A stretch of 60,027 nt of DNA from a virus: positions 1 through 60,027 of the IMG/VR virus record IMGVR_UViG_3300046665_000292. One strand, 5' to 3'. A program made the position numbers and the translations under genes. Numbering within the stretch: position 1 is the stretch's first letter; each line of letters begins with the position of its first letter. Below the pieces are notes generated by a model. It was not told the origin of the DNA. It made no database searches and saw nothing but the letters and a program-made list of their open reading frames with translations. Shown here piece by piece: positions 1 to 60,027 of this stretch.

Positions 1-61
1 ACCGTTCGGACTCGTACAGCGCCTCATAGTCTTCAATATCAGCCCTCGTTTTTTCTGGCAT
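1..61 (-). CDS. 5' end of GIY-YIG endonuclease gene (repeat copy)
   Basis: This is the start of the minus-strand GIY-YIG gene that is seen whole at 59470-59961. Because bases 1-127 repeat 59901-60027, the ATG at 61 is the same start codon as the one at 59961. In the circular genome there is one gene, crossing the arbitrary cut point. It is not a truncated second copy. Confidence 0.8.
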   Translation of the reverse strand, partial: MPEKTRADIEDYEALYESER

Positions 62-127
62 TGTTTTGGCAACCTCATCTCTAACCTGTTGAAAACGTAG
101 AGATAACGATACCGGTCACCGGCACCA
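1..127. repeat. Left copy of 127-bp terminal direct repeat
   Basis: Bases 1-127 are identical to 59901-60027, the last bases of the window. An exact 127-bp end overlap is typical of a circular contig from an assembler using k=127. The molecule is therefore a circle, or a concatemer seen as one, with unit length 59,900 bp. The repeat is probably not a biological terminal redundancy. It contains the 5' end of the GIY-YIG gene (61 down to 1) and most of its promoter. Confidence 0.95.
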
Positions 128-134
128 CTGTCAA
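106..134 (-). promoter_or_regulatory. Strong sigma70-type promoter with operator-like palindrome
   Basis: On the minus strand there is a perfect -35 TTGACA (134-129), a 17-bp spacer and a -10 TATCGT (111-106), followed by the GIY-YIG start at 61. The spacer contains TGCCGGTGACCGGTA, a hyphenated palindrome with one mismatch between its 7-bp arms. A repressor bound there would block the promoter. The promoter match is direct; the operator role is inferred. Confidence 0.55.
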
Positions 135-174
135 GATCTGCACTTCACCTTTCTTCATTTAGTCCTTGTTTCTT

Positions 175-206
175 AAGGCATCAGCCCCATGCGGGATTGA
201 TGCCTT
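175..206 (+). terminator. Hairpin upstream of integrase
   Basis: AAGGCATCA (175-183) pairs perfectly with TGATGCCTT (198-206), with a possible inner CCC/GGG pairing, and TTTCGGTTTT follows. It could be a weak rho-independent terminator limiting int expression or part of the attachment region. It covers the upstream in-frame TTG and ATG codons at 197-202, which supports placing the int start downstream at 269. Confidence 0.35.
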
Positions 207-268
207 TCGGTTTTCCGCAGTTCATTTCTGATACCATTTGCCAAAAATTACCAAAAGGATTGGCAAAA

Positions 269-1234
269 ATGGCGGCGCCGAAGAAGGAAGGCAGCGTATG
301 GCGGCATCGTATTATGGTCAAGGGCAAGCGAGTCTCAGGGACCTTCGCTACCAAAGCCGCGGCGCTGGCGTGGGAGGCCGAGCAGCGGATACAGATCGTC
401 GAAGGCGGCACAAGCGGCAAGAGCAAGACGTTGCGCGATGCACTAGAGAAGTATGAGCTCGAGGTGTCAAAGAAGAAGCGCAGCTATGCCAATGAGGCGA
501 AGCGTATCGCCTGGTTCTCCACAACCGAACTGGCCGAGAAGCGGATTGCCGAAATCAAGCCCGCAGACGTTGCCGCCTGGCGCGATAGCCGTTTGCGTGA
601 AGTGAAGAGCTCATCAGTCAACCGAGATATGAATCTGCTTTCGCATGTCTTCACGGTAGCCAAACGAGAGTGGGGATGGATCAAGGATGTGCCAACAAAG
701 GACGTCGAACGCCCAAAAGACCCGCCGCATCGTGATCGTCGCGTTAGCGAGGAGGAAATCGACCTTGTCTGCCTCCAGCTCGGCTGGGATCGCACAATTC
801 CCGGCGAGCCAGTAACCAAGCAGCACCGTGTCGCACTTGCCTTCCTGTTTGCCATCGAAACGGCGATGCGCGCCGGCGAAATATGCTCCCTTAAGAAAGG
901 CGATGTCCAGGGCCGAGTAGCGCGCCTACATATGACGAAGAATGGTCGGCCGCGTGATGTCCCACTATCGCCGCAGGCTTTGGCTATATGGAAGCTCGTC
1001 CCAAGCGGATTTGACTTGTCATCCGCTATTCTTGACGCCCTGTTCCGCAAGGCCAAGAAGGCGGCTGGCATCGAGGGATTGACCTTCCACGACACCCGTC
1101 ATGAGGCCATTACACGTCTTGCGCAGAAGCTTGACGTGCTTGACCTTGCAAGGATGGTCGGGCACACGAACATCAATCAGTTGCGCACGTATTACAACCC
1201 AACCGCAGACGATATTGCCTCAAGATTGGGCTAA
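269..1234 (+). CDS. int: Tyrosine recombinase integrase
   Basis: The 321-residue protein is a site-specific recombinase that would integrate the phage at attP and, with excisionase, excise it. The N-terminal arm-binding-like part runs to about residue 60 and a core-binding helical domain to about 160. The catalytic domain shows the expected Arg in TAMRAGEI, the HDTR box, the second His in MVGHTN and the Tyr in LRTYYNP. The ATG at 269 is preceded by AAAGGAT at a suitable distance; an in-frame ATG at 200 lies in a hairpin and has no ribosome site. In the circle, the excisionase at 59214 is co-oriented about 700 bp upstream, with the GIY-YIG gene between on the other strand. The 3' end overlaps convergent imuA by 15 bp. 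Confidence 0.93.
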   Translation: MAAPKKEGSVWRHRIMVKGKRVSGTFATKAAALAWEAEQRIQIVEGGTSGKSKTLRDALEKYELEVSKKKRSYANEAKRIAWFSTTELAEKRIAEIKPADVAAWRDSRLREVKSSSVNRDMNLLSHVFTVAKREWGWIKDVPTKDVERPKDPPHRDRRVSEEEIDLVCLQLGWDRTIPGEPVTKQHRVALAFLFAIETAMRAGEICSLKKGDVQGRVARLHMTKNGRPRDVPLSPQALAIWKLVPSGFDLSSAILDALFRKAKKAAGIEGLTFHDTRHEAITRLAQKLDVLDLARMVGHTNINQLRTYYNPTADDIASRLG

Positions 1235-1960
1235 GTCGTAGACTGCGGGCCCAACCACATGCGGCACAGGCGCGGCATGGCGTTGCGGCTGACGCTGATG
1301 CGCAGGGCCTATTGACATCGGTAGGAACAGCGGCTCATCCCGCTGTGGGCCCTGCCGCTTCACGAACCCGATATTGATCCCGCCAGGGGCCGGCCGCACG
1401 CTCAAGCGCAGTGGCGCCGGCGAAGCGTCGACCTCCGCGGCCAGTGGGCGCATATTGAAGAAAAGCGTTTCGCCCTGCTGTGCTGCGAGGTGTAGCCGGC
1501 GTAGGCTGTCGGCGCGCACGTGCTGAATGCGTGAGCTGCTTGTCGACCCTTGACCCGGCCAGAACAGCAAGGCGCCACACCCACCGCTGCGCAGCACCTG
1601 CTCCGCGGCCCACAGTGCGTCGGCCGTTCGATCGGCGCGCAGCCAGATCGCCGATCCTGGCGGAATACCCAAGGCCGTGAGCGAAAGGATCTGAGGTGCG
1701 TGTGGCGGCGTCAGCAGCACCACGCGCCGAGCAGCCACCTTCGCCAGCGCCGGCGCCAATAACCGCATTTCGCCTACGCCAGGCTGCTGGACAAGCAGGT
1801 CGACGAGAGTACCCGTAGGCCAGCCGCCGCCCGGCAATTGATTCGACAACGTTGGGTGGCCGGTGTCGATGCACTGCGCCCGATTACGGGCAAGCTGCGA
1901 AGCGCGCCAGAGTGACGGGTGCAATTGCTCAAGTTCGGCGGCGGGCGGTAGCTGGCTCAC
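1220..1960 (-). CDS. imuA: ImuA-like SOS mutagenesis protein
   Basis: This RecA/SulA-like protein of 246 residues matches ImuA of beta- and gammaproteobacteria. It has the HPSLWRASQLA start, a degenerate nucleotide-loop region LPGGGWPTGTLVDLL, and TADALWAAEQVLRSGGCGALLFW in two blocks. Known ImuA proteins work with ImuB and DnaE2 in SOS-induced error-prone translesion synthesis. The start is GTG at 1960, with only a weak ribosome site. A perfect LexA box lies 16 bp upstream, so it is surely SOS-controlled. No imuB or dnaE2 is present in the whole circle, so the protein must act with host partners or alone. It is convergent with int and divergent from the BPSL0067-type gene. The family call is firm; the role in the phage is unknown. 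Confidence 0.88.
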   Translation of the reverse strand: MSQLPPAAELEQLHPSLWRASQLARNRAQCIDTGHPTLSNQLPGGGWPTGTLVDLLVQQPGVGEMRLLAPALAKVAARRVVLLTPPHAPQILSLTALGIPPGSAIWLRADRTADALWAAEQVLRSGGCGALLFWPGQGSTSSSRIQHVRADSLRRLHLAAQQGETLFFNMRPLAAEVDASPAPLRLSVRPAPGGINIGFVKRQGPQRDEPLFLPMSIGPAHQRQPQRHAAPVPHVVGPAVYDLAQS

Positions 1961-1976
1961 GGTTGACCCAATGAAA

Positions 1977-1996
1977 TACTGTTCTTTTATACAGTA
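1977..1996 (-). promoter_or_regulatory. LexA box (SOS operator) of imuA
   Basis: The sequence TACTGT-N8-ACAGTA is a perfect match to the LexA consensus CTGT-N8-ACAG, extended by one more TA pair on each side. It sits 16 bp before the imuA GTG and should overlap its promoter. It could also influence the divergent operon starting at 2098. LexA binding is inferred from the exact match. Confidence 0.85.
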
Positions 1997-2097
1997 TATC
2001 AGAGCCGGTTGCGCTTCCTCCCGATGCTCGGTTGACGTCCGCCAAGTTGCTGTAAACCCAACACTGCGACCATGTACTCATCAACGACGGAGGGCAT

Positions 2098-2511
2098 ATG
2101 GGCGCAACGATCTACTGGGGCGATGTGGAAAAGCTTGAGGAGCATGTACCGTATCGCGATGGCGAGTGCGTGGCACTTGTCCAGGCTGTGACGAGCGTTG
2201 GGCCAACCAGCGCGTGGCGCCCGGGCCCACGTGTGGTCGACCTTAGCTACCTAAACCCAGGCACCGTGATCGCCAACTTCGTGGACGGTCGCTTCCCGAA
2301 CAGGCATGGATACCATGCGGCGCTATTCATCGACTTCGCCCGAAGCGTCAGCGGCAACGTGATGAGTATCCGCGTAATGGATCAATGGCGCGGCCGGCGG
2401 CCGGACAAAGTGAAGTCACGCGAGATTCCCCGGCGGGGCAAAAGCCATCAGGAAGGCAACCCCTATTCGGACAGCGACAACGCCGATCAGTTTTACGTGG
2501 TGATGTCATGA
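2098..2511 (+). CDS. BPSL0067-like CHAP/NlpC-fold putative amidase
   Basis: The 137-residue protein resembles the BPSL0067 family, small papain-like (NlpC/P60 or CHAP) proteins thought to cleave peptidoglycan peptides or similar amides. The likely catalytic Cys is in DGECVALVQ (about residue 24) and the likely His in RHGYHAALFI (about residue 73), followed by the family's VMDQWRG end motif. No signal peptide is visible, so export would need another route, or it acts at lysis. GGAGGG precedes the ATG. It overlaps the next gene by ATGA, so the two are co-translated. In the family this gene is often next to an STY0301 gene, as here. Confidence 0.72.
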   Translation: MGATIYWGDVEKLEEHVPYRDGECVALVQAVTSVGPTSAWRPGPRVVDLSYLNPGTVIANFVDGRFPNRHGYHAALFIDFARSVSGNVMSIRVMDQWRGRRPDKVKSREIPRRGKSHQEGNPYSDSDNADQFYVVMS

Positions 2512-2906
2512 GGGCGCTGCTATTCGCGTGCTTAGTAGCGCCGGCTGCTCATGCCCAGGTGATTGAGTGCCCGAAGTTCTACCCATGGCAGGACACGCCG
2601 ATCGCGGAGGTGCCGCATCAGCATAAGGGTCAAGGCTTCATCGCCAAGGCGAAGTTGACCGGTGCGGGCATGTACGCCGGCGAGATAAACGGCCAAGGCG
2701 AGCTACACGGCGAGGAACAGAAAGTGAAAGGCGGATGGAATGTTCGGCACGGCTTCGCGGCCGGCGACCAGAAGTGGCTGGTGTGTTCGTATGGCTCCGG
2801 CCAGGTAACCTGGTGGGAGCAGCTCGACGCGAAAGTGACAAGCTGCATGCTTCAAACCCGCGAAGGCGGGCGCGATCCGATGGATATCAAGGCGACATGC
2901 AAGTGA
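2508..2906 (+). CDS. STY0301-like periplasmic protein
   Basis: This 132-residue protein has a clear signal peptide (MRALLFACLVAPAAHA, cleavage after AHA) and cysteines at CPKFYP, LVCSYG and SCML, the pattern of STY0301 family proteins. The biochemical role of the family is not established. Its place directly behind a cell-wall-hydrolase-like gene, with ATGA overlap, suggests a periplasmic partner or inhibitor of that enzyme; this is inference. The pair looks like lysogenic-conversion cargo. Confidence 0.65.
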   Translation: MRALLFACLVAPAAHAQVIECPKFYPWQDTPIAEVPHQHKGQGFIAKAKLTGAGMYAGEINGQGELHGEEQKVKGGWNVRHGFAAGDQKWLVCSYGSGQVTWWEQLDAKVTSCMLQTREGGRDPMDIKATCK

Positions 2907-3103
2907 CGCAGGACGACGACGCGCGGAGTGACCTGATCACCGCCAGCCGGGTTGACCTCGCGCTCATCCTGCTGCCGCTGGTCGGATGGCTCAAGACGTC
3001 CTACACCTTGGCGGCGAGCGGCGTCCCGCTTGAGGTCGCTGTGCGGGTCATGGTCCTACCGCAAGCACGCAGGCCTACGCGGCCAGCAGCATTTCTGGTG
3101 TGA
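2897..3103 (+). CDS. Small hypothetical protein, one hydrophobic segment
   Basis: The 68-codon frame starts at an ATG inside the STY0301-like gene (10-bp overlap) and ends 29 bp inside the 3' end of the opposing metallophosphoesterase gene. It has an acidic N-terminus and a hydrophobic stretch (LALILLPLVGWL). Nothing is recognised. It may be a translated third cistron of the operon or a remnant; coding evidence is weak. Confidence 0.3.
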   Translation: MQVTQDDDARSDLITASRVDLALILLPLVGWLKTSYTLAASGVPLEVAVRVMVLPQARRPTRPAAFLV

Positions 3104-4262
3104 CGGTGTTCCTGCAGACAACCCCGAAGTCGGCATGATAGGTGATCGCGGTGCACTGCCGATCGCTCATCCAGCCGCCGCGCGCCGCATAAGCATCCCG
3201 AGCCGCCAGGGTCGAGTGCTGGACCACGGACATTCCGGAGTGCTCCTTTTCCTCGAAGTGGTGACGATGCCCCGTGTGCGCATAGCGCCGGGTTGTCTCG
3301 CCCCACACCTTCGGGAACTGCGCGGCGAATAACAGCGGCAGCTGGTCATTCTTCTTCAGGTGCCCGTGGTGCCACGCCAGCATGGTCTGGCCGTGCTGGT
3401 AGACGTAGTAAGGTAGCTCCGAATCGATCACCTCGACCCGCGGCTCGTTCTCGTACAGCGCCTTGAACATGGCGCGTAGCCAGACGCTGGACGCCAAGTC
3501 GTGATTGCCCTCTGCCATCAGGACTACCACGCGCTCATGCTTCTGCAGCGCGAAGCCGATCACCCGGCGCAGAATCCGGATTGCCGTCTGCACGACCTTC
3601 GGGAATCGGCCGTCCTGGTCCAGAATGTGGCCGGACGTCGGCGTTTTGGCCTCCAGCCCATCGGAATGCAGGAAGTCGCCGAGCTGGGCGACGATACCGG
3701 TGCGCGCCGGCGGGCTTGCCATCACCATGTGCTCGAAGCAGCCAGTGAGCGTGCGCTCGGCGATTGCCAGATCCCAACTGCCGTTCGGGTCCAGATTCTC
3801 CCGATGCCAGCATAACGCCCCGACGTGCGAATCGGTCAGGGTGTAGACGCTGGCAAGTTTGGCGTCGGTGAGCACTGGTGCTTTTGTCGGCTTGACGCGC
3901 GGGAGCTCTTCAGCCATTGCGGCAGCAGCAGCCAGCAGGATCTCGCGCTGTCGCTCCCTATCGGGCGATGCTATTACCCACTGCTGGCCGAGTGCACCAT
4001 TTTCCTTGTAGTTCGTGCTGATGCGCCCAGCAAAGAAGCCATCCGGCACAGCCCGGGTCATGCCATGCTCTGGCGAGTAGCCGCGGCGCGCCCCTGATTT
4101 CTTGAGCCGGTCCATCGACTCCTGAACAGCGCTCTTCGTCACGCCAAGCGCCTTCGCGGCGGCCCGCATGCTACCGTTCTTCTCGATGGCGTCGATGTAC
4201 TCGATCTGACGAACGGTTGCGAACTCGACCAGCTTCGGGTCGATGATTGGTTGCTTGGTCAT
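3075..4262 (-). CDS. HTH-metallophosphoesterase fusion protein
   Basis: The first 60 or so residues form a helix-turn-helix (SMRAAAKALGVTKSAVQESM), then a calcineurin-like phosphoesterase domain follows with metal motifs in order: LTDSHVG, QLGDFL, AEGNHDLA, WHHGH and TGHRHH. Such proteins occur at the end of late operons of many temperate siphophages; a DNA or nucleotide phosphoesterase activity is likely, but the substrate is unknown. AAGGAAAAGC precedes the ATG. It is the most distal minus-strand gene, separated from the lysis cassette by a plus-strand small gene, so it probably has its own promoter in 4263-4398. Confidence 0.8.
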   Translation of the reverse strand: MTKQPIIDPKLVEFATVRQIEYIDAIEKNGSMRAAAKALGVTKSAVQESMDRLKKSGARRGYSPEHGMTRAVPDGFFAGRISTNYKENGALGQQWVIASPDRERQREILLAAAAAMAEELPRVKPTKAPVLTDAKLASVYTLTDSHVGALCWHRENLDPNGSWDLAIAERTLTGCFEHMVMASPPARTGIVAQLGDFLHSDGLEAKTPTSGHILDQDGRFPKVVQTAIRILRRVIGFALQKHERVVVLMAEGNHDLASSVWLRAMFKALYENEPRVEVIDSELPYYVYQHGQTMLAWHHGHLKKNDQLPLLFAAQFPKVWGETTRRYAHTGHRHHFEEKEHSGMSVVQHSTLAARDAYAARGGWMSDRQCTAITYHADFGVVCRNTVTPEMLLAA

Positions 4263-4398
4263 GCTTTTCCTTTACTTGGGCCAGGCCTGGGCGGGCTCTA
4301 GAGTAATTCTGGAGAGCTTTGGTCAAAAATGCAGATTTTGAACAACACCTAACGTTGCCTGAATTGCAAATTTCCATAAGTCACTATAGATTGTGCCT

Positions 4399-4599
4399 AT
4401 GGACAAAATCTCATCGCTTATGCGGCTTTTCCGGTCGCTTGTCGTTGCCCACACTTGGGAATATGACGACGAGGCCGTTCAGAGAACCTGCAAGATTTGC
4501 GGTCGTCGCGAGGAGCACGACGAAGGCTGGGGCTTTTCTGGGACCGTCTGGCTTCCGAGGTCGAAAGGTCGCCCGGGCGCGCATCGAGAATCGCCGTAA
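4399..4599 (+). CDS. Small zinc-ribbon-like protein
   Basis: A 66-residue frame (MDKISSLMRLFRSL, then HTWEYDDE and RTCKICGRREE) resembles short phage proteins with a single CxxC and an HTWE motif. No ribosome site is visible. TTGCAA (4364) and TATAGA (4385) make a possible promoter with a 15-bp spacer that ends 8 bp before the ATG, suggesting a leaderless message. It is oriented against the late operon. Coding status is uncertain. Confidence 0.45.
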   Translation: MDKISSLMRLFRSLVVAHTWEYDDEAVQRTCKICGRREEHDEGWGFSGTVWLPRSKGRPGAHRESP

Positions 4600-4620
4600 C
4601 CCGGACGATGGGAATTAGCC

Positions 4621-5133
4621 TCACGGCTGTGACGGCGGCTTAAGTGCACCCTGCGGCCATGCCTCGATTAATGTTCGCTTTTCGGAGTTGAGCCGCTCAG
4701 CTTCCTCTGCCACTTCTCGACGTCGTCCTGAGCACTCATCAAGAAGCTGCCCGTAGGTACCGGTGAGCGCACGTAGGGCATCGGTGGAATAGTCGGGCAG
4801 GCTGCGGTCGATCCTGGCGACGGCGTCGCGCAAGCCACTAGCAGCAGCGGCAGAGGTAGCAGCCAAGCTGCGGATGGTTTCTTCACGTTTGGCTCCTTCG
4901 TTTACTGCTGCGTCGCGGGCTCCGCGCCAAGCCTCAGACTGAGCCAGCGCGGCCTTTTCTGCGGCGGTGTTCGCTCGATCCCACTCGGCGCGCACCTCGT
5001 TACGCCCCACTTCGCGCTGATGTTCGAGCACCAGGTGCACGCCATAGATAGCTCCGCCGGCGAGTGCGCCGAAGATCAGGATCTCGGCCGCCAGCTTGTA
5101 CGGCGCCAGACGGACGAGGAGCGCGGCGATCAT
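4621..5133 (-). CDS. Rz: Inner-membrane spanin (Rz-like)
   Basis: The 170-residue protein has one N-terminal membrane segment (residues about 15-36) and then a long Ala/Glu-rich coiled coil, the layout of i-spanins, which span the periplasm with Rz1 and fuse the membranes in the last step of lysis. Rz1 is wholly nested inside it in another frame. It follows the DUF6527 gene by ATGA overlap and closes the lysis cassette. Confidence 0.8.
   Translation of the reverse strand: MIAALLVRLAPYKLAAEILIFGALAGGAIYGVHLVLEHQREVGRNEVRAEWDRANTAAEKAALAQSEAWRGARDAAVNEGAKREETIRSLAATSAAAASGLRDAVARIDRSLPDYSTDALRALTGTYGQLLDECSGRRREVAEEAERLNSEKRTLIEAWPQGALKPPSQP
4668..4886 (-). CDS. Rz1: Outer-membrane spanin lipoprotein (Rz1-like), nested in Rz
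   Basis: A 72-residue frame inside the Rz gene starts with a lipoprotein signal (MKKPSAAWLLPLPLLLVAC), the lipobox Cys being residue 19, followed by a Pro/Ser-rich mature part (TPSPGSTAACPTIPPMPY). That is the standard o-spanin pattern. The gene is completely embedded, as in lambda, so both proteins evolve under mutual constraint. Confidence 0.82.
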   Translation of the reverse strand: MKKPSAAWLLPLPLLLVACATPSPGSTAACPTIPPMPYVRSPVPTGSFLMSAQDDVEKWQRKLSGSTPKSEH

Positions 5134-5441
5134 CCAACCCTCCAGTGCTCAGGCCACTCTGGCACATCAACAGTCTGTCCTGCGAGCGAATGGTCGCTGT
5201 CGGTCAGGAACTGGATCCGACCCTCCGTCACGAAGGAGTGGCAGCGCGGGAGTTGGGGTGCCGATCGGTCCAGGTTGACACCGACCGATGGCGTGAATGT
5301 CGGGCTTTCGGCATTGCCGTTGTAGCCCCAGGCGCCGGCGCCCTTCACGCCGACAGCGTGCGGGCTCGAGCAACCGGGGCAGAAGAACAACGTGTAGCCG
5401 GTGTCTTCGTTCATCCAGAGTTTGGAACTGACCTTTTTCAT
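5130..5441 (-). CDS. DUF6527 family phage protein
   Basis: The 103-residue protein (MKKVSSKLWM start) carries FFCPGCSSPHAV, a PTFTPSV block and CHSFVTEGRIQFL with AGQTVDVPE, the DUF6527 pattern. A CxxC and a Cys-His suggest zinc binding. Function is unknown; it is regularly found among lysis genes. The start is the ATG at 5441, which overlaps the lysozyme stop as ATGA. Confidence 0.72.
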   Translation of the reverse strand: MKKVSSKLWMNEDTGYTLFFCPGCSSPHAVGVKGAGAWGYNGNAESPTFTPSVGVNLDRSAPQLPRCHSFVTEGRIQFLTDSDHSLAGQTVDVPEWPEHWRVG

Positions 5442-5935
5442 ACCAGCCCTTTCAAGCAAAGTTCACGTTCGCGTTGCCTGCGCCGGGTCAGGCCCAGCAC
5501 TTCTTTGCCGCCGGCACGATTCCACATCAGGAGTGCGTCACAGGCGCCAGGCAAGTCGCCAGCATTCACACGTCGCGCCATGCTGGATCCGCAGAACGCC
5601 GGAACGCCGATGTTGAAGGCGGCGTCGACAAAGGCAACCTTCTGTCCAGCCGTCAGGCGGTCCATTGGGATGCACTTTGCGATGCCGGTGGCGTGCCGCT
5701 CCAGGTCGCGATCGAGCTGCGCGTCGCACTCGGCCGGCGCGTAGGTCTTGCCGGCCTGCGCGTTCTCCGTCGCGCCGTCGCAGTAGGTCAGGACGCCGCC
5801 GATATCGCGGTACGTCTTGAGCACCCTCCCCTCTTGGGCCGGCGTGAACACAAAGAGGGCTGCAGCCGCGACAGCGCCGACGATGCCAGCCACCCCCGCC
5901 GCTCGGCGAACCGGCTTCTGGTTTTGCTCAGCCAT
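5438..5935 (-). CDS. Endolysin, GH24 lysozyme with N-terminal anchor
   Basis: The 165-residue protein shows the T4-type catalytic triad with exact spacing: Glu35, Asp44 and Thr50 in QEGRVLKTYRDIGGVLTYCDG-like context (E-x8-D-x5-T). It would cleave the glycan strands of peptidoglycan. Residues about 12-30 are hydrophobic and Ala/Gly-rich with no clear cleavage site, suggesting a signal-arrest-release endolysin exported by Sec. AAGGAG precedes the ATG at 5935, which overlaps the holin gene by 8 bp. Confidence 0.87.
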   Translation of the reverse strand: MAEQNQKPVRRAAGVAGIVGAVAAAALFVFTPAQEGRVLKTYRDIGGVLTYCDGATENAQAGKTYAPAECDAQLDRDLERHATGIAKCIPMDRLTAGQKVAFVDAAFNIGVPAFCGSSMARRVNAGDLPGACDALLMWNRAGGKEVLGLTRRRQRERELCLKGLV

Positions 5936-6182
5936 GCGCCGCTCCTTTCGCCGCCGCGGCGGCGTGCGCGCGGCGCATCGCCTGGACCATATTGAAGACC
6001 ACGACCGCGAAGCCAACCGCCTTGTAGACGTTCGGCGGCAGGTACGGGGCGAGGCTCGGGAGGTAGTCGTTCACCCCCTGCATGATCTCGGCCGTGAACG
6101 GGAAGGCGAACAGCAGCATGGCGTTGAACCACACGCCGGCAGAGCGCAGCCAGGCGAGGATTCTGCTTTTCAGGTTTTTCAT
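5928..6182 (-). CDS. Putative holin, two membrane segments
   Basis: This 84-residue protein has hydrophobic segments at about 17-33 (VWFNAMLLFAFPF) and 52-68 (VYKAVGFAVVVFNMV), with charged ends and an Ala-rich basic tail. Size, membrane layout and the position directly before the endolysin point to a holin or pinholin that times lysis. GAAGGG is the ribosome site. The holin call rests on context. Confidence 0.62.
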   Translation of the reverse strand: MKNLKSRILAWLRSAGVWFNAMLLFAFPFTAEIMQGVNDYLPSLAPYLPPNVYKAVGFAVVVFNMVQAMRRAHAAAAAKGAAHG

Positions 6183-6183
6183 A

Positions 6184-6444
6184 TCATCCCTTCGGGAGGT
6201 GCTGAATCAGCCAAGACAGCCCGGCGCCCATCGTTGAGGCAGCGCCACCGACCATCATTAAGGTCTTCCATCCGCCGCGGGCCTCCGAAAGGGTAAGCAG
6301 CACCTGATCCAACTTGAGGGTCAGTTGCTGGTTGCTCTCTTGGAGGCCTTCGACGCTGGTTGAGAGGTGCGTTACTTGCACCTCGAGGCGGGCGATGTCG
6401 ATGCGCGCGGTTGCAAGCGCTTCATTCAGGTCGGTAGTTGGCAT
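6184..6444 (-). CDS. Coiled-coil membrane protein, XhlA/holin-like
   Basis: The 86-residue protein has a coiled coil (about residues 15-55) and one C-terminal membrane segment (TLMMVGGAASTMGAGLSWLI), like XhlA-type holin accessories. It sits 1 bp from the holin gene and probably modulates it. A terminator hairpin (6457-6480) lies just upstream and no good ribosome site is visible, so translation may depend on the overlap with the previous gene. Confidence 0.58.
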   Translation of the reverse strand: MPTTDLNEALATARIDIARLEVQVTHLSTSVEGLQESNQQLTLKLDQVLLTLSEARGGWKTLMMVGGAASTMGAGLSWLIQHLPKG

Positions 6445-6982
6445 CAGGGGCGCCCATAAAAAAACCGGCCTGAGCCGGTTGGGTGGGTGGTTGCTTCGGC
6501 GGTCGAGGCCATCGCATGGTTGGTGTTTTGGGATAGTCGGCCATGTGCAAGTCGATGGGTCGGGCGCGCTTCATGACATCGGGATCGAGCAAACGCGTGC
6601 CGCCAGCCAGGACGATGGCGAAGGCCAAGTCCGAACACCACCAGCAGCTATCGTCGCTCCAATCCTCCGAATAGGTGAAAGGGATGCCGACAGCGCCGGA
6701 CCAGTCGTAGCCCTTCCCAATCTGAGCTTCAGCAAACGCCTGCGCTGCATCGATGTTCGGAACCCAAACTGGCATGTCGCGGTAGATCGCTACGCCTTCC
6801 ATTAGCTCGTCGACCGTGCCGGCGCGACAGCCGTGTGTCATGGAAGCCTCGTAAGCACGGTCGCCGATGATGGTGATGGCGTGGCTGAATTGGCGCGAGC
6901 CAGCGGCAATGCCGATCGCCAGGCTAAGCGGGTTCCAGGGCCACCGGCTGGTGAGCCGGATGGTGACGTAGCCGCCGCGCAT
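6422..6982 (-). CDS. NlpC/P60-like (permuted papain) putative peptidase
   Basis: From the ATG at 6982 (ATGA overlap with the preceding gene) the 186-residue protein has a His in RQFSHAITI, an EAS block and a Cys in CWWCSDLAFA, fitting a permuted papain-like YiiX/NlpC fold that cuts peptide or acyl bonds. A role in local wall digestion or lysis is inferred. Oddly, the last 20 codons read through a strong terminator hairpin, giving QPAQAGFFMGAP. Confidence 0.6.
   Translation of the reverse strand: MRGGYVTIRLTSRWPWNPLSLAIGIAAGSRQFSHAITIIGDRAYEASMTHGCRAGTVDELMEGVAIYRDMPVWVPNIDAAQAFAEAQIGKGYDWSGAVGIPFTYSEDWSDDSCWWCSDLAFAIVLAGGTRLLDPDVMKRARPIDLHMADYPKTPTMRWPRPPKQPPTQPAQAGFFMGAPDANYRPE
6457..6480 (-). 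terminator. Rho-independent terminator inside a CDS end
   Basis: On the minus strand AACCGGC and GCCGGTT form a 7-bp stem with a 4-nt loop, followed by seven T residues. It lies in the coding end of the NlpC-like gene, upstream of the holin genes. Lysis genes would need antitermination or a leaky stop to be expressed. Confidence 0.75.
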
Positions 6983-7500
6983 CAGAGCCCCGTCGCCTGG
7001 GTGAACAGCGCGTCCAGGCCGTCGGAATCGAGGCCGATTGCGGTGCCGATCGAGATCAGCAGCGGACGGTTTCGTTCGAACACCTGCGAGTCCTCCCATT
7101 CGATCTGCGCCAAGCCGCGCTCGGTCGGGTCGCTGATCAACGCGATCTTCGTCGGCACCTGGTCGAGTAGTCCATTCAGGAGCAGCGCCTGCCGCGCTTG
7201 CCGGCGCGTCACCTGCTGTGGGACCAGTGCCTTCGCTGCTGCCGCCCGGGCATCAAGTTCCTCTTGCGTCGCCGCGCGGACGTTCCACATCTGGGTCCAT
7301 ACCCCGTCTACGTTTTCCACCGCGACAGGCTCTGCAATCTGGTCCGCCCCAACTTCTGGCCGCTCGTAGGCCAGTGGATAAACCTGGGCGTACGCTAAGT
7401 CCTCGTCCGTGACGATCGCCGGGAAAATCACGTTGGGCATCGATGCGCGAATCTCGCTGTGTGCGGTGAAGATTTCGCCGGTCTCTGGTTTGAAATACAT
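6982..7500 (-). CDS. Putative tail-fibre assembly chaperone
   Basis: The 172-residue protein begins MYFKPETGEIFTAHSEIRAS and has a helical middle (ATQEELDARAAAAKAL, VTRRQARQALLLNG) and GLAQIEWEDSQVFERN. Short acidic proteins of this form follow tail-fibre genes and act as fibre chaperones in many siphophages. The assignment is from layout and position; no catalytic motif is seen. Confidence 0.5.
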   Translation of the reverse strand: MYFKPETGEIFTAHSEIRASMPNVIFPAIVTDEDLAYAQVYPLAYERPEVGADQIAEPVAVENVDGVWTQMWNVRAATQEELDARAAAAKALVPQQVTRRQARQALLLNGLLDQVPTKIALISDPTERGLAQIEWEDSQVFERNRPLLISIGTAIGLDSDGLDALFTQATGL

Positions 7501-7508
7501 GGCTTCCT

Positions 7509-8408
7509 CTATTCGTTTGCCGTGCGGGTGGATGGATAACTGCGACCGTTGCCGCCGACGATGCGGAGTGCACCGTGCGCGCCAGCGTAACCGTTGGTGG
7601 ACGAGCTGATAATGCTGACATACGCGCCGGCCGCGCCGCCGCCGCCAGGCCCCCCCGCAATCCTTGGGGAGCTCGACGCATCCGCGCCGCCCGAGCCTCC
7701 TTTGCCGCCTCCGCCGCCCGCAGCGGACGCCGCGCCAGATGCTCCCTGCCCGTAAATCCCTGTGCCACCGCCTGCGAAGCTGTCATTTGCAGAGCTGCCA
7801 CCGTTGCCGGAGCTACCACCACCCGCCGCGCCGCCAGTACCTACGCTACCGGGTACTGGGCTCCCGTTAGTTGCTTGGGACTGCGAACCGCCATTGCCGC
7901 CTTTACCGGCGTACCCCCCCGCGCCGCCTCCGCCGCCGGCACCGGCCGCGTAAGGTGAGCCGCCGTCGCCCCCATCGCCGCCACCGATATTGGAGTCGAT
8001 GGTCGAGCCCCCGCCGCCAATGCCCCCGAGGCTGCCGCTGTTGCCGCCGGGGAGTCCGCCAGAAGCGGTAAGGAGCGCAACACCGCCCCGCGAAATACGG
8101 GTAAGTCCACCGCCGATTGCCGCGGTGGTCGAGGTGCCGCCTGTGCCCCCAGCCCCCACGCTAAGAGTGAGAGTCTCCCCCGGCGTGACGGGTATCGCTA
8201 CCGCGTAACGCAGCCCGCCGCCGCCGCCGCCGCCGCCCGCATTTGTGCCGCTATACCCCCCGCCGCCCCCCGCGCCGATACAGAGGGCGCTGATAAAGTA
8301 GGTGCCGGCCGGCACGACGAATGGATAGGTGCCGGGCGTGCGCCATTCCTGTTGAAAAATAGGCGCGTTCAGCGCACCACGCCGCAGCCGAAAGGTAGTG
8401 TTATCCAT
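7509..8408 (-). CDS. Glycine-rich tail-tip adhesin
   Basis: The 299-residue protein has a short conserved head (TFRLRRGALNAPIFQQEWRTPGTYPF) and then about 200 residues dominated by Gly, Ala and Ser in polyglycine patches such as GAGGGGGYSG. Glycine-rich domains like this form polyglycine-II adhesin tips on phage fibres and decide host receptor choice. The extreme GC skew of the repeats produces long false frames on the other strand. It lies directly behind the tail-fibre gene. Confidence 0.7.
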   Translation of the reverse strand: MDNTTFRLRRGALNAPIFQQEWRTPGTYPFVVPAGTYFISALCIGAGGGGGYSGTNAGGGGGGGGLRYAVAIPVTPGETLTLSVGAGGTGGTSTTAAIGGGLTRISRGGVALLTASGGLPGGNSGSLGGIGGGGSTIDSNIGGGDGGDGGSPYAAGAGGGGGAGGYAGKGGNGGSQSQATNGSPVPGSVGTGGAAGGGSSGNGGSSANDSFAGGGTGIYGQGASGAASAAGGGGGKGGSGGADASSSPRIAGGPGGGGAAGAYVSIISSSTNGYAGAHGALRIVGGNGRSYPSTRTANE

Positions 8409-8409
8409 A

Positions 8410-9114
8410 TCAATTATCGAAGTTAGGCGCAGCTACCAGGCGGATCCTTGCCCCTTTGTTGCTGGTAACGAACATTAGTTCGTGAGTTTTTCCGGCCGTG
8501 AAAACGTACACCTGATTGGTGGGGGTCTTTACTGAAGACGGCAGGCTCAGGACGCCGCTGACGTGGGTTACCTCTACCGTCCACGAATAACCATCCTGCG
8601 GGCACTTGATGAAGTCCCATGTCTCATTGCCGTTCAACGTACGTTTGAAATAGTTTGATTTCGAAAGGTCAAACGTCGCGGTTGCAGCTACCTGGGGAAT
8701 GAACGAACCCTGCCCAGCTAGCATTGCCCAGCTCGCTGAATCGTTCGTCGGGTCTGTGGTGCCGGCTCCCGCAACGATACGGCGGTAGGTCTGGAAGTTG
8801 ACCTGACTGATGGCGCAGGTATTCAAAGCATAGGACTGACCACTCACCCATGGCGCGACGCCCGTAGATGCGATGGCAGCTTGCATGGATGCGGTCGCAG
8901 TTTGCGCACTGGTCTCAGCCGCAGTGGCGCTACTCTCAGCCGCAGTAGCGTTTTGCACGACGCTGGTCGCTACCGCAGCCAGCTCCCCGTTAAACGTGTC
9001 GGCCATGTGCGAGCCGAACGCAAACGCCTTGGAGTTATAGCTGCCATCGGCGCGGTCGGACAAAGCCGGGAACGGCGGGACATCCGACATTGGTGGGACG
9101 GGAGTTGTTGCCAT
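8410..9114 (-). CDS. Tail fibre protein
   Basis: The 234-residue protein starts VPPFPALSDRADGSYNSKAF, a typical fibre N-terminus, followed by an Ala/Thr heptad stretch (about 45-80) able to form a trimeric coil. A carbohydrate-binding-like repeat WVSGQSYALNTCAIS and a beta-rich C-terminal part follow. It starts at the stop of the preceding gene. Structural role is inferred from sequence layout and neighbours. Confidence 0.62.
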   Translation of the reverse strand: MATTPVPPMSDVPPFPALSDRADGSYNSKAFAFGSHMADTFNGELAAVATSVVQNATAAESSATAAETSAQTATASMQAAIASTGVAPWVSGQSYALNTCAISQVNFQTYRRIVAGAGTTDPTNDSASWAMLAGQGSFIPQVAATATFDLSKSNYFKRTLNGNETWDFIKCPQDGYSWTVEVTHVSGVLSLPSSVKTPTNQVYVFTAGKTHELMFVTSNKGARIRLVAAPNFDN

Positions 9115-10049
9115 CAGATATTGCCTTCCACTTTCAGATTGATTGATGTAGTTCCGGCCGAATCCGCCCGAATGCTTCCGGAAACGAACCCGAGAGTGTT
9201 GAGATACCCATACCGAGGCAGCCCACTCGCCTCAAACGGAACAGCTGTATCGATGATGTCGCCCAGGATTGCGTCAGCGTTCATGGCCTGCTCGGCGTCG
9301 ATCACGATGCTGCAGCTCACATCCCGGCTGCGGGCGCGCCTCGTGATCTTGTAAGTTCCATCAAAGTTGTATTCCCTTAACGTGTAAGTCTTCCGGTTGG
9401 ACTCGGCGCCATATTGGGCCCCACCGAACTGGCCATCACCGATGAATTGGCGCCAATCGCCGAGCTTGATGGTTCCGATCGCCACCCGGGCGCCAGGGGC
9501 GGCCGAGACGGTGATCGCCACCTCGGCATTGGGCGTGATCGGTATGCCGTCAAACGAGATTTGTTCTGTTGGCGTCAGCACGGAAAACAGCAATTCGTAG
9601 AAGCCCGCAGCCTGGCTGTACAGATCGCCACTCCACGAGCGGATTACAGCGCCGCCTGGGCCGTCGCGCACAACAACGCTGTAGTTCGAGCCCTCCATAC
9701 CGTACACAGAGGCGCCGTTTATAAAGCCCGGCTGAATCACATATGTCAGCGAGCCGGTAGATACGACTTTCGTATTGGAGTAATCGTCGAACGGAGCCAT
9801 GCGGTTTGTGGGCCCTTCGCGAACCCAGTACTTAGTGTCGAGATCCGGAGTGGCCGCCCGGCCCGTGTGAGCCAACTGACACACCCACACGGAGCCGCTG
9901 TAAGTGCGCTGGTCAGGCACGGCGTAATTTCCACCGGCTACCCAAGCGATCTCCCCATTAGCAGTGTCGGGTTCGGGAATCGTCGTACCACTCTTGATCA
10001 TGCTCGTGGTGATATCGACGGGCACCATGACCCTAGCGCTCGCCGTCAT
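9114..10049 (-). CDS. Distal tail / fibre-attachment protein
   Basis: The 311-residue protein directly follows the tape measure (ATGA-type overlap). It has a repeat-like binding module near residues 30-75 (AWVAGGNYAVPDQRTYSG..VWVCQLAHTG), a beta-rich middle, and a C-terminal domain starting near GDWRQFIGDGQFGGAQYGAE. This place normally holds distal tail or hub proteins. It is unusually compact: no separate minor-tail M/L/I/J set follows. Exact function is uncertain. Confidence 0.5.
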   Translation of the reverse strand: MTASARVMVPVDITTSMIKSGTTIPEPDTANGEIAWVAGGNYAVPDQRTYSGSVWVCQLAHTGRAATPDLDTKYWVREGPTNRMAPFDDYSNTKVVSTGSLTYVIQPGFINGASVYGMEGSNYSVVVRDGPGGAVIRSWSGDLYSQAAGFYELLFSVLTPTEQISFDGIPITPNAEVAITVSAAPGARVAIGTIKLGDWRQFIGDGQFGGAQYGAESNRKTYTLREYNFDGTYKITRRARSRDVSCSIVIDAEQAMNADAILGDIIDTAVPFEASGLPRYGYLNTLGFVSGSIRADSAGTTSINLKVEGNI

Positions 10050-13000
10050 GCGACCTCCTTCGTTTTGACGGTATTGATTACCTCGGCGCGGATGGCATTG
10101 CCACCGTCCGTTGCATTCTCGAACATGTCCTTATGATCCCCAGTGTTGTTGGCGATGCGATCGAGTGCCGCCTGTTGTTCAGCCACTTTTGCAGTGAGCC
10201 GATCAACCGCCGCGGCGAGGACTTCCACGTTCGACGAAGGATTCGAAGCGCGCGCCAGCACAGACATCAGCATCCGGTTATCCGCTGCCGGGATGATTCG
10301 CTCACCCTGGTGGATAAGCGCCGGCATCGTCTCCGGCACAAAGTTCGTGCCGACGGCGAACGGGTGCAGCTTCTTGTACTCATCACTCCCTAGGATGGCG
10401 GAGCGAATGGAGTCGAGCGAGGTGCCGCGGGCAATCTGGTCCTGCCAGAACTGCACCCCGGATTGGTCAGGCGCGCGGCCGAGAAGATCCTGGTAGAAGC
10501 CGGCGATGGTCGACGTTCCGCCAACAACCGGATTCGCCTGCGCGGAGCCGATGGACGACTGAAACGCCGCCATCACCTGGGCGAGCGACAGCAGGCCGAC
10601 CGACTGCCCATTCAGCGCATCGATCTGCGCCTGTCCGTTTGCCACGATCGCATCGAGCGATTTGAGTTGGGCGTTCAGCGCATCGAGCGACTTCTGCTCA
10701 ACCGACAGCGAATCGTCAGTGATATCACCCAACTGGGCGACGTCGTTCTGTGTCTTCAGCAGGTCTCGCATGTAATCGGAGTAACTCGAGAACTGCGAAC
10801 TAGCGTCTTGCGTGACCGCGCCAAGCGCCTTCTTCAGCGACTCGACTTGTGCATCCGACAGCGTGCCGCCTGCCTTTGTGATTGCCAGGTCGGCCCGAAT
10901 CTCGGCCTGCGCCATCGCCCGGGCGTACAGCTTCTGCTCGGGCGACTGCAGGCTATCGAGCGTGCTGTGGAGCGCTTGCGACAGGCTTTGCAGCTTGGTG
11001 AAGGCCGCAGTATGCGTGTCGACGCTTACTTGGATCGCCGACTTCTCGCGCGACACGACCTTTTGCAGCGCCGAATACGCATCGTTGACGCCGGCGAGCA
11101 TCGTGCTTGCTGCATCCTTCACAGCTTGCAGCGCTGCCGCAGCCTTCTCCGCCTCGGCAGCGGCCTTGGCAGCCGCTTCGGCCACCGCATCAACAGCCGG
11201 ATGCACCTGAGCGAATGCTTCCGCAAGGGCCAGGAGAGAATCCAACTGCTTCGCGCCCGACTCGCTCGCCGCGGCGCCCGAGGTGATCAGGTCATCGACC
11301 AGAGCCTTGAACTCGTCCCGCGTTGTGGGGATCGTGCTCAAGCCGAGGCTGGCCAGCGCCTTATCCAGCGCCTCAGCTACCGGCTTGATTCGCTCGGCGT
11401 CGCTGAGGAAGTTCTGATTGAACGTCGAGGCGTACCCGCTCAGCACCTGCAGACCGCCGGCCAGGTCGATTAGCTGCTCGCGAGCCTTTGCCGACTCTAG
11501 CCCAGTCGAGCCGAACAGGGAACTGGCAGAGAAGCCCAGGAGTTGCGCGACCTTGTCCGTGCCCTGGAAGTCTCCGGCCAAGCGCTGCAGCGTTGCCGAC
11601 AGCGTTTCGCCCGACTTGTTGAAGTCGCTCAGGTTCGGGACAAGCTTATTGGCGATTTCGTCACCGATCCCTTGGAAGAAATCGGTAATCGCTTGCTGGT
11701 CCTTCGTGGCATCGCCGGTCAGCTTAAGATCGAAGGTCTTCGAATAGTCCTTAATCCAATCTGCCTGCACGCCAAGCGATGATGCAAAGCCGCTCGAAGC
11801 GCTCTCGATCGACGCCAGACCCTGGGTGAATTGCTTGACCATTGCATCGGTCAGCGCGGTTGTATCCTTCCCGTCCTTGTCGGACCGGAACCAACCGCCG
11901 TCCTGATGCCAGTTCGCGTAATTCTGGCCCGTAAGGCTCGATGCAGTCAGTGTGCCGCTGACACCCTGGCTCGTCACCTCCTTGCTTCCCATGCCGAAGG
12001 CGCGGTTGACCAATCCGCCGATCACGCCTGCCACTGCGCCGCCGATCGGGCCAAAGATGGCACTTGCAACCGCAGTGCCAATTTTCTCAACCGTCATGAC
12101 GCCGGAGCCAGTCTCGTACTTGCCCGATATGGCGGAGTTCAGCGACGAGCCGATCATGTAGCCGCCGACCGTGCCACCGATCTGCCCAGCCCATTGAGCC
12201 GCCTGACCGGGAGCGCCGCCGCCCATCGACAGGCCGAGCTTGTCAAAGCCGGTCTGTACGCCACTCGCGATGGATTGCTCCATCGTCCCGCCACTCTTGA
12301 ACATGGTGTACATGTTCGATGCGGCCTGGGCTGCGGTGATAGTGCTGTTACCGGCGCCGACGCTTCCAGCCGGCGCCGGGATGCCGCTGAGAGTAGCCGC
12401 CACCGCAGGCCCGGAAATAGCTCCGGCGAGGCTGGTCACGATCTGGACGACGTACTTCTTGACGAAGGTCTGGTACAGCGCCTCCGCCAAAGACTGCTTG
12501 AGTGTGTTGCCGATCGACTTCGTGAACGACGACCAGACATTCTGGCCACCGACCAGCATGTCGCGGAATCCTTCCTGGAAGTTGTTGTCGAGGTTGTCGA
12601 TCACGCCCTTCCAGCGGTCTAGCACTGGCTGCATTTGGCGGTTTGCCATCCAGACGTCGAACTGCTCGAGGATCTTCTTGCGAGCCTCCGAACCCTCTTC
12701 CGTGTGGTCGATCAGGTACTGCCACTGCCTTGCATCGATCGCGGTGATGCGCTGGGCGCGAAGGTCGGCGTCGGCGATGTACTGCGCGGAGAACTTCTCG
12801 TTGTCACGAAGGAGTTGGTTGGCGGCGGCGAGAGCTGCTTCCTGGTTAATCTCTTCGGCTGCAGCGGCTTTGCTGGCTTCTGCTCGCGCCCGGAATCCAG
12901 CAATCTCTTCTGCCGTATATGCAATTCCCTTCGCCTTACGCTCGTCGATCTTCTTTTGCAACTCAAGATCGATCTGCGCTTGCGCGATGTACGTCTTACG

Positions 13001-14971
13001 TGCTTGGTCAGACTGCCCGAACAGCGCCAACTCCTGCGCTACGGCCTCTCGTTGCGCGTTGATGGTCCGATCCCAGCCCGCGACCACATCATCGATCGAC
13101 TTCTTGCGATCAAAGTCCGCTTCCTTGATAGAGTTCGTGGCCCCGCTGATGATGTTGGCGCGCTTCTGCATGAGAACAGCCAGCTCGCCATTTGCCTTCT
13201 CGCGTGCCGACTTTTCTTCCTTGCCGTCAGCGATGCGGGCCTGCTCTTTCAGTATCGGTATTTCGAGGTCGATTTCGCGAAGTTGAATATCCCGCTTCTT
13301 GGCGTAGTACTCGTCCTGGCTGATTAGCTGCCGCTTGTATAGGCTTTCAGCGTCAGCCAACTCGCCAACCATCTTCTCCTTTTGGAGACTGCGGTTGTTC
13401 TCAAGTTGGGTCAGCGTGACGTTGTTCAGGTCAAAGTACTTTTGCTTGACCCTGTCGACTGCCTTCTTAATGTCCTCATCGGACGCACCGGCCTCCAAGC
13501 CCTCGTTCGTAACTTTCGCAATTTCCCGGCGCTGCAGCTCCGCCTTGGACAGGGTGCCATCCATGATCTTGGACCATTCAAGTCCAGCCTGGCGAAGCTT
13601 TTCGGAAGCTCCTGCTTGCTGGGCGTCCCATGCATCCTTCTCTACTTGCCCTTGCAACTCCGTCTCGCGCTTCAGCAACTCGGTCAGCTTTGAGGCGGCT
13701 TTCGCCCGCATCATCTCCGCAGCGTCTCCGCGGTCGCCGGCGCCAGTGCCGGCAGGCATACGCGCCAGCTTGATTTGCTCTTGGACTTCGGCCAACTCTT
13801 GAGCCGGCGTCTTCTTGCGACCAACCCCGAGGAAGACGTCCCATGCTTTCGCGGCGGATTCTTTCGCCCCCATCCAGGCGCCCTCGATCACGCCGAGATT
13901 GTCCTTCATCGCTTTCGCGCGGCCTGCGAAAGCATCCGAATATGCCTTTTGCGCTACCTCGGCGGCCTCGTCGTTCTTGCCCTGATCCTGGAGGGCCTTG
14001 ATTTGCTCATACGTCGCAGCCGTCAAGTAGTGGTACGACTCGCTCAGTTTCAGACTGGCCTGGACCGGCGATTTACCGAGCTCCTCGAAGTCCTTAACCG
14101 TGTCTTCGACACTGCGTCCAATGTACTTTTGAACCTGAACAGCAACAGCGCCAAACTGCTTAAGGTTATCTGCGCCGACCTGTCCGGTGCTGACCAGCGC
14201 CGCTACAGCCTGCGATGCCTCCGCCTGAGTACCAACGGTCTTACTGATCGCGGCAGCGTAGGCTGACAACTGGCTCGTGCTTGCGCCGGCCGCGTTGGCG
14301 GACATGATGATCGCCCGCGTGTATGCGTCGGCTTCTTTGGAGCCTTCGGAATACGCATAAGCCAGGGCACCCAGAGCTGCTGCCCCTACAGCTACGGGAC
14401 TGACCAATCCGAGGATCGAAGATCCTACGCCACGGATAGTGGCTGGGATGCTCCCGAATTGGTCGCGAAGTTGTCCTCCCTGCTGCAGGAGAACGAGCAG
14501 CGGCGACTGACCACCGGCCAACTGAGTTGCCACGTCCGTCAACTGAGCCGGCACCATGCGCATTGCGTTGGTGATTTGAGCTGCCGACGCGCCAGCGGAA
14601 GTGGCCGTACGTGCCTGGGCTTGTTCCACCGAGCGAAGCTGATCGAGATATGGCCGTAGCGTATTCGGGTCGATACCGCGCTGCCGCGCCATTGCCTCGT
14701 AATATGCGACTGTCTGCCGTCCTCCAGCCTCCATCGCTGCCGTCGTTCGCTGGATCGAGCCAATGATGCTTCGGCTTGCCGAGTCGACCCGCTGCGAGGA
14801 TGCGGATGCGCCACTCCCGATACCAGCAACGGCGCGTTCTGCTTGCTCTCCGGAGCGAGTAACCTGCTGGGCCATCTGCCCGGCCTGCTGCCCGATCTCG
14901 TTGAATCCGGCGCGAGTGCGGGTCGTGTCGACCTCTGCAACTAGTTGTACCCGGCGCTCTTCAGTCGACAT
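10046..14971 (-). CDS. Tape measure protein
   Basis: The 1,641-residue protein (MSTEERRVQLVAEVDTTRTR start) is by far the longest of the genome. It carries the N-terminal TMP domain (LRSVEQAQARTATSAG, MRMVPAQLTDVATQLAGGQS), a glycine/alanine hydrophobic central part, long coiled coils, and a Phage-tail DUF4214-like block (FYQDLLGRAPDQSGVQFWQDQI). It sets tail length and exits with the DNA. At about 0.15 nm per residue it predicts a tail near 250 nm. The ATG at 14971 lies 13 bp behind a terminator, so expression depends on read-through or a promoter hidden there. Confidence 0.93.
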   Translation of the reverse strand: MSTEERRVQLVAEVDTTRTRAGFNEIGQQAGQMAQQVTRSGEQAERAVAGIGSGASASSQRVDSASRSIIGSIQRTTAAMEAGGRQTVAYYEAMARQRGIDPNTLRPYLDQLRSVEQAQARTATSAGASAAQITNAMRMVPAQLTDVATQLAGGQSPLLVLLQQGGQLRDQFGSIPATIRGVGSSILGLVSPVAVGAAALGALAYAYSEGSKEADAYTRAIIMSANAAGASTSQLSAYAAAISKTVGTQAEASQAVAALVSTGQVGADNLKQFGAVAVQVQKYIGRSVEDTVKDFEELGKSPVQASLKLSESYHYLTAATYEQIKALQDQGKNDEAAEVAQKAYSDAFAGRAKAMKDNLGVIEGAWMGAKESAAKAWDVFLGVGRKKTPAQELAEVQEQIKLARMPAGTGAGDRGDAAEMMRAKAASKLTELLKRETELQGQVEKDAWDAQQAGASEKLRQAGLEWSKIMDGTLSKAELQRREIAKVTNEGLEAGASDEDIKKAVDRVKQKYFDLNNVTLTQLENNRSLQKEKMVGELADAESLYKRQLISQDEYYAKKRDIQLREIDLEIPILKEQARIADGKEEKSAREKANGELAVLMQKRANIISGATNSIKEADFDRKKSIDDVVAGWDRTINAQREAVAQELALFGQSDQARKTYIAQAQIDLELQKKIDERKAKGIAYTAEEIAGFRARAEASKAAAAEEINQEAALAAANQLLRDNEKFSAQYIADADLRAQRITAIDARQWQYLIDHTEEGSEARKKILEQFDVWMANRQMQPVLDRWKGVIDNLDNNFQEGFRDMLVGGQNVWSSFTKSIGNTLKQSLAEALYQTFVKKYVVQIVTSLAGAISGPAVAATLSGIPAPAGSVGAGNSTITAAQAASNMYTMFKSGGTMEQSIASGVQTGFDKLGLSMGGGAPGQAAQWAGQIGGTVGGYMIGSSLNSAISGKYETGSGVMTVEKIGTAVASAIFGPIGGAVAGVIGGLVNRAFGMGSKEVTSQGVSGTLTASSLTGQNYANWHQDGGWFRSDKDGKDTTALTDAMVKQFTQGLASIESASSGFASSLGVQADWIKDYSKTFDLKLTGDATKDQQAITDFFQGIGDEIANKLVPNLSDFNKSGETLSATLQRLAGDFQGTDKVAQLLGFSASSLFGSTGLESAKAREQLIDLAGGLQVLSGYASTFNQNFLSDAERIKPVAEALDKALASLGLSTIPTTRDEFKALVDDLITSGAAASESGAKQLDSLLALAEAFAQVHPAVDAVAEAAAKAAAEAEKAAAALQAVKDAASTMLAGVNDAYSALQKVVSREKSAIQVSVDTHTAAFTKLQSLSQALHSTLDSLQSPEQKLYARAMAQAEIRADLAITKAGGTLSDAQVESLKKALGAVTQDASSQFSSYSDYMRDLLKTQNDVAQLGDITDDSLSVEQKSLDALNAQLKSLDAIVANGQAQIDALNGQSVGLLSLAQVMAAFQSSIGSAQANPVVGGTSTIAGFYQDLLGRAPDQSGVQFWQDQIARGTSLDSIRSAILGSDEYKKLHPFAVGTNFVPETMPALIHQGERIIPAADNRMLMSVLARASNPSSNVEVLAAAVDRLTAKVAEQQAALDRIANNTGDHKDMFENATDGGNAIRAEVINTVKTKEVA

Positions 14972-14983
14972 ATCGTTCGCCCA

Positions 14984-15008
14984 TAAAAAAACCGCCACGA
15001 GGGCGGTT
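14984..15008 (-). terminator. Terminator just upstream of the tape measure gene
   Basis: AACCGCC and GGCGGTT form a 7-bp stem with a 5-nt loop and seven T residues on the minus strand. With the hairpin at 15015-15038 it makes a tandem stop behind the accessory gene at 15046. The T tract and following bases (TTTTTTTATGGGCG) repeat those at 6457. Confidence 0.75.
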
Positions 15009-15014
15009 CGTCAA

Positions 15015-15038
15015 ACAAAAATGCCAGCTTTCGCTGGC
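15015..15038 (-). terminator. Second terminator of the tandem pair
   Basis: GCCAGC and GCTGGC form a short stem followed by TTTTTGTTT on the minus strand, directly after the stop codon of the gene at 15046-15435. Confidence 0.65.
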
Positions 15039-15045
15039 TATGCTT

Positions 15046-15435
15046 TTAATCTATGTTTCTAGTCCAAGTTGGCCGAATGCATTCCGGCGCCACTCCGTCT
15101 TTTGGCTTCGCGGCAGTAAAACACTTAAGCGCCGCAGACCTATAGGCATTCTCGTCAATTGGCAACTTCGGCAAGGCACACCGGTTTGCTTGCATAAGTG
15201 TGAGATTTGCCTGTATGACGTTGCTGGCCACTACCTTTTGTAACTGTCGATTCGTTTCTCGCGCGGCGCTGCTATCAAACGTGCCGTCGATACTGTAAAA
15301 AGCCAGATCTCTTACTCCTGCCTCAACGGTTGCCGCAAGTGCTTCGCATGAACCAGCCAGAGCTGGAGCCCTATCAGCTGCCTGAGCAAACCCGCAGGCC
15401 GCGACCAGCAGCACTCCAAATATCGTTCGCTTCAT
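15046..15435 (-). CDS. Secreted small hypothetical protein (accessory)
   Basis: The 129-residue protein has a signal peptide (MKRTIFGVLLVAACGFAQA, cleavage after AQA) and four Cys in the mature part, so it is probably periplasmic with disulfides. No family is recognised. AGGAGG precedes the ATG. Its leader (CTCATCACAATAAGGAGGG) closely resembles that of the gene starting at 17131. It is bounded by terminators on both sides, a typical stand-alone accessory insert in a tail operon. Confidence 0.7.
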   Translation of the reverse strand: MKRTIFGVLLVAACGFAQAADRAPALAGSCEALAATVEAGVRDLAFYSIDGTFDSSAARETNRQLQKVVASNVIQANLTLMQANRCALPKLPIDENAYRSAALKCFTAAKPKDGVAPECIRPTWTRNID

Positions 15436-15517
15436 TGCACCCCTCCTTATTGTGATGAGTGCAATATATTACCTCAGCGCAAATAGCTACTCGGATTTCT
15501 AAGGTTGACTTTCCGCA

Positions 15518-15562
15518 AAACGACCAAGGGGGGCGGTTGACTGCCGCCCCCCTTGGTCGTTT
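15518..15562. terminator. Perfect 19-bp-stem bidirectional terminator
   Basis: Bases 15518-15536 and 15544-15562 are a perfect inverted repeat (AAACGACCAAGGGGGGCGG and its complement) with a 7-nt loop. The stem has six consecutive G-C pairs and is flanked by A and T runs, so it can end transcription in either direction. It insulates the membrane-protein gene ending at 15573 from the next insert. Confidence 0.85.
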
Positions 15563-15572
15563 GCGCCTCAAG

Positions 15573-16085
15573 CTATTCGGCCGGACCGTTTTGATGAATG
15601 CCTCTTCGAAGCCTGGCTCGTGCGGATGAGTCACTGACAGAGCCCACGATGACACCCAGCGGATTTAGCACGGCCATCAACACACAGACCTGACCGTACG
15701 ACAGTGCGCAGAGAACAGCGAAAGCAGTTCTATTGATGAGCAACATCTCAGCACTGACTTTGTCAAATCCAAGTGACTGCAACCAAGCGAAGACTGGCGC
15801 CGCCAGGACAAGCACCACCAAAAGAAGCGCCGAGTAGGCCAGCGGATCAGTCACTCTATGCACATCCGGGTCCGACAACGAAACCCCCGACGATGGCCGA
15901 AGCCCCTGCTTGATAACTTCAGGATATACGATTGCCAGCAGTGCACCAAGGATGCCGAATACAACAGACGTAGTAGTGCGTAACGCTTCGTAGAACGTCC
16001 ATTGTTTATCGAGATCGATGTTCTCACCAAAGTGAAAACCGACCCACGCGATCGCGATTAGCAGTATGACTGCAAACCACCTCAT
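15573..16085 (-). CDS. Four-segment inner-membrane protein (accessory pair, effector-like)
   Basis: The 170-residue protein has hydrophobic segments at about 3-19, 37-55 (TSVVFGILGALLAIVYP), 82-104 and 121-143, with a short basic C-terminus. It starts 2 bp after the stop of the 349-residue gene, so the two are one operon with one terminator. Nothing enzymatic is visible. A small polytopic membrane protein behind a large soluble one is the layout of RexA/RexB and other abortive systems; homology to RexB is not shown. Confidence 0.7.
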   Translation of the reverse strand: MRWFAVILLIAIAWVGFHFGENIDLDKQWTFYEALRTTTSVVFGILGALLAIVYPEVIKQGLRPSSGVSLSDPDVHRVTDPLAYSALLLVVLVLAAPVFAWLQSLGFDKVSAEMLLINRTAFAVLCALSYGQVCVLMAVLNPLGVIVGSVSDSSARARLRRGIHQNGPAE

Positions 16086-16087
16086 GT

Positions 16088-17131
16088 TTATCCTAGTAGT
16101 AAAAGCTCTGCACGTTGACGTTGCAGCTGTGCCATCAATGACTCAAGATTGACAAGCTCATTGTCTACCCATTCGACGTCTAAGGAAACCGATTTCCGCG
16201 CCTGGGTCTTACTAAGCCACTTGAAATTTGAATGCCCGCGGAGCTTGAATCCAATGTCGTTTTCACGACTTTCGACATCGTTTAGATCATCAGTCCAAGC
16301 TGCGATCGTTTGGTTCAGCGAGTCGATGTCAAAAGAAGCCGGCATTTCCAGCTTGATCGGCACTTCCTCAATGACGGGGCCAGGCCTGCGGAAAAATCGC
16401 CCGACATCCTGGAACAGCTCCCAAGCTCGGTAGCCTCGCGGCTCAGCGGTTGAAAGTTGTGTTTTTATACAAACTTTCTCGATGATCCCCACATGCTCGC
16501 GAAGGAACGCCAAGTCACCACCTAGAGAGATGGATTTTACGCTAAAGGCCGGCCGGACGCTTCCCTCTTCAATATTCGCGTGTCGATCACGCCGATACCC
16601 CTGCACCCGAAGCCCTCCATCTTCATCGGGCTCATCCAGTACTACGTGCGCCGGGTTAATGTAGGTAAGGAAGTTCGTTACATAGTGCTGGAAATTCGCG
16701 AGGCCATTGTTGAGGTGCTTCAGCCTAACCGTTGCGATTCTGTTTGCCTCGGGCAAAACCCAAAAATATGTCGCGTATCCGGGGATGCGGTTGGCGTCGA
16801 CAGCGGTTACCTCAGCAGAGGCCGCCCCAACAAGATCAGCGACACCAACCGAGGCAACATGGTTTCGATTGCCCGGAAGGCGGTTCCAAACACCCACCAA
16901 AAAATCGCCGTTTCCAGCCTTATGCATCCCCAGCAAGAACACTTCAGTGAGGTTGCTCTCGCGCGTTATCGCAAAGGTAGTCGTTTGACCAAGGGGCTTA
17001 CCATGAGCCCAGCTCCTTAGGCTGTCGAAAGTGCTTTCTATGCCACCAAATAACGCAGCCGCGCCGCCGCGCCACGGGTAGTAGCCACATCGGTTCAAGT
17101 CGTACAGCCACAGTCCAACGTCTTCTAACAT
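16088..17131 (-). CDS. Large soluble hypothetical protein (accessory pair, sensor-like)
   Basis: This roughly 347-residue protein has no signal, no membrane segment and no recognised domain. It opens with LEDVGLWLYDLNRCGYYPWRGG, has a beta-rich middle (TTFAITRESN, VFLLGMHKAG, ATYFWVLPEAN) and ends in a coiled coil (VNLESLMAQLQRQRAELLLLG). The ATG at 17131 is 7 bp after GAGGGA; a second ATG at 17137 is too close to it. It lies between the tail chaperones and the tape measure, where no structural gene is expected, and is followed by a membrane-protein gene. I do not recognise it; an anti-phage or exclusion role is inference from layout. Confidence 0.7.
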   Translation of the reverse strand: MLEDVGLWLYDLNRCGYYPWRGGAAALFGGIESTFDSLRSWAHGKPLGQTTTFAITRESNLTEVFLLGMHKAGNGDFLVGVWNRLPGNRNHVASVGVADLVGAASAEVTAVDANRIPGYATYFWVLPEANRIATVRLKHLNNGLANFQHYVTNFLTYINPAHVVLDEPDEDGGLRVQGYRRDRHANIEEGSVRPAFSVKSISLGGDLAFLREHVGIIEKVCIKTQLSTAEPRGYRAWELFQDVGRFFRRPGPVIEEVPIKLEMPASFDIDSLNQTIAAWTDDLNDVESRENDIGFKLRGHSNFKWLSKTQARKSVSLDVEWVDNELVNLESLMAQLQRQRAELLLLG

Positions 17132-17137
17132 AAACAT

Positions 17138-17175
17138 TCCCTCATATTGTTATGAGAGAAATTTTATAGGTAGAT
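17138..17175 (-). promoter_or_regulatory. Leader and probable promoter of the two-gene insert
   Basis: The minus-strand leader CTCATAACAATATGAGGGA contains the palindrome CTCATA-ACAA-TATGAG (17156-17141) and closely matches the leader of the gene at 15435 (CTCATCACAATAAGGAGGG). An AT-rich CTATAAAATT upstream could supply a -10. It may be a private promoter that lets the inserts be expressed in the lysogen. Confidence 0.4.
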
Positions 17176-17229
17176 TTCCGCCGAAAACTCTCCAAATATC
17201 ACGCCAGTGTGCCTATCGCGCTTGCATTG

Positions 17230-17544
17230 TTACTCCCGCTCCGCCATCACCCGTAGGGCTTCGTGCTCCATCGTTCGGATGTCCTGCTCGAGCTCGTCTA
17301 CCTCCTCGTCGGACAGCTTCATCCGGTCCAGCTTGGCGAACAGCACCAGGTAGTCCAGCCCGGTCGCGCCGCCCATCCCTACCCGCCACTGCGTCTGAAG
17401 GTCTAGGAAGAGGAAGTAAGCCCGCTCGTTCTCGGGCCAGACCTCCACCGATTCGCGCACGTAATCCTCTGGCTCGAAGCCGAGGTACCGCATCTTCGCG
17501 ATGTTTTCGCTGCTTGGCCCGGGCGTGTACATTGCCCGAGCCAA
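17230..17544 (-). CDS. Tail assembly chaperone, DUF1799 part (made by frameshift)
   Basis: The frame contains the DUF1799 phage pattern (YLGFEPEDYVRESVEVWPEN, then FLFLDLQTQWRVG). The only start in place is TTG at 17544 with no ribosome site, and the frame is -1 to the upstream chaperone, whose last codons form a slippery heptamer. It is therefore most likely made as the C-terminal extension of a fusion, like lambda gpGT, which helps assemble tail tube on the tape measure. Confidence 0.75.
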   Translation of the reverse strand: MARAMYTPGPSSENIAKMRYLGFEPEDYVRESVEVWPENERAYFLFLDLQTQWRVGMGGATGLDYLVLFAKLDRMKLSDEEVDELEQDIRTMEHEALRVMAERE

Positions 17545-17549
17545 ATCCC

Positions 17550-17981
17550 TCAGTTTCCCAGGCGTCCCTCGCGCAGCGCCAGACGGTAATCGTTGGCGAT
17601 TGCGCCGACGGCCGCAGGGAGTTCGTCGACGAGTTGTTCGACAGCCTCGCGGTCGAACGGGATATCCAAGTTCCAGCCTTCAACCGCCCTCATGAGGTAG
17701 TCGACGTTGTACGCGTTTTGGCGCGCGGTAACCTCGGCCTGCGTCAGCTCGGCGACGGGCTGTTTCTTCTCGATCGCAGCCTTCATCTTCTCGACCTCGG
17801 CCTCACCGTCGGCCTTGATCTTTGCCTGCATCTCGTCATCGAGAGCGGCGAGTTCCAGGCGGGTGCGGTAGGTGAACAGCACCTCGATCGAGCCGGATTC
17901 CTCGCCGGGCATTGGGAAGGTGATGGTGCGCTTGAACGATTTCGGGCGCTTGCCGAGGACGATTTTCTTTGCTTCTGCCAT
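17550..17981 (-). CDS. Tail assembly chaperone (G-like)
   Basis: The 143-residue protein (KIVLGKRPKSFKRTITFPMP start, GSIEVLFTYRTRLELAAL, then YNVDYLMRAVEGW) lies between the tail tube and tape measure genes and overlaps a slippery sequence at its very end, the diagnostic layout of the first tail chaperone. It would coat the tape measure during tail assembly together with its frameshifted long form. Confidence 0.8.
   Translation of the reverse strand: MAEAKKIVLGKRPKSFKRTITFPMPGEESGSIEVLFTYRTRLELAALDDEMQAKIKADGEAEVEKMKAAIEKKQPVAELTQAEVTARQNAYNVDYLMRAVEGWNLDIPFDREAVEQLVDELPAAVGAIANDYRLALREGRLGN
17553..17559 (-). other. Programmed -1 frameshift site GGGAAAC
   Basis: The last sense codons of the upstream chaperone read CTG GGA AAC TGA, so G-GGA-AAC is a canonical X-XXY-YYZ heptamer in the right phase, directly before the stop. 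Slipping back one base continues as LRDLARAMYTPG into the DUF1799 frame. Lambda G-T uses GGGAAAG. Confidence 0.85.
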
Positions 17982-18002
17982 GATTTTTCTCTTTCAGAGG
18001 AA

Positions 18003-18032
18003 GTAAAAAGACCGCAGGGGGCGACCCTGCGG
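18003..18032 (-). terminator. Terminator after the major tail protein gene
   Basis: CCGCAGGG (18012-18019) pairs with CCCTGCGG (18025-18032), loop of five, with CTTTTTACTT following on the minus strand. It would reduce expression of the chaperones relative to the abundant tail tube protein. Confidence 0.8.
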
Positions 18033-18082
18033 CTGGAAATGACTGGCGCCGAGCTTGTTAAGCGCCAGCCTGGCAACCCTAG

Positions 18083-18721
18083 TTAGGAGGCGTATCGGAC
18101 GACCTTGCCGCTGATGGCGAAGCCTGCCTTGACCGCCATGACCTGGCCCTTGCTCATGGTCGGGTTCTCGTTGAACGAGCAGTAGCCCGAGTACAGCAGG
18201 ATCGCGCCGTTCGGCAGCACCATCTTCAGCGCGAGAGGCTTTGCCGAGTTGGATGCCGCGCGCAACACTGCGTTGTGCGGCTGCGCCGGATCGTCCTCGA
18301 TGCTGATGTTGTAGGTAGTGGCCGAAAAGCCATCCGGAATGCTGACCTCGGTGTCGCTGTCCATGTAGTTCGTGGTCGCGTACTTGGCGTCGCCACCGCT
18401 CGGGTCGCAGGCGAGCACCTTCACGATCGACTGCCACGAAGTGATCTTGCGCAGCGAGCCGATGCCGGCGCCGGCCGGGAATAGCGTGAGGTCGCTGGTA
18501 TCGAAGCCCTCGAGCGTCACGGAAGTGGAACTTGCCAGCTTCGCGCGGAACACACGGCCATTGGCTTTGCTCCAGCCGCAGGCGTACTCCAGGTAGTCGC
18601 CGACGGCATAGGTGTTGGCGGCGGTCGTCAGGACTGCCTCGGTCGCATTGGTTGCGGCGCTGACGGAAATTGCGGCGGCGTACGCAGATGCGATAGCGTA
18701 CGCGATGTTATTTGGAAGCAT
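18083..18721 (-). CDS. Major tail tube protein
   Basis: The 212-residue protein (MLPNNIAYAIASAYAAAISV start, TYAVGDYLEYACGWSKANGR, then SIEDDPAQPHNAVLRAASN and VMAVKAGFAISGKVVRYAS) fits a siphovirus tail tube subunit. It lies between the tail terminator and the tail chaperones. It is flanked on both sides by terminators, consistent with strong, separately controlled expression of the most abundant tail protein. Confidence 0.78.
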   Translation of the reverse strand: MLPNNIAYAIASAYAAAISVSAATNATEAVLTTAANTYAVGDYLEYACGWSKANGRVFRAKLASSTSVTLEGFDTSDLTLFPAGAGIGSLRKITSWQSIVKVLACDPSGGDAKYATTNYMDSDTEVSIPDGFSATTYNISIEDDPAQPHNAVLRAASNSAKPLALKMVLPNGAILLYSGYCSFNENPTMSKGQVMAVKAGFAISGKVVRYAS

Positions 18722-18773
18722 TGCTCATCCCTTCAGGAAGTGGGGCCCGATATGGGCGGTACGCCCTCGCGGG

Positions 18774-18810
18774 CAAAGAAAAAAGCCGCCCGGATCTCTC
18801 GGGGCGGCTT
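18774..18810 (-). terminator. Terminator upstream of the tail tube gene
   Basis: AAGCCGCCC (18783-18791) pairs with GGGCGGCTT (18802-18810), followed by TTTTCTTTG on the minus strand. It separates the connector genes from the tail tube gene. Confidence 0.8.
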
Positions 18811-18829
18811 GGGTTTGGCTTCGGGCGAA

Positions 18830-19174
18830 CTAGCGGTCAGCCCATATATCGAAGTCTTGCGAAACGCCGACCAATTCCATGTCCGGCTCGTCGGCGTCAC
18901 GCGATTCGCCTTGGGGCTCGGCTTGCATGTCAGTGGCGGCACGGAGCGTCAGCTCAATCTGCTGAATCAGCGCGTCCGGATCCCCTCCCCAGACGTTGAT
19001 CTGCACGAGGGCGTTGCGTACGGTCGGGATAGCGTTGTCAATGAAGTTGACAGCTTGTCCACCGATGCGCTGGTAGGTGACGTAAGGCTGTTCCGTGTTG
19101 ACAGGAGCGATGCCGCGAAACACGCGCGGACACACAGTTCGCAGGGCAGCGGTCAGCTTTTCTTCCAGCGTCAT
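18830..19174 (-). CDS. Tail terminator (DUF3168-like)
   Basis: The 114-residue protein starts MTLEEKLTAALRTVCPRVFRGIAP-like and has VTYQRIGG and VRNALVQINVWGGDPDAL, the DUF3168 or gpU pattern of proteins that cap the tail tube and fix its length. It overlaps the gp10-like gene by 4 bp. Spacing and order match HK97-type connectors. Confidence 0.75.
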   Translation of the reverse strand: MTLEEKLTAALRTVCPRVFRGIAPVNTEQPYVTYQRIGGQAVNFIDNAIPTVRNALVQINVWGGDPDALIQQIELTLRAATDMQAEPQGESRDADEPDMELVGVSQDFDIWADR

Positions 19175-19692
19175 TGAATCTCCCTCTGCAGCACGTCGGC
19201 CGCGGCTGCAAGCGCCTGCGGGAACTTCACCTGGGCCCGTCGAACGAAGGCAATCGCCCGGGTCTGTTTGGGCGCCGGCAACGGCACGTAATAGGCGTCT
19301 TTTTCGGCCTGCGATGCGCCGCGGCGCGGCTTCGGCTTGCCCCGCGCCTCTGGACGCTTGGCCGTGTAGAAGTTTCCGTCCTTGCCGATGTAGGTCACGT
19401 ACCGGGCTACGTGCCCGAATTCGATAAGGTGCCCGTGCGGCGCCTTACGGACATTCCAGCTCACGTGGTAAGTCGCCCTACCCTCGCCCGAGTTGCTTTG
19501 GCTGTAGACCTGGTAAATAGCCTGGCCTAGTCGCCCGGTTTTCTGCGGGATCACCGAGACGTTGCGCTTGACCTCGTCGTACAGCACCTGGGAGGCTGCC
19601 TGCGCAGCGGGACGGGCGGCGGCTTCGGCGCGGTCACCCATCTCATCCAGCATCGAGTCCAAGCTGGCCATGTCGACCGACAGCATGCTCAT
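19171..19692 (-). CDS. HK97 gp10-like tail-completion protein
   Basis: From the ATG at 19692 (ATGA overlap with the preceding stop) the 173-residue protein shows DEVKRNVSVIPQKTGRLGQAI, HVSWNVRKAPHGHLIEFGH and a C-terminal ALAAAADVLQREI helix, the HK97 gp10 family pattern. It acts at the head-tail joint. The longer open frame upstream overlaps the neighbour and is not used. Confidence 0.8.
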   Translation of the reverse strand: MSMLSVDMASLDSMLDEMGDRAEAAARPAAQAASQVLYDEVKRNVSVIPQKTGRLGQAIYQVYSQSNSGEGRATYHVSWNVRKAPHGHLIEFGHVARYVTYIGKDGNFYTAKRPEARGKPKPRRGASQAEKDAYYVPLPAPKQTRAIAFVRRAQVKFPQALAAAADVLQREIQ

Positions 19693-20006
19693 TTGAAGGA
19701 CTCGCAGACGAGGAACATGAAGCGCCGGTCGGTAGAATCGGGCACCGCAGATTTGATGTTGTAGTCCTTGCCTAAGTGGCGAATCCGCATGTCGCCATCG
19801 ACGTCGTAGCGCGCCCATATCCTGATCGAGACGCGCACGATCGACGTCTCAGCTCCGCCGCGCACTGCCTCGGCTCCTGACTGAAATCGGACGTTCGCCC
19901 AGATATCCGGTAATGCCGTCCAATTGTCCAGCGGTCTCCCCTTCGAGTCCTGCCCAGCTTCGCGCTTGAGCAGAGTTACTTTCTCGTCCATTCGGAGTGT
20001 TGCCAT
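19689..20006 (-). CDS. Head closure / head-tail adaptor protein
   Basis: The 105-residue protein (MATLRMDEKVTLLKREAGQD) has the SPP1 gp16 / HK97-type head-closure pattern: DNWTALPDIWANVRFQSGAEAV, then a beta-rich DMRIRHLGKDYNI. It plugs the portal after packaging and receives the tail. The ATG at 20006 follows the preceding stop by 8 bp with AGAGAG before it. Confidence 0.75.
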   Translation of the reverse strand: MATLRMDEKVTLLKREAGQDSKGRPLDNWTALPDIWANVRFQSGAEAVRGGAETSIVRVSIRIWARYDVDGDMRIRHLGKDYNIKSAVPDSTDRRFMFLVCESFK

Positions 20007-20014
20007 AACGCTCT

Positions 20015-20575
20015 CTAGAGGTAGACGCGATACCTGTCGAGCGATCGACATAGGTATTGCGAATTTGGGTTGGGCACGTAGTCGTTTTCAAGCTTGCCGA
20101 GGATGTACTGCTTGACCGCGGCGGGTACACTCGCCTCATCGGGTCCATAGCCCGCCACGTACTGGACCTCGACGGCATTGATCCGAACGGCGGTCGCCGG
20201 CCATGTCTTCCCGGGCGCCGGTACGACGTAGCCAGGCTCGCTCTTGTCGTCAACGAGATAATCCTCTTCGGCCAGCACCTTGAGCACACCAGCGGCGTCG
20301 TAAAACTTCACCGACAGCACGGAGGCTATCGGCGATTTCGTGAGCTGGATCGCCCCGGGCCCGCCACGTGGCCCGACAGGGAACGCATCGAGCGATTCCT
20401 CCCAGGTCTGATGGACGAAAGCGCGATTCGTCTCGTGCTCGGCGTCTTCAGTAAAGCCCTGTACCTTGCCTTGGATTTCGTCGTCGAGTGTTGTACCGTT
20501 TGCCCTGGCCTGGCGCCGCGCGGCCTCCATCGACACCGCCAGCTCTGCCGGCGGCACGATTAGTCGTGTGCTCAT
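20015..20575 (-). CDS. Head-tail connector, gp6-like
   Basis: The 186-residue protein has an N-terminal helix, then TEDAEHETNRAFVHQTWEESLDAFP-type connector sequence, ITLTKSPI-like PIASVLSVKFYDAAG and a C-terminal VQYVAGYGPDEASVPAAVKQ, the pattern of gp6/gp15-type portal-ring adaptors. It overlaps the next small gene by 4 bp. Confidence 0.78.
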   Translation of the reverse strand: MSTRLIVPPAELAVSMEAARRQARANGTTLDDEIQGKVQGFTEDAEHETNRAFVHQTWEESLDAFPVGPRGGPGAIQLTKSPIASVLSVKFYDAAGVLKVLAEEDYLVDDKSEPGYVVPAPGKTWPATAVRINAVEVQYVAGYGPDEASVPAAVKQYILGKLENDYVPNPNSQYLCRSLDRYRVYL

Positions 20576-20745
20576 CGATTATTCCTTTGCATTACAACCG
20601 GACGGCCGCTGGGCTGGTAGCCTGGGCCGTCCGGCGCGCGAGCGTACTGCACTTGCGGCTCTTTGCTTTTGGCGGCTTCCTGCTCAGTTGCTGCGACGCG
20701 TTCGAAATGCTCCCGCAGGCACGGAAGGTCAGCTACGTTGATCAT
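20572..20745 (-). CDS. Small hypothetical head-module protein
   Basis: The 57-residue protein (MINVADLPCLREHFERVAAT) starts at ATG 20745, sharing one base with the previous TAA. It has an amphipathic helix and a Pro/Gly-rich tail. No family is recognised. The tight packing supports coding. Confidence 0.6.
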   Translation of the reverse strand: MINVADLPCLREHFERVAATEQEAAKSKEPQVQYARAPDGPGYQPSGRPVVMQRNNR

Positions 20746-21749
20746 TAGTGATCCTCCTGCTTGAAGAAGATGGAGCGGACGATCTTCTCGGTGTTGGCGA
20801 ACACTGCGGTCAGCGTGCACGAGTTGGTCGCCGCAGCCGCTGTATCCAACCCGCCGATCTTGAGGGTCGCGGCATTGCCTTGAATCGTTGGCTGAGAGAG
20901 CACTGTGACGCCGCCTGCTACCGGCGCAGAAACCGACGCAAGTGCCGATCCCCCAAACGTCGCATCGGAGCCGAAGTCGAGTGTGTAGAACCGCTTGTCG
21001 TCTGGATCCTTGCCGAAGACCTTGGGCGGGTCATCGAGCGTCTTGAACTCGATTGTCCGGTCGACCTGCTCACCGTTCGCAAGCGTCACACGGAAGGTGA
21101 ACAGGTTTTTCGCGGCCGTCAAATCGAGGGCGCCGAGCTTCACCACGCCAAAGCCGTTTTGCAGAGCCGCAGCCTCAAGCACGGTCACGCCTACCGGAAC
21201 TCCTACGACGGAAGCCGCCGACGTCCCGGCTTCAAGATAGTCCTTCGAAAAGTCGCCGACGAAGTAGAGCTCATCGAGCGGCCCCTTCAGCACGACTACT
21301 GGCGCCGATCCGGAGAAAACGACGACACGCGATCGCCCGGCAAACTTCGCTGTTCGTGAAGCCGGCACCGTCACCGCAGATGGCTGCGATGCTTCCGCGC
21401 TCGTAGTAAAAGGCGCGGTGATCGGCGTCGCCCGGTTTCCGGCCCCATCGTAGGCTCGCAAACGGAAGGTGTATGCAGTGCTTGCCGCTTTCCCGCTGAC
21501 GTCGCAGCTTGTGACGTTGCCGACGTTGATCCAGCTTGGCGTGCCAGTGTCAACGCTCACCTCGTAGCCGGTAACCGCAACGTTATCGGTTGCGGCCTGC
21601 CAGGCGGCGTGTGCACCGGTCGATGTGATTCCCGAGATCGTGACGCTGCCATTCATGCCTGGCGCGCTAGTGTCCGCGGTCGCGGGCGGCAAAAGCGTGG
21701 CAAGGTACGCCCTGCCCCCTATGGTCCGTGGCGCGAGAAAAGCTGTCAT
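20745..21749 (-). CDS. Fibronectin-III-containing virion protein
   Basis: The 334-residue protein has an N-terminal linker, a fibronectin type III domain at about 33-118 (AAWQAATDNVAVTGYEVSVD, STAYTFRLRAYDGAGNRA) and two or three beta-rich repeats, including VTVLEAAALQNGFGVVKLGAL and VTVLSQPTIQGNAATLKIGGL, which look like copies of one another. Such domains decorate virions and bind carbohydrate. Location in the head module suggests capsid or connector decoration; this is inferred. Confidence 0.68.
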   Translation of the reverse strand: MTAFLAPRTIGGRAYLATLLPPATADTSAPGMNGSVTISGITSTGAHAAWQAATDNVAVTGYEVSVDTGTPSWINVGNVTSCDVSGKAASTAYTFRLRAYDGAGNRATPITAPFTTSAEASQPSAVTVPASRTAKFAGRSRVVVFSGSAPVVVLKGPLDELYFVGDFSKDYLEAGTSAASVVGVPVGVTVLEAAALQNGFGVVKLGALDLTAAKNLFTFRVTLANGEQVDRTIEFKTLDDPPKVFGKDPDDKRFYTLDFGSDATFGGSALASVSAPVAGGVTVLSQPTIQGNAATLKIGGLDTAAAATNSCTLTAVFANTEKIVRSIFFKQEDH

Positions 21750-24280
21750 CAGGTCACCTGTACCGTTCCGTTCCAGTGCTTGCCGTCAGCGAACTGGATG
21801 ACAAAGCCCGCCGTCCCACCAACCGGCAACGTCGAACCATACGTCGCTGTCAATACGCCGTTCGCGTCGGTCGTCAAGGTCGACGATTGGTAGCGCGCAA
21901 CCGTGTACTGGTCCGGCGTTGCCTCGTCGTAGATCGCGACTTTTGCCCCGGTCAGGTTCGCAGCTGCGGTGCTGGCATCAGTTCCCAGCGTGATCGACAC
22001 AGTGCGCGACGCAAGCGTTACCGAGGAGCCGGCCGCCATGATCGTTTTGGCGGCAGCGGCCACCTTTGGGCCCATGCTGTACATCTGCACGGAGCCGTAA
22101 GGGTGAAGGCCGTCGCTCGATCCGGTGATCGCGAAACCTGTCGTGTCCATGTAGACGCCGCGGCTCGGGTCCGTGCAAGCAGCAATCGCGGCCTGCAGGA
22201 AAGGCGGCTGATTTGTCCCGGACGGGTTCGACCAGGGCCGCATGAGCACAATCTTCGTTGTCGAAGGCGTCGCCGCGATGATCCCGTTTAGTACGGTGGT
22301 CGCTGCCGAAGTGGTATCGGTGCTGCCGTCGTTCGTGCCCATCGCGATCAGGACCAGGTCCGGCGCCGGCGAGAAGCTGCGGGCAACACCGCTGTAAATA
22401 TAGTTGTACGAGAGCGGGAACAGCGGGACGTTGCCGACGCCGCCCCGGGCCGCATAGCCCTGCGCGCTGAAGCCGACCAGCCCGAGCTCCATCCCCATCC
22501 GCTCTGCGCATTCGTACGCCCAGGCGATCGTCGCATCGTGCGAATCCACGTCCGGAGTGCCGAGCGCTTTCACGGTGCGGCAACCCTCGGTGATACTGTC
22601 GCCGTAGACCAGCATGTTGCCTGCTTTCTTCGGCGTGGGAGTCAGCGTCTTGCCGGTGTCCAGCGTGATGCCGGTCAGGATCACGGCGTTACTCGTACCA
22701 TTCCAGCGGTTCGCGGATTCGTTCGTCGCCTTGACCCGTACCTCCAGGATATGACCCGGCGAGGGATTCCAGGCTGCGGTATCCGTCGGCATTGTGATCG
22801 GCACCGATGCCGCCACGTCGACGGTCGTCCATGGGCCATACTTGTCGACCCGATACTTGATCTTTGGGTATGGCGCAACGAGCGTCGAGACGTCGAAATT
22901 CAGCGTACACGTCGTGCCGGTGAACAGGGTCTCGAAGTACGCGCCGGCATTCACCGCAGTCGCCTTGGCGCCGACCACATTCCAGTTGTACGGCGACAGC
23001 TTTAGCTGGGCCGCCGGAGCGGTCAGCACATTGGCATTCGCGCCGGCGATGTTGTTCGTGACGGTCTTCGCGCTGAACGTGGCCGCCAGGTTGCCGGCCG
23101 CATCCTGCAGGCGCGGGTTAGCGCCGGGCTGCGTATATGCGACCGTGATGGCATCGCCATTGGCATACGCCGTATCGACGGTCAGCGTCACGACGGAGCT
23201 GCTGATCGAAACAGCAGTGACTGTCCGTCCGCCGGAAACACTCCAGGCAGAAGCGGCCGGCACGCTGTTCGCTAAAGCCTCGTTGAACGTCACGAGGATC
23301 GCGTTCGGCGTCGAGTTCGTTACCTGCGCGCTGGCGTATGCCGGCGGCGTCGTGTCGCCTGCTGCGGCGACGTTGTTCGTGACTGCCAGTCCGGTGAAGT
23401 TCGCCAGCAGGTTGCCAGCCACGTCGCGAACGTTGTTCGTGCCCGGCTGGGTGTAAGCCACAGTGCGCGCGGCCTCACCGTTGGCAAAAGCTTCCGCACA
23501 GGTCAGACTGATGACAGTGCCGGAAATGGCGACGCTGCTGACCGTGTGGCCGCTCACCGTAAAAGCCGAGGCCGCCGGCACGAAAGCACTGTTGACTGCC
23601 TCCGACATCGTCAGGTTCACGACCGTCGGCGTGCTGTTCGCCACCGCTGCCGATGCAGCAGTCGGGGGCGTGGTATCGGCGGCGGCAACACTGTTAAGGC
23701 CGTCGCCGTCCAGCTTCCAAAGACCAATCAGGCCCGCTTCGGCCGGATCCATTGCCGAGGCGGACGGCGTGTAGGTTGCTGTATGGCGCACACCCGACGA
23801 CACAAATGCCTGATCGACCTCGCCAGGCCAGGTGAACCCGCCGGCGGAGTAGTCACGCACGAACAGGTTGCCACCGGTGTAGCTCATGGCGGCTTGAGCC
23901 GCGGTCTTGGCGTTCGAATTGACCAGCGCGCCGTCGTAGAACAGCTTCGCGCCCGTCTCGTCCAGGCAGAACTCGACCTCGTGCCACGCACCATTGGTGG
24001 CGTTGGTGATCGAGGTAACGGTGAGGTCAACCTCGCTTGCGCCACTGCCGTACTTACAAACCAGGTTGCCTGAGGCATTCGAGCCGATGTAAAAGGCGCT
24101 CACAGCGCCCATCACGAGCTTCATACCAGACAGCGTGCTGGACTTGAACTGAATGCCTGCGCTGAAGGTGCCGTTGGTCGGCAGCGGACGGCCCGCGTGG
24201 CCGTAGCCACCATTCAGGCTCTGACCGAATTTTCCTGACGCGTTGTACGTCGCACTGGTAAGGGTGAGGTCAAATGCCAT
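21749..24280 (-). CDS. Giant LamG / SwmB / SGNH-esterase virion protein
   Basis: The 843-residue protein has, in order, a LamG/concanavalin-like domain (about 15-195), two SwmB-type Ig-like repeats starting at DTTPPTAASA and DTTPPAYASA (about 202-305 and 309-410), a CE2-like beta domain (425-545), an SGNH hydrolase (555-750) and a beta C-terminus. The hydrolase shows GDSIT with Ser562, the GTND block at 648-651 and DGLH with Asp723 and His726. SGNH enzymes remove acyl groups, so it may deacetylate surface polysaccharide. It is unusual to find it between decoration and connector genes rather than among tail fibres. Confidence 0.83.
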   Translation of the reverse strand: MAFDLTLTSATYNASGKFGQSLNGGYGHAGRPLPTNGTFSAGIQFKSSTLSGMKLVMGAVSAFYIGSNASGNLVCKYGSGASEVDLTVTSITNATNGAWHEVEFCLDETGAKLFYDGALVNSNAKTAAQAAMSYTGGNLFVRDYSAGGFTWPGEVDQAFVSSGVRHTATYTPSASAMDPAEAGLIGLWKLDGDGLNSVAAADTTPPTAASAAVANSTPTVVNLTMSEAVNSAFVPAASAFTVSGHTVSSVAISGTVISLTCAEAFANGEAARTVAYTQPGTNNVRDVAGNLLANFTGLAVTNNVAAAGDTTPPAYASAQVTNSTPNAILVTFNEALANSVPAASAWSVSGGRTVTAVSISSSVVTLTVDTAYANGDAITVAYTQPGANPRLQDAAGNLAATFSAKTVTNNIAGANANVLTAPAAQLKLSPYNWNVVGAKATAVNAGAYFETLFTGTTCTLNFDVSTLVAPYPKIKYRVDKYGPWTTVDVAASVPITMPTDTAAWNPSPGHILEVRVKATNESANRWNGTSNAVILTGITLDTGKTLTPTPKKAGNMLVYGDSITEGCRTVKALGTPDVDSHDATIAWAYECAERMGMELGLVGFSAQGYAARGGVGNVPLFPLSYNYIYSGVARSFSPAPDLVLIAMGTNDGSTDTTSAATTVLNGIIAATPSTTKIVLMRPWSNPSGTNQPPFLQAAIAACTDPSRGVYMDTTGFAITGSSDGLHPYGSVQMYSMGPKVAAAAKTIMAAGSSVTLASRTVSITLGTDASTAAANLTGAKVAIYDEATPDQYTVARYQSSTLTTDANGVLTATYGSTLPVGGTAGFVIQFADGKHWNGTVQVT

Positions 24281-24304
24281 GGAGGTCGCAGCGCCTTTAC
24301 AGCG

Positions 24305-24484
24305 TCATTGTTCAGCGAGCCGCGTTTCAATAAATGAAAGCGACTCGTCGTCGGACTTGCCGACTATGTCTTCAGGGAAGATCGCCACCGAAGCAGTTTT
24401 GCTGCGAACGATGACGAAAAGAGCGCCCGGAGCCGCGGCCTCGGCGCGCACGTTGGCGAGCCAGGCGGCGGTTTCCGGGCTCAC
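24305..24484 (-). CDS. Small hypothetical head-module protein
   Basis: From GTG at 24484 (4 bp after the preceding stop) the 59-residue protein reads VSPETAAWLANVRAEAAAPG, then LFVIVRSKTASVAIFPEDIV. No domain is recognised. The frame is open further upstream but overlaps the neighbour. It may be a small decoration or assembly factor. Confidence 0.5.
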   Translation of the reverse strand: MSPETAAWLANVRAEAAAPGALFVIVRSKTASVAIFPEDIVGKSDDESLSFIETRLAEQ

Positions 24485-24488
24485 GGGG

Positions 24489-24761
24489 TTACTGCGCCTT
24501 GGGCTTGCGGTCGCGCTTTGGTGCTGCGGCGGTCTCGCTGGTTTCTGCGCCATGTTCGCTGGCGTCGTCCGTGACAGCGCCTGGATCGGCGGCGGCTTTG
24601 CTCGCACCCACCTCCTCGGCCCGGCCCGCGCCGACGAATGCCTCAGCGAGTTCGCGAGCACCGACAGTCGCCGTCAGGTCGTATTCCTGGCCGGCTTCGT
24701 ACAAGGCGACTCGAATGCCGTCGACCGACCCGGGCTCAGTACTTAGCATGAGGATCTTCAT
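24489..24761 (-). CDS. Small phage protein next to capsid genes
   Basis: The 90-residue protein begins MKILMLSTEPGSVDGIRVAL and has YEAGQEYDL, a frequent N-terminus of small proteins beside HK97 capsid genes, then an acidic low-complexity and basic tail. It follows the decoration-like gene by 3 bp. Function unknown. Confidence 0.65.
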   Translation of the reverse strand: MKILMLSTEPGSVDGIRVALYEAGQEYDLTATVGARELAEAFVGAGRAEEVGASKAAADPGAVTDDASEHGAETSETAAAPKRDRKPKAQ

Positions 24762-24764
24762 GGC

Positions 24765-25154
24765 TTAGGCGGTCGGTGCGTTGCCTGCATGGCCCAGAAC
24801 GACATGGGCTGCGCAGTCCAGCGTCGGCGTAGTGCCGGCGACGGTCTTCACGACTGCGCGAATGTAGCGCTTGTAACCGACGTAGCCCACCTGGGTCACT
24901 TGGTTGGCGGAGGTGATCACCGGAGCGGCGCCGCGCAGATCCTTGGCCGCGACGGCGGCAAACGTTGCGTTGTCGTCGCTTTCCTGCACTTCGAAGGTGA
25001 AGCTCGGGGTCGTGCCGCCGATGGCGCCATTCGAGAAAACGACGGAGGCAGCATTGAAGCCGGTCAGGTCGACGCCGGTGCCGTTTGCGGCCGCGGTACG
25101 GGTTGCCGGAACCAGGGACTGGACTGGCTTGATGTTGGATTTCAGGTCGCGCAT
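24765..25154 (-). CDS. Putative capsid decoration protein
   Basis: The 129-residue beta-rich protein (TGFNAASVVFSNGAIGGTTP, FTFEVQESDDNATFAAV, VGYKRYIRAVVKT) directly follows the major capsid gene after a short gap with a 7-bp hairpin (25186-25204). Size, composition and place fit a head decoration protein; the call is by context. Confidence 0.6.
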   Translation of the reverse strand: MRDLKSNIKPVQSLVPATRTAAANGTGVDLTGFNAASVVFSNGAIGGTTPSFTFEVQESDDNATFAAVAAKDLRGAAPVITSANQVTQVGYVGYKRYIRAVVKTVAGTTPTLDCAAHVVLGHAGNAPTA

Positions 25155-25216
25155 AGTCGACTCCTACAGAATGGGTTGCGGAGATCCCCGGCGCGTGGCC
25201 GGGGAGCTGCTGTCGA

Positions 25217-26443
25217 TTAGGCTGCGATCTTCAGCTTGCGGCCAGCCTCGGCTTGGCGCACGCCACCGCCGACGCGACGGCGGGCACGGAACACGACCAG
25301 GCCATCGTCGGCGCCAGTGGTGTAGTCGGCCTGCAGCGAGACGTTCACGCGGTCGGCGATCACGTACAGCTTTTTCCAGTCAGCGAAGACGACCGGGAAC
25401 GCGTTCGCGGCGACGTTTGGCAGATCAGCCATTTCAGCGTAGGCCGCACCGAGGATGGTGTTCGGCATGCCGTTTGCGATACCAGGGGCCCACAGGTACT
25501 GGTTGGTGGAGTCCTTGAGCTTGCGCACCTGACCCAGCGTGTTGCGGTTCAGGCCGAAGATCGCGCTGCGGGCGTACGCGGTTTTCAGGTCGCTGTACAG
25601 GCTCAGCATGCCGTCGGCAGTCAGCAGGGCAGCATCGCCGCTCTTGGTGAAGCCGATGTCCGGATTGACCAGGATGCCCTCCATCTGGGCCGAGCCGCCG
25701 GTGCCGCTGATCGACTCGACACCTTCGCGCACCGCGAACTGATCGGCAGCGTCTTCACGCAATTCGGCGAACAGGTCGTAGTCGGAGTCTTCCAGCATCT
25801 GCTGCGACACCTCGATACGCGCGAACATCTCCGGCGCGAAAAACTGCAGCACGCCGTAGGTCGGGTCGCCGGTGTTGGTGCGCTTCTGCGTCTCGCCGAT
25901 GCGCGAAGCAGCGCCGTTCCCGATCTTGCGCGGCATTTTCAGGCTGTCGGAGCCGATCGTGCGAACGGTTGCCAGGGCGCGGATCGGGGTCATCTCGATG
26001 ATGTTCTTGATGATCTCCTTCTGCATCTCAGGCGGCGCCAGCAGGTAGCCGGCACTTGCGTCGTCGCCTTTAACCAGTGCTGCCGAGCGCTCGCGGACCA
26101 TCTGCATGTCCGCCGGATCGCGGTCGCCGGCCGATTTGCGCATCACGCGATTGAACGCGTCCATGTATTCTTGCGCAGCTTTCGCCTGCGGGTCGGACGC
26201 GCCGCCCAGACCGGCGCGGTTAGCGATCTTCTCGATCGAATCCAGCTGATCCTGCATTGCCTTGTTCTGCTTTTCGATCATCACCAGCTGCTGGTTCATC
26301 GGCTCGTACTTGTCGAAGACCTTGTTGATATTGTCGAGCTTTTCGTCCAGTGCTGCGCTTTGTTTCTGCAGGTTCGCGTCGTTCGTCTTCTTGAACTCGG
26401 TGAACGCTTCCATTACTTCGGTAACGGCGTCTTTGTCTGCCAT
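25217..26443 (-). CDS. Major capsid protein, HK97 fold
   Basis: The 408-residue protein (MADKDAVTEVMEAFTEFKKT) has an N-terminal coiled-coil delta domain to about residue 95 that acts as built-in scaffold, then AGYLLAPPEMQKEIIKNI, IRALATVRTIGSDSLKMP and FARIEVSQQMLEDSDYDLFA, the HK97 capsid signature. The ClpP-like protease encoded just upstream would remove the delta domain. The ATG at 26443 has GGAATG before it. Confidence 0.93.
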   Translation of the reverse strand: MADKDAVTEVMEAFTEFKKTNDANLQKQSAALDEKLDNINKVFDKYEPMNQQLVMIEKQNKAMQDQLDSIEKIANRAGLGGASDPQAKAAQEYMDAFNRVMRKSAGDRDPADMQMVRERSAALVKGDDASAGYLLAPPEMQKEIIKNIIEMTPIRALATVRTIGSDSLKMPRKIGNGAASRIGETQKRTNTGDPTYGVLQFFAPEMFARIEVSQQMLEDSDYDLFAELREDAADQFAVREGVESISGTGGSAQMEGILVNPDIGFTKSGDAALLTADGMLSLYSDLKTAYARSAIFGLNRNTLGQVRKLKDSTNQYLWAPGIANGMPNTILGAAYAEMADLPNVAANAFPVVFADWKKLYVIADRVNVSLQADYTTGADDGLVVFRARRRVGGGVRQAEAGRKLKIAA

Positions 26444-26445
26444 GG

Positions 26446-27459
26446 TCATTCCTTGATGGTGGAGGTAAGTTTCTTGATGTGCTGCGCGAGCAGGGATGTC
26501 CGCTCGAGCTGTTCATCCGCAGGGGCCCCACCATCGCGGAGGGTGCTTTCTAGCGGTTCGGACGAATCGTCGCGATTCGCCCGCGACATCGCGGCTGCGA
26601 TGCGCTTTGCTTGCGCGTTCGAGAGCCCTTCTCCGTCGCGGAGGAAGGCTTCAAACTCGCGAATTTCGGGACCGCCGGCCGAAGCCAGCAGATTGCTTGG
26701 GGTGTTCTTGAAGTGGTTCAGCATCGCGGAGGCCGCGGCCTTTTTCTTCTTGGCCGGGACCATCGTGTCCGCGAAGCCGGCGTCGACCGCGGCCTGCCCG
26801 AGGAACCAGGTTTCGGCGTTCACCCAGGATTCGAGGTCGGCGCGTTTGGCGCCGGTGCGGGCTTCGTAGATGTTGATCAGACCCGCCTGCAATTGATCGA
26901 GGACGTCGGCCTCCTTGCGGAACGCATCTGCGTCACCCCACATGCCGGACCACGGCTTGTGGATCATCAGGTTTGCGCCCTCGCTGATTCGGATCTCGTC
27001 ACCGGCCATGGCGATCACACTGGCGATCGATGCCGCGATGCTGTCGATGTGGACAACGATGTGGGACGAGTGCCGCGCCAAAGCCTGATAGATCGCCAGG
27101 CCTTCGAACACCAACCCGCCGCCGCTGTTGATCCGCACGTTGATCGTGTCGACGTCGAGGTCTGCGATTTGGTTGGTAATCGTCTCGCCGGTAATGCCCT
27201 CATCCCACCAGCCGCCGCCGATGTCGCCGTAAATCAGGATCTCTGCTTCGCTGTCGCCAGCATCCGCATTGATTCGAACATGCCCGGGCTTGAGCGCCAT
27301 GCGGTTCCGGTGGCGGAAGGAGCTGGCGTCTTGCGGATCCTCCTCGGCCAGTTGCGACAGAACTGCATCGAGGTTGTCGCGCGCCTCGCGGAGCAGGCGT
27401 TCGTTTTCAGCGGACAGCACTCGTCCTGCAGCTTTTCGCTGCATATTCGGCTTCGGCAT
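26446..27459 (-). CDS. Prohead protease, ClpP-like
   Basis: The 337-residue protein shows the S14 (SppA/ClpP-type) head protease pattern: VRINSGGGLVFEGLAIYQAL, then DSIAASIASVIAMAG with catalytic Ser144, then LMIHKPW with His167. It processes the capsid and is coded between portal and capsid, as in HK97-type modules. The C-terminal third is charged and may act as scaffold. GTAGGA precedes the ATG. Confidence 0.9.
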   Translation of the reverse strand: MPKPNMQRKAAGRVLSAENERLLREARDNLDAVLSQLAEEDPQDASSFRHRNRMALKPGHVRINADAGDSEAEILIYGDIGGGWWDEGITGETITNQIADLDVDTINVRINSGGGLVFEGLAIYQALARHSSHIVVHIDSIAASIASVIAMAGDEIRISEGANLMIHKPWSGMWGDADAFRKEADVLDQLQAGLINIYEARTGAKRADLESWVNAETWFLGQAAVDAGFADTMVPAKKKKAAASAMLNHFKNTPSNLLASAGGPEIREFEAFLRDGEGLSNAQAKRIAAAMSRANRDDSSEPLESTLRDGGAPADEQLERTSLLAQHIKKLTSTIKE

Positions 27460-27468
27460 TATTTTTTC

Positions 27469-28674
27469 CTACGGAGTGACTTCTGGAACAGGCTTGGAAG
27501 CGTCGGTGGTGTTCAGTTGGACGCGGTAGATTTCGCCACCTTCGTATGGGTTCTGCTCTTCCATTGCGCGGATCTGGTTCGCATTGAGCGTACCCATCGA
27601 CCACATCTTGTAGTAGAACTCGGCGCGGTCCTTGGCCGCGCCGCGCATCAGCGCGTTCGGCAAGAACTTCACATAAAGGCCGGCTTTCCGGTCCTCGCGC
27701 GTCAAGAGGTGTTTATAGATCGATTTCTCGATCCGGCGGAACCAGGGTTGCAACGTGTACACCACATGCGCCAAAAACATCTGTTCAGCACTGGCATACG
27801 TTGCCGCCTTGTCAGCATGCCCAATCATGATCGGCATGACACGGAAAGCGCGGCAGATTTCCTCGATCTGATGCCGGCGTGTTTCCAAATGTTGCGCGTC
27901 GACGCCGTTCATAGAGATAGGGGTCCACTTGGCCCCGCTATCAAGGACCAAAGGCTTCGACCGGTTTTCACCGGCGATCTGCGCGGCGATCCAACTACTC
28001 AGTGCTCTGTATTGCTTATCGTCGAGGGTCTTCTCGACCGAATACATCCCGCTTGCTTGGGCGCCATTCGCGTGCAGCTTCGCGTGAGCTTCCTCGGTGG
28101 CCATGGCTAAGCCAATAGCCTCGCGCGCGGCGCGCACCGCAGCCATCCCGGTCTTCGTATCGATCGACGGGCCGCGGAGATGCCAGATCGCCTCGGCCGG
28201 AAAATCCTTCTGCGCTCCACTCGCCGTGACGCACGAATACGTCGGAACAAAGTCGTCCCAAGTTTCGGTAACCGTCCCCGGCGGGAACGGGATCAACTCT
28301 CGAATGCTGCCCCTGACCTTGTTCTTGAACGAATAGAAATTCCCGCCAAGCGCTGCTTGAATGACAAGATTCTCAATGAAGTCGAAGCCCGTTTGCCAGT
28401 CGTTGGGGCCGACATCGAGCAGCTCCGATAGGGGATGATCGGTCTCCTCATCGCTTCCGCCATCCTCGCGCTTACGGAACAGCTTCAACGGCACCTGGGC
28501 TACATCCTCAGAGACGACGCGCACGCATCCGAGCACCGCCGTCACCTCAAGCGCGGACGCCAGCGTTACCGACTGCCCGGATCTCGACCGAGCGAATGAG
28601 ATGAGGTCGCTCCAAAACGATTCCTTGAAGGCCTCATTGGTGCGACGAGCACCTGATGGAACGAAGATCGACAT
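27469..28674 (-). CDS. Portal protein, HK97 family
   Basis: The 401-residue protein has VTLASALEVTAVLGCVRVVS, ISEDVAQ-like SEDVAQVPLKLFRK, LIPFPPGTVT, WHLRGPSID and IPMIGHADKAATYASAEQ-type blocks (IMIGHADKAATYASAE), all typical of HK97 portals. Twelve copies form the DNA entry and exit ring. The ATG overlaps the preceding small gene by ATGA. Confidence 0.93.
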   Translation of the reverse strand: MSIFVPSGARRTNEAFKESFWSDLISFARSRSGQSVTLASALEVTAVLGCVRVVSEDVAQVPLKLFRKREDGGSDEETDHPLSELLDVGPNDWQTGFDFIENLVIQAALGGNFYSFKNKVRGSIRELIPFPPGTVTETWDDFVPTYSCVTASGAQKDFPAEAIWHLRGPSIDTKTGMAAVRAAREAIGLAMATEEAHAKLHANGAQASGMYSVEKTLDDKQYRALSSWIAAQIAGENRSKPLVLDSGAKWTPISMNGVDAQHLETRRHQIEEICRAFRVMPIMIGHADKAATYASAEQMFLAHVVYTLQPWFRRIEKSIYKHLLTREDRKAGLYVKFLPNALMRGAAKDRAEFYYKMWSMGTLNANQIRAMEEQNPYEGGEIYRVQLNTTDASKPVPEVTP

Positions 28675-28850
28675 CAGTTGACTACCTTCGACCGCTGTCC
28701 ATTTAAGGCAGCGAGAGCGCCGCCTGCCAGCATTAGCACGCCAGCGGTAATAAAGCCGGCCGCCGGATGCAGCAGCCAGGCGCCGAACGACAACGCGGCT
28801 GCGCCGGCGACGACCAGCACGTCCGGCAGAATGGCGGTCAGTTTTTGCAT
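28674..28850 (-). CDS. Small two-segment membrane protein between TerL and portal
   Basis: This 58-residue frame (MQKLTAILPDVLVVAGAAAL) overlaps TerL and portal by ATGA at both ends, so translation is coupled across all three. It has two hydrophobic segments (about 9-25 and 29-49) with a short loop and a basic tail. Small membrane proteins occur at this place in other HK97-type phages; function unknown. It is too short for routine gene callers with a 60-codon limit. Confidence 0.72.
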   Translation of the reverse strand: MQKLTAILPDVLVVAGAAALSFGAWLLHPAAGFITAGVLMLAGGALAALNGQRSKVVN

Positions 28851-30514
28851 CAGGATTCCCAGAATGATTTAGTGTTCTGCGGCTCGGGGTTCAGAGACAT
28901 CAGATAGACCGCGTTCAGCATCGCCATAAGCGGGTCGATCTTGCAGGTGCCTGATGCCTGCTTCGTGATCAGCACCGCGTTCGCGCTCGGCACGATCTTG
29001 GCGTTGCTGACGCACCAGGCCATGAGCGGCTGCCCGCCGTGCACAAGCACGCCCTCGGCGAGCTTTCGCTCAGCGGTCTTTATCGGGCTGGTAAGCTTCC
29101 AGCCTTGCGTGATGCCGATGATTCGGTCGGCCGGCACGCCACCCATCTCGAGCGCATCGAGAATCGCGCCGATGCCTTGAGGATCGAGGCCCAGCTTGTC
29201 GAGCACGCCGGCCTCATAGACCATGGCGACGTTGGCGGCGAATTGATCGATGTCCTGCCCAATGTGCTCGACCAGCGTCAGGTGACCGTCGCGCGCGAAG
29301 TCCTGCAGCCGGGGCGCGATTTCCTTTCGCCGCTCCAGCACGGAGGGGTGCGCCCAGGCATGTGCCCAGCCGAGCCAACGGCGCGTTTCTTTGCATCGGC
29401 CGATCGCGTACTGGCCTAGCAAGTCATCCAGGCCGCCGCCGTCACCACCCATGGTGACCACCTCGGATCGCTCGATCAGGTCGGCCAACGAAAACGTGCG
29501 CTCAAGTAGGCCCTGCTGGCTCCAGAAATCGGCGCCAGCCCAGCGATCGGAGCGAAGGTTCATTCCGATTTCGACGTTCGCGTGCTTCGCCATGAAGCCG
29601 CGGAACGATTCGGGCCCGGCTTGCTCCGCCTTCGTAAATTCGCGCTCCAGGAACGCGCGATCGACCGAGAACCCGATGTTCGGGTTGACCATCGCCATGT
29701 TTTCTAGCAGCAGGCACTCGCCTGATGCCACCATTTCCGGCGGATGCTCGAAGATGATCGGCACAAACGACGGGTCGACAATCTCGCCGTCGCGCACCTT
29801 GCGGGCGTACTCGAGCTTCTGCTTGAACACGCCTGCCGGCGGCTCGTCGGACTGAGTGGTCAGCCAAATGACGAAGCCTTCCGGCCGCGATGCCAAGCCG
29901 CCTAGGGCTTCGCGGAACATGTTCTCAGCACTCGACATCTTGCCGAACAGGTGCAACTCGTCGACCAACGTACCGACCGACTTCTTGCCACCAACCGTGT
30001 TCTGGTCCGCCGCCAGCACCTTGAGCGTTGCACCACTTTCTCGGTGGGTTATCGTCTTGACGTGGGCCTGCACATGCAGCAGCGCGTCGAGATCATCGTC
30101 GCTTTTCACCATGTCCCACGCCGGCTTATAGGCGTTGTTGGCGACTTCGACTGTCGGCGCCAAGACCGAGAACTCGGCAGACTGGCGCCAGTTAAGGATC
30201 TGTGCCGTCAACATGATGCCGGCAGCGATGGTCGACTTGCTGTTCTTCTTCGGGATTAACAGGAAGAATTCGACGATCAGGCGGCGGCCACTGTCTGCGT
30301 CATAGGCGCCAAAGATGCATCGCACCAGATCGAAGACCCACTCGGCGCACGACTCGCCGAACGTCGGGCTGCCTGGTGCGTCGACGATCTTGAGTTGCTT
30401 GAAGATTGCCAGGGCCTGCTCGGCCTGCTCAGGAAAGATCGGCGGCGGAATGATCGTTTCGCCGGCGCGTAGGCGCGCCGCCCAGTCAGGGCAAGCAGTT
30501 GTCCAGTCCGGCAT
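28850..30514 (-). CDS. terL: Terminase large subunit
   Basis: The 554-residue packaging motor has a deviant Walker A, PKKNSKST (88-95), Walker B GTLVDELHLF with Asp185/Glu186, a coupling motif WLTTQSDEP and a C-terminal RNaseH-like nuclease with acidic residues near MGGDGGGLDDL. It belongs to the HK97-type TerL group that usually cuts at cos sites. It follows terS directly. Confidence 0.94.
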   Translation of the reverse strand: MPDWTTACPDWAARLRAGETIIPPPIFPEQAEQALAIFKQLKIVDAPGSPTFGESCAEWVFDLVRCIFGAYDADSGRRLIVEFFLLIPKKNSKSTIAAGIMLTAQILNWRQSAEFSVLAPTVEVANNAYKPAWDMVKSDDDLDALLHVQAHVKTITHRESGATLKVLAADQNTVGGKKSVGTLVDELHLFGKMSSAENMFREALGGLASRPEGFVIWLTTQSDEPPAGVFKQKLEYARKVRDGEIVDPSFVPIIFEHPPEMVASGECLLLENMAMVNPNIGFSVDRAFLEREFTKAEQAGPESFRGFMAKHANVEIGMNLRSDRWAGADFWSQQGLLERTFSLADLIERSEVVTMGGDGGGLDDLLGQYAIGRCKETRRWLGWAHAWAHPSVLERRKEIAPRLQDFARDGHLTLVEHIGQDIDQFAANVAMVYEAGVLDKLGLDPQGIGAILDALEMGGVPADRIIGITQGWKLTSPIKTAERKLAEGVLVHGGQPLMAWCVSNAKIVPSANAVLITKQASGTCKIDPLMAMLNAVYLMSLNPEPQNTKSFWES

Positions 30515-30991
30515 TTAGACCTTCTTTCCGCCGGCGGCAACGAGCTTTGGAGGTGCCGCGGCGGCGAACTTGCCGGCGCCGGCTTTTGCGGCCGCGTCCT
30601 GCTTTTGGTCTTTCTTGCCGCCCTCGCCCAGCTTTTGATGCTTAAACGGCAGCATCGCTTTGGCGGCGTCGATCCGGTACCGGAGGTCCGCCGCCGGCTC
30701 GTTCATGATTGTGGTGAGGAACTCGATCGGATCAGCAGTTGCGGGAATATCAATTAGGTCATCGCCATGCGGCAGTGAAGTCGACGCGGATTTCGCCGTT
30801 GCTGGCGCGCGTTCAGCGGTGGCCGCACGGTGCTTTTCGATGTAGGCCTTAACATCTGGGTCTTTAACATTTCGCGACCCAGCGGCCGATGCAGTTTTTT
30901 CACTGAAGCCGGCGCGAATCGCGGCTTCCTTATTCGAGAACCCGGCCAAAACGGCATCGGCGAAGGCTCGCTTTTTGCCTGTTAAAGCCAT
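30515..30991 (-). CDS. terS: Terminase small subunit
   Basis: The 158-residue protein begins MALTGKKRAFADAVLAGFSNKEAAIRAGFSEKTA in two overlapping HTH-like helices, the Terminase_2 pattern that recognises packaging DNA, and ends in a Lys/Ala-rich tail. GGAGG precedes the ATG at 30991. It abuts terL. Confidence 0.88.
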   Translation of the reverse strand: MALTGKKRAFADAVLAGFSNKEAAIRAGFSEKTASAAGSRNVKDPDVKAYIEKHRAATAERAPATAKSASTSLPHGDDLIDIPATADPIEFLTTIMNEPAADLRYRIDAAKAMLPFKHQKLGEGGKKDQKQDAAAKAGAGKFAAAAPPKLVAAGGKKV

Positions 30992-31102
30992 TAACAAATT
31001 CCTCCAAGGGGGATTTTTTCCGCGAATGAGAGACTATGCGGTGTCGGGAGCCAAAGAGTTGCATAGATGCAACACCCCCTACCCTTCAGGCATGGCGGAG
31101 GG
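30992..31102. other. Gap between HNH and terS; possible cos region
   Basis: No gene fits here. It contains the 16-bp palindrome GTTGCATAGATGCAAC-type sequence (31058-31073) and the terS ribosome site. In HK97-type phages the cos site often lies between the HNH gene and terS. This is a positional guess with no direct proof. Confidence 0.25.
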
Positions 31103-31429
31103 TCAGCCGCCGCGCGCCCGCTCTGCCGCCTCGCGCGCCGACTTCGCGTCGTGGCAAGGGGTCTGGCACAGCAGCTCTTTGTTCGAATCGTCGTCGCTCC
31201 CACCCTTCCAAAGCGGGGTGATGTGGTCGACTACCGTGCCGACGCTCACGCGGCCTTGACGCCTGCATTCCTGGCACAGGCCGCAGTCGCGTGCACGGAT
31301 GCGTTCACGATCCTTCACGCCAGCCCAGCCGCGCTTACGCTGTACGGTGTCCGGGCGGACAGGCGCGAGCGTAGCAAGCCGGTTGCCTGCCGCCTGTAGA
31401 CGGGGCTTGAGGGTTTGAAGCTTCGGCAT
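31103..31429 (-). CDS. HNH endonuclease (terminase-associated)
   Basis: The 108-residue protein (MPKLQTLKPRLQAAGNRLAT) has CGLCQECRRQG, VVDHITPLWKGGSDD and CHDAKSAREAAER, a complete HNH zinc-ribbon nuclease. HNH proteins next to terminase genes stimulate terminase cleavage at cos in HK97-like phages. It starts at ATG 31429, one base after the preceding stop. Confidence 0.85.
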   Translation of the reverse strand: MPKLQTLKPRLQAAGNRLATLAPVRPDTVQRKRGWAGVKDRERIRARDCGLCQECRRQGRVSVGTVVDHITPLWKGGSDDDSNKELLCQTPCHDAKSAREAAERARGG

Positions 31430-31430
31430 A

Positions 31431-31784
31431 TCAGCAGCGCGGCGGCCCCATGTAACGCCGAATCGCGCCAGGCGGAACCAGCTTGAGGTCGCACGGCAGC
31501 AGGCGCGATATGCGCTCCATATACTCGCGGTGCGCGCGTTCGGTACGGTCTCGCATCCAGGAGTCGAAGTCGAAGCCCTTAGTCGTCGGTAACGTGCCGC
31601 CAGTCGCGACCAGTTTGTACTGAGCAAGGGCCTTAGCAAGACCAGCGCCTTCCGGCCAGTATTCGCACACCACGCTCACCACCTCGCCTGCATAGCAGCG
31701 CAGCGTGAAGCCGGAGGTGTTGTTCGGCAGGCCAAGAGCCTCTACCAACTGCGGCCCGATCTGATGTCCGAGCATTGGCTTCAT
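31431..31784 (-). CDS. Hypothetical phage protein
   Basis: The 117-residue protein (MKPMLGHQIGPQLVEALGLP) starts at ATG 31784, ATGA-overlapping the preceding gene. It has a beta-rich middle (TLRCYAGEVVSVVCEYWP) and a helical end. No domain is recognised; it is the third gene of the late transcript. Confidence 0.65.
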   Translation of the reverse strand: MKPMLGHQIGPQLVEALGLPNNTSGFTLRCYAGEVVSVVCEYWPEGAGLAKALAQYKLVATGGTLPTTKGFDFDSWMRDRTERAHREYMERISRLLPCDLKLVPPGAIRRYMGPPRC

Positions 31785-32089
31785 CGCGAGCTCCAAATGT
31801 CCAAGAGTTTGTCGATTTCCGACTGTGGTGCCGGCTGGGTCGCGGGAGCAAATAGGGTCTTCAGCCGACCCAGCGCGCTCACTGGAACTTCACGTACGAC
31901 ATCAAGCAGCGTCATACCGGCGCGACCGTAGCCTCTTGCGCGCAAAGCAGTCTGCGCGTCCTCGCACTGAGCCAGGTGCTCGCAAAGCTGGTTGATGCGG
32001 TTAAGGTCTTGGACCTTCGCTTCGTTCGCATAGGAGCCGAAGACAGCGCGGAGGATGACAGCGCGGTATCGGAGTGCCGCGTCGTTCAT
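31781..32089 (-). CDS. Hypothetical phage protein
   Basis: The 102-residue protein (MNDAALRYRAVILRAVFGSY) is mostly helical with LNRINQLCEHLAQCEDAQTA. Its ATG at 32089 overlaps the 30-codon frame upstream as ATGA. Nothing is recognised. Confidence 0.62.
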   Translation of the reverse strand: MNDAALRYRAVILRAVFGSYANEAKVQDLNRINQLCEHLAQCEDAQTALRARGYGRAGMTLLDVVREVPVSALGRLKTLFAPATQPAPQSEIDKLLDIWSSR

Positions 32090-32178
32090 GGCGCCACCCG
32101 CGCGGCATCGATCACCGCATCCTCGCGCAGTACCTGCATGACGAACCGCAGCCATTTCACTTCCGATTCGACGCTCAT
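32086..32178 (-). CDS. 30-residue small protein, first late cistron
   Basis: The frame MSVESEVKWLRFVMQVLRED, then AVIDAARVAP, has GAGG before its ATG and ends in ATGA with the next gene, so it is probably translated and couples downstream expression. An in-frame ATG at 32190 is inside the terminator tail. It is the first gene after the late terminator. Confidence 0.5.
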   Translation of the reverse strand: MSVESEVKWLRFVMQVLREDAVIDAARVAP

Positions 32179-32191
32179 GCGCGACCTCATG

Positions 32192-32230
32192 AATAAAAGA
32201 AGCCGCCTGCGCATTGCTGCATCAGGCGGC
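32192..32230 (-). terminator. Late-leader terminator (tR'-like)
   Basis: GCCGCCTG (32202-32209) pairs with CAGGCGGC (32223-32230), with a further GCA/TGC inner pairing, and TCTTTTATT follows on the minus strand. It lies ahead of the whole morphogenesis operon, the position where a Q-type antiterminator acts in lambdoid phages. Confidence 0.75.
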
Positions 32231-32354
32231 GAAGAAGTAGACGTCGATCTACTTTGGAGACACGAAAATTCTTCAATTAAATAAACAAAAACGCTTGCTT
32301 TGATAAACGTTTTTGTTTATTATAACTACATCGACAACACAACAAGGAGGTGCA

Positions 32355-32534
32355 GTGAAGCAGACTGAGTTTGTACGGTGGTTAAAGCGAAACGGTGTGG
32401 TTCTCAAGCACGGCACAGGTCACTTGAAAGCCTTCTACAACGGAAAGCAAACCACGGTGGATCGACATCCCGGTAAAGAGCTAGATAACCTGTATGTCGA
32501 ACTGGTCAAAAAACAACTCGGAATGAAGAAATAA
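32355..32534 (+). CDS. hicA: HicA toxin
   Basis: The 59-residue protein (GTG start after AAGGAGG) has the HicA dsRBD-like mRNA-interferase fold: FVRWLKRNGVVLKHGTGH with the catalytic His23, TTVDRHPGKELD and LVKKQLG. It would cleave mRNA when free of HicB. It is the first gene of a plus-strand module inserted against the late operon; an AT-rich promoter region lies at 32270-32340. Confidence 0.88.
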   Translation: MKQTEFVRWLKRNGVVLKHGTGHLKAFYNGKQTTVDRHPGKELDNLYVELVKKQLGMKK

Positions 32535-32599
32535 GGAGGCAGACCCCGAAAGGGGTTTGCCGACTACTGCACCAAACACAAACCGCAATGGAGTGCGTT

Positions 32600-33016
32600 A
32601 TGAAATATCCAGCAAAATTCGAAGCCGCCGATACCGGCGCAGTTATCGTGACGTTCCGCGACATTCCCGAGGCTATCGCGCAAGGCGATGACGAGCACGA
32701 TGCGTTCACTGAGGGCGCTTCTGCCCTCCTCACCGCCATGGACTTCTACTTCGAAGATCGTCGGCCAGTTCCGCCGCCGTCCGATCTGGTCGAAGGTGAA
32801 CGCCTTATCGAGCTGCCACTCAGCGCTTCGGCAAAGGTGCTACTCCTTAACGAGATGCTTGCCCAAAAGGTCCGGGCCGTTGATCTGGCCCGCCTCATGG
32901 ACCTGAAGCCGCAAGAGGTGAACCGCATTATCGACCTGCACCACGCGACCAAGATCGACACATTGACGGCCGCGTTCAAAGCCCTTGGGCGCGATCTGGA
33001 CTTGGTGGTGCGCTAA
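32600..33016 (+). CDS. hicB: HicB antitoxin
   Basis: The 138-residue protein (MKYPAKFEAADTGAVIVTF) has the partial RNase-H-like HicB fold (VTFRDIPEAIAQGDDEHDAF, DFYFEDRRPVPPPSD) and a C-terminal HTH (RAVDLARLMDLKPQEVNRII) that would bind its own operator. It neutralises HicA. GGAG precedes the ATG at 32600. Confidence 0.88.
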   Translation: MKYPAKFEAADTGAVIVTFRDIPEAIAQGDDEHDAFTEGASALLTAMDFYFEDRRPVPPPSDLVEGERLIELPLSASAKVLLLNEMLAQKVRAVDLARLMDLKPQEVNRIIDLHHATKIDTLTAAFKALGRDLDLVVR

Positions 33017-33255
33017 TGGCTAGCGACGCCACCATTCCGCATGCCGTCGTCGAACTCATGATTGAACATGAGTTGACGCCGGTTCGTGCGTGGCGCGAGC
33101 ATCTCAAGATCGAAGCCAGCGATATCGCTGGAAGGCTTGGCATCTCGCCGGCGGCCTATGCGCTGTTAGAAGATGATGCAATGCCTGCCCCGGCCTTCGT
33201 GCGTAGTGTGGCGGAAGCGCTCGGCGTCAGTTTCGAGCAAGTGGATCTTTATTAG
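33016..33255 (+). CDS. Third HTH protein of the HicAB module
   Basis: The 79-residue XRE-type HTH protein (WREHLKIEASDIAGRLGISP, AAYALLEDD) shares one base with the hicB stop, so it is translationally coupled. HicB already has its own DNA-binding domain, so a third, separate regulator is notable. It may control the module or phage genes. Confidence 0.7.
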   Translation: MASDATIPHAVVELMIEHELTPVRAWREHLKIEASDIAGRLGISPAAYALLEDDAMPAPAFVRSVAEALGVSFEQVDLY

Positions 33256-33316
33256 TTGCGGCGGGAGTCACCCCAGAGACTTAGTGCGCAGACACCAGGG
33301 CCGCACCCATTGCGCC

Positions 33317-33461
33317 CACCACACGACTGGCGATTGACCGGCCTCGGACCTCTCAGCGGATGCATCCGCGAGCAGGCACCAGCATCAATCGCCATGCGTG
33401 TGGTGACTGGTTACGCCAGTCAAGCGGCGGCACGCTAAGCTTCTCCGCCCGTCACCACACG
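33317..33461. repeat. Nested inverted-repeat region after HicAB
   Basis: Bases 33317-33337 and 33385-33405 are inverted repeats matching at 19 of 21 positions. The intervening loop holds the perfect palindrome GCGGATGCATCCGC (33356-33369). CACCACACG recurs at 33453-33461 and pairs, as GTCACCACACG (33451-33461), with 33397-33407. TGACTGG and CCAGTCA (33404-33422) form another hairpin. No gene is seen from 33256 to 33711. It could be a structured RNA, replication or packaging site, or recombination site. Confidence 0.7.
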
Positions 33462-33711
33462 TATAGGGTTGGTGGCTACCACCGGCCCCAAGGCTATCTG
33501 CACGAGTGGGCCGCAAACGACAAAGCCCGCCGAGGTGGCGGGCTGAATTACGTTCTTTGCAGGCGAACGCCGGCTGTAACGCGGGCGGGGTGTTTCGACT
33601 GCCTCGGGTGATGGTGGCGCCGGGTGGCGCACATTACATGGTGCCGAGGGAACTGTGTTGAGGACTAAAGTTTACGCCTCTTTTTTGAACAGCGCAATAC
33701 TGTTGAGTCTG

Positions 33712-34059
33712 CTAGGTAAAAAGCTCGTTGTCCGGCACGTCATCGCCGAATTTTGCGCGCACCACTTCGCGACAGACTGCCTCCAGAGGTGTTGAGCCCT
33801 CCGACAGTATGCTGTCGTCGGCATCCGCGACAGCCCATCCATTATTGTGTTTGTAGTAGAAGGGACTCACTGCTAACCGATACTTATCGATAAGCGGCCC
33901 GCCCTGCGACCAGTCCACCGAAGGCTGCCAGTAGATGTCGTCGGAGCTCCGCTCTTCCAGCCAAATCGTGCTCGCGCCCGGCTTATAGGTCACGCTCAAA
34001 CCTTCGGCCCGTGCAACCCACAGGTCGAGCTGGACACCCTTGAGTTCGGATACGTTCAC
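33712..34059 (-). CDS. ninX: NinX / DUF2591 family protein
   Basis: The 115-residue protein has LKGVQLDLWVARAEGLS, PSVDWSQGGPLIDKYRL and STPLEAVCREVVRAKFGDDV, the NinX/DUF2591 pattern. NinX genes lie near Q in lambdoid nin regions, as here. Function in phages is not established. It overlaps the upstream small gene by ATGA. Confidence 0.8.
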   Translation of the reverse strand: MNVSELKGVQLDLWVARAEGLSVTYKPGASTIWLEERSSDDIYWQPSVDWSQGGPLIDKYRLAVSPFYYKHNNGWAVADADDSILSEGSTPLEAVCREVVRAKFGDDVPDNELFT

Positions 34060-34265
34060 GATCTTCCTTTCTTGCGCTTGAGGTATGGGTGCGGATTTCC
34101 GTATTTTGGCACAGTGCCAAGTGATGGTGAGCGGTCTACATACTGGCAGTCAGTTATGGCTATTAAGGTCGCTGCACTGTACGCCGTCCCATCAAGGAAC
34201 ACGACCTGACAAGTTTGATCGTCACCACTTCCAAGATCGACCCCGAGATACTGAAGCTCCGACAT
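34056..34265 (-). CDS. Small hypothetical nin-region protein
   Basis: The 69-residue protein (MSELQYLGVDLGSGDDQTCQ) starts at ATG 34265, sharing one base with the upstream stop, and overlaps ninX by ATGA. The short LGVDLGSGDDQT resembles an actin-like phosphate loop start but the rest is too short for that fold. Function unknown. Confidence 0.6.
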   Translation of the reverse strand: MSELQYLGVDLGSGDDQTCQVVFLDGTAYSAATLIAITDCQYVDRSPSLGTVPKYGNPHPYLKRKKGRS

Positions 34266-34813
34266 TACGCGGCCTGCCGCATCTTCGCGCCGGCCCGCGC
34301 GCCGTGCGCTTGGCACAGGCCTTCCAGCTCGCTGATCATGTCCTTGATGCGCTCCACCTCCAGGGCGCATCCCTTTACAGGCTCCTGGCCGGTGCCGCCG
34401 CAGTGCGTGCACGCGCGGCCTGACGCGACCTTCGTGCCATTGCACACCTCGCATTCGCCCCCGAGCCAGTGAGCGAGCGAGTGCAGCGCGATCTTCTTGC
34501 AGATGCCGTGCAGTGCGTTAATGTCCCAGGGATTGACGATCTTGATCCACTTGCGGTCCCTGCCCTTCTGGATTACGGCTTCAGTCCAAACCTTCAGCAG
34601 CACGGCTAGGTTGTGATTGCCCGACTCGAACGTCTTGTGCTGGACCGGGTCTGCGTACTTGGCGCGCGAAAGCATCGAGCCAAACACGACACCCGAGCCG
34701 CCCGACAGGTCCGCAATAGCGGCCGCTGCAAGCACTTCGGTCTGTTTGTGCTGCTCGTCGTCCTGCAGATTCGATGAGTTCAGTGCGTTGAGGTAGCGCT
34801 CGGCGAAGGGCAT
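34265..34813 (-). CDS. Putative Q-type late antiterminator with DnaJ-like zinc motifs
   Basis: The 182-residue protein has a basic helical part and two zinc-ribbon knuckles, CEVCNGTK and CTHCGGTG, as in Q antiterminators of the PF03589 kind. It is coded next to ninX and just upstream of the late operon, with a terminator at 32192-32230 where Q would act. The CxxCxGxG motif alone also fits DnaJ-like proteins, so the call relies on context. AGGAGC precedes the ATG. Confidence 0.5.
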   Translation of the reverse strand: MPFAERYLNALNSSNLQDDEQHKQTEVLAAAAIADLSGGSGVVFGSMLSRAKYADPVQHKTFESGNHNLAVLLKVWTEAVIQKGRDRKWIKIVNPWDINALHGICKKIALHSLAHWLGGECEVCNGTKVASGRACTHCGGTGQEPVKGCALEVERIKDMISELEGLCQAHGARAGAKMRQAA

Positions 34814-34821
34814 GGCTTGCT

Positions 34822-34839
34822 CCTAGTAAAGGTACTAGG
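34822..34839 (-). promoter_or_regulatory. Palindrome overlapping the ribosome site of the Q-like gene
   Basis: CCTAGTA-N4-TACTAGG is a perfect 7-bp hyphenated palindrome whose 3' arm on the message runs directly into the AGGAGC ribosome site, 10 bp before the ATG at 34813. It could hide the ribosome site as an RNA hairpin or serve as an operator. A possible promoter (TTGGCA near 34890, TATGGT near 34863) lies upstream. Confidence 0.5.
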
Positions 34840-34916
34840 AATGTACCAGCTCAACCATATTTTTCTCGCGTGCCCGAACTTTGCCAAAGGGAAATGCGTT
34901 GCGAATACGCGGCACG

Positions 34917-34945
34917 TAAAAAAGGCCCCAAGCATCTGGGGCCTT
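34917..34945 (-). terminator. Terminator after the HigA-like antitoxin
   Basis: AAGGCCCCA (34922-34930) pairs with TGGGGCCTT (34937-34945), followed by six T residues on the minus strand. It separates the toxin-antitoxin operon from the Q-like gene. Confidence 0.85.
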
Positions 34946-35010
34946 AGTAGCAAATTTGATTGAAGAGAAAGGAGTGAATCTACTATTTTTATAGCACTAA
35001 TTATACTTTT

Positions 35011-35379
35011 TTAGCCGCCACTGTCTTCGGCACTTCTAACGTTGGAAATAGGTTGCACTACCAACTGAAGATCCAACGCTTTCAGCACTCTCAAGATCGT
35101 TTCCAATCTTGGTTGACTGCCTGGGCGAAGCGCTTTGTACAGAGACTCGCGCGCGAGGCCCGACCTCGCTGCAATATCCGGCATTCCGTAAGCTTTGCAA
35201 GCATCGCCGAGAGCGCTTGCAATCAAAGTGGGGTCGCCATCAGCAAATGCTTCGCTTAGGTACGCTGCTAGCATCGCTGGCGAGTAGAGATGCTCCGCAA
35301 AGTCGAACGTAGTCAATGGCTCGATTTCCGAACCACTGCGATCGTCACTGTCCAAATCTCGCTCTTGTACTGTCATCAT
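35011..35379 (-). CDS. HigA-like antitoxin (addiction module antidote)
   Basis: The 122-residue protein (start MMTVQERDLDSDDRSG) contains DFAEHLYSPAMLAAYLSEAF and an HTH (MPDIAARSGLARESLYKALR, PRLETILRVLKAL), the antidote protein pattern of HigBA-like modules with Gp49-type toxins. GAGGGAG precedes ATG-ATG. A gap of about 110 bp, including the hairpin GCCGGGG/CCCCGGC (35470-35489), separates it from the toxin, unusual for this TA type, so it may have its own promoter. Confidence 0.82.
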   Translation of the reverse strand: MMTVQERDLDSDDRSGSEIEPLTTFDFAEHLYSPAMLAAYLSEAFADGDPTLIASALGDACKAYGMPDIAARSGLARESLYKALRPGSQPRLETILRVLKALDLQLVVQPISNVRSAEDSGG

Positions 35380-35493
35380 ATCTCCCTCGCTAAGTAGCAC
35401 TACCAGCCATGGTAGCTACCAGTCCACTATCTGCCTGCCTACTTATTTCACTATTGCCGCCGCTAAGTGCCGGGGATCGCTCCCCGGCTTCGA

Positions 35494-35808
35494 CTACCGC
35501 CCGATCTTCCGGGCCAACTCCTTAGCAGCTTCGATGTCCTGTTGCTGCCTGTTCTTCGATCCGCCGGTCAGGAGTATCACGACTTCGTTACCGACCTGTT
35601 TGTAGTAGATTCTCCAACCGGGTCCGTAATCTATCTTCAACTCCATCACCCCTTCGCCTACTGATTTTGCTTTTCCGGGGTTTCCAGCTGCCAGCTTCTT
35701 AATACTGATTAGAAGCTTGGCTTTTGTTACCGCATCCTTGATCTCATCGAAGAACTTCCTGAATCTTGGATGCTGCTTGATTTCCGTCTTCGCCTCCTTT
35801 CTCTTCAA
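35494..35808 (-). CDS. HigB/Gp49-like RelE-fold toxin, non-standard start
   Basis: The protein shows GNPGKAKSVGEGVMELKI, GPGWRIYYKQVG and VVILLTGGSKNRQQQDIEAA, the Gp49-type killer pattern of RelE-fold mRNA interferases. No ATG or GTG is available. TTG at 35808 opens the frame but has no ribosome site. An AAAGGAGG at 35800-35793 is instead perfectly spaced for ACG at 35787-35785, and the following EIKQ matches the usual beginning MxEIKQ of the family. The original ATG may have mutated to ACG, lowering toxin expression. Confidence 0.78.
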   Translation of the reverse strand: MKRKEAKTEIKQHPRFRKFFDEIKDAVTKAKLLISIKKLAAGNPGKAKSVGEGVMELKIDYGPGWRIYYKQVGNEVVILLTGGSKNRQQQDIEAAKELARKIGR

Positions 35809-35836
35809 TCTGGTTTTGCTGAACCAGTGAAGCCAT

Positions 35837-35887
35837 TGTAATCGAGTGATTACAGGGCGTCAAGTCCTTTGTGATCGAATGATTACA
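35837..35887. promoter_or_regulatory. Twin palindromic operators of the HigBA-like module
   Basis: TGTAATC-GAGT-GATTACA (35837-35854) is a perfect palindrome and TGTGATC-GAAT-GATTACA (35870-35887) has one mismatch. They lie 33 bp apart, about three helical turns, between the divergent toxin and cyclase-like genes. They are probably bound by the HigA-like antitoxin. A -35 TTACAT (35883) and -10 TACGAT (35905) for the plus-strand gene overlap the second site. Confidence 0.75.
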
Positions 35888-35934
35888 TTTCTTCAGGGTC
35901 ATGCTACGATGGTGGCTTGCAACCTGGGGACAAA

Positions 35935-36735
35935 ATGTTGACGATGTACGAACAAAGAGCAGTCTTATTCCTGGATATTCTTGGCTTCTCTCAGCTGGTA
36001 AGAGATGGCAACGAGCAAAAGTTGCTAACCGCCCTCCAACACCTACAAGGTCGTGCCCTCCAAGCTCGAAAGATCGGGAAGTTGGACTTCACCTCTTTCT
36101 CAGACTGCATTGTCGTCTCGGCTCCCGTGGGTAACGGATCCGGCATACCGCAGTTGATCTACTACGCTCAATTTCTCGCCCTCGACCTGTTATCGAGGGG
36201 ATTGCTGACTCGAGGCGCGCTAACGGTAGGTCCGTTGTTTCACGAGCATGGAATCGTAATGGGGCCCGCTTTGGTAGAAGCCTATGAGCTCGAGAGCAAA
36301 AAGGCTCTCTACCCGCGCATTCTCGTCACATCCAGTTTTATCGCCAAGACAGTTGATGTGATGCAAAACCTGTCTGGCGGAACGATCGCCGACGGATTGA
36401 CATTCTTTAGACAAGATTTTGACGGCTCTTATCATGTAGATATTTTTTCTGAAGACGCTAGCGCACCCGAGGCATACTGGGGCGACGCTGACGAGCGCGA
36501 CGATGCTTGGCCCACAGCTTTTCGCGATGCGCTTTTAACTTACATCGAGCGCATTTACGTCACGACCCCGCCGGCTATTGCGGCCGAAAAGTACGCTTGG
36601 CTCGCGAACTACTTTTTCGAGTCTTGCGAAAAGAATCTTTGGCCACTGCCTGACAACTTGCCGGTTCAGTCACATAAACGTATTCGCCATGAGCAAGATT
36701 TGCGGGATCAAGCTGCTTTAGACCAACAAGAATAG
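35935..36735 (+). CDS. Class III nucleotidyl-cyclase-like protein
   Basis: The 266-residue protein has the layout of a widespread, poorly studied family related to class III cyclases: AVLFLDILGFSQLV with Asp14, FTSFSDCIVVS with Asp57 (the two metal-binding positions), LLTRGALTVGPLF and GPALVEAYELESKKALYPRI. It is a single domain with no membrane part. Pycsar cyclases belong to the class III fold, but no PycTM or PycTIR effector gene is next to it. It is divergent from the HigBA-like pair and may share its operators. Catalytic activity is not proven by sequence; GGGGAC precedes the ATG. Confidence 0.65.
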   Translation: MLTMYEQRAVLFLDILGFSQLVRDGNEQKLLTALQHLQGRALQARKIGKLDFTSFSDCIVVSAPVGNGSGIPQLIYYAQFLALDLLSRGLLTRGALTVGPLFHEHGIVMGPALVEAYELESKKALYPRILVTSSFIAKTVDVMQNLSGGTIADGLTFFRQDFDGSYHVDIFSEDASAPEAYWGDADERDDAWPTAFRDALLTYIERIYVTTPPAIAAEKYAWLANYFFESCEKNLWPLPDNLPVQSHKRIRHEQDLRDQAALDQQE

Positions 36736-36744
36736 ATCGCCAAA

Positions 36745-37089
36745 CTAAAACTCCTCTGCCGCCCAACCGCCGCCTTCCTTTTTGGCTTTTGCGCGCACTG
36801 CTACAAAGCGCAATGGATACAGGTCGGCTGCGATCTTAATCTTCGCCCGCGCGTCGTCCTGCCAGTAGCCTTTGACCTCGTGCATCTCCAGCGCCCCGCT
36901 TTCGAGCATCACAGCGAAGTCCGGCGTGTAGAACGTGTTATCTGCCAGCCGGAACTTCATCCCTTCGAACTTGAACCAGGCGACCTCGCCGGCGTGCTGG
37001 CGCTGGGCCAACGTCGCGGCGTAGGCCTGCTCGGTCTTGTTCATGGCGCCGACTTTGAGCCGGCCCAGCGCTTGCAACCCTCGCTTCAT
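36745..37089 (-). CDS. DUF1064 PD-(D/E)XK nuclease
   Basis: The 114-residue protein has KTEQAYAATLAQRQ, TFYTPDFAVMLESGALEMHEVKGYW in two blocks and DARAKIKIAADLYP, with the nuclease residues E, D (TPDF) and ExK (EVKG). DUF1064 proteins are phage endonucleases thought to replace RusA-like resolvases. It is the last gene of the early minus operon and overlaps its neighbour by ATGA. Confidence 0.85.
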   Translation of the reverse strand: MKRGLQALGRLKVGAMNKTEQAYAATLAQRQHAGEVAWFKFEGMKFRLADNTFYTPDFAVMLESGALEMHEVKGYWQDDARAKIKIAADLYPLRFVAVRAKAKKEGGGWAAEEF

Positions 37090-37424
37090 CCGCGCGCCTC
37101 CAGCTCCGCAATCGCAGCATCGACGATCAGGCGGCGGACGTTGGCGGCCTGACTCTCGCCTGCCTGAGGGTCTCGCACCAGGTCGCAACCCAGCCTCGCC
37201 GTCCCCATCACCGCCCGATGCCGCCACATCCTGGCCCGCGTGATGAACTCCACCATCAGCGGCCCGCAGGCGTTCCAGTCGTTGACCCAGTCCGGCACCT
37301 TTGCCTGATCGCGCGAAGGCGGGTTGCCTCCCGGCGGCATGCCAAGCAGGGCGCCACCGACGTCAAAGATCTCCGTCCAGCCCAGCAGCTCGGCCAGACG
37401 GCGGTTTGCGTCCATTCCAGTCAT
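37086..37424 (-). CDS. Phage ABA-sandwich-like hypothetical protein
   Basis: The 112-residue protein (MTGMDANRRLAELLGWTEIF) has DWVNDWNACGPLMVEFITRA, resembling the phage ABA sandwich domain group. ATGA overlap on both sides supports coding. Function unknown. Confidence 0.65.
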   Translation of the reverse strand: MTGMDANRRLAELLGWTEIFDVGGALLGMPPGGNPPSRDQAKVPDWVNDWNACGPLMVEFITRARMWRHRAVMGTARLGCDLVRDPQAGESQAANVRRLIVDAAIAELEARG

Positions 37425-37669
37425 CCCTTTTGCTCCTGTTGTGTTTCCGCTTCCTGCTTCTCGATCCACGCGAGTCGCTCCGTGATCTTGGCCCCCAGCG
37501 CGAACCGGACGCAGGCCTTTCGGCCCCATGGAACGAATGGGTTGATCAGCGCGGTCAGGTCCTTGTCGTACCCCATGCATCGGCCCAGCCCTATTGCCGC
37601 ATGCTGCGGGAAGTCTTTCATCTTGAAGTGCTTGCACATGGCGCAGATTTCTTCGATCTTGCCCGTCAT
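37421..37669 (-). CDS. Small Cys-rich phage protein
   Basis: The 82-residue protein has CAMCKHFKMKDF, GRCMGYDKD and ACVRFALG, four or five Cys that could bind zinc or a cluster, and an acidic coiled end. It is packed by ATGA between the ABA-like and P-like genes. Function unknown. Confidence 0.65.
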   Translation of the reverse strand: MTGKIEEICAMCKHFKMKDFPQHAAIGLGRCMGYDKDLTALINPFVPWGRKACVRFALGAKITERLAWIEKQEAETQQEQKG

Positions 37670-38400
37670 GCGGCCCTCTGCTGGTATTGGTCGACTATCT
37701 GCTGCGTCCGGAGCTGGTAGATCCTGTCCGCCTGATCCTGGCGCTCGATCTCGACCAGAGCGCGTAGCTCCCGCTCGTCTTCCATGGCCTTAAGCATTTG
37801 CCTGACCTTGTCCAGCTGAGCACGCGCTGACGTATCCGGCGTCGGATCGCCGGCAGGCCCTTCAAGCAGAAGTGCCGCCGCTGATCCCGCCAACTGCCCG
37901 GCCGCTGTCGCCGCCCTAATCGCTCGGGCCTGCTCCGCCGAATCCCAGCCGAGCGACGCGACCCATTCAGCAGGCCGCCGAATCGCCCGAGCCTCGGTCA
38001 CGAGGCGCACGTAGGCTTCGAGGAACGGCTTGCGCGCGCTGATCGCACCGCTGGAGTCGAGAACCGGGCGGCAGATCGCGAACGCCGCGGCGATCTCTTG
38101 TGTCCACACGACCGTGCTCGCTTCGTCGGTACTGCGCAGAGCAATCGCCCAAGCTTCCTCGGCGCCTGGACGCCCGTCCATCAGGAGGCAGCGCTTGTAA
38201 ATGCTGTTCGGGACTGGCGCGAAGGTGTCGTTCTCCTCCCGGTAGGCACTGAAAGCCAAGGCGACAATCCGAAGCGGGAATTCCTGCAGCTGCCGCCACC
38301 AGGCATCAAGCACCGCCCTATCGTGCAGTGGCTTCCCGTAGGCGAGCATGATTTCAGTGAGGCGCTCGAGGAAAGCGGCCTTTTGACTGTCTTCCATCAT
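37666..38400 (-). CDS. Putative helicase-loader-position replication protein
   Basis: The 244-residue protein (FLERLTEIMLAYGKPLHDRA, WWRQLQEFPLRIVALAFSAY, APVPNSIYKRCLLMDG) belongs to a phage family found directly behind O-like initiators, the place of lambda P. An ATPase motif is not seen, so a P-like loader rather than a DnaC-type ATPase is likely. Role is inferred from position. Confidence 0.55.
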   Translation of the reverse strand: MMEDSQKAAFLERLTEIMLAYGKPLHDRAVLDAWWRQLQEFPLRIVALAFSAYREENDTFAPVPNSIYKRCLLMDGRPGAEEAWAIALRSTDEASTVVWTQEIAAAFAICRPVLDSSGAISARKPFLEAYVRLVTEARAIRRPAEWVASLGWDSAEQARAIRAATAAGQLAGSAAALLLEGPAGDPTPDTSARAQLDKVRQMLKAMEDERELRALVEIERQDQADRIYQLRTQQIVDQYQQRAA

Positions 38401-38918
38401 GCCTCCAGCAGGTAGCTCGATGCCTGGGCCAGCCGATCGCCCAAGAACTCGGCCTGCAACCGTGCATTCCGATCCTCGACACTCTCACGCCTCGCGGCCT
38501 TGGGCGCTTGGTCGCGTAACAGGGTGAGTCGGTCCCATTGCTCACGCAGGGTTTTCGGACACAGGATGTTCGTGCACCAAAAGTCATGCTTGTGTGCCCA
38601 CAAGAACAGTTCGCAGATTTCCTTTCGCTCGCGTCCGTCCTGTTCCCGCATGATCCGAATGTCGTTGCACCACGTGTCGATGTTCGGCCGCTTCATCTTC
38701 GGCGCCGTGCGGTCCCTGACCTTTAGGAGCCATTCGGCGCAGATCGTGTCGTCAGGGTCGACCGGTGGCCTCTTCCGCTTTGCGCGCTTCTTAGGCGCGC
38801 TAATTGTGACGACCATCACAGGATCGAGCAGTTTTAGCAGGATCTCGGACTTGACCGTCACCTCTGGAGCAGACTGGGCTTGCTCGCGCAAAGCATCAAG
38901 GGTCGAGAGGTCACACAT
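38397..38918 (-). CDS. O-like replication protein
   Basis: The 173-residue protein (MCDLSTLDALREQAQSAPEV) has a basic linker and a C-terminal block RPNIDTWCNDIRIMREQDGR, FLWAHKHDFWCTNILCPKTL, REQWDRLTLLR that matches the end of phage replication-O proteins. The usual N-terminal winged helix is missing, replaced by a short helical region. It may act with host DnaB. Confidence 0.6.
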   Translation of the reverse strand: MCDLSTLDALREQAQSAPEVTVKSEILLKLLDPVMVVTISAPKKRAKRKRPPVDPDDTICAEWLLKVRDRTAPKMKRPNIDTWCNDIRIMREQDGRERKEICELFLWAHKHDFWCTNILCPKTLREQWDRLTLLRDQAPKAARRESVEDRNARLQAEFLGDRLAQASSYLLEA

Positions 38919-39483
38919 GGGCGCCCTCCCCGCTCTCGGCCCTACCGTCGTATATGGGGCGCGGGAGCCCGTGATTTGGATCGTACCCATATTCCAACTC
39001 AGCCGACTTCCTCACAGCGATCGCCTCCCCAAGACTCTTCCGATACCCAAGGTATATTCGGCGGCCGTTCGCGTTGATTCGGATGGCCCATTGACGCGAC
39101 TTTTTGTGCCAAGACACCCCCATTTGGCCACTTGTATTGCTTTTCCTCAGGCGCTGATTTTTTGAGTTGCGCTCGTTTGTGGAAGCACGGAGATTCGCCC
39201 ATCTGTTGTCAAGGCCATTTCCATTTTCATGGTCGACCTGCTCTGGCGCCTCGCCCGTCATATAGATAAAGGCCAGCCGATGCGCAGAGTGGGACACCCC
39301 GAATACGCTAAACGATCTGTATGCCTTTCCGCAGTTATTGCGACGAATTGAGCCCTTAATCTCCCCTGCCGGCCCCTGCGACGATGTCGCATGCAACCGT
39401 GTAAATACTCCAGTGTCAGGATCGTATGCGATGACACTACGAAGCTGCTCACGTGTCGGAAGTTCAATGCGATTATTGGACAT
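38911..39483 (-). CDS. HNH homing endonuclease with AP2 domain
   Basis: The 190-residue protein has an HNH_3 core (SAHRLAFIYMTGEAPEQVDH, NGLDNRWANLRAST) and an AP2-type DNA-binding part (GQMGVSWHKKSRQWAIRI, GRRIYLGYRKSLGEAIAV). This is the layout of free-standing homing endonucleases that spread between phages. It has squeezed into the replication operon with 7- and 11-bp overlaps to its neighbours. Confidence 0.88.
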   Translation of the reverse strand: MSNNRIELPTREQLRSVIAYDPDTGVFTRLHATSSQGPAGEIKGSIRRNNCGKAYRSFSVFGVSHSAHRLAFIYMTGEAPEQVDHENGNGLDNRWANLRASTNERNSKNQRLRKSNTSGQMGVSWHKKSRQWAIRINANGRRIYLGYRKSLGEAIAVRKSAELEYGYDPNHGLPRPIYDGRAESGEGAHV

Positions 39484-40255
39484 TCGAACCTCCTCCCTCG
39501 CGGCGCTTCAATTGCCATTTGGCCCATTCACCTGCAATCCAAGTTGTGCCTTTGGCCGTAAAGCGCGCTGCACTGTAGGCATGCCCATTCGCCTGCGCAG
39601 TTCCGGTCTTGACGCAGAAGCGTCCCGCGTCGATGTGCTGGCCATAAGGTGTCAGTGCGCCGGCGAGTCGGTACATGATCCGTTCCTCGATGAGGAACTC
39701 ACGGAACTGGCTCTCGTTGGCATGCAGGATCTTCGCCACTTCACGAAAGCCTTTGGTGCCGGTAGAGTCGGCGTAGCGCTGGACGAACTCGACCGACGGT
39801 GCCGCCTCTGCGAGTTGCGCCGCTTGTGCCTCGATCGTCTCTTGCTGGTCGGCTGCGAGGCGAAGCGCCTCAGCGAACGTCCGTGGGAGCGCCGGCGCGG
39901 TCGAATACGAACCGGTTTGGCGGATCGCTGGCAGCACCTCGGACGTGATCCACTTCTTGAATGCTCGTGCCTCCGGCTTTCGGCTTGTCAGCACCAGGCT
40001 GTATAGACCGGATTCGTTGATCGTTGCCATTTGCTGGGCGCCGCCAAGGGTTTGCACAGTACGCAACCCCTTTTCATCATCATCAAGGCGGCGGGTTTGC
40101 TCGACGCCCCCACCCAATACCGCGCACACGTCAGCCGCCACGAACCACGGCACTCCGTGGTCATCGGTGACAATGCGGATCTGCACGCCGTCGAACTGGA
40201 ACGGCATCGGGCCGGCGCCGCTCGTAGTATTTTGCAAACTCAGAATGCTACCCAT
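39473..40255 (-). CDS. Phage antirepressor, BRO-N plus KilAC
   Basis: The 260-residue protein has an N-terminal BRO/Ant domain (IVTDDHGVPWFVAADVCAVL, SGLYSLVLTSRKPEARAFKK, WITSEVLPAIRQTGSY) and a C-terminal KilAC domain (EFVQRYADSTGTKGFREVAK). Antirepressors counter the CI repressor or act on replication. AGGAGAATT precedes the ATG at 40255. Confidence 0.87.
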   Translation of the reverse strand: MGSILSLQNTTSGAGPMPFQFDGVQIRIVTDDHGVPWFVAADVCAVLGGGVEQTRRLDDDEKGLRTVQTLGGAQQMATINESGLYSLVLTSRKPEARAFKKWITSEVLPAIRQTGSYSTAPALPRTFAEALRLAADQQETIEAQAAQLAEAAPSVEFVQRYADSTGTKGFREVAKILHANESQFREFLIEERIMYRLAGALTPYGQHIDAGRFCVKTGTAQANGHAYSAARFTAKGTTWIAGEWAKWQLKRREGGGSNVQ

Positions 40256-40280
40256 TTCGAATTCTCCTAAAAGCGCCGCT

Positions 40281-40766
40281 TCAAGCGGCATCCTTATAGA
40301 CGTGTCCTTCGTCGATCCGGCGGCGAACCAGGCTCATTGCGACGATCACCTCGGCCCGGCTGGCGATATCCATCTGCCCATCGTGGATCGCGAGCGCTGC
40401 CTTGATGTCGGTAAGCGCTTCACCGTCCAAGCGGAAGCTCTTCGTTCGTGCGCTGCGGGTCCTGGCCCTGAACGCGCCGTCCAGCGCGAGGTTGAAGGTC
40501 GGCTCGTGCTCGGCGCCGATCCCGGTCTCACAAAGCGCAAGGCCGATGTTCAGCGCAGTCACGACCACCGACCACGCCTCCTCGGTCGCGGCGCCGGTTG
40601 CGAGTTGCTCCAGGTTGAGCCAGTACGCCAGGCCCAAGTCCTGCAGTTGTCCGTCGTTCAGTGGCGCCGCGTCCTGGCCGCGCGCATGGCACCTGGCGAC
40701 GACCGTGAGTCCGCCAGCGATAGCTACGGGGCGCGGGCGGTATTTCTTGTTGCGCAGCTTCTTCAT
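40281..40766 (-). CDS. Common phage hypothetical protein
   Basis: The 161-residue protein begins MKKLRNKKYRPRPVAIAGGL and has DLGLAYWLNLEQLATGAAT and VVVTALNIGLALCETGIG, a family seen in many Burkholderiales phages. Helical, no enzymatic motif. ATG 40766 overlaps the Ref-like gene by ATGA. Confidence 0.68.
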   Translation of the reverse strand: MKKLRNKKYRPRPVAIAGGLTVVARCHARGQDAAPLNDGQLQDLGLAYWLNLEQLATGAATEEAWSVVVTALNIGLALCETGIGAEHEPTFNLALDGAFRARTRSARTKSFRLDGEALTDIKAALAIHDGQMDIASRAEVIVAMSLVRRRIDEGHVYKDAA

Positions 40767-41299
40767 GCCGCCTCCCTGCATTTCTCGTGATCGTCACGGT
40801 TTTGGCTTTCGAGCATCGCAACGCACTCTGCAAGCAGCTCGCGCTCAGTGCCATACCGCGCTTGGAACGTAGCCTTGCGGCCGTGCACACTGATCCGCTG
40901 GCGGATGTCGCTGTCGTCTTGCTGATGGTGCTGGCCGCATAGCGGGATCACGAGGAAGTGCGCGCCTGGCTTCGTCCGCCCGTCAATGTGGTGCAAACTG
41001 ATGACGTGGTTCGTCCAGCCGTCCTTCAGGCAGGCGATGCACGGCAACTTCCCCATGCGGTCCATGAAGCGCGCTTCCTCCGCAGTCGGCGGGCGGCCTT
41101 TCATCCCGCGCGACTTCATCGGCTTTGGCAGCTTCGTTGGTTTTGGTTCCCGGTTTCGCGGGAATGCCGCTTTCTTTTGGACTGCGGCTATTCGCAGCAG
41201 TCCAGCGCCGGCGGCAGGGGTCTTGAACCCGCTGCCGCGAGACATCGGCGTTTTACGCTGCAGCGGCTTACCTGGCTTAAGAGGAGTGCAGCACCTCAT
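40763..41299 (-). CDS. Ref-like RecA-dependent nuclease
   Basis: The 178-residue protein has a long basic N-terminal tail and a C-terminal HNH-type zinc fold, CIACLKDGW, ISLHHIDGRTKPGAHFLVIP, LCGQHHQQDD, matching the P1 Ref family. Ref cuts DNA only within RecA filaments (established for P1). The link to RecA fits the SOS-linked genes of this phage. The start could be ATG 41299 or 41320. Confidence 0.83.
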   Translation of the reverse strand: MRCCTPLKPGKPLQRKTPMSRGSGFKTPAAGAGLLRIAAVQKKAAFPRNREPKPTKLPKPMKSRGMKGRPPTAEEARFMDRMGKLPCIACLKDGWTNHVISLHHIDGRTKPGAHFLVIPLCGQHHQQDDSDIRQRISVHGRKATFQARYGTERELLAECVAMLESQNRDDHEKCREAA

Positions 41300-41313
41300 G
41301 ATAAGATTCCAGT

Positions 41314-41913
41314 ATGGCAAGAATTATCAAATGGCTGAACAGCCCCTTTGTGCTCGCATGTCTTCTGCTCGTTGGGATGGTCACCGACCTCGTTCTTTTG
41401 GGTCGTGCCAACGATTTGAGCAAATCCGATTGGGCTTCGTGGGTGCAAGCGGTCGGTTCGATTGCTGCGATCCTCGTTTCCGTTGGGATTACCAACCATC
41501 AGATCCGCAAACAGCGAGAGGCGGATAGCGCAAAAGAGGCGGCTAACGATCGTCGCATCGCCGAATTTGCCAGAGCAGTGATTGAGGACGCGCTCACGAA
41601 CATTCGCACGACGAGTAAAGAGCAAGCCAACTGGCCGGATGGGCTTGACTATCGATTCAACAGTCGGCCTCGCATACAGGCATCTCTGAGCCTGATCCGT
41701 ACGCTTATAACCGAGCCGCTCTTTGCCGAGTTGATGCGGCCAGTTATTGATACGCATGCACTTCTGCTGTCTGTCGACACGTTCGGCACAGACACTATTT
41801 CCCTTCGAGACTTCAAGCGGAACTCTCGTTTTGGCCTGAACTGGCGGACGTTCGACACAGAGATGGAGAGCATTGCCCAAGCGATGAAAGCCGCGATGGT
41901 AATTACTCGTTAG
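41314..41913 (+). CDS. Plus-strand membrane protein inserted in the minus operon
   Basis: The 199-residue protein has membrane segments at about 12-29 (FVLACLLLVGMVTDLVLL) and 41-59 (WVQAVGSIAAILVSVGIT), then a long cytosolic helical part beginning with a coiled coil (NHQIRKQREADSAKEAANDR). It is oriented against its neighbours, so it has its own promoter and is probably an accessory gene expressed in the lysogen. No family function is known to me. Confidence 0.7.
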   Translation: MARIIKWLNSPFVLACLLLVGMVTDLVLLGRANDLSKSDWASWVQAVGSIAAILVSVGITNHQIRKQREADSAKEAANDRRIAEFARAVIEDALTNIRTTSKEQANWPDGLDYRFNSRPRIQASLSLIRTLITEPLFAELMRPVIDTHALLLSVDTFGTDTISLRDFKRNSRFGLNWRTFDTEMESIAQAMKAAMVITR

Positions 41914-41948
41914 GCTGGGTGTGCCGCACTTCGAAAATAAATTCATGC

Positions 41949-42350
41949 CTAGGCCTTTGTGTGGAACACCACATCGCCTCGAACGGACCACTCCGGAATA
42001 TCAAGGCGGGTGCCGCGGCGGTTCGGGATGTTCTTCTTGCTCAGGCCCTGGCTTACGAACACGCTCGGGCGGTACTGCGCCGGCGTGATCTGGCCAATCG
42101 GCTTGGCGCTCGGCTCCAGCTCCGAAAAGTACTGCCGCGTCTTCTCGGTGACGTCGATCGTTCCGGCCGGCGTCTCGCACAGCCATCCGATGCTAAATGC
42201 GTGGGCGAACTTCTCCTGGCGGCCTTTCTTCGGCCCGCAGTCGATTTCCGCCTGCAGCACTTCCATCGACCGCGGCCCTGCGGTGTTGATCAGCTCCGCA
42301 GCCTTGTAGATCGCGCTGCTCTTGATGGGGATTGCTTTATTGGTGGTCAT
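41949..42350 (-). CDS. Hypothetical early protein
   Basis: The 133-residue protein (MTTNKAIPIKSSAIYKAAEL) has GPKKGRQEKFAHAFSIGWLC and TIDVTEKTRQYFSEL, suggesting a small winged-helix-like fold with a basic end. ATGA overlap with the 37-residue frame upstream. Function unknown. Confidence 0.62.
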   Translation of the reverse strand: MTTNKAIPIKSSAIYKAAELINTAGPRSMEVLQAEIDCGPKKGRQEKFAHAFSIGWLCETPAGTIDVTEKTRQYFSELEPSAKPIGQITPAQYRPSVFVSQGLSKKNIPNRRGTRLDIPEWSVRGDVVFHTKA

Positions 42351-42460
42351 GCGACCCTCCGAATGGTTACTTTGGCTACCCAGCAGTCAGGAGCGTGAGG
42401 CCTGCCCTGCGGGCGTTTGCAGGCTATGCAGCGCTTGGCGCCGTGGCGGATGTAGGTCAT
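42347..42460 (-). CDS. 37-residue small Cys protein
   Basis: The frame MTYIRHGAKRCIACKRPQGR ends in ATGA with the next gene and has GAGGAGA before its ATG. CxxC and a third Cys suggest zinc binding. It lies between two ORFs with a 9-bp gap upstream, so coding is likely. Confidence 0.6.
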   Translation of the reverse strand: MTYIRHGAKRCIACKRPQGRPHAPDCWVAKVTIRRVA

Positions 42461-42469
42461 TCGATCTCC

Positions 42470-43546
42470 TCAGCCGCAAAGTCCATACGAGGACGAGCAG
42501 GCGGTCGGCTCGTCCAAGTCCGCCAACAGATCAAACTGCCGTCCGCCGCGTGTGGTCTGCGCCCATTCCACGACTTGCCATACTTCGTTGCGGGTGAAGA
42601 TGGCAGCCGCCCGCTCGCCGGTCTGGTCGTCGACCTTGTGGAAGAAGGTGCTATAGCCGCGCTTACTGGCCATTGACACGATGCGTTCCCACTCACCGAT
42701 GCGAACCAGGTGATGGCGCCGACGAACAGCGTGACCACGAATTTCTTTCTTCTTCGAGTTAATGCACGGTGCGCACCCCACGCGGTCGCAGTCCTCGGAA
42801 TACAGTGGATTCGGGAGGCGGCCGCGCTGGTCGCAGTACGCGAAGACTTCCATCTTGGTCATGTCGACCAGTGGGCGGTAGATGAACATTCGCCCGCCAA
42901 GCGGCTCGAATTTCAGTGCATCGCGGCGAGCTAGCGATTCATCGCGGCGCACCCCTTGCCAGCTGATGACGGTATGACCTTGGCCGATAAGGCCCAGCTG
43001 AAACTCAATGGCGATGTTTCGCTTCAGCTCCTCGGTGCAAAACTGTGCCTTGCGGGACGGGAAGCGCCCCTTCCAAATACACAAGTCTAAGAACGCATTT
43101 CCGGTCGGGTACAGCACCGACAGGGCGCGACGCTTAGCCTTGTTTGTCCATCGCCGGCGTCGGCCGCCGCCTACCTTGACTACCTTCTGCACCGGCTTAC
43201 CCTTCTTCATGACGATATTGCCGAAGCCGTCGCGCTTCCACACCGGCGTTTTACCGTCAGCCTCGAACACTGGCTTCGTGTCGTACTCGCGGCCCACTCG
43301 CACGTCGCGCGCCACGAACCTGCGTTTGTCGGCGATCTGCTCACTGAAGTCCGCCTTCAAGCGGTGGATCTTCACGCCGATTTCTCGCTCCAGGTAGTCC
43401 AGATGATCGTAGACGGCCTGATCCTCATTGTCGGTATCGCAAAAAATGCCGATGACACGATGAGCGCCGAATCGCTCGACTGCCATCTCAAGTGTGGCCT
43501 GACTATCGATTCCGCTAGACACCGAGGCTACATGGATAATGCTCAT
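42470..43546 (-). CDS. PAPS-reductase-like PP-loop protein
   Basis: The 358-residue protein has a PP-loop ASVSSGIDSQATLEM near residue 10, IGIFCDTDNED, KAQFCTEELKRNIAI and a Cys cluster CDRVGCAPCINSKKKEI. It belongs to the phosphoadenosine-phosphosulfate-reductase-type family, which includes sulfur-transfer proteins such as DndC. In phages the role is unsettled: sulfur metabolism, tRNA or DNA modification. It is large for a phage accessory gene and lies inside the early operon. Confidence 0.8.
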   Translation of the reverse strand: MSIIHVASVSSGIDSQATLEMAVERFGAHRVIGIFCDTDNEDQAVYDHLDYLEREIGVKIHRLKADFSEQIADKRRFVARDVRVGREYDTKPVFEADGKTPVWKRDGFGNIVMKKGKPVQKVVKVGGGRRRRWTNKAKRRALSVLYPTGNAFLDLCIWKGRFPSRKAQFCTEELKRNIAIEFQLGLIGQGHTVISWQGVRRDESLARRDALKFEPLGGRMFIYRPLVDMTKMEVFAYCDQRGRLPNPLYSEDCDRVGCAPCINSKKKEIRGHAVRRRHHLVRIGEWERIVSMASKRGYSTFFHKVDDQTGERAAAIFTRNEVWQVVEWAQTTRGGRQFDLLADLDEPTACSSSYGLCG

Positions 43547-43983
43547 ACCCGCACCTCAGCCCGCACCAGGCCGTAGAAGTGCGCCATCATCGGCACATGC
43601 TCCGGAATACCCTTAAGCGGGCGCACCTTGAACGCAGCGTCGTCGAGCATGATGTGGATGTGCCGGGACGGGTCGATGACCGGCGCGGACTGCGCCCTCT
43701 TGGCCGATCGCGCAAGTGCCGCCGCTGACAACTCGCTAAGGAACGCCAGCACCTCGACTGCGCTTATCGTGAGGCGAATGACAGCCTCGCCGGCGATCAT
43801 GTCGACTGCGTACTTGCCACGCAGGTCGACCAGGTACTTCCGGGCGCCGGACGGGCCTACCTCGAGCACGGCGCCGATTTCGTCGCGCGTCATCGGCTTC
43901 GCCTGCAACGCCAGGATTAAGGAGCGCATGCGCTCGATTCGGGCCGCGGTGTAGCTGTGGGTTACGTGGTGGGCGCGGGTCAT
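43543..43983 (-). CDS. Winged-HTH DNA-binding protein
   Basis: The 146-residue protein has ARIERMRSLILALQAKPMTR, DEIGAVLEVGPSGARKYLVD (a winged-helix recognition helix) and LRGKYAVDMIAGEAVIRLT (wing). It is probably an early regulator. ATGA overlaps on both sides. Confidence 0.7.
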   Translation of the reverse strand: MTRAHHVTHSYTAARIERMRSLILALQAKPMTRDEIGAVLEVGPSGARKYLVDLRGKYAVDMIAGEAVIRLTISAVEVLAFLSELSAAALARSAKRAQSAPVIDPSRHIHIMLDDAAFKVRPLKGIPEHVPMMAHFYGLVRAEVRV

Positions 43984-44291
43984 GACAGCACCTCGCTGAG
44001 TGCCTTGCGTTGACGGATGGAGCGAGTCGCACGCGCAATTACGAGCGCCGCGTCGCGCTGCGCAGGGGTCTTCGCTTTCCACGCAGCTTCCGCCTTCTCG
44101 ACAGCCTCCTTGGCCGTACCGCCGGATGCCAGCCTGAATCCGGTGGCAATATGCGAGACGGTCCACGCAAGGCCGGTGATGGCACCGTCGATCGCGCGGT
44201 GCGCTGCGAACTGCTCCTCGCCAGCTCCAATATCAACTGGCGCGGCCTCGACGGCGCGGTCGCCGTCTTTCCCAAGTACGAGAAGCCTCAT
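43980..44291 (-). CDS. Hypothetical early protein
   Basis: The 103-residue protein (MRLLVLGKDGDRAVEAAPVD) has an FAAHRAIDGAITGLAWTVSH helix and a basic C-terminal helix. No family recognised. ATGA overlaps with both neighbours. Confidence 0.62.
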   Translation of the reverse strand: MRLLVLGKDGDRAVEAAPVDIGAGEEQFAAHRAIDGAITGLAWTVSHIATGFRLASGGTAKEAVEKAEAAWKAKTPAQRDAALVIARATRSIRQRKALSEVLS

Positions 44292-44680
44292 GCTGCACCC
44301 CCGGCGGCAGTTTGGTCGTCTTTTTTGGCCGGGACAGGCTTAGCCTTCACATCGAACTTGTCTTCTTCAAACTCGAAGTCGTCGATGCTGACAAGAGTGA
44401 TGCCTGCCGAACCGTCCAGCAGCGGCCAGCCCTCGACGCCATTGACCTTGAACTCGTCGAGCGCGTTCCATTCAGTGATCGTGCTGCGAAATGCGGCCTG
44501 AGCTAGCAGCTTGAGTACGGCTTGCGTGATGTCGCCGTCGGCCTGGCTGAGCCGATACTCGGCCTCGGACCAGAAGTTGTTGATTTCGTGCAGGAGGTCG
44601 TCTTTGCAGACACTGTGGTCGATGTCCACGACCATGTCGAAGGACCAGTCATAGCTGACGGTGTAGCGCTTGATGATCAT
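44288..44680 (-). CDS. DUF2528 family protein
   Basis: The 130-residue protein has KRYTVSYDWSFDMVVDIDHS, EINNFWSEAEYRLSQADGDI and VEGWPLLDGSAGITLVSID, matching DUF2528. Function unknown; regularly in early phage operons. Confidence 0.78.
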   Translation of the reverse strand: MIIKRYTVSYDWSFDMVVDIDHSVCKDDLLHEINNFWSEAEYRLSQADGDITQAVLKLLAQAAFRSTITEWNALDEFKVNGVEGWPLLDGSAGITLVSIDDFEFEEDKFDVKAKPVPAKKDDQTAAGGAA

Positions 44681-44850
44681 GCTGCACCGCCGATCGCGGC
44701 CGGCGCCGCAGCTGCGTAGAGCTTGGAAGCCGCTGGGAGTTTCAGCAGCTCAGCCTCGACTTCTTCCCAGTAGGCCTCGCGCGGATCGACCAGGCTTGAA
44801 GCTTGCGCTTCGCCGGCGTGCGCTGCCGGCGCTTTAGTTTGTGCTAACAT
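44677..44850 (-). CDS. Small hypothetical early protein
   Basis: From ATG 44850 (GGAGAA before it) the 57-residue protein reads MLAQTKAPAAHAGEAQASSL and DPREAYWEEVEAELLKLPAA. It overlaps the DUF2528 gene by ATGA. An upstream in-frame ATG at 44880 has no ribosome site. Confidence 0.58.
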   Translation of the reverse strand: MLAQTKAPAAHAGEAQASSLVDPREAYWEEVEAELLKLPAASKLYAAAAPAAIGGAA

Positions 44851-44882
44851 GCGTTCTCCATTTAGTTGTACTTGCTTCACTG

Positions 44883-44906
44883 AGCCCGGTTGCAGCCGGG
44901 CTTTTT
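44883..44906 (+). terminator. Plus-strand terminator between minus-strand genes
   Basis: AGCCCGG and CCGGGCT form a 7-bp stem with TTTTT following on the plus strand, although all nearby genes are on the minus strand. It could stop antisense transcription, for example from the plus-strand gene at 41314, or act as an mRNA hairpin in the minus operon. Confidence 0.55.
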
Positions 44907-45025
44907 CATTTCTGCGCTGCCGCCATTTCGGCCTTCAGGCGCTCCCACTGCTCTGTGGGCATTGCGTGAGGCGGGATCGGGTCATCACTGCCGATCGGTC
45001 CCACTTCGTTTTCTTCTTGATCCAT
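44906..45025 (-). CDS. 39-residue small protein
   Basis: MDQEENEVGPIGSDDPIPPH, then AMPTEQWERLKAEMAAAQK, is preceded by AGAAGG at a good distance. It is acidic at the N-terminus and helical at the C-terminus. It lies between the HTH gene and 44850 in an otherwise empty gap. Confidence 0.6.
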   Translation of the reverse strand: MDQEENEVGPIGSDDPIPPHAMPTEQWERLKAEMAAAQK

Positions 45026-45035
45026 CTACCTTCTC

Positions 45036-45299
45036 TTATTGACTGGCCTCAGTCGTGCTGACCCGGGCCGGGTTATCGTGGTATTGGTGGGGAATCGACT
45101 GCCCGAGCAGCTCGCGAATGTCGACCACCGGCTTGCCGAGGTATTCGTGGATCCGGAGGATCACCCTGGCGCTTACCTCTCGGCCTCCGCGGTACTTGCA
45201 GATTTCGCTCGGGCTTATCTCCAGTTCCCGGGCCAGAGCTGCATCGCTCGCAATCTGGTTTTCCTCGCGCAGCTTGTCGAACAGGGTTGAGGCGCTCAT
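45036..45299 (-). CDS. Small HTH regulator of the early operon
   Basis: The 87-residue protein contains a XRE-like HTH (ASDAALARELEISPSEICKY, RGGREVSARVILRIHEYL). It follows the YdaT-like gene and is probably an early regulator, in a position comparable with CII or Roi-type proteins. Confidence 0.7.
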   Translation of the reverse strand: MSASTLFDKLREENQIASDAALARELEISPSEICKYRGGREVSARVILRIHEYLGKPVVDIRELLGQSIPHQYHDNPARVSTTEASQ

Positions 45300-45356
45300 G
45301 TCTTTTGTTCCCTAGTGGGTTATTGGTGACGGCATGCCCCGCCGCCTGGGCGCTGC

Positions 45357-45941
45357 TTACTTCGAACCGGGTGCGCGCGCCTGCGCCAGTGCTTCGGCCG
45401 CGGTGATTTCTGCCATGAGTTCAGCAGCGGCGCTTCCGAATGCCTGCTCGGCCTCGACAAGCTCGCGGTGAGTCTCCAGGCGCTCAGCATGGGTCGCATC
45501 CGGACGTAGGCCGATCAGAGCCATCTGCCCTTCTCCTCCCTCCTTCATCACCGAACGGAGGTGCTTGAGCGTGTCGAAGCCGATCGCCTGAGGCTGTCCA
45601 ACCGCACGCACCTCGATGCCCATCGGCGCGAACATTTGACCCAAGCAGCGGATCTGCGCATCGCGGGGCAGCGCGGCCAGGACCGACTGAAACATGTTGG
45701 CCGGTAAATTGCCCTCGTCCAGCCAGCGAAAGATCTTTTGGGCCGACTTGCGCGCGCGGCTGAACGAATCGCCGCCGTAATCGAATGCGATCTCGCTTGC
45801 GATGTCGGCGCCGCTTGCTTCGTGGGCCTCGACAATCACGATCGCCACCGCCTCACGGCTCATCCGGCTCGCAGTGCGCCACGCCTCGATCTCAGCACGG
45901 AGAATCGCGACCGGGGCTTGAGTTTGAGGCGCTTGCTTCAT
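45357..45941 (-). CDS. YdaT-like regulatory protein
   Basis: The 194-residue protein (MKQAPQTQAPVAILRAEIEA) has WRTASRMSREAVAIVIVEAH, FSRARKSAQKIFRWLDEG and ANMFQSVLAALPRDAQIRCL, like YdaT of the Rac prophage, a CII-like transcription factor that is toxic when overproduced. It lies directly behind cro, the place of CII. AAAGGA precedes ATG 45941; a possible promoter (TTGTTC, TACATT) lies about 30 bp upstream. Confidence 0.68.
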   Translation of the reverse strand: MKQAPQTQAPVAILRAEIEAWRTASRMSREAVAIVIVEAHEASGADIASEIAFDYGGDSFSRARKSAQKIFRWLDEGNLPANMFQSVLAALPRDAQIRCLGQMFAPMGIEVRAVGQPQAIGFDTLKHLRSVMKEGGEGQMALIGLRPDATHAERLETHRELVEAEQAFGSAAAELMAEITAAEALAQARAPGSK

Positions 45942-46105
45942 GACTATTTCCTTTTTGAAATGTATTCTTTGCACAACTGAGAACAACAACCGGAGCCCTA
46001 CATGTCCAACGCCGCCTTCGTACTGATGAACTGCGATCTGGTCGCTGTTCCGCTGCAGGTTGGTGGCGCCGCAGTTACGCTCTACTGCGGAGCGCGCCGG
46101 GCAAG

Positions 46106-46360
46106 TCAACTACTCGGCGGCTCCGCATCGGGATCTGGCTTGGGATCGGTAGCACGGCGCGCCGGCGACTCATCAGACATGCAGACGCGGGCATGCAAAT
46201 CGACGATCGCGCGGAGCGTCGCCCCCTTACAGTCGGGTTGACCGTTGAGAATGCGATTCACAGTCGGCTGCGAGGTCCCGAGCTCGGCAGCAATGCGCGG
46301 CTCACTCCAGTCGGTTGTGCTCTTAATTTCCCTGAGCAAGGTGGCGATGTCTTTGTCCAT
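46106..46360 (-). CDS. cro: Cro-like repressor
   Basis: The 84-residue HTH protein (DWSEPRIAAELGTSQPTVNR, ILNGQPDCKGATLRAIVDLH) is divergent from cI, with three operator-like sites between. It would switch the phage to lytic growth by repressing cI. It ends in a Pro/Asp-rich tail. The promoter -10 TATAGA (46374-46369) overlaps the first operator. Confidence 0.82.
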   Translation of the reverse strand: MDKDIATLLREIKSTTDWSEPRIAAELGTSQPTVNRILNGQPDCKGATLRAIVDLHARVCMSDESPARRATDPKPDPDAEPPSS

Positions 46361-46370
46361 GAAGACAGTC

Positions 46371-46442
46371 TATACACGAATGGATAAGTATGCAATACCC
46401 AAATGAATAGAAACTTGTGTCTTACTTATACGCGCGCGTATA
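46371..46442. promoter_or_regulatory. cI/cro operator region with three 16-bp sites
   Basis: The sites are TATACACGAATGGATA (46371-46386), AATACCCAAATGAATA (46394-46409) and the perfect palindrome TATACGCGCGCGTATA (46427-46442). The first overlaps the cro -10 (TATAGA, 46374-46369); the third overlaps the cI -10 (TATAGT, 46439-46444). Start-to-start spacing is 23 and 33 bp. This mirrors the OR1-OR3 layout of lambda. The same sites recur at 49579 and 49603. Confidence 0.8.
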
Positions 46443-46450
46443 GTCCGCGC

Positions 46451-47152
46451 ATGACAATCGCAACCAGACTTGATGAGGCCATGAAGGCGGCAGGGAAACT
46501 GTCGCAGAGTGAGCTCTCACGCCGGTCGGGCGTGCCCCAACCCACGATCAACCGCATCCTGAAAGGCACTGGTAAGAAAGGTCCGGAGTCGCACACAATC
46601 AAGCCCCTTGCCGAGGCGTGCAATGTGGCATTCCAATGGCTTTATGAGGGTATCGGTCCAATGGAGCGCGAATCGGCGCGAGCCGCTGGGCCTGATGCTG
46701 AGACGATTAAAGTCTCGGTGGAAGACAAAGAGAGCGGTAAGTTTGTAGGGGTTCGAATGCTCAAGCGCGTGATCCACGCAGGCGTAGATGGTATCGAGGG
46801 GGACTTCGAGTATGACGACGGAATTATTCTTAGCCTCCCCCTGGACTGGGTTGAGCAGAAGCGACTGCGGGCTGAGAACCTGGTCGCCCTGAAGGTCAAA
46901 GGCGAAAGCATGTACCCGACCATGCGAGAGGGTAATGTCGTGATTGTGAATACGGCCGACCGCATGCCGATGGACGGCGAGCTCTTCGCGGTGAACCACA
47001 ACCATAAGCCAGTAGTGAAGCGCCTCGAGCGAGAAGGTGGAAGTTGGTATTTGGCGTCCGACAACAGGTTGCCGCAGTACACCAGGCGCAGCGTCGATGA
47101 GGAGACTCAAATTGTCGGCCGCGTGGTGCGTTTGCAGGTGGACTTCATCTGA
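46451..47152 (+). CDS. cI: CI-type repressor with S24 self-cleavage domain
   Basis: The 233-residue protein has an HTH (LSQSELSRRSGVPQPTINRI), an Ala110-Gly111 cleavage pair in VIHAGVDG, and the LexA-like protease dyad Ser153 (KGESMYPTM) and Lys190 (KPVVKRLE). RecA filaments would trigger self-cleavage and induction. The -35 TTGTGT (46415) and -10 TATAGT (46439) place the transcript start at or near the ATG at 46451, so the message is leaderless like lambda cI from PRM. It heads a plus-strand lysogenic operon. Confidence 0.9.
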   Translation: MTIATRLDEAMKAAGKLSQSELSRRSGVPQPTINRILKGTGKKGPESHTIKPLAEACNVAFQWLYEGIGPMERESARAAGPDAETIKVSVEDKESGKFVGVRMLKRVIHAGVDGIEGDFEYDDGIILSLPLDWVEQKRLRAENLVALKVKGESMYPTMREGNVVIVNTADRMPMDGELFAVNHNHKPVVKRLEREGGSWYLASDNRLPQYTRRSVDEETQIVGRVVRLQVDFI

Positions 47153-47442
47153 TGAAGGTCCAGGTCGCCGAAATCGATCCGTATGGGTCAGTCATCATCG
47201 TGGCTATAGTGCCCTCGGAATGCACAGTGGCCGGAGCCGGAGATGACCTGCTAAAGCGGATCCAGCCATACTTTAAGGTTCATCCGATCATGTTGGTATC
47301 GGTTGAGGCAAATGGGTTCCGTGCGTATGCCCCATTCCAAACGCATCTTCTGCTTGCGCTGATCCAGCTGGAAAACCTTGATCTCCACGAACTGGACCTT
47401 AGCCTTCCGCCGCCAGAGGATGAGGAAGATCCACCGTTTTAA
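47152..47442 (+). CDS. Small protein co-translated with CI
   Basis: The 96-residue acidic protein (MKVQVAEIDPYGSVIIVAIV) shares one base with the cI stop (TGATG), so both are made in the lysogen. It ends LPPPEDEEDPPF. No family recognised; a role in immunity is possible from its position only. Confidence 0.68.
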   Translation: MKVQVAEIDPYGSVIIVAIVPSECTVAGAGDDLLKRIQPYFKVHPIMLVSVEANGFRAYAPFQTHLLLALIQLENLDLHELDLSLPPPEDEEDPPF

Positions 47443-47546
47443 GCTCCACGGCGCAAGCTGCGACAATTGGAGAGAATTGCCAAGTTGACAGCAGGATATA
47501 CTCGCGTCAGCGATACGGCACGCTTAGATGCCGCCCAGGAGCGCTC

Positions 47547-48035
47547 ATGAGTCCTGCTACAAAGTACTCGATCTCTACCGGCATTGCGGCCATCGTGGTC
47601 GCCGGACTTGGCTACTTCGCCTATCCGAAGTGGATTGTCATTCCTAAAGCACGGCAACCGATCTTGGCGTTTCTGAAAGACCCATCCAGTGCTGAGTTCC
47701 GCAACGAGCGCCTGGGCTCGAGCGGTGCCGTCTGCGGCGAGGTGAATGCGAAGAACGCAATGGGCGGCTACGTCGGGTTCAAGAAGTACATTTCGGCCGG
47801 CAAGGATGGTAGCTACGTCGAAGGGCAAGAGCCGCTCGATGGCTGGTCGGCTGCGGACGTCGTCCGCCGCAAAGATCTTGAAGCGAAGATCTTCGCGCGT
47901 TTCGTCGATGGGAAGAAAGAATTCCCCTGGCTGCAGGCGCCTGTCGGACCGGAGCTAGAGGAATTGGCTTCCAAACATTTCTTCGAGTCCCGGTGGAGCG
48001 AGGTGTGTGAACGTGGCGAGAAGGTCCGGCTATGA
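47547..48035 (+). CDS. Membrane-anchored hypothetical protein
   Basis: The 162-residue protein has one N-terminal membrane segment (ISTGIAAIVVAGLGYFAYPK) and FLKDPSSAEFRNERLG, GAVCGEVNAKNAMGGYVGFK, a pattern common in phage and plasmid hypothetical proteins, probably facing the periplasm. It is part of the operon behind cI, so lysogenic expression and a surface-exclusion role are plausible. Its stop overlaps the next gene by ATGA. Confidence 0.7.
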   Translation: MSPATKYSISTGIAAIVVAGLGYFAYPKWIVIPKARQPILAFLKDPSSAEFRNERLGSSGAVCGEVNAKNAMGGYVGFKKYISAGKDGSYVEGQEPLDGWSAADVVRRKDLEAKIFARFVDGKKEFPWLQAPVGPELEELASKHFFESRWSEVCERGEKVRL

Positions 48036-48358
48036 GGGCTCGCGCTGCTCTACTCGCCTTGTTGCTTGCCTCGACTGCTCAGGCCCAGCGCGCACCTGAC
48101 CCCGCCCCGCTACCGCGGCACCAACTGGCGGCGCCGGCCGGCTCAACCAGGTCAACCGCCGCGCCGAACGAAGCTGAGCTGCTCAGCCACCGTCACTACC
48201 AAGCCAAGGACGGGCACGAAGTCCACTCGCCATCAAAGACGACGCACGACCAGGTGCCGGCCGGCGCCAGTGCGCAGTGTCGGGACGGGTCGTACTCGTT
48301 CAGCCAGCATCGGCGGGGTACGTGTTCGCATCATGGCGGAGTCAGCAACTGGCTCTAA
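48032..48358 (+). CDS. DUF3761-like secreted protein
   Basis: The 108-residue protein has a signal peptide (MRARAALLALLLASTAQA) and the DUF3761 ending GASAQCRDGSYSFSQHRRGT, CSHHGGVSNWL. The middle is Ser/Thr/Pro/His rich. It is exported; function unknown. Confidence 0.78.
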   Translation: MRARAALLALLLASTAQAQRAPDPAPLPRHQLAAPAGSTRSTAAPNEAELLSHRHYQAKDGHEVHSPSKTTHDQVPAGASAQCRDGSYSFSQHRRGTCSHHGGVSNWL

Positions 48359-48379
48359 CCCTCAACCTTTAGGGGCAGT

Positions 48380-48748
48380 ATGAAACGGGATATGGATTTG
48401 GTACGAGCGATGCTCATTTTCATGAGTGAAAATGACCTCAGCTCAAATGCTGAGTGGGGAGCCGTTTTGCCTGGCTATACTCAGGATCAAATCTTGCATC
48501 ATGCCCATCTTATGACCCAAGGTGGCCTTATTGAGTCTGTCGACATGACTTACATGGATAGCCAACTTCCGATGGCGCTTCCAACCTCAATCACTTGGGC
48601 TGGCCACGACTTTCTTGACGCCGTGACAGACGACTCCCTTTGGGCAAAGGCAAAAGATACCGTCATCAAGCCAGCTGGCGGGGTGGCCTTTACGGTCCTT
48701 CTTGAGTGGGCAAAGAGTGAAGCGATGCGCCGTCTAGGAATGTCCTGA
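48380..48748 (+). CDS. DUF2513 family protein
   Basis: The 122-residue protein has MKRDMDLVRAMLIFMSENDL, HAHLMTQGGLIESV and ITWAGHDFLDAVTDDSLWAK, the DUF2513 pattern found near immunity genes of many prophages. It ends 59 bp inside the convergent gene at 48690. Function unknown. Confidence 0.78.
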   Translation: MKRDMDLVRAMLIFMSENDLSSNAEWGAVLPGYTQDQILHHAHLMTQGGLIESVDMTYMDSQLPMALPTSITWAGHDFLDAVTDDSLWAKAKDTVIKPAGGVAFTVLLEWAKSEAMRRLGMS

Positions 48749-49190
48749 GCTGAGCTGCGCAGTTGTAATAAACCATGGCGCCATGCTCAACAAGACGCCT
48801 TCCCATTGGGTCCGCAGTGCGCTTTCCACATTCGAATTTCTGCCGGGCCCGACCTTCCCACGACTCGATCAGCTGCAACAGCCCGCGCTCTGCGGCAATT
48901 AGGGTTGCCGGCTGAATCACTTGCTTGATTGGAGCAAGCTCTGTCGACGTCGTCCACCCTATGCCCTCTAAACCGCGCCGCGCTTTGCTCGCGGTGGATT
49001 CCTTCGCCGTCAGGATCCGGGCCTTCAGATCATCGATCATGCCCTCGGTAATCTCTATCGCACCGTGTCTTGCGGGCCACCCTGGCTGCAATGGGTACGG
49101 AACGCCGAAAGCTTGCGCCTCGATGTGCGTGAGCGCCTTTACCTCTCCCCTTCCCCGTAGGTAGCGCGCCAGCGTCAATTTTTCGCCCAT
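48690..49190 (-). CDS. Hypothetical protein convergent with the CI operon
   Basis: The 166-residue protein (MGEKLTLARYLRGRGEVKAL) has a basic N-terminus, then ITEGMIDDLKARILTAKEST and a helical end. I do not recognise it. Its last 59 bp are antisense to the DUF2513 gene, so transcription from here could interfere with the lysogenic operon. Confidence 0.6.
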   Translation of the reverse strand: MGEKLTLARYLRGRGEVKALTHIEAQAFGVPYPLQPGWPARHGAIEITEGMIDDLKARILTAKESTASKARRGLEGIGWTTSTELAPIKQVIQPATLIAAERGLLQLIESWEGRARQKFECGKRTADPMGRRLVEHGAMVYYNCAAQLRTFLDGASLHSLPTQEGP

Positions 49191-49578
49191 TTTCGGCCCT
49201 TTTTATTCCGCACCCTCTATAGGTACTGTTGAAGTACTAATTCTTGGCTGTTCTAAGAACGTATTTCTACGCTGTTGGTTTTAAAAGATCCCAGCAGAGA
49301 CTCGGTTCCAGAGCGGCACCCTCCCTAAAGGCCAGTCAAAAAGACTCGCCTTCGTGGTGAGCGCCTGCATCCCGTGCTTTCGCCTTCGGACACTTTCGCT
49401 GTTTCGCAGACTTTCCAGGTGTTCCCACCTGTTCCCCCGGCGCGCTCTACGAACTACCACCCACGCGTTGCCCTTCCGGCTTCCTTGGCTTCTTGAGTCT
49501 GGACGTCGGCGGTTTCCCCTCCCTGCTCCAGGCTTGCAATCAGCCGAACTCAGCCGATGGATAAATTCTATACGAAAC
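49191..49578. other. Gene-free stretch before the second early promoter
   Basis: No frame here looks like a gene. At 49220-49245 there is an imperfect palindrome GTACTGTTGAAGTAC-type and a TATAGA on the minus strand that may form the promoter of the gene at 49190. The rest (49290-49550) is pyrimidine-rich on the plus strand with a short direct repeat of GGTGTTCCCACCTGTTCCC type. It may hold an untranslated RNA or nut-like signals; nothing is certain. Confidence 0.4.
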
Positions 49579-49620
49579 TATCCATTCGCGTATTGTTTTA
49601 TTTATTCATTCGTGTATAGT
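49579..49620 (+). promoter_or_regulatory. Second operator pair and early-right promoter (OL/PL-like)
   Basis: TATCCATTCGCGTATT (49579-49594) and TATTCATTCGTGTATA (49603-49618) are the reverse complements of the cI/cro operator type, 24 bp apart. The promoter -35 TTGTTT (49593-49598) and -10 TATAGT (49615-49620), 16-bp spacer, is overlapped by both. CI should repress the 10-kb plus-strand early operon from here. Confidence 0.8.
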
Positions 49621-49655
49621 TGATCTCAACGGAGCGAACTCAACCAAGGATCGCC

Positions 49656-49814
49656 ATGACGCAGACTAGCAAGCCGAGCAATCAGCAAGTGCGTAGTTGG
49701 ATGCAGCAGCGCCAGGTGGACAGGACACCGCCGCCGGCGCCGGAAGAAATCCGGAGGCAGCTGGGGTGGGGATTGGTTGAGGCAGAGCGCGAGGCGGCTA
49801 GGCAGCCTCGGTAA
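49656..49814 (+). CDS. Small early protein (first gene of plus operon)
   Basis: The 52-residue protein (MTQTSKPSNQQVRSWMQQRQ, then TPPPAPEEIRRQLGWGLVEA) belongs to a short family found at the start of such early operons in Burkholderiales phages. AAGGA precedes the ATG, about 36 bp behind the promoter. Function unknown. Confidence 0.68.
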   Translation: MTQTSKPSNQQVRSWMQQRQVDRTPPPAPEEIRRQLGWGLVEAEREAARQPR

Positions 49815-49859
49815 CGAAACGAAGCGGCGCACTGAGCGCGGCGAAAACAGGAGAGCGAA

Positions 49860-49970
49860 ATGGAGCGCATCGGCTATTGCCTGAAACACGGCTACATCTG
49901 GAGCAGCCAAAACGAGGCCGGTACGCTGGTCTTCCTCAAGGGCGCCGGCTGGATTCGCAAAGCTGCCTAA
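49860..49970 (+). CDS. 36-residue small early protein
   Basis: MERIGYCLKHGYIWSSQNEA, then GTLVFLKGAGWIRKAA, follows AGGAGAG at the correct distance. CLKHGY suggests a Cys-His metal knuckle fragment. Nothing more can be said. Confidence 0.58.
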   Translation: MERIGYCLKHGYIWSSQNEAGTLVFLKGAGWIRKAA

Positions 49971-50012
49971 AACCGACCCGCGCCCGCTACGGCGGGCTCG
50001 ATGGAGCAAATG

Positions 50013-50309
50013 ATGAGCATTACCAACTACACCCCTAAGCCCTGGTACGCAGCGAACTGGACGTGCCATGCGCCGGTAACCGTTCTGATCGATGACGCAT
50101 CGGTTATGACGGGCAAGCGCGTGATCGCTGAGTGCGAACGCGAAGAAGACGCCGCCTTCATCGTCCGCGCCTGTAACGCGCACGCGTCGCTGGTGAACGC
50201 ACTGACGCTGCTGGCTGCGAAGGTCGACGCGGCAGGTGGTGGGCTGGCAGGCTTCGCAGACGAACTGCTGCACGCACGTGCAGCCCTGGCTGCTGCAGGT
50301 GACGCATGA
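50013..50309 (+). CDS. Early phage protein of common type
   Basis: The 98-residue protein has KPWYAANWTCHAPVTVLIDD and AECEREEDAAFIVRACNAHA, SLVNALTLLA, a frequent early protein in phages of this group. GGAG precedes ATG-ATG; 50013 has the best spacing. Its stop overlaps the next gene by ATGA. Confidence 0.68.
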   Translation: MSITNYTPKPWYAANWTCHAPVTVLIDDASVMTGKRVIAECEREEDAAFIVRACNAHASLVNALTLLAAKVDAAGGGLAGFADELLHARAALAAAGDA

Positions 50310-50434
50310 AGACCGCCGAAACCCGCGAGCACAACCGATACACCCGCCAGGACTTCGTGTGCGATGCCTGCTTCCTGGTCGTTTTGATTGCCGCCGCTTG
50401 CGGCCTGCTGGAACTGGCGGGGAGCTGGGGATGA
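50306..50434 (+). CDS. 42-residue single-pass membrane protein
   Basis: MKTAETREHNRYTRQDFVCD is followed by a membrane helix (ACFLVVLIAAACGLLELAG). ATGA overlaps exist at both ends, so it is part of a translation chain. It is the first of four tiny membrane proteins in the operon. Confidence 0.62.
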   Translation: MKTAETREHNRYTRQDFVCDACFLVVLIAAACGLLELAGSWG

Positions 50435-50856
50435 TTGGCGCACTGCCAAAACCATGGCCCGAGGCCTACTTGGCGCAAGCGATCGCCGACGAGATCGAAC
50501 TGGCGAAGGCAAGCGGTTATTCGAAGATCGACGTCCCGGCAGCACTGACGCGCACCGCCCCGCTTCTCTCGCAGAGCACCAGCCGCCTGCAGCCAGCAAG
50601 GCATCTGCCGCGGTGGCGTCGCGATTGGGTTGCTGCCGGTGAGCTGATCGAAGAATTCAACCTGAGCATTCGCCAGGACGAGGAAGACGGCACGGTATCG
50701 GTTGGGGTGCGCGGTCGACGCCTAGACGTCACCGAGAAGTACGCAGACCACCCGGATAAAGCAGGCGCAATCCTGGCTGCGATCGTAGGCGTATCGATCC
50801 AGCTTCGCGCCGAGCAGCGAGACAACCAGAAGGATGCGCGCCGCCGCTTCCGGTAA
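50431..50856 (+). CDS. Hypothetical early protein
   Basis: The 141-residue protein (MIGALPKPWPEAYLAQAIAD) has EIELAKASGYSKIDVPAALT and a C-terminal helical basic part. ATGA overlap with the previous gene fixes the start; the longer frame from 50236 is not used. Function unknown. Confidence 0.65.
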   Translation: MIGALPKPWPEAYLAQAIADEIELAKASGYSKIDVPAALTRTAPLLSQSTSRLQPARHLPRWRRDWVAAGELIEEFNLSIRQDEEDGTVSVGVRGRRLDVTEKYADHPDKAGAILAAIVGVSIQLRAEQRDNQKDARRRFR

Positions 50857-50918
50857 CTAATTCGCTCGATACCGAGCCGCCGGCACGGCGCCAGTGCAGT
50901 TATGAAGCAGAGGAAATC

Positions 50919-51125
50919 ATGCCTAAGGCTCTCGACTACCGCATCGTTAAAGCAGCCGACAACCGGCCCTTGGTAATTCTGGAATCGGCGTTGGGCAATG
51001 GACACGAGATTCGCCCGGACGAGCTCCGTCGGCTGGCTGACGCCCTGCTGAAGATCGCCGACCAGGCAGACGCAAAGAACATGGGCCGCGGTTACATGGC
51101 CACGAAGAGCGCTACCACCTACTGA
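50919..51125 (+). CDS. Small hypothetical early protein
   Basis: The 68-residue protein (MPKALDYRIVKAADNRPLVI) has HEIRPDELRRLADALLKIAD helices. GAGGAAATC precedes the ATG. Function unknown. Confidence 0.62.
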   Translation: MPKALDYRIVKAADNRPLVILESALGNGHEIRPDELRRLADALLKIADQADAKNMGRGYMATKSATTY

Positions 51126-51141
51126 CCACATGGAGATCGCG

Positions 51142-51264
51142 ATGGTCCACTTCCTACTGACGTACCGAATCGAGGACACCGACCGCCACGGCGGGAAGAT
51201 GCTGATCCTGGCGATCGGGATGATGTGCGTTGCGATGTCGATCTTCCCATCGGTGCCGCAATGA
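51142..51264 (+). CDS. 40-residue single-pass membrane protein
   Basis: MVHFLLTYRIEDTDRHGGKM is followed by a membrane helix (LILAIGMMCVAMSIFP). GGAG is 6 bp before the ATG. It overlaps the next gene by ATGA. Confidence 0.58.
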   Translation: MVHFLLTYRIEDTDRHGGKMLILAIGMMCVAMSIFPSVPQ

Positions 51265-51383
51265 AGGCCGCCTACATGAACCGCCGCCAGATCAACGCAC
51301 GGTTGTTTGTCTACGTGCTCGAGTGCGTCGCTGGTGCTGCCCTTGCTGGCGTGATCCTGGCTAGCCGCGTGGGGTCGGCATGA
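51261..51383 (+). CDS. 40-residue single-pass membrane protein
   Basis: MKAAYMNRRQINARLFVYVL, then ECVAGAALAGVILASRVGSA, has a basic start and one membrane helix. ATGA overlaps at both ends. Confidence 0.58.
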   Translation: MKAAYMNRRQINARLFVYVLECVAGAALAGVILASRVGSA

Positions 51384-51520
51384 TCCGCCAAATCGCATCA
51401 GCCCTCGTCGGCCTCTCGCTGCTGCTGCTCCTGTACGCAGAAGTTCAGCGCCTCGACGACATGACCAACGACCAGATCGATCAGCTGCAGCTCGAGCGCG
51501 TTGCCCAAGTCGCCCAATAA
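51380..51520 (+). CDS. 46-residue membrane-anchored coiled protein
   Basis: MIRQIASALVGLSLLLLLYA is a membrane helix, followed by an acidic amphipathic helix (EVQRLDDMTNDQIDQLQLER). Start is fixed by ATGA overlap. It resembles small phage inhibitors that anchor at the membrane, but no family is recognised. Confidence 0.58.
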   Translation: MIRQIASALVGLSLLLLLYAEVQRLDDMTNDQIDQLQLERVAQVAQ

Positions 51521-51539
51521 CTTAACGAGAGAAATATCT

Positions 51540-52217
51540 ATGAACGCACCTGAGCAAGTCGGCCTCGAAGGCATCCCGGAAGAAGCGGTAGCAGCCCACA
51601 TGATCGCGCGAGTGAGTGCCGTTGCCGTCAAACTCGTCTTTCCGTTTGCAGCGGTCCAGGACATCCGTTACTACCTTAACGGCATCAACATCCGCCCGCT
51701 CGAAGACGGCACGGTGATGATCGTTGCGACAAATGGTCATCGCTACATCGTGGTACGCGACCCGAACGGCTTCGTCGAGCGCGAAGTCATCGTCAGCATT
51801 AACAAGGATGCGCTGAAACACGCGACCAACGCTAAGCACACCTTCGACGTCATGTCGAACGGCAGTGCCATGTTTTCCGGACCCGTCGCTGAGCCGCTGT
51901 TCATCCAGCCCGGCAACTCGCTCATCGACGCCGACTTTCCGCGCATCGAGCGAGTGGCTAGCACGATCGGCTACAAGGAGGGCATCGCCGGCGCCGTTAA
52001 CCCCGCATATCTCGCTGATGCCCTGGCGATCGCCAAAAGCTTCGGCAATTCGATCCGCTTCTTCACGCGCGACGACGACAGCCCGTTGAACTTCGTTCTG
52101 GGTGGCCTAGGCGATCTGGAAGTCTTCGGCGGAATCATGAAGATGCGTGAGAGCTTCGACGCCCTACCCGCCTGGTTCCCCGCACCCGGCGAAGTGAACA
52201 CGCTGGCGGACGTCTAG
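51540..52217 (+). CDS. DNA polymerase III beta-clamp-like protein
   Basis: The 225-residue protein has VRYYLNGI-type DIRYYLNGINIRPLEDGTVM, IVATNGHRYIVVRDP and a VIVSINKDALKHATNA block, the first clamp domain and a following domain of beta sliding clamps. It is about 60 percent of the length of a bacterial clamp (three domains, about 366 residues), so two domains per subunit are likely, and a trimer is possible. It may load phage polymerase partners or titrate host clamp functions. GAGAGA precedes the ATG. Confidence 0.75.
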   Translation: MNAPEQVGLEGIPEEAVAAHMIARVSAVAVKLVFPFAAVQDIRYYLNGINIRPLEDGTVMIVATNGHRYIVVRDPNGFVEREVIVSINKDALKHATNAKHTFDVMSNGSAMFSGPVAEPLFIQPGNSLIDADFPRIERVASTIGYKEGIAGAVNPAYLADALAIAKSFGNSIRFFTRDDDSPLNFVLGGLGDLEVFGGIMKMRESFDALPAWFPAPGEVNTLADV

Positions 52218-52233
52218 GCCGAGCCTTCGAAGC

Positions 52234-52410
52234 GTGAGCGACACCGCCGCAAAGCCACCGCGGGAGCCGATGAAGGACCGGCTCCGCCGTCTCGGCCTTC
52301 ACTCGACGCCCGGCAAGGATCCAGTCGGGCGCCAGTTTCGCACGAAGCGTTTCTACCGCGAGCTGGACGAGATCACCTTCAACAAACCGAACCCTAACAA
52401 GACCAAATAA
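52234..52410 (+). CDS. Small basic early protein
   Basis: From GTG 52234 it is 58 residues, or 46 from ATG 52270 (GGGAG before it). The sequence MKDRLRRLGLHSTPGKDPVG, RQFRTKRFYRELDEITF is strongly basic. Function unknown; the start is not certain. Confidence 0.5.
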   Translation: MSDTAAKPPREPMKDRLRRLGLHSTPGKDPVGRQFRTKRFYRELDEITFNKPNPNKTK

Positions 52411-52422
52411 CTGGAGAGCAGC

Positions 52423-52947
52423 ATGGCAACGAACAGCGAGAACACCCCTGCACGCCGCATCGACGACAACCTACCGGCTAAGCCATTGGACTGGGAGGAC
52501 CAACCTCGCACGGACGTCGATGAGCCTTTGGGCGAACCTCTGCAGACGATTGCCGATCTCTTCACGGTCGAGGCTAATGCAGACGCGGAATTGAAGAACG
52601 GAGGTATGCCACGCATGCTGGCATTCGACTATTTCAAACGGGGCTACCTCGCGGGAATGTCGAGCAATGCCGGCGCCGCGCGCCAGGGCGGCGATACGTT
52701 CGAAGAAACCGGCGCCATCCCGCCACTCACCGCGCCAGCACTGCTAACCGACGAACGTATCAAGGAAGTAATCCGGCTAGCCAATCTGAAGGGTGAAATT
52801 ATCTGGTCGGGCTTTGAGAAGGACGAAGATGGCCGCTACACCGTCCCGGCATTGACGCCCATGGAAAGAAAGCTGTGCCGTCTTATCGAGCGCGAAGTCC
52901 GCGCCAAGGCTGCGCCAGTCGCCACGAATAAGGAGGCCAGCCAGTGA
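52423..52947 (+). CDS. Hypothetical early protein
   Basis: The 174-residue protein has an acidic start, a middle IADLFTVEANADAELKNGGM and a C-terminal ERIKEVIRLANLKGE, LTPMERKLCRLIEREVRAKA. Modules of this kind recur in the mosaic early proteins of such phages. GGAGAG precedes the ATG. Confidence 0.62.
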   Translation: MATNSENTPARRIDDNLPAKPLDWEDQPRTDVDEPLGEPLQTIADLFTVEANADAELKNGGMPRMLAFDYFKRGYLAGMSSNAGAARQGGDTFEETGAIPPLTAPALLTDERIKEVIRLANLKGEIIWSGFEKDEDGRYTVPALTPMERKLCRLIEREVRAKAAPVATNKEASQ

Positions 52948-53090
52948 AACTGAAATCCTACAAAGTGTATTTCCACGGCGAGTTTGTTGGCATAGTCCAC
53001 GCCGCGATGACGGAAGGCGAGGCAGTTGTTTGGTTTGCCAATCGGAACCGCGCATACAACCAAAGCGGCCTAATGGCTGTAGAAGGATAA
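52944..53090 (+). CDS. 48-residue small early protein
   Basis: VKLKSYKVYFHGEFVGIVHA, then AMTEGEAVVWFANRNRAYNQ, starts at GTG 52944 after AAGGAGG and overlaps the previous stop. Beta-rich. Function unknown. Confidence 0.6.
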   Translation: MKLKSYKVYFHGEFVGIVHAAMTEGEAVVWFANRNRAYNQSGLMAVEG

Positions 53091-53093
53091 GCG

Positions 53094-54386
53094 ATGAGCC
53101 TTAACGTGAATCTCGCCTTGCATGAGCAGCACTACTCGAAAATCGTCAAGATTATTGACGAGAGATACCCGCGCATCAAGGGCGCCTATTGCGCATCAAT
53201 TGCCTACGGCATCATTGACTACATAGACCGCGAAATCCTCTCAACGGCTGCGCCAGCCGCCCCGGTGCTGACCGCCCCGACCTACGAACTGGCATCGGCG
53301 CTGAACTCGCTGCGCTGGATGCTCAACAAGTCCGACGAGTGCGACACCCCGAACATGCGCGCTACGACCCTGCTGGATAAGCATCACAGCAAGGTCGGCA
53401 GGACGATCCGGCAGGACTTGGAATACCTGTGGAGCTACTTCAACCCCAACCGCCCGGAAATGACGGCTGCGTTACTGCATGGCGCCCCTACTGTGGCCGC
53501 CCCGGTGCAAGCAGAGCAGGCACAAGCAGAGCCGGTGGCGTATCTCTACGAGTGGATCGGCGAGCAAGGATTAAGGAAGTCTGGCGCGCTTATCGCCCGA
53601 ACTGCGGACGAGCTTGGCGGCAACATCGATATGTACCCGACCTCATGGAAGCGCCTTGGGCCGCTCTACGACGCGCCTGTCATCGCACTCCCCGCCCAGG
53701 CAGAGCAGGTAGCAGCAGTGCGAGCGGCTACTGATCAGCAGGCGAACGTATTGCCGCCCTTCGCGGCACCCGCAGGCCAACACGATGCACGCGACCCGAA
53801 TTGGCTTTTGAGCACGATGGACGGCAAAGACTGGGCTGACGAGTTCTGCCGTCTGAACAATGCGGCAAATCATGGCATGATGCTGGCGTGGTTTTGCAAT
53901 GCCATCATGGTCGGCTATGACACTGGCCGGCGCCACGAGGCGGAAGAACAGTCGAGCACGGCGGGTTCCGCGAAGGGCGGAAACACGAGCGCCGAAAGGT
54001 CCGAGCTCGCTACTAAGGAAGCAGCAGCCCAGGTGCCGAGCCAGTGGATCAGCGTCGAGGACCGCCTGCCAGAGAGCCCGGAAAGCCACCATTGCCTAGC
54101 CACCTATCGCAATCGTGCAGGCAAGTTGCGCATCATCCGCGCCACGTACGTGCGCCAGTTTGAAGTCGAGGCTACCGGTGACGAGTGCGACAGCGAGTAC
54201 AACGAAGCGGATGACCGCGAGTACCTGAAAGCGGGCTGGCTGGAGCGCATTGACAACTGGGGCGAATACTCCAGCGTCTACGTCAGCAAAGGCCCGGTCA
54301 CGCACTGGATGCCGATTCCCGCAGCTCCGAGCACTACACCCAGCAATGACACTAGCGCCCTTGGCGATACCGGAGGCGCGAAATGA
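53094..54386 (+). CDS. Mosaic early protein with C-terminal DUF551
   Basis: The 430-residue protein joins short modules by Ala/Pro/Gln linkers. They include an N-terminal helical module, an EPVAYLYEWIGEQ..GPLYDAP module (about 155-200), a helical module with WLLSTMDGKDWADEFCRLNN, and a DUF551 domain (QWISVEDRLPESPE to THWMPIPAAP, about 325-420) as in lambda Ea8.5. No enzyme motif is seen. Such proteins appear to be assembled by recombination at the linkers. Confidence 0.7.
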   Translation: MSLNVNLALHEQHYSKIVKIIDERYPRIKGAYCASIAYGIIDYIDREILSTAAPAAPVLTAPTYELASALNSLRWMLNKSDECDTPNMRATTLLDKHHSKVGRTIRQDLEYLWSYFNPNRPEMTAALLHGAPTVAAPVQAEQAQAEPVAYLYEWIGEQGLRKSGALIARTADELGGNIDMYPTSWKRLGPLYDAPVIALPAQAEQVAAVRAATDQQANVLPPFAAPAGQHDARDPNWLLSTMDGKDWADEFCRLNNAANHGMMLAWFCNAIMVGYDTGRRHEAEEQSSTAGSAKGGNTSAERSELATKEAAAQVPSQWISVEDRLPESPESHHCLATYRNRAGKLRIIRATYVRQFEVEATGDECDSEYNEADDREYLKAGWLERIDNWGEYSSVYVSKGPVTHWMPIPAAPSTTPSNDTSALGDTGGAK

Positions 54387-54718
54387 ACAGCCGCACCACC
54401 TACATGTGCATGAGCGTGCGCGGCGGCATCCGCCACCTGCAAGGGCTGCGCAAAAATCAGAAGACCTACATGACCGACGACCAAGGGCGGGCCTTGTCCC
54501 GCGATGATGCGATCAACGCGATGATGGATGAGCTAGCGAAGGGCCGCGAAACGATACCGATGGGGCCGCACTGTGCAAACCCATGCCCGAATGCGGATAA
54601 GGGATGCCCCGGCTTCAACTACGGCGCAAACGGCGGCTGCGGTGGATTTTGTACCGAGGCCGAGGTCAACGGCAATCAGTCCGGTGATGGCGCCCTTGGC
54701 GGGAAAGGGGTGGAGTGA
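54383..54718 (+). CDS. Hypothetical Cys-rich early protein
   Basis: The 111-residue protein (MNSRTTYMCMSVRGGIRHLQ) has CANPCPNADKGCPGFNYGAN and GGCGGFC, a Cys-rich stretch suggesting metal binding. ATGA overlap upstream. Function unknown. Confidence 0.62.
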   Translation: MNSRTTYMCMSVRGGIRHLQGLRKNQKTYMTDDQGRALSRDDAINAMMDELAKGRETIPMGPHCANPCPNADKGCPGFNYGANGGCGGFCTEAEVNGNQSGDGALGGKGVE

Positions 54719-54903
54719 TGGCCTTCTTCGCCGTAATTCAACGGGGTAACGCGCTCATCCCGATCATCAAAGGTGGCGACGGCCCGGACGCCGACTGCAT
54801 GGCGCAGTGGGACACTTACCCAATCGCTTACGACGCCGCGAGCCAAGTGCCGATCTCGAACTATGGCGAGATCATGATATTCGATACGGAGAACCAATCG
54901 TGA
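54718..54903 (+). CDS. Small hypothetical early protein
   Basis: The 61-residue protein (MAFFAVIQRGNALIPIIKGG) has AQWDTYPIAYDAASQVPISN, a beta-rich fragment. Start at 54718 shares bases with the previous TGA. Function unknown. Confidence 0.58.
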   Translation: MAFFAVIQRGNALIPIIKGGDGPDADCMAQWDTYPIAYDAASQVPISNYGEIMIFDTENQS

Positions 54904-56402
54904 CCAATTCCACCACCGCAGCACAGCCGCTCGACCTGGACAAGCTCCAAGAGATATTAGACTCTGCCGGGCCGGGCGCAAAGTCTGCGCTGATCCCCGT
55001 TGACGTATTCCGCACCCTGATCGCTCAGGCACGCGCCGCCAAGCCAGCAGGCGCAGCGGATACCACGGCAAGCGCGAGCATCGACAGTCGCGCAGCCCAG
55101 CCGGTACAGGCTGGGGAAGCGGTAGACGAGCGGTCGCTGTTCGAGCGAGAGGCGCTGCGCCACGACATTGTCGATGACGAAGGACTGGAGCGCCGTAAGT
55201 CGGGCGAGTACATCGACGAGCCTGCGCAAGCCGCTTGGAGCGCATGGCAGGTTGCCCGCGCCAGTCCTGCTCCGGTATCCGCCCAGCAGGGCGCAGCCGA
55301 GCAACACAATGCTGTTGAATGTGATTCCGCCCTGCGCGCGGAACCGGCAAGTCAACAGGAAATCACTCGCCTAGACGTCATGAGCTTAATCCGCGAAAAC
55401 GCCCACCGCAACTACATGGCTGGCGTCACCAGCGATGGCGTTGAAGCGAAGTACATGAGAGAGATTGAGACTACTGTTTCTGCCGTCTTCGCTGAGTTGG
55501 ATGCAGTCCGCCGGTGCCGCGCGCAGGGCGGCGATACGAGCAACAACGAAGTCTCGCATCTCGCAGCCAAAGCACCGGCAGTGCAGGATGATCTTTCAGA
55601 CCTTCCTGGCTACAGGCATTGCGGCCTCTTTGAACTGATCGATCCTGATGCCCCGGCAGCGCAGGCTGTAGATGCAGAGGCCGAATTGTTCGACATGCTT
55701 GGCCGAGTGCATCCGTACGCCATGCCGATTGAGGACTTCCGGCGTGCCGAAGAGCGCGTGCAGCGCGCCGTCGATCTCCAGCAGCCGCGGCCCGTGCCTG
55801 ACCAAGCTGCAATCGTGTGGCGCGGCGACCTGATGACGTTGATCGGCGAGTTGCAGCACAAACGCGGATATTTCGATAGCCACCGCGCAAAATGCCCCGC
55901 TGCCGCTTCCCCTGCCAGCACTCCCGAGGCAGCGCCGACCGACTTCGTGCGCGACGATCTGGACGCATTGGTGCGCGAGTACGGCAACGCCCCTGTGATC
56001 GGGCCGGGACGAACCCGTCGAGTCGTCATGCAGGACATTTACCGCTTGGCCGGCGAAATATTCGCCGCTCCTACTGCTGGAGCAGCGACGGCCAGCGAGG
56101 ATGCGCCGAGCGAGAAGCAAGCGAAGTTGCGCGCGCTAGCCGACCGCATCGACCCTGAAAAGCTGTGGACGGTGCCACTGATGGACCGCGACAAGCTCTC
56201 CGAGGCCGGGCGCGACCGGCTCGATGCTGGCGTGATGCTGCGCCGCTACGCTGAATTCTTCGGGCCTGGCCGCTGGGTGCTGATTCCGCCGACTGGCTCG
56301 GTGCAGTTCAGTGCAGGATCGCTCGAAAAGGTTGCGGAAATGGCCAAGGCCGACCTGGACCGAAAAGCCATGCGCGCCACCCAGCAGGAGGGCGGCAAAT
56401 GA
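54900..56402 (+). CDS. Mosaic multidomain early protein
   Basis: From GTG at 54900 (overlapping the previous stop) the 500-residue protein consists of short helical modules with Ala/Gln linkers, among them PAQAAWSAWQVARASPAPVS, a DDLDALVREYGNAPVIGPGR module and an ALADRIDPEKLWTVP module. No catalytic motif is seen. Like its neighbours it seems built from exchangeable modules. Confidence 0.65.
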   Translation: MTNSTTAAQPLDLDKLQEILDSAGPGAKSALIPVDVFRTLIAQARAAKPAGAADTTASASIDSRAAQPVQAGEAVDERSLFEREALRHDIVDDEGLERRKSGEYIDEPAQAAWSAWQVARASPAPVSAQQGAAEQHNAVECDSALRAEPASQQEITRLDVMSLIRENAHRNYMAGVTSDGVEAKYMREIETTVSAVFAELDAVRRCRAQGGDTSNNEVSHLAAKAPAVQDDLSDLPGYRHCGLFELIDPDAPAAQAVDAEAELFDMLGRVHPYAMPIEDFRRAEERVQRAVDLQQPRPVPDQAAIVWRGDLMTLIGELQHKRGYFDSHRAKCPAAASPASTPEAAPTDFVRDDLDALVREYGNAPVIGPGRTRRVVMQDIYRLAGEIFAAPTAGAATASEDAPSEKQAKLRALADRIDPEKLWTVPLMDRDKLSEAGRDRLDAGVMLRRYAEFFGPGRWVLIPPTGSVQFSAGSLEKVAEMAKADLDRKAMRATQQEGGK

Positions 56403-56488
56403 AAAAGTCACTACTTATCAAAATGCTGCTGGCGTTGATGGAAGCAGCGGCGCAGCGCCAGAAAATAAAGGAGCAACTCCATGACTGA
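56399..56488 (+). CDS. 29-residue linking frame
   Basis: MKKSLLIKMLLALMEAAAQR, then QKIKEQLHD, overlaps the previous stop (ATGA) and the next gene by 8 bp. It has an amphipathic helix. It may mainly couple translation; coding is uncertain. Confidence 0.42.
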   Translation: MKKSLLIKMLLALMEAAAQRQKIKEQLHD

Positions 56489-57815
56489 CCTGAACCAAGG
56501 CGCGAGTATTGAAGCCGAGCTGATGCCCTGCCCCATGTGCGGAGGCGCTGCACACCTGACCAAGGGCTATGCAACTGAGAACGTCTGGTCGCATGGCGAA
56601 TTCCATCGCGTGTTCTGTGGCGCATGCCAGATCAGGCAGCTTTTCCACCAAACCGCAGCCGACGCCATCGCCGTATGGAACCGCCGCTCCGTACCACCCG
56701 CAGCGGGAGGAGATGAGTTGCCGCCGCTGCCGAAGGCACCATGCCTGCTGCCGGGAGTCTACGCCTACCGCCGCGAGGACATGCAGGACTATGCCCGCGC
56801 AGCCTATGCGATGGGCCGAGGTGCTGCCGTGCGCGACTATGTGAACCTGAACGACGCCGCTATCGCCGCTGATCGCGCCCAGCTTTCGGCCAAGGGTCAA
56901 GGCGAGCCTGTCGCCGAGGTGGATGAAGGTGACGAAGGACTGTTCATCGAATTCATCTACGGCCCGGATGGCTCGCCACTCAAGCGGGGCGACAAGCTCT
57001 ACCTCGCCGCACCAGCCAGCGCACAGCTCGCCGATCCGAGCAATGCCGAGTTCTTGGCGAAGCGCCTGTCGCGCGTGGCAAAGTTGACCGGCGCGCATAT
57101 CCCCGAGCACTTCACGCATGAGCAGATTGCTGAGGTGGCCGGAACGATCTTGGGTGAAATCGCGCGGCGGCTTGAGAATGGCCCGCAGCCTGCTGATCTT
57201 CACTGCAAATGGCCGACGTGTCAGTCCGAGGAAGTGCAGCAGCAAGTTGCGGATCAAGCATATCGCGAGCTGTACAGTGGTGCACAGCCCGCCGACCGTG
57301 AATGCAGCGATTGCGAAGGTTCAGGCCGCGTCAGTCCGAATGAGCTTTGTGCTCGTTGTGATGCGAGTGGCGTTCTGCCAGGCGCACAGCCCGACCAGCG
57401 GGAGAGCGCCGAGCAAGCCGAAAAATGCCGCTTGCGCCTCTGCTGCCGCGCCGACCATCACGCAGCGGGCTGTACCACCTACGACCCAGCCCGTTACCCG
57501 GATGAGTTTGCAGATGACCAGCGGGAGAGCGCAGCCGAGCGGTCCCGCGAATGGCAGTCAGTCACGGAGCCGGGCCAAGTGCGCAAGGGCGACAAGCTGC
57601 GCTTCAAGATCGGCGACAAGGCATACAGCGAGCGCGCCAAACTAATTCTAGAGGCCGGAACTGACAAGGAAGAAGTGGTTTACGACATCGGACGCAACTT
57701 CTACTTCATCACCTCGATGGTCATCGGTGGGCGCAGCAACCACAAGGGCGTCGAGTTTTTGTCGAAGCAGGGCCAGGACAGCGCCAATAACAGCGCAGAA
57801 GGAGAGAAGGCATGA
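56481..57815 (+). CDS. Mosaic early protein with N-terminal Lar-like zinc domain
   Basis: The 444-residue protein starts with a Lar-type zinc ribbon (LMPCPMCGGAAHLTKG, HRVFCGACQIRQLF, AIAVWNRRS); Lar proteins alleviate type I restriction. Then follow an EPVAEVDEGDEG..DKLYLA module, helical parts, a CSDCEGSGRVSPNELCARCD zinc repeat (DnaJ-like) and a beta-rich end. The Lar activity is a family inference; the rest is mosaic. Confidence 0.7.
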   Translation: MTDLNQGASIEAELMPCPMCGGAAHLTKGYATENVWSHGEFHRVFCGACQIRQLFHQTAADAIAVWNRRSVPPAAGGDELPPLPKAPCLLPGVYAYRREDMQDYARAAYAMGRGAAVRDYVNLNDAAIAADRAQLSAKGQGEPVAEVDEGDEGLFIEFIYGPDGSPLKRGDKLYLAAPASAQLADPSNAEFLAKRLSRVAKLTGAHIPEHFTHEQIAEVAGTILGEIARRLENGPQPADLHCKWPTCQSEEVQQQVADQAYRELYSGAQPADRECSDCEGSGRVSPNELCARCDASGVLPGAQPDQRESAEQAEKCRLRLCCRADHHAAGCTTYDPARYPDEFADDQRESAAERSREWQSVTEPGQVRKGDKLRFKIGDKAYSERAKLILEAGTDKEEVVYDIGRNFYFITSMVIGGRSNHKGVEFLSKQGQDSANNSAEGEKA

Positions 57816-58213
57816 GCATTCAACAGTACATCGAGTTTTACTTCCCTGGCGCGTTCGTCAGCGAAACGGAGGTCCATCCAGTGGCAAGCCGCAATGCCCC
57901 GGTAGTGATGCCGCTAGGCGCGTATGCCTATCGATTCTTCGCGCGCCAAGAGGCCGAGATGAACGGCGAGATCCTGCGCGGCAAGGCGCACGACCACAGC
58001 CCCATGACCTACTTCGGCAAGGCTTTGACGCTGGACGAGGTAAAGGCGCTCGACGGCGATTACCGAATCCTGATCTCCAACATGGAATGCAACCGATGGA
58101 ATCGAGTGGTGCGCACGGTGCGCGGCAATTTCCAGCCGCTGCTCGACGGCGATGTCGTGCTATCTCCGCCAGCTCTTAATACCGATGGAGGAAGCAATGC
58201 CGATCAAACCTGA
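57812..58213 (+). CDS. Hypothetical early protein
   Basis: The 133-residue protein (MSIQQYIEFYFPGAFVSETE) has VVMPLGAYAYRFFARQEAEM and LISNMECNRWNRVVRTVRGN. It overlaps the HNH gene by 17 bp. Function unknown. Confidence 0.65.
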   Translation: MSIQQYIEFYFPGAFVSETEVHPVASRNAPVVMPLGAYAYRFFARQEAEMNGEILRGKAHDHSPMTYFGKALTLDEVKALDGDYRILISNMECNRWNRVVRTVRGNFQPLLDGDVVLSPPALNTDGGSNADQT

Positions 58214-58631
58214 AAACCGGGCGCGCTACCCGAAGAACTGGCAAGAGATCCGCGAGCAAATTCTGGCGCGCGCCGGCAACTGCTGCGAGCAGTGCAAGGT
58301 CGCCAACGGTCAGATCATTGCCCGTGGCACCGGCCCATTCGCTGGCACGTTCCAAGCCGACACCGCTGAAGTGTTCGACGCAGAGACCGGCGAGTACATT
58401 GCCAGGGTGCGCATGAGCGAATTCCAGGTCAAGAACATGGTGACGATCGTGCTGACCATTGCGCATCTCGACCACCAGCCTGAGAACTGCGACCCGGCGA
58501 ACCTGCGCGCGCTGTGCCAGATGCACCACCTGCGCCACGACGCGGCGCACCACGCGGAAACTGCCCGCAACACGCGCCGCGAGCGACTGGCGGTTGCCGA
58601 CCTTTTTGAATCGGAGTCGACCAATGGCTGA
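58197..58631 (+). CDS. HNH endonuclease
   Basis: The 144-residue protein has CCEQCKVANGQ, LTIAHLDHQPENCDPANLRA and LCQMHHLRHDAAHH, a full HNH nuclease fold with zinc cysteines. GGAGGAAGC precedes the ATG at 58197. As an operon member it may act on host DNA or phage recombination, or be a homing enzyme without intron. Confidence 0.82.
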   Translation: MPIKPENRARYPKNWQEIREQILARAGNCCEQCKVANGQIIARGTGPFAGTFQADTAEVFDAETGEYIARVRMSEFQVKNMVTIVLTIAHLDHQPENCDPANLRALCQMHHLRHDAAHHAETARNTRRERLAVADLFESESTNG

Positions 58632-58818
58632 TAACCACCTCAACAAAGACGAATGGATCAAGCTCGCGCTTGCAACGCTAAGGTGCCGTTGGGCGGACGC
58701 GACCCAAGAATATGCAGAAGGTCTTTACAAAACCTATGTTGAAGCCGATGCCGAGGAATGGGCCAATGACCCGGAAGGCGCGGCAGCTGAAGACATGAGC
58801 TACTGGGATGACGAATGA
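58624..58818 (+). CDS. Small acidic early protein
   Basis: The 64-residue protein (MADNHLNKDEWIKLALATLR) is acidic and aromatic, ending DPEGAAAEDMSYWDDE. It overlaps the HNH gene by 8 bp and the next gene by ATGA. Acidic DNA mimics have such composition, but no family is recognised. Confidence 0.6.
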   Translation: MADNHLNKDEWIKLALATLRCRWADATQEYAEGLYKTYVEADAEEWANDPEGAAAEDMSYWDDE

Positions 58819-59201
58819 TGACCAACGAAACCAACCGAGCCCCTTCCCCCGCCAGTACAGCAGGGGGAGCGGTAAAAGACGAGTTGCTGGCCGAGATCCA
58901 ACTTGTAATGGATTTGCTCGCTGACACGAAGATGAAGATGAGCACCTATATCAGCGCGGCCAACGTGCTGCACCACTGCCGCGATGCGATTCTGGGGCGC
59001 GGACGCTACGGCGAGGCTCGCAGCGCTGGCGATGCAGTGCCGAAGTGCCCGCATTGCAGCACGCATGAGGTAGCTCTAGCGCGCATCTGCCACAACTCGG
59101 CATGCACCGGCTACGCGAGCGAAGAAACAATCTATGAAGGCTGGCGCGGCGCTGCTCCTGCTCCTGGCAATACCGCGCAGCCGTCCGGCAAGGAAGAATA
59201 G
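58815..59201 (+). CDS. Hypothetical early protein with zinc-like end
   Basis: The 128-residue protein (MMTNETNRAPSPASTAGGAV) has an amphipathic helix AEIQLVMDLLADTKMKMSTY and KCPHCSTHEVALARICHNSA, a possible zinc site. Function unknown. Confidence 0.62.
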   Translation: MMTNETNRAPSPASTAGGAVKDELLAEIQLVMDLLADTKMKMSTYISAANVLHHCRDAILGRGRYGEARSAGDAVPKCPHCSTHEVALARICHNSACTGYASEETIYEGWRGAAPAPGNTAQPSGKEE

Positions 59202-59213
59202 GAAGGAAAATAG

Positions 59214-59465
59214 ATGAGTGAAAAAGAAATTCTTGCAGCGATCCTGCAAAAGCTGAGCGAGAAGTCAATTCCAGTTGAGGTCGACCTTTGGGATACGGAG
59301 CACATTGCCGCTTACCTGAAATACTCCCACTCGACAGTAAGAGACAAAATTCTGCCCTTGCCTAGCTTCCCGCGGCCGATTTGCATCCGCACGGCGAACG
59401 GATCTGGGCTCCCCCGGTACAAGGCCAGGGAAGTGATCAAGTGGGCCGAAAGCCTGCAGGGATGA
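59214..59465 (+). CDS. xis: Excisionase / AlpA-like HTH protein
   Basis: The 83-residue protein has WDTEHIAAYLKYSHSTVRDK, a MerR/AlpA-type winged helix, then PRPICIRTANGSGLPRYKAR, EVIKWAE. It is the last gene of the early plus operon and, in the circle, precedes int on the same strand, so it probably acts as directionality factor for excision. GGAAGG lies upstream of the ATG. Confidence 0.78.
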   Translation: MSEKEILAAILQKLSEKSIPVEVDLWDTEHIAAYLKYSHSTVRDKILPLPSFPRPICIRTANGSGLPRYKAREVIKWAESLQG

Positions 59466-59468
59466 TCA

Positions 59469-59491
59469 ACTATGCCTGATCGAGGCATAGT
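59469..59491. terminator. Hairpin between convergent xis and GIY-YIG genes
   Basis: ACTATGCCT and AGGCATAGT form a 9-bp stem with a 5-nt loop, directly after the xis stop and over the stop of the GIY-YIG gene. There is no long T run, so termination would be partial in both directions. Confidence 0.45.
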
Positions 59492-59961
59492 GCTTCGATC
59501 AGGCGCGAGTAGCCATCCAGAGATGGGTAGGCGCTATTAAGGATCGGCTTAATGCGGTGGATGTAGTACGCCTCGATATCTGGGGCGTGCATTTTCGGCG
59601 CTTCGAAGTAGGCGTGCGACGTCCACCTCACCCGGTTTCGCTGGTGTTGCACTGCCCGGTCAAAGAAGTTGTTCGTCTGGCCGATGTATATGCAGACCTC
59701 CCCATCGAACAGGAAATAGACGCCGCTTGCCGACGGCATGTCGGCTGTCGTACGAGCGGCCCATATCTCAGCATCAGTAAAATGGAAGGCTGAGGCATAA
59801 TACCGGAGCCAGTCACCTGGATATTTGTGCTGGTCGTTTGCGCCATGCCAGGCAAAGGACCGATCAATGCCTGGGCAAAGCCTCCTGACGGGAATCAGGT
59901 ACCGTTCGGACTCGTACAGCGCCTCATAGTCTTCAATATCAGCCCTCGTTTTTTCTGGCAT
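59470..59961 (-). CDS. GIY-YIG endonuclease
   Basis: The 163-residue protein has its GIY-YIG core at SGVYFLFDGEVCIYIGQTNN, FFDRAVQHQRNRVRWTSHAY, with the usual Tyr, Arg and a downstream DIEAYYIHRIKPILNSAYP. The N-terminal 75 residues are an extra domain of unknown type. It could be a selfish homing enzyme or an exclusion nuclease. It lies between xis and int on the opposite strand and has its own strong promoter (106-134). The gene crosses the repeat: bases 59901-59961 equal 1-61. Confidence 0.85.
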   Translation of the reverse strand: MPEKTRADIEDYEALYESERYLIPVRRLCPGIDRSFAWHGANDQHKYPGDWLRYYASAFHFTDAEIWAARTTADMPSASGVYFLFDGEVCIYIGQTNNFFDRAVQHQRNRVRWTSHAYFEAPKMHAPDIEAYYIHRIKPILNSAYPSLDGYSRLIEALCLDQA

Positions 59962-60027
59962 TGTTTTGGCAACCTCATCTCTAACCTGTTGAAAACGTAG
60001 AGATAACGATACCGGTCACCGGCACCA
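59901..60027. repeat. Right copy of 127-bp terminal direct repeat
   Basis: These bases equal 1-127 exactly. They show that the contig is circular with unit length 59,900 bp. Confidence 0.95.

Follow-up and report, generated by a model that had tools for sequence, protein, structure and literature searches.

A lone imuA gene with a predicted LexA operator in a clade of viral contigs and Massilia prophages

The viral genome analysed here (IMG/VR record IMGVR_UViG_3300046665_000292, positions 1 to 60,027; this whole stretch of 60,027 nucleotides is called the window) encodes a full-length ImuA protein. The gene stands alone: the phage has neither imuB nor dnaE2, and the locus is not an ImuA-ImuB-DnaE2 cassette. 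It belongs to a single clade of mobile imuA copies, nearly all of them preceded by an operator through which LexA would control them. The phage-supplied ImuA, induced in SOS, most likely works with the ImuB and DnaE2 of the host and raises lesion bypass, a reading in which we place slightly more belief than doubt.

The window carries a perfect 127-bp terminal repeat (1-127 and 59901-60027). The repeat indicates that the genome is circular, with 59,900 bp, and therefore places imuA inside the phage rather than in flanking host DNA; an origin of the gene in host flanks is rejected by the circularity together with the gene order integrase-imuA-tail. The phage has genes for terminase, tape measure, neck, CI, Ant and replication proteins. 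The tape measure gene (10046-14998, minus strand; phrog_25966, phrog_24) lies in the late operon, on the same strand as imuA. The CI-like repressor (46403-47152, plus strand) has an HTH domain (PF01381, 38 bits) and an S24 self-cleavage domain (PF00717, 68.6 bits), so that the prophage is probably inducible by RecA/SOS. Other cargo comprises a phosphoadenosine phosphosulfate reductase-like gene and a gene for a Lar restriction-alleviation domain protein (42470-43546 and 56481-57815).

The imuA gene occupies 1220-1960 on the minus strand, with a GTG start and a TGA stop, and encodes 246 amino acids. The product matches the NCBIfam ImuA model NF033429 with 205.8 bits (cutoff 150) over all model positions, 1-181, which bears out the sequence-only reading of a full-length ImuA; the ORF has no match in PHROGs and nothing above cutoff in Pfam. 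Homology to RecA spans residues ~25-152. The structural model (mean pLDDT 76) has a RecA fold, and its top PDB matches in Foldseek are all RecA (E ~1e-11). The Walker A position reads QQPGVGEM, in which the Lys/Thr are absent. A degenerate Walker A is described for the proteobacterial ImuA1 group (PMC12926913), and proteobacterial ImuA is regarded as a structural protein without an ATPase site (PMC6511836, PMC12926913). The phage protein is an ImuA, with a modelled RecA-like core and no Walker A ATPase site. Its gene converges on that of a tyrosine integrase (197-1234, plus strand; PF00589, 74.8 bits; phrog_1), and the 3' ends overlap by 15 bp, confirming an arrangement seen in the initial reading.

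A predicted LexA operator, TACTGT-N8-ACAGTA (TACTGTTCTTTTATACAGTA), lies at 1977-1996 (core 1979-1994), ~18 bp before the imuA start. It had been called a perfect LexA box. This holds for the two half-sites and fails for the 8-bp spacer, which differs from the E. coli consensus; the same site in the integrated relative L002 has 16/20 identities to that consensus. The pattern CTGT-N8-ACAG occurs once in the 60 kb, and at least once in 47% of shuffled sequences, so its presence alone is not significant. The site is judged real because of its position before imuA and its conservation: an exact core is found at most 120 bp upstream of the gene in 44 of 46 mobile copies, as against at most 1.5% of random windows from the same loci. 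The 6-bp ends of these operators are nearly invariant and the spacer is variable. The two copies without an intact operator are L013, with one arm altered, and the plasmid copy L143. LexA control of phage imuA is thus indicated by operator sequence in these 44 copies, with binding by LexA itself predicted. The same operator stands before chromosomal imuA (78 of 86), and recognition of the phage site by host LexA is therefore expected. A -10-like hexamer read from the letters, TATACT (extended, TGATATACT; 1993-1998, minus strand), overlaps the operator, and the TATACT-GT arrangement recurs in many relatives.

The lone gene is widespread. A first scan of viral contigs returned 37 loci, 36 of them with a full-length ImuA (66-100% identity), and later scans added eight contigs, for a total of more than 40. 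Among 62 genomes of one Massilia group, lone imuA occurs in prophages of six (G001, G016, G027, G041, G042, G055) and on a plasmid in a seventh (G032). No imuB was found in any lone-imuA locus, a few of which end close to imuA, whereas nearly all chromosomal imuA loci have imuB (L070 stops at the contig edge). In the comparison of phage and host trees proposed earlier, the 42 distinct mobile proteins group together in one clade (98/95) that excludes the 82 other ImuA sampled, every chromosomal imuA-imuB among them; the clade grows to 50 entries with extra contigs and remains single. A phage location is not established for two members, L080 (context unknown) and L143 (plasmid). Recent capture of imuA from a host is rejected by the tree. 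The median pairwise dN/dS is 0.256 for mobile imuA versus 0.275 for chromosomal imuA. These data indicate that phage imuA is maintained under purifying selection through long diversification in one phage lineage. The idea of a phage-encoded, standalone, SOS-controlled imuA finds support in the circular genome, the lack of imuB at the locus and the conserved operator, and extends to the whole phage clade.

Several loci were set aside, or stand on their own as observations. L158, a candidate Burkholderiaceae phage copy, was excluded: its imuA is followed directly by dnaE2 with no imuB between, on a contig of the viral collection that is probably host DNA. L280 is a 278,988-bp plasmid-like contig with parA/parB-like neighbours; it falls outside the phage clade and is left out of its count. 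The plasmid copy (L143/L157) is on Massilia putida plasmid NZ_CP019036.1, where lone imuA adjoins kleA. Short C-terminal pieces of ImuA (~residues 176-231), probably remnants, are seen in Massilia genomes or prophage (L038, L126, L156). In L199 and L200 a phage imuA has decayed by internal deletion and frameshift and its LexA operator is intact.

In many relatives, by synteny, the far side of the accessory slot that holds imuA is marked by the exo gene (3078-4262, minus strand; phrog_704, named DNA repair exonuclease), upstream of imuA in the window. Most exo-gene relatives have no imuA in this slot between the exo gene and int; one of them, L209, has an 83%-identical int. The gene is dispensable, since most relatives with this phage backbone do without it and decayed copies exist (L199). 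With an operator of its own, an accessory position outside the lytic core and variable presence among relatives, phage imuA fits a lysogeny gene, or moron. Exo-gene relatives without imuA often have another LexA operator in the same slot, just downstream of the exo gene (L201, L203-L207, L209, L218, L224, L225). In several such slots the ATG of a ~95-residue protein (phrog_5560, of unknown function and unrelated to ImuA) lies inside the LexA operator. A match of 27 bp between L209 and the operator of the window was discounted, as it may reflect just a shared operator consensus.

The attachment site is separate from imuA. L002 has an almost identical int-imuA region that adjoins tRNA-Leu(UAA). 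Over the compared stretch its sequence agrees with that of the window at every position from window base 112 to the end, and diverges to the left of base 112. This boundary defines 112-127, CCGGTCACCGGCACCA, as the attP core, on the far side of int; by alignment and tRNA call it is identical to the 3' end of the tRNA gene in L002. A tRNA-Leu is also found next to a related int in L209 and L140. The integrases adjoining imuA are diverse, all seven tested being tyrosine recombinases of different kinds. The suggestion that imuA is part of the attachment target is refuted by the tRNA core and by family members that carry imuA beside unrelated integrases. Nor was this imuA found at the same place without the phage in host genomes; in Massilia the chromosomal gene comes before imuB and is not a member of the phage clade.

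The presumed partners are at hand, with native imuA, imuB and dnaE2 present in all seven host genomes examined and DnaE2 encoded on the same contig as ImuB, ~30 to 60 kb away. Residues 112-134 of phage ImuA align with the protomer-binding helix stretch of RecA, and from this alignment and general knowledge of RecA filaments we take them to be the groove that accepts ImuB. They are the best-conserved segment of the protein (0.94 in mobile and 0.90 in chromosomal ImuA, with the same residue in 96%). Conservation reaches further: of the 101 columns with at least 95% conservation in chromosomal ImuA, 73 are as well conserved in the mobile protein, which also keeps the conserved core beyond the docking segment, 176-216 among it. 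Divergence in mobile ImuA is seen in the C-tail (217-246) and in the loop at 135-148, and 27 of 42 mobile copies have a 10-residue loop insert; the diverged parts could alter contacts with ImuB-C or DnaE2. In the literature the RecA-NT motif of ImuB is placed on ImuA in the manner of a RecA protomer attaching to its neighbour (PMC6511836, PMC11791113). Docking through this motif is shown in mycobacteria (PMC11791113) and modelled more widely (PMC12926913).

A model can be proposed in which temperate phages infecting Massilia and its relatives have long maintained imuA as a moron, located in the gap that separates int from the end of the late operon. The gene's own operator would let host LexA repress it, and DNA damage would induce it when the S24-type CI repressor would be cleaved. 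The RecA-fold, ATPase-dead protein would then most likely dock on the RecA-NT-like motif of host ImuB and add to the host ImuA-ImuB-DnaE2 mutasome. During SOS, lesion bypass would rise on the DNA of both phage and host, and mutagenesis would follow as a by-product. Binding to ImuB and the effect on bypass are both predicted from sequence. The hosts have a LexA-controlled imuA of their own, so it is hard to see what another copy would add unless the supply of ImuA is limiting.

Other roles have been weighed. Phage ImuA might act on RecA and so tune the strength of SOS, recombination, or the cleavage of CI, whether that of its own phage or of a rival prophage; one way would be to cap filaments through the same groove, which accepts a RecA N-terminus. 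Its RecA fold and RecA-homologous interface segment, the S24 domain of the window phage's own CI and an operator that times expression to RecA activation are all consistent with such action. However, the same conserved surface is present in chromosomal ImuA, whose partners in the mutasome are known, the sequence nowhere favours RecA over ImuB, and the structural, ATPase-less character reported for proteobacterial ImuA (PMC6511836, PMC12926913) also speaks against it; we consider this role rather unlikely. Similarly doubtful is a broader proposal that the site between late operon and int is a dedicated slot for LexA-controlled genes (lone imuA or phrog_5560), with lone ImuA independent of the mutasome and tuning RecA/SOS for prophage induction. 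The protein could also compete with host ImuA for ImuB, giving a less active complex and fewer mutations in the phage genome. Retention of the presumed docking segment while the C-tail and 135-148 loop diverge would suit a competitor, but an antagonist is expected to lose effector surfaces and the core beyond the docking segment is kept, which makes antagonism quite improbable.

Distant similarity to SulA (18.3 bits to TIGR00623; SulA chains 1ofu and 1oft at E ~1e-3 in a profile search), whose fold is RecA-like and related, raises the possibility of a block to cell division in SOS. The score falls so far below the TIGR00623 cutoff of 150 that the protein is not a SulA member, whereas its ImuA score of 205.8 bits is well above the separate ImuA cutoff, also 150, and a SulA-like action is very unlikely. 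That imuA is a captured host gene without lasting use, or a part of the attachment site, is suggested by its position against int and by the decayed copies; the deep single clade, a dN/dS of ~0.26, the conserved operator, the location of att in tRNA-Leu and the unrelated integrases of relatives leave this explanation with hardly any credence.

In G028 (contig C35, ~275146-310067; L149-L151) a Tn7-like transposon sits inside the chromosomal imuA gene, at its conserved CGALLFW codons. It encodes TnsA, a Mu-type transposase, a TniB-like ATPase and TnsD/TniQ, together with a divergent imuA-imuB of its own; its ends read TGT/ACA, and GCTGC looks like a 5-bp duplication. The break in the imuA of G009 is at roughly the same codon, and G013 and G035 have N-terminal imuA fragments beside a sister imuA-imuB. 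A literature search for a Tn7-like transposon in imuA returned no paper.

No phage-borne ImuA was found among the 50,697 records of INPHARED with the window and Paraburkholderia ImuA as queries, and no description was found in the open papers searched; scanning viral contigs with more divergent ImuA yielded little beyond the lone-imuA clade, within the reach that peptide patterns allow. The phage clade is a natural set of ImuA proteins released from the usual operon, and could help to show which surfaces of ImuA are important. If the proposed role is true, prophages set the capacity for damage-induced mutation in these soil bacteria.

Three known systems invite comparison. Phage ImuA shares with the chromosomal ImuA of imuA-imuB-dnaE2 its family, fold, missing Walker A, LexA operator and conserved core; it differs in the absence of imuB and dnaE2, its separate clade, the diverged C-tail and the loop insert. 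Cassettes of imuA-imuB(-dnaE2) borne on plasmids and ICEs are likewise mobile, SOS-controlled mutasome genes, but those have imuB and often dnaE2, whereas the phage imuA is alone. HumD of phage P1, a lone homologue of UmuD' regulated by LexA, supports mutagenesis in SOS (PMC7092418, PMC9603915). Like phage ImuA in the model proposed here, it is a single accessory subunit of a host mutasome, in a temperate phage, under LexA control and with no polymerase partner. It is an unrelated protein, it serves the Pol V mutasome rather than ImuB-DnaE2, and its function has been tested, whereas the role of phage ImuA is proposed from sequence. The lone phage imuA would extend the principle of HumD, a phage lending one SOS-controlled mutasome subunit, to ImuB-DnaE2.
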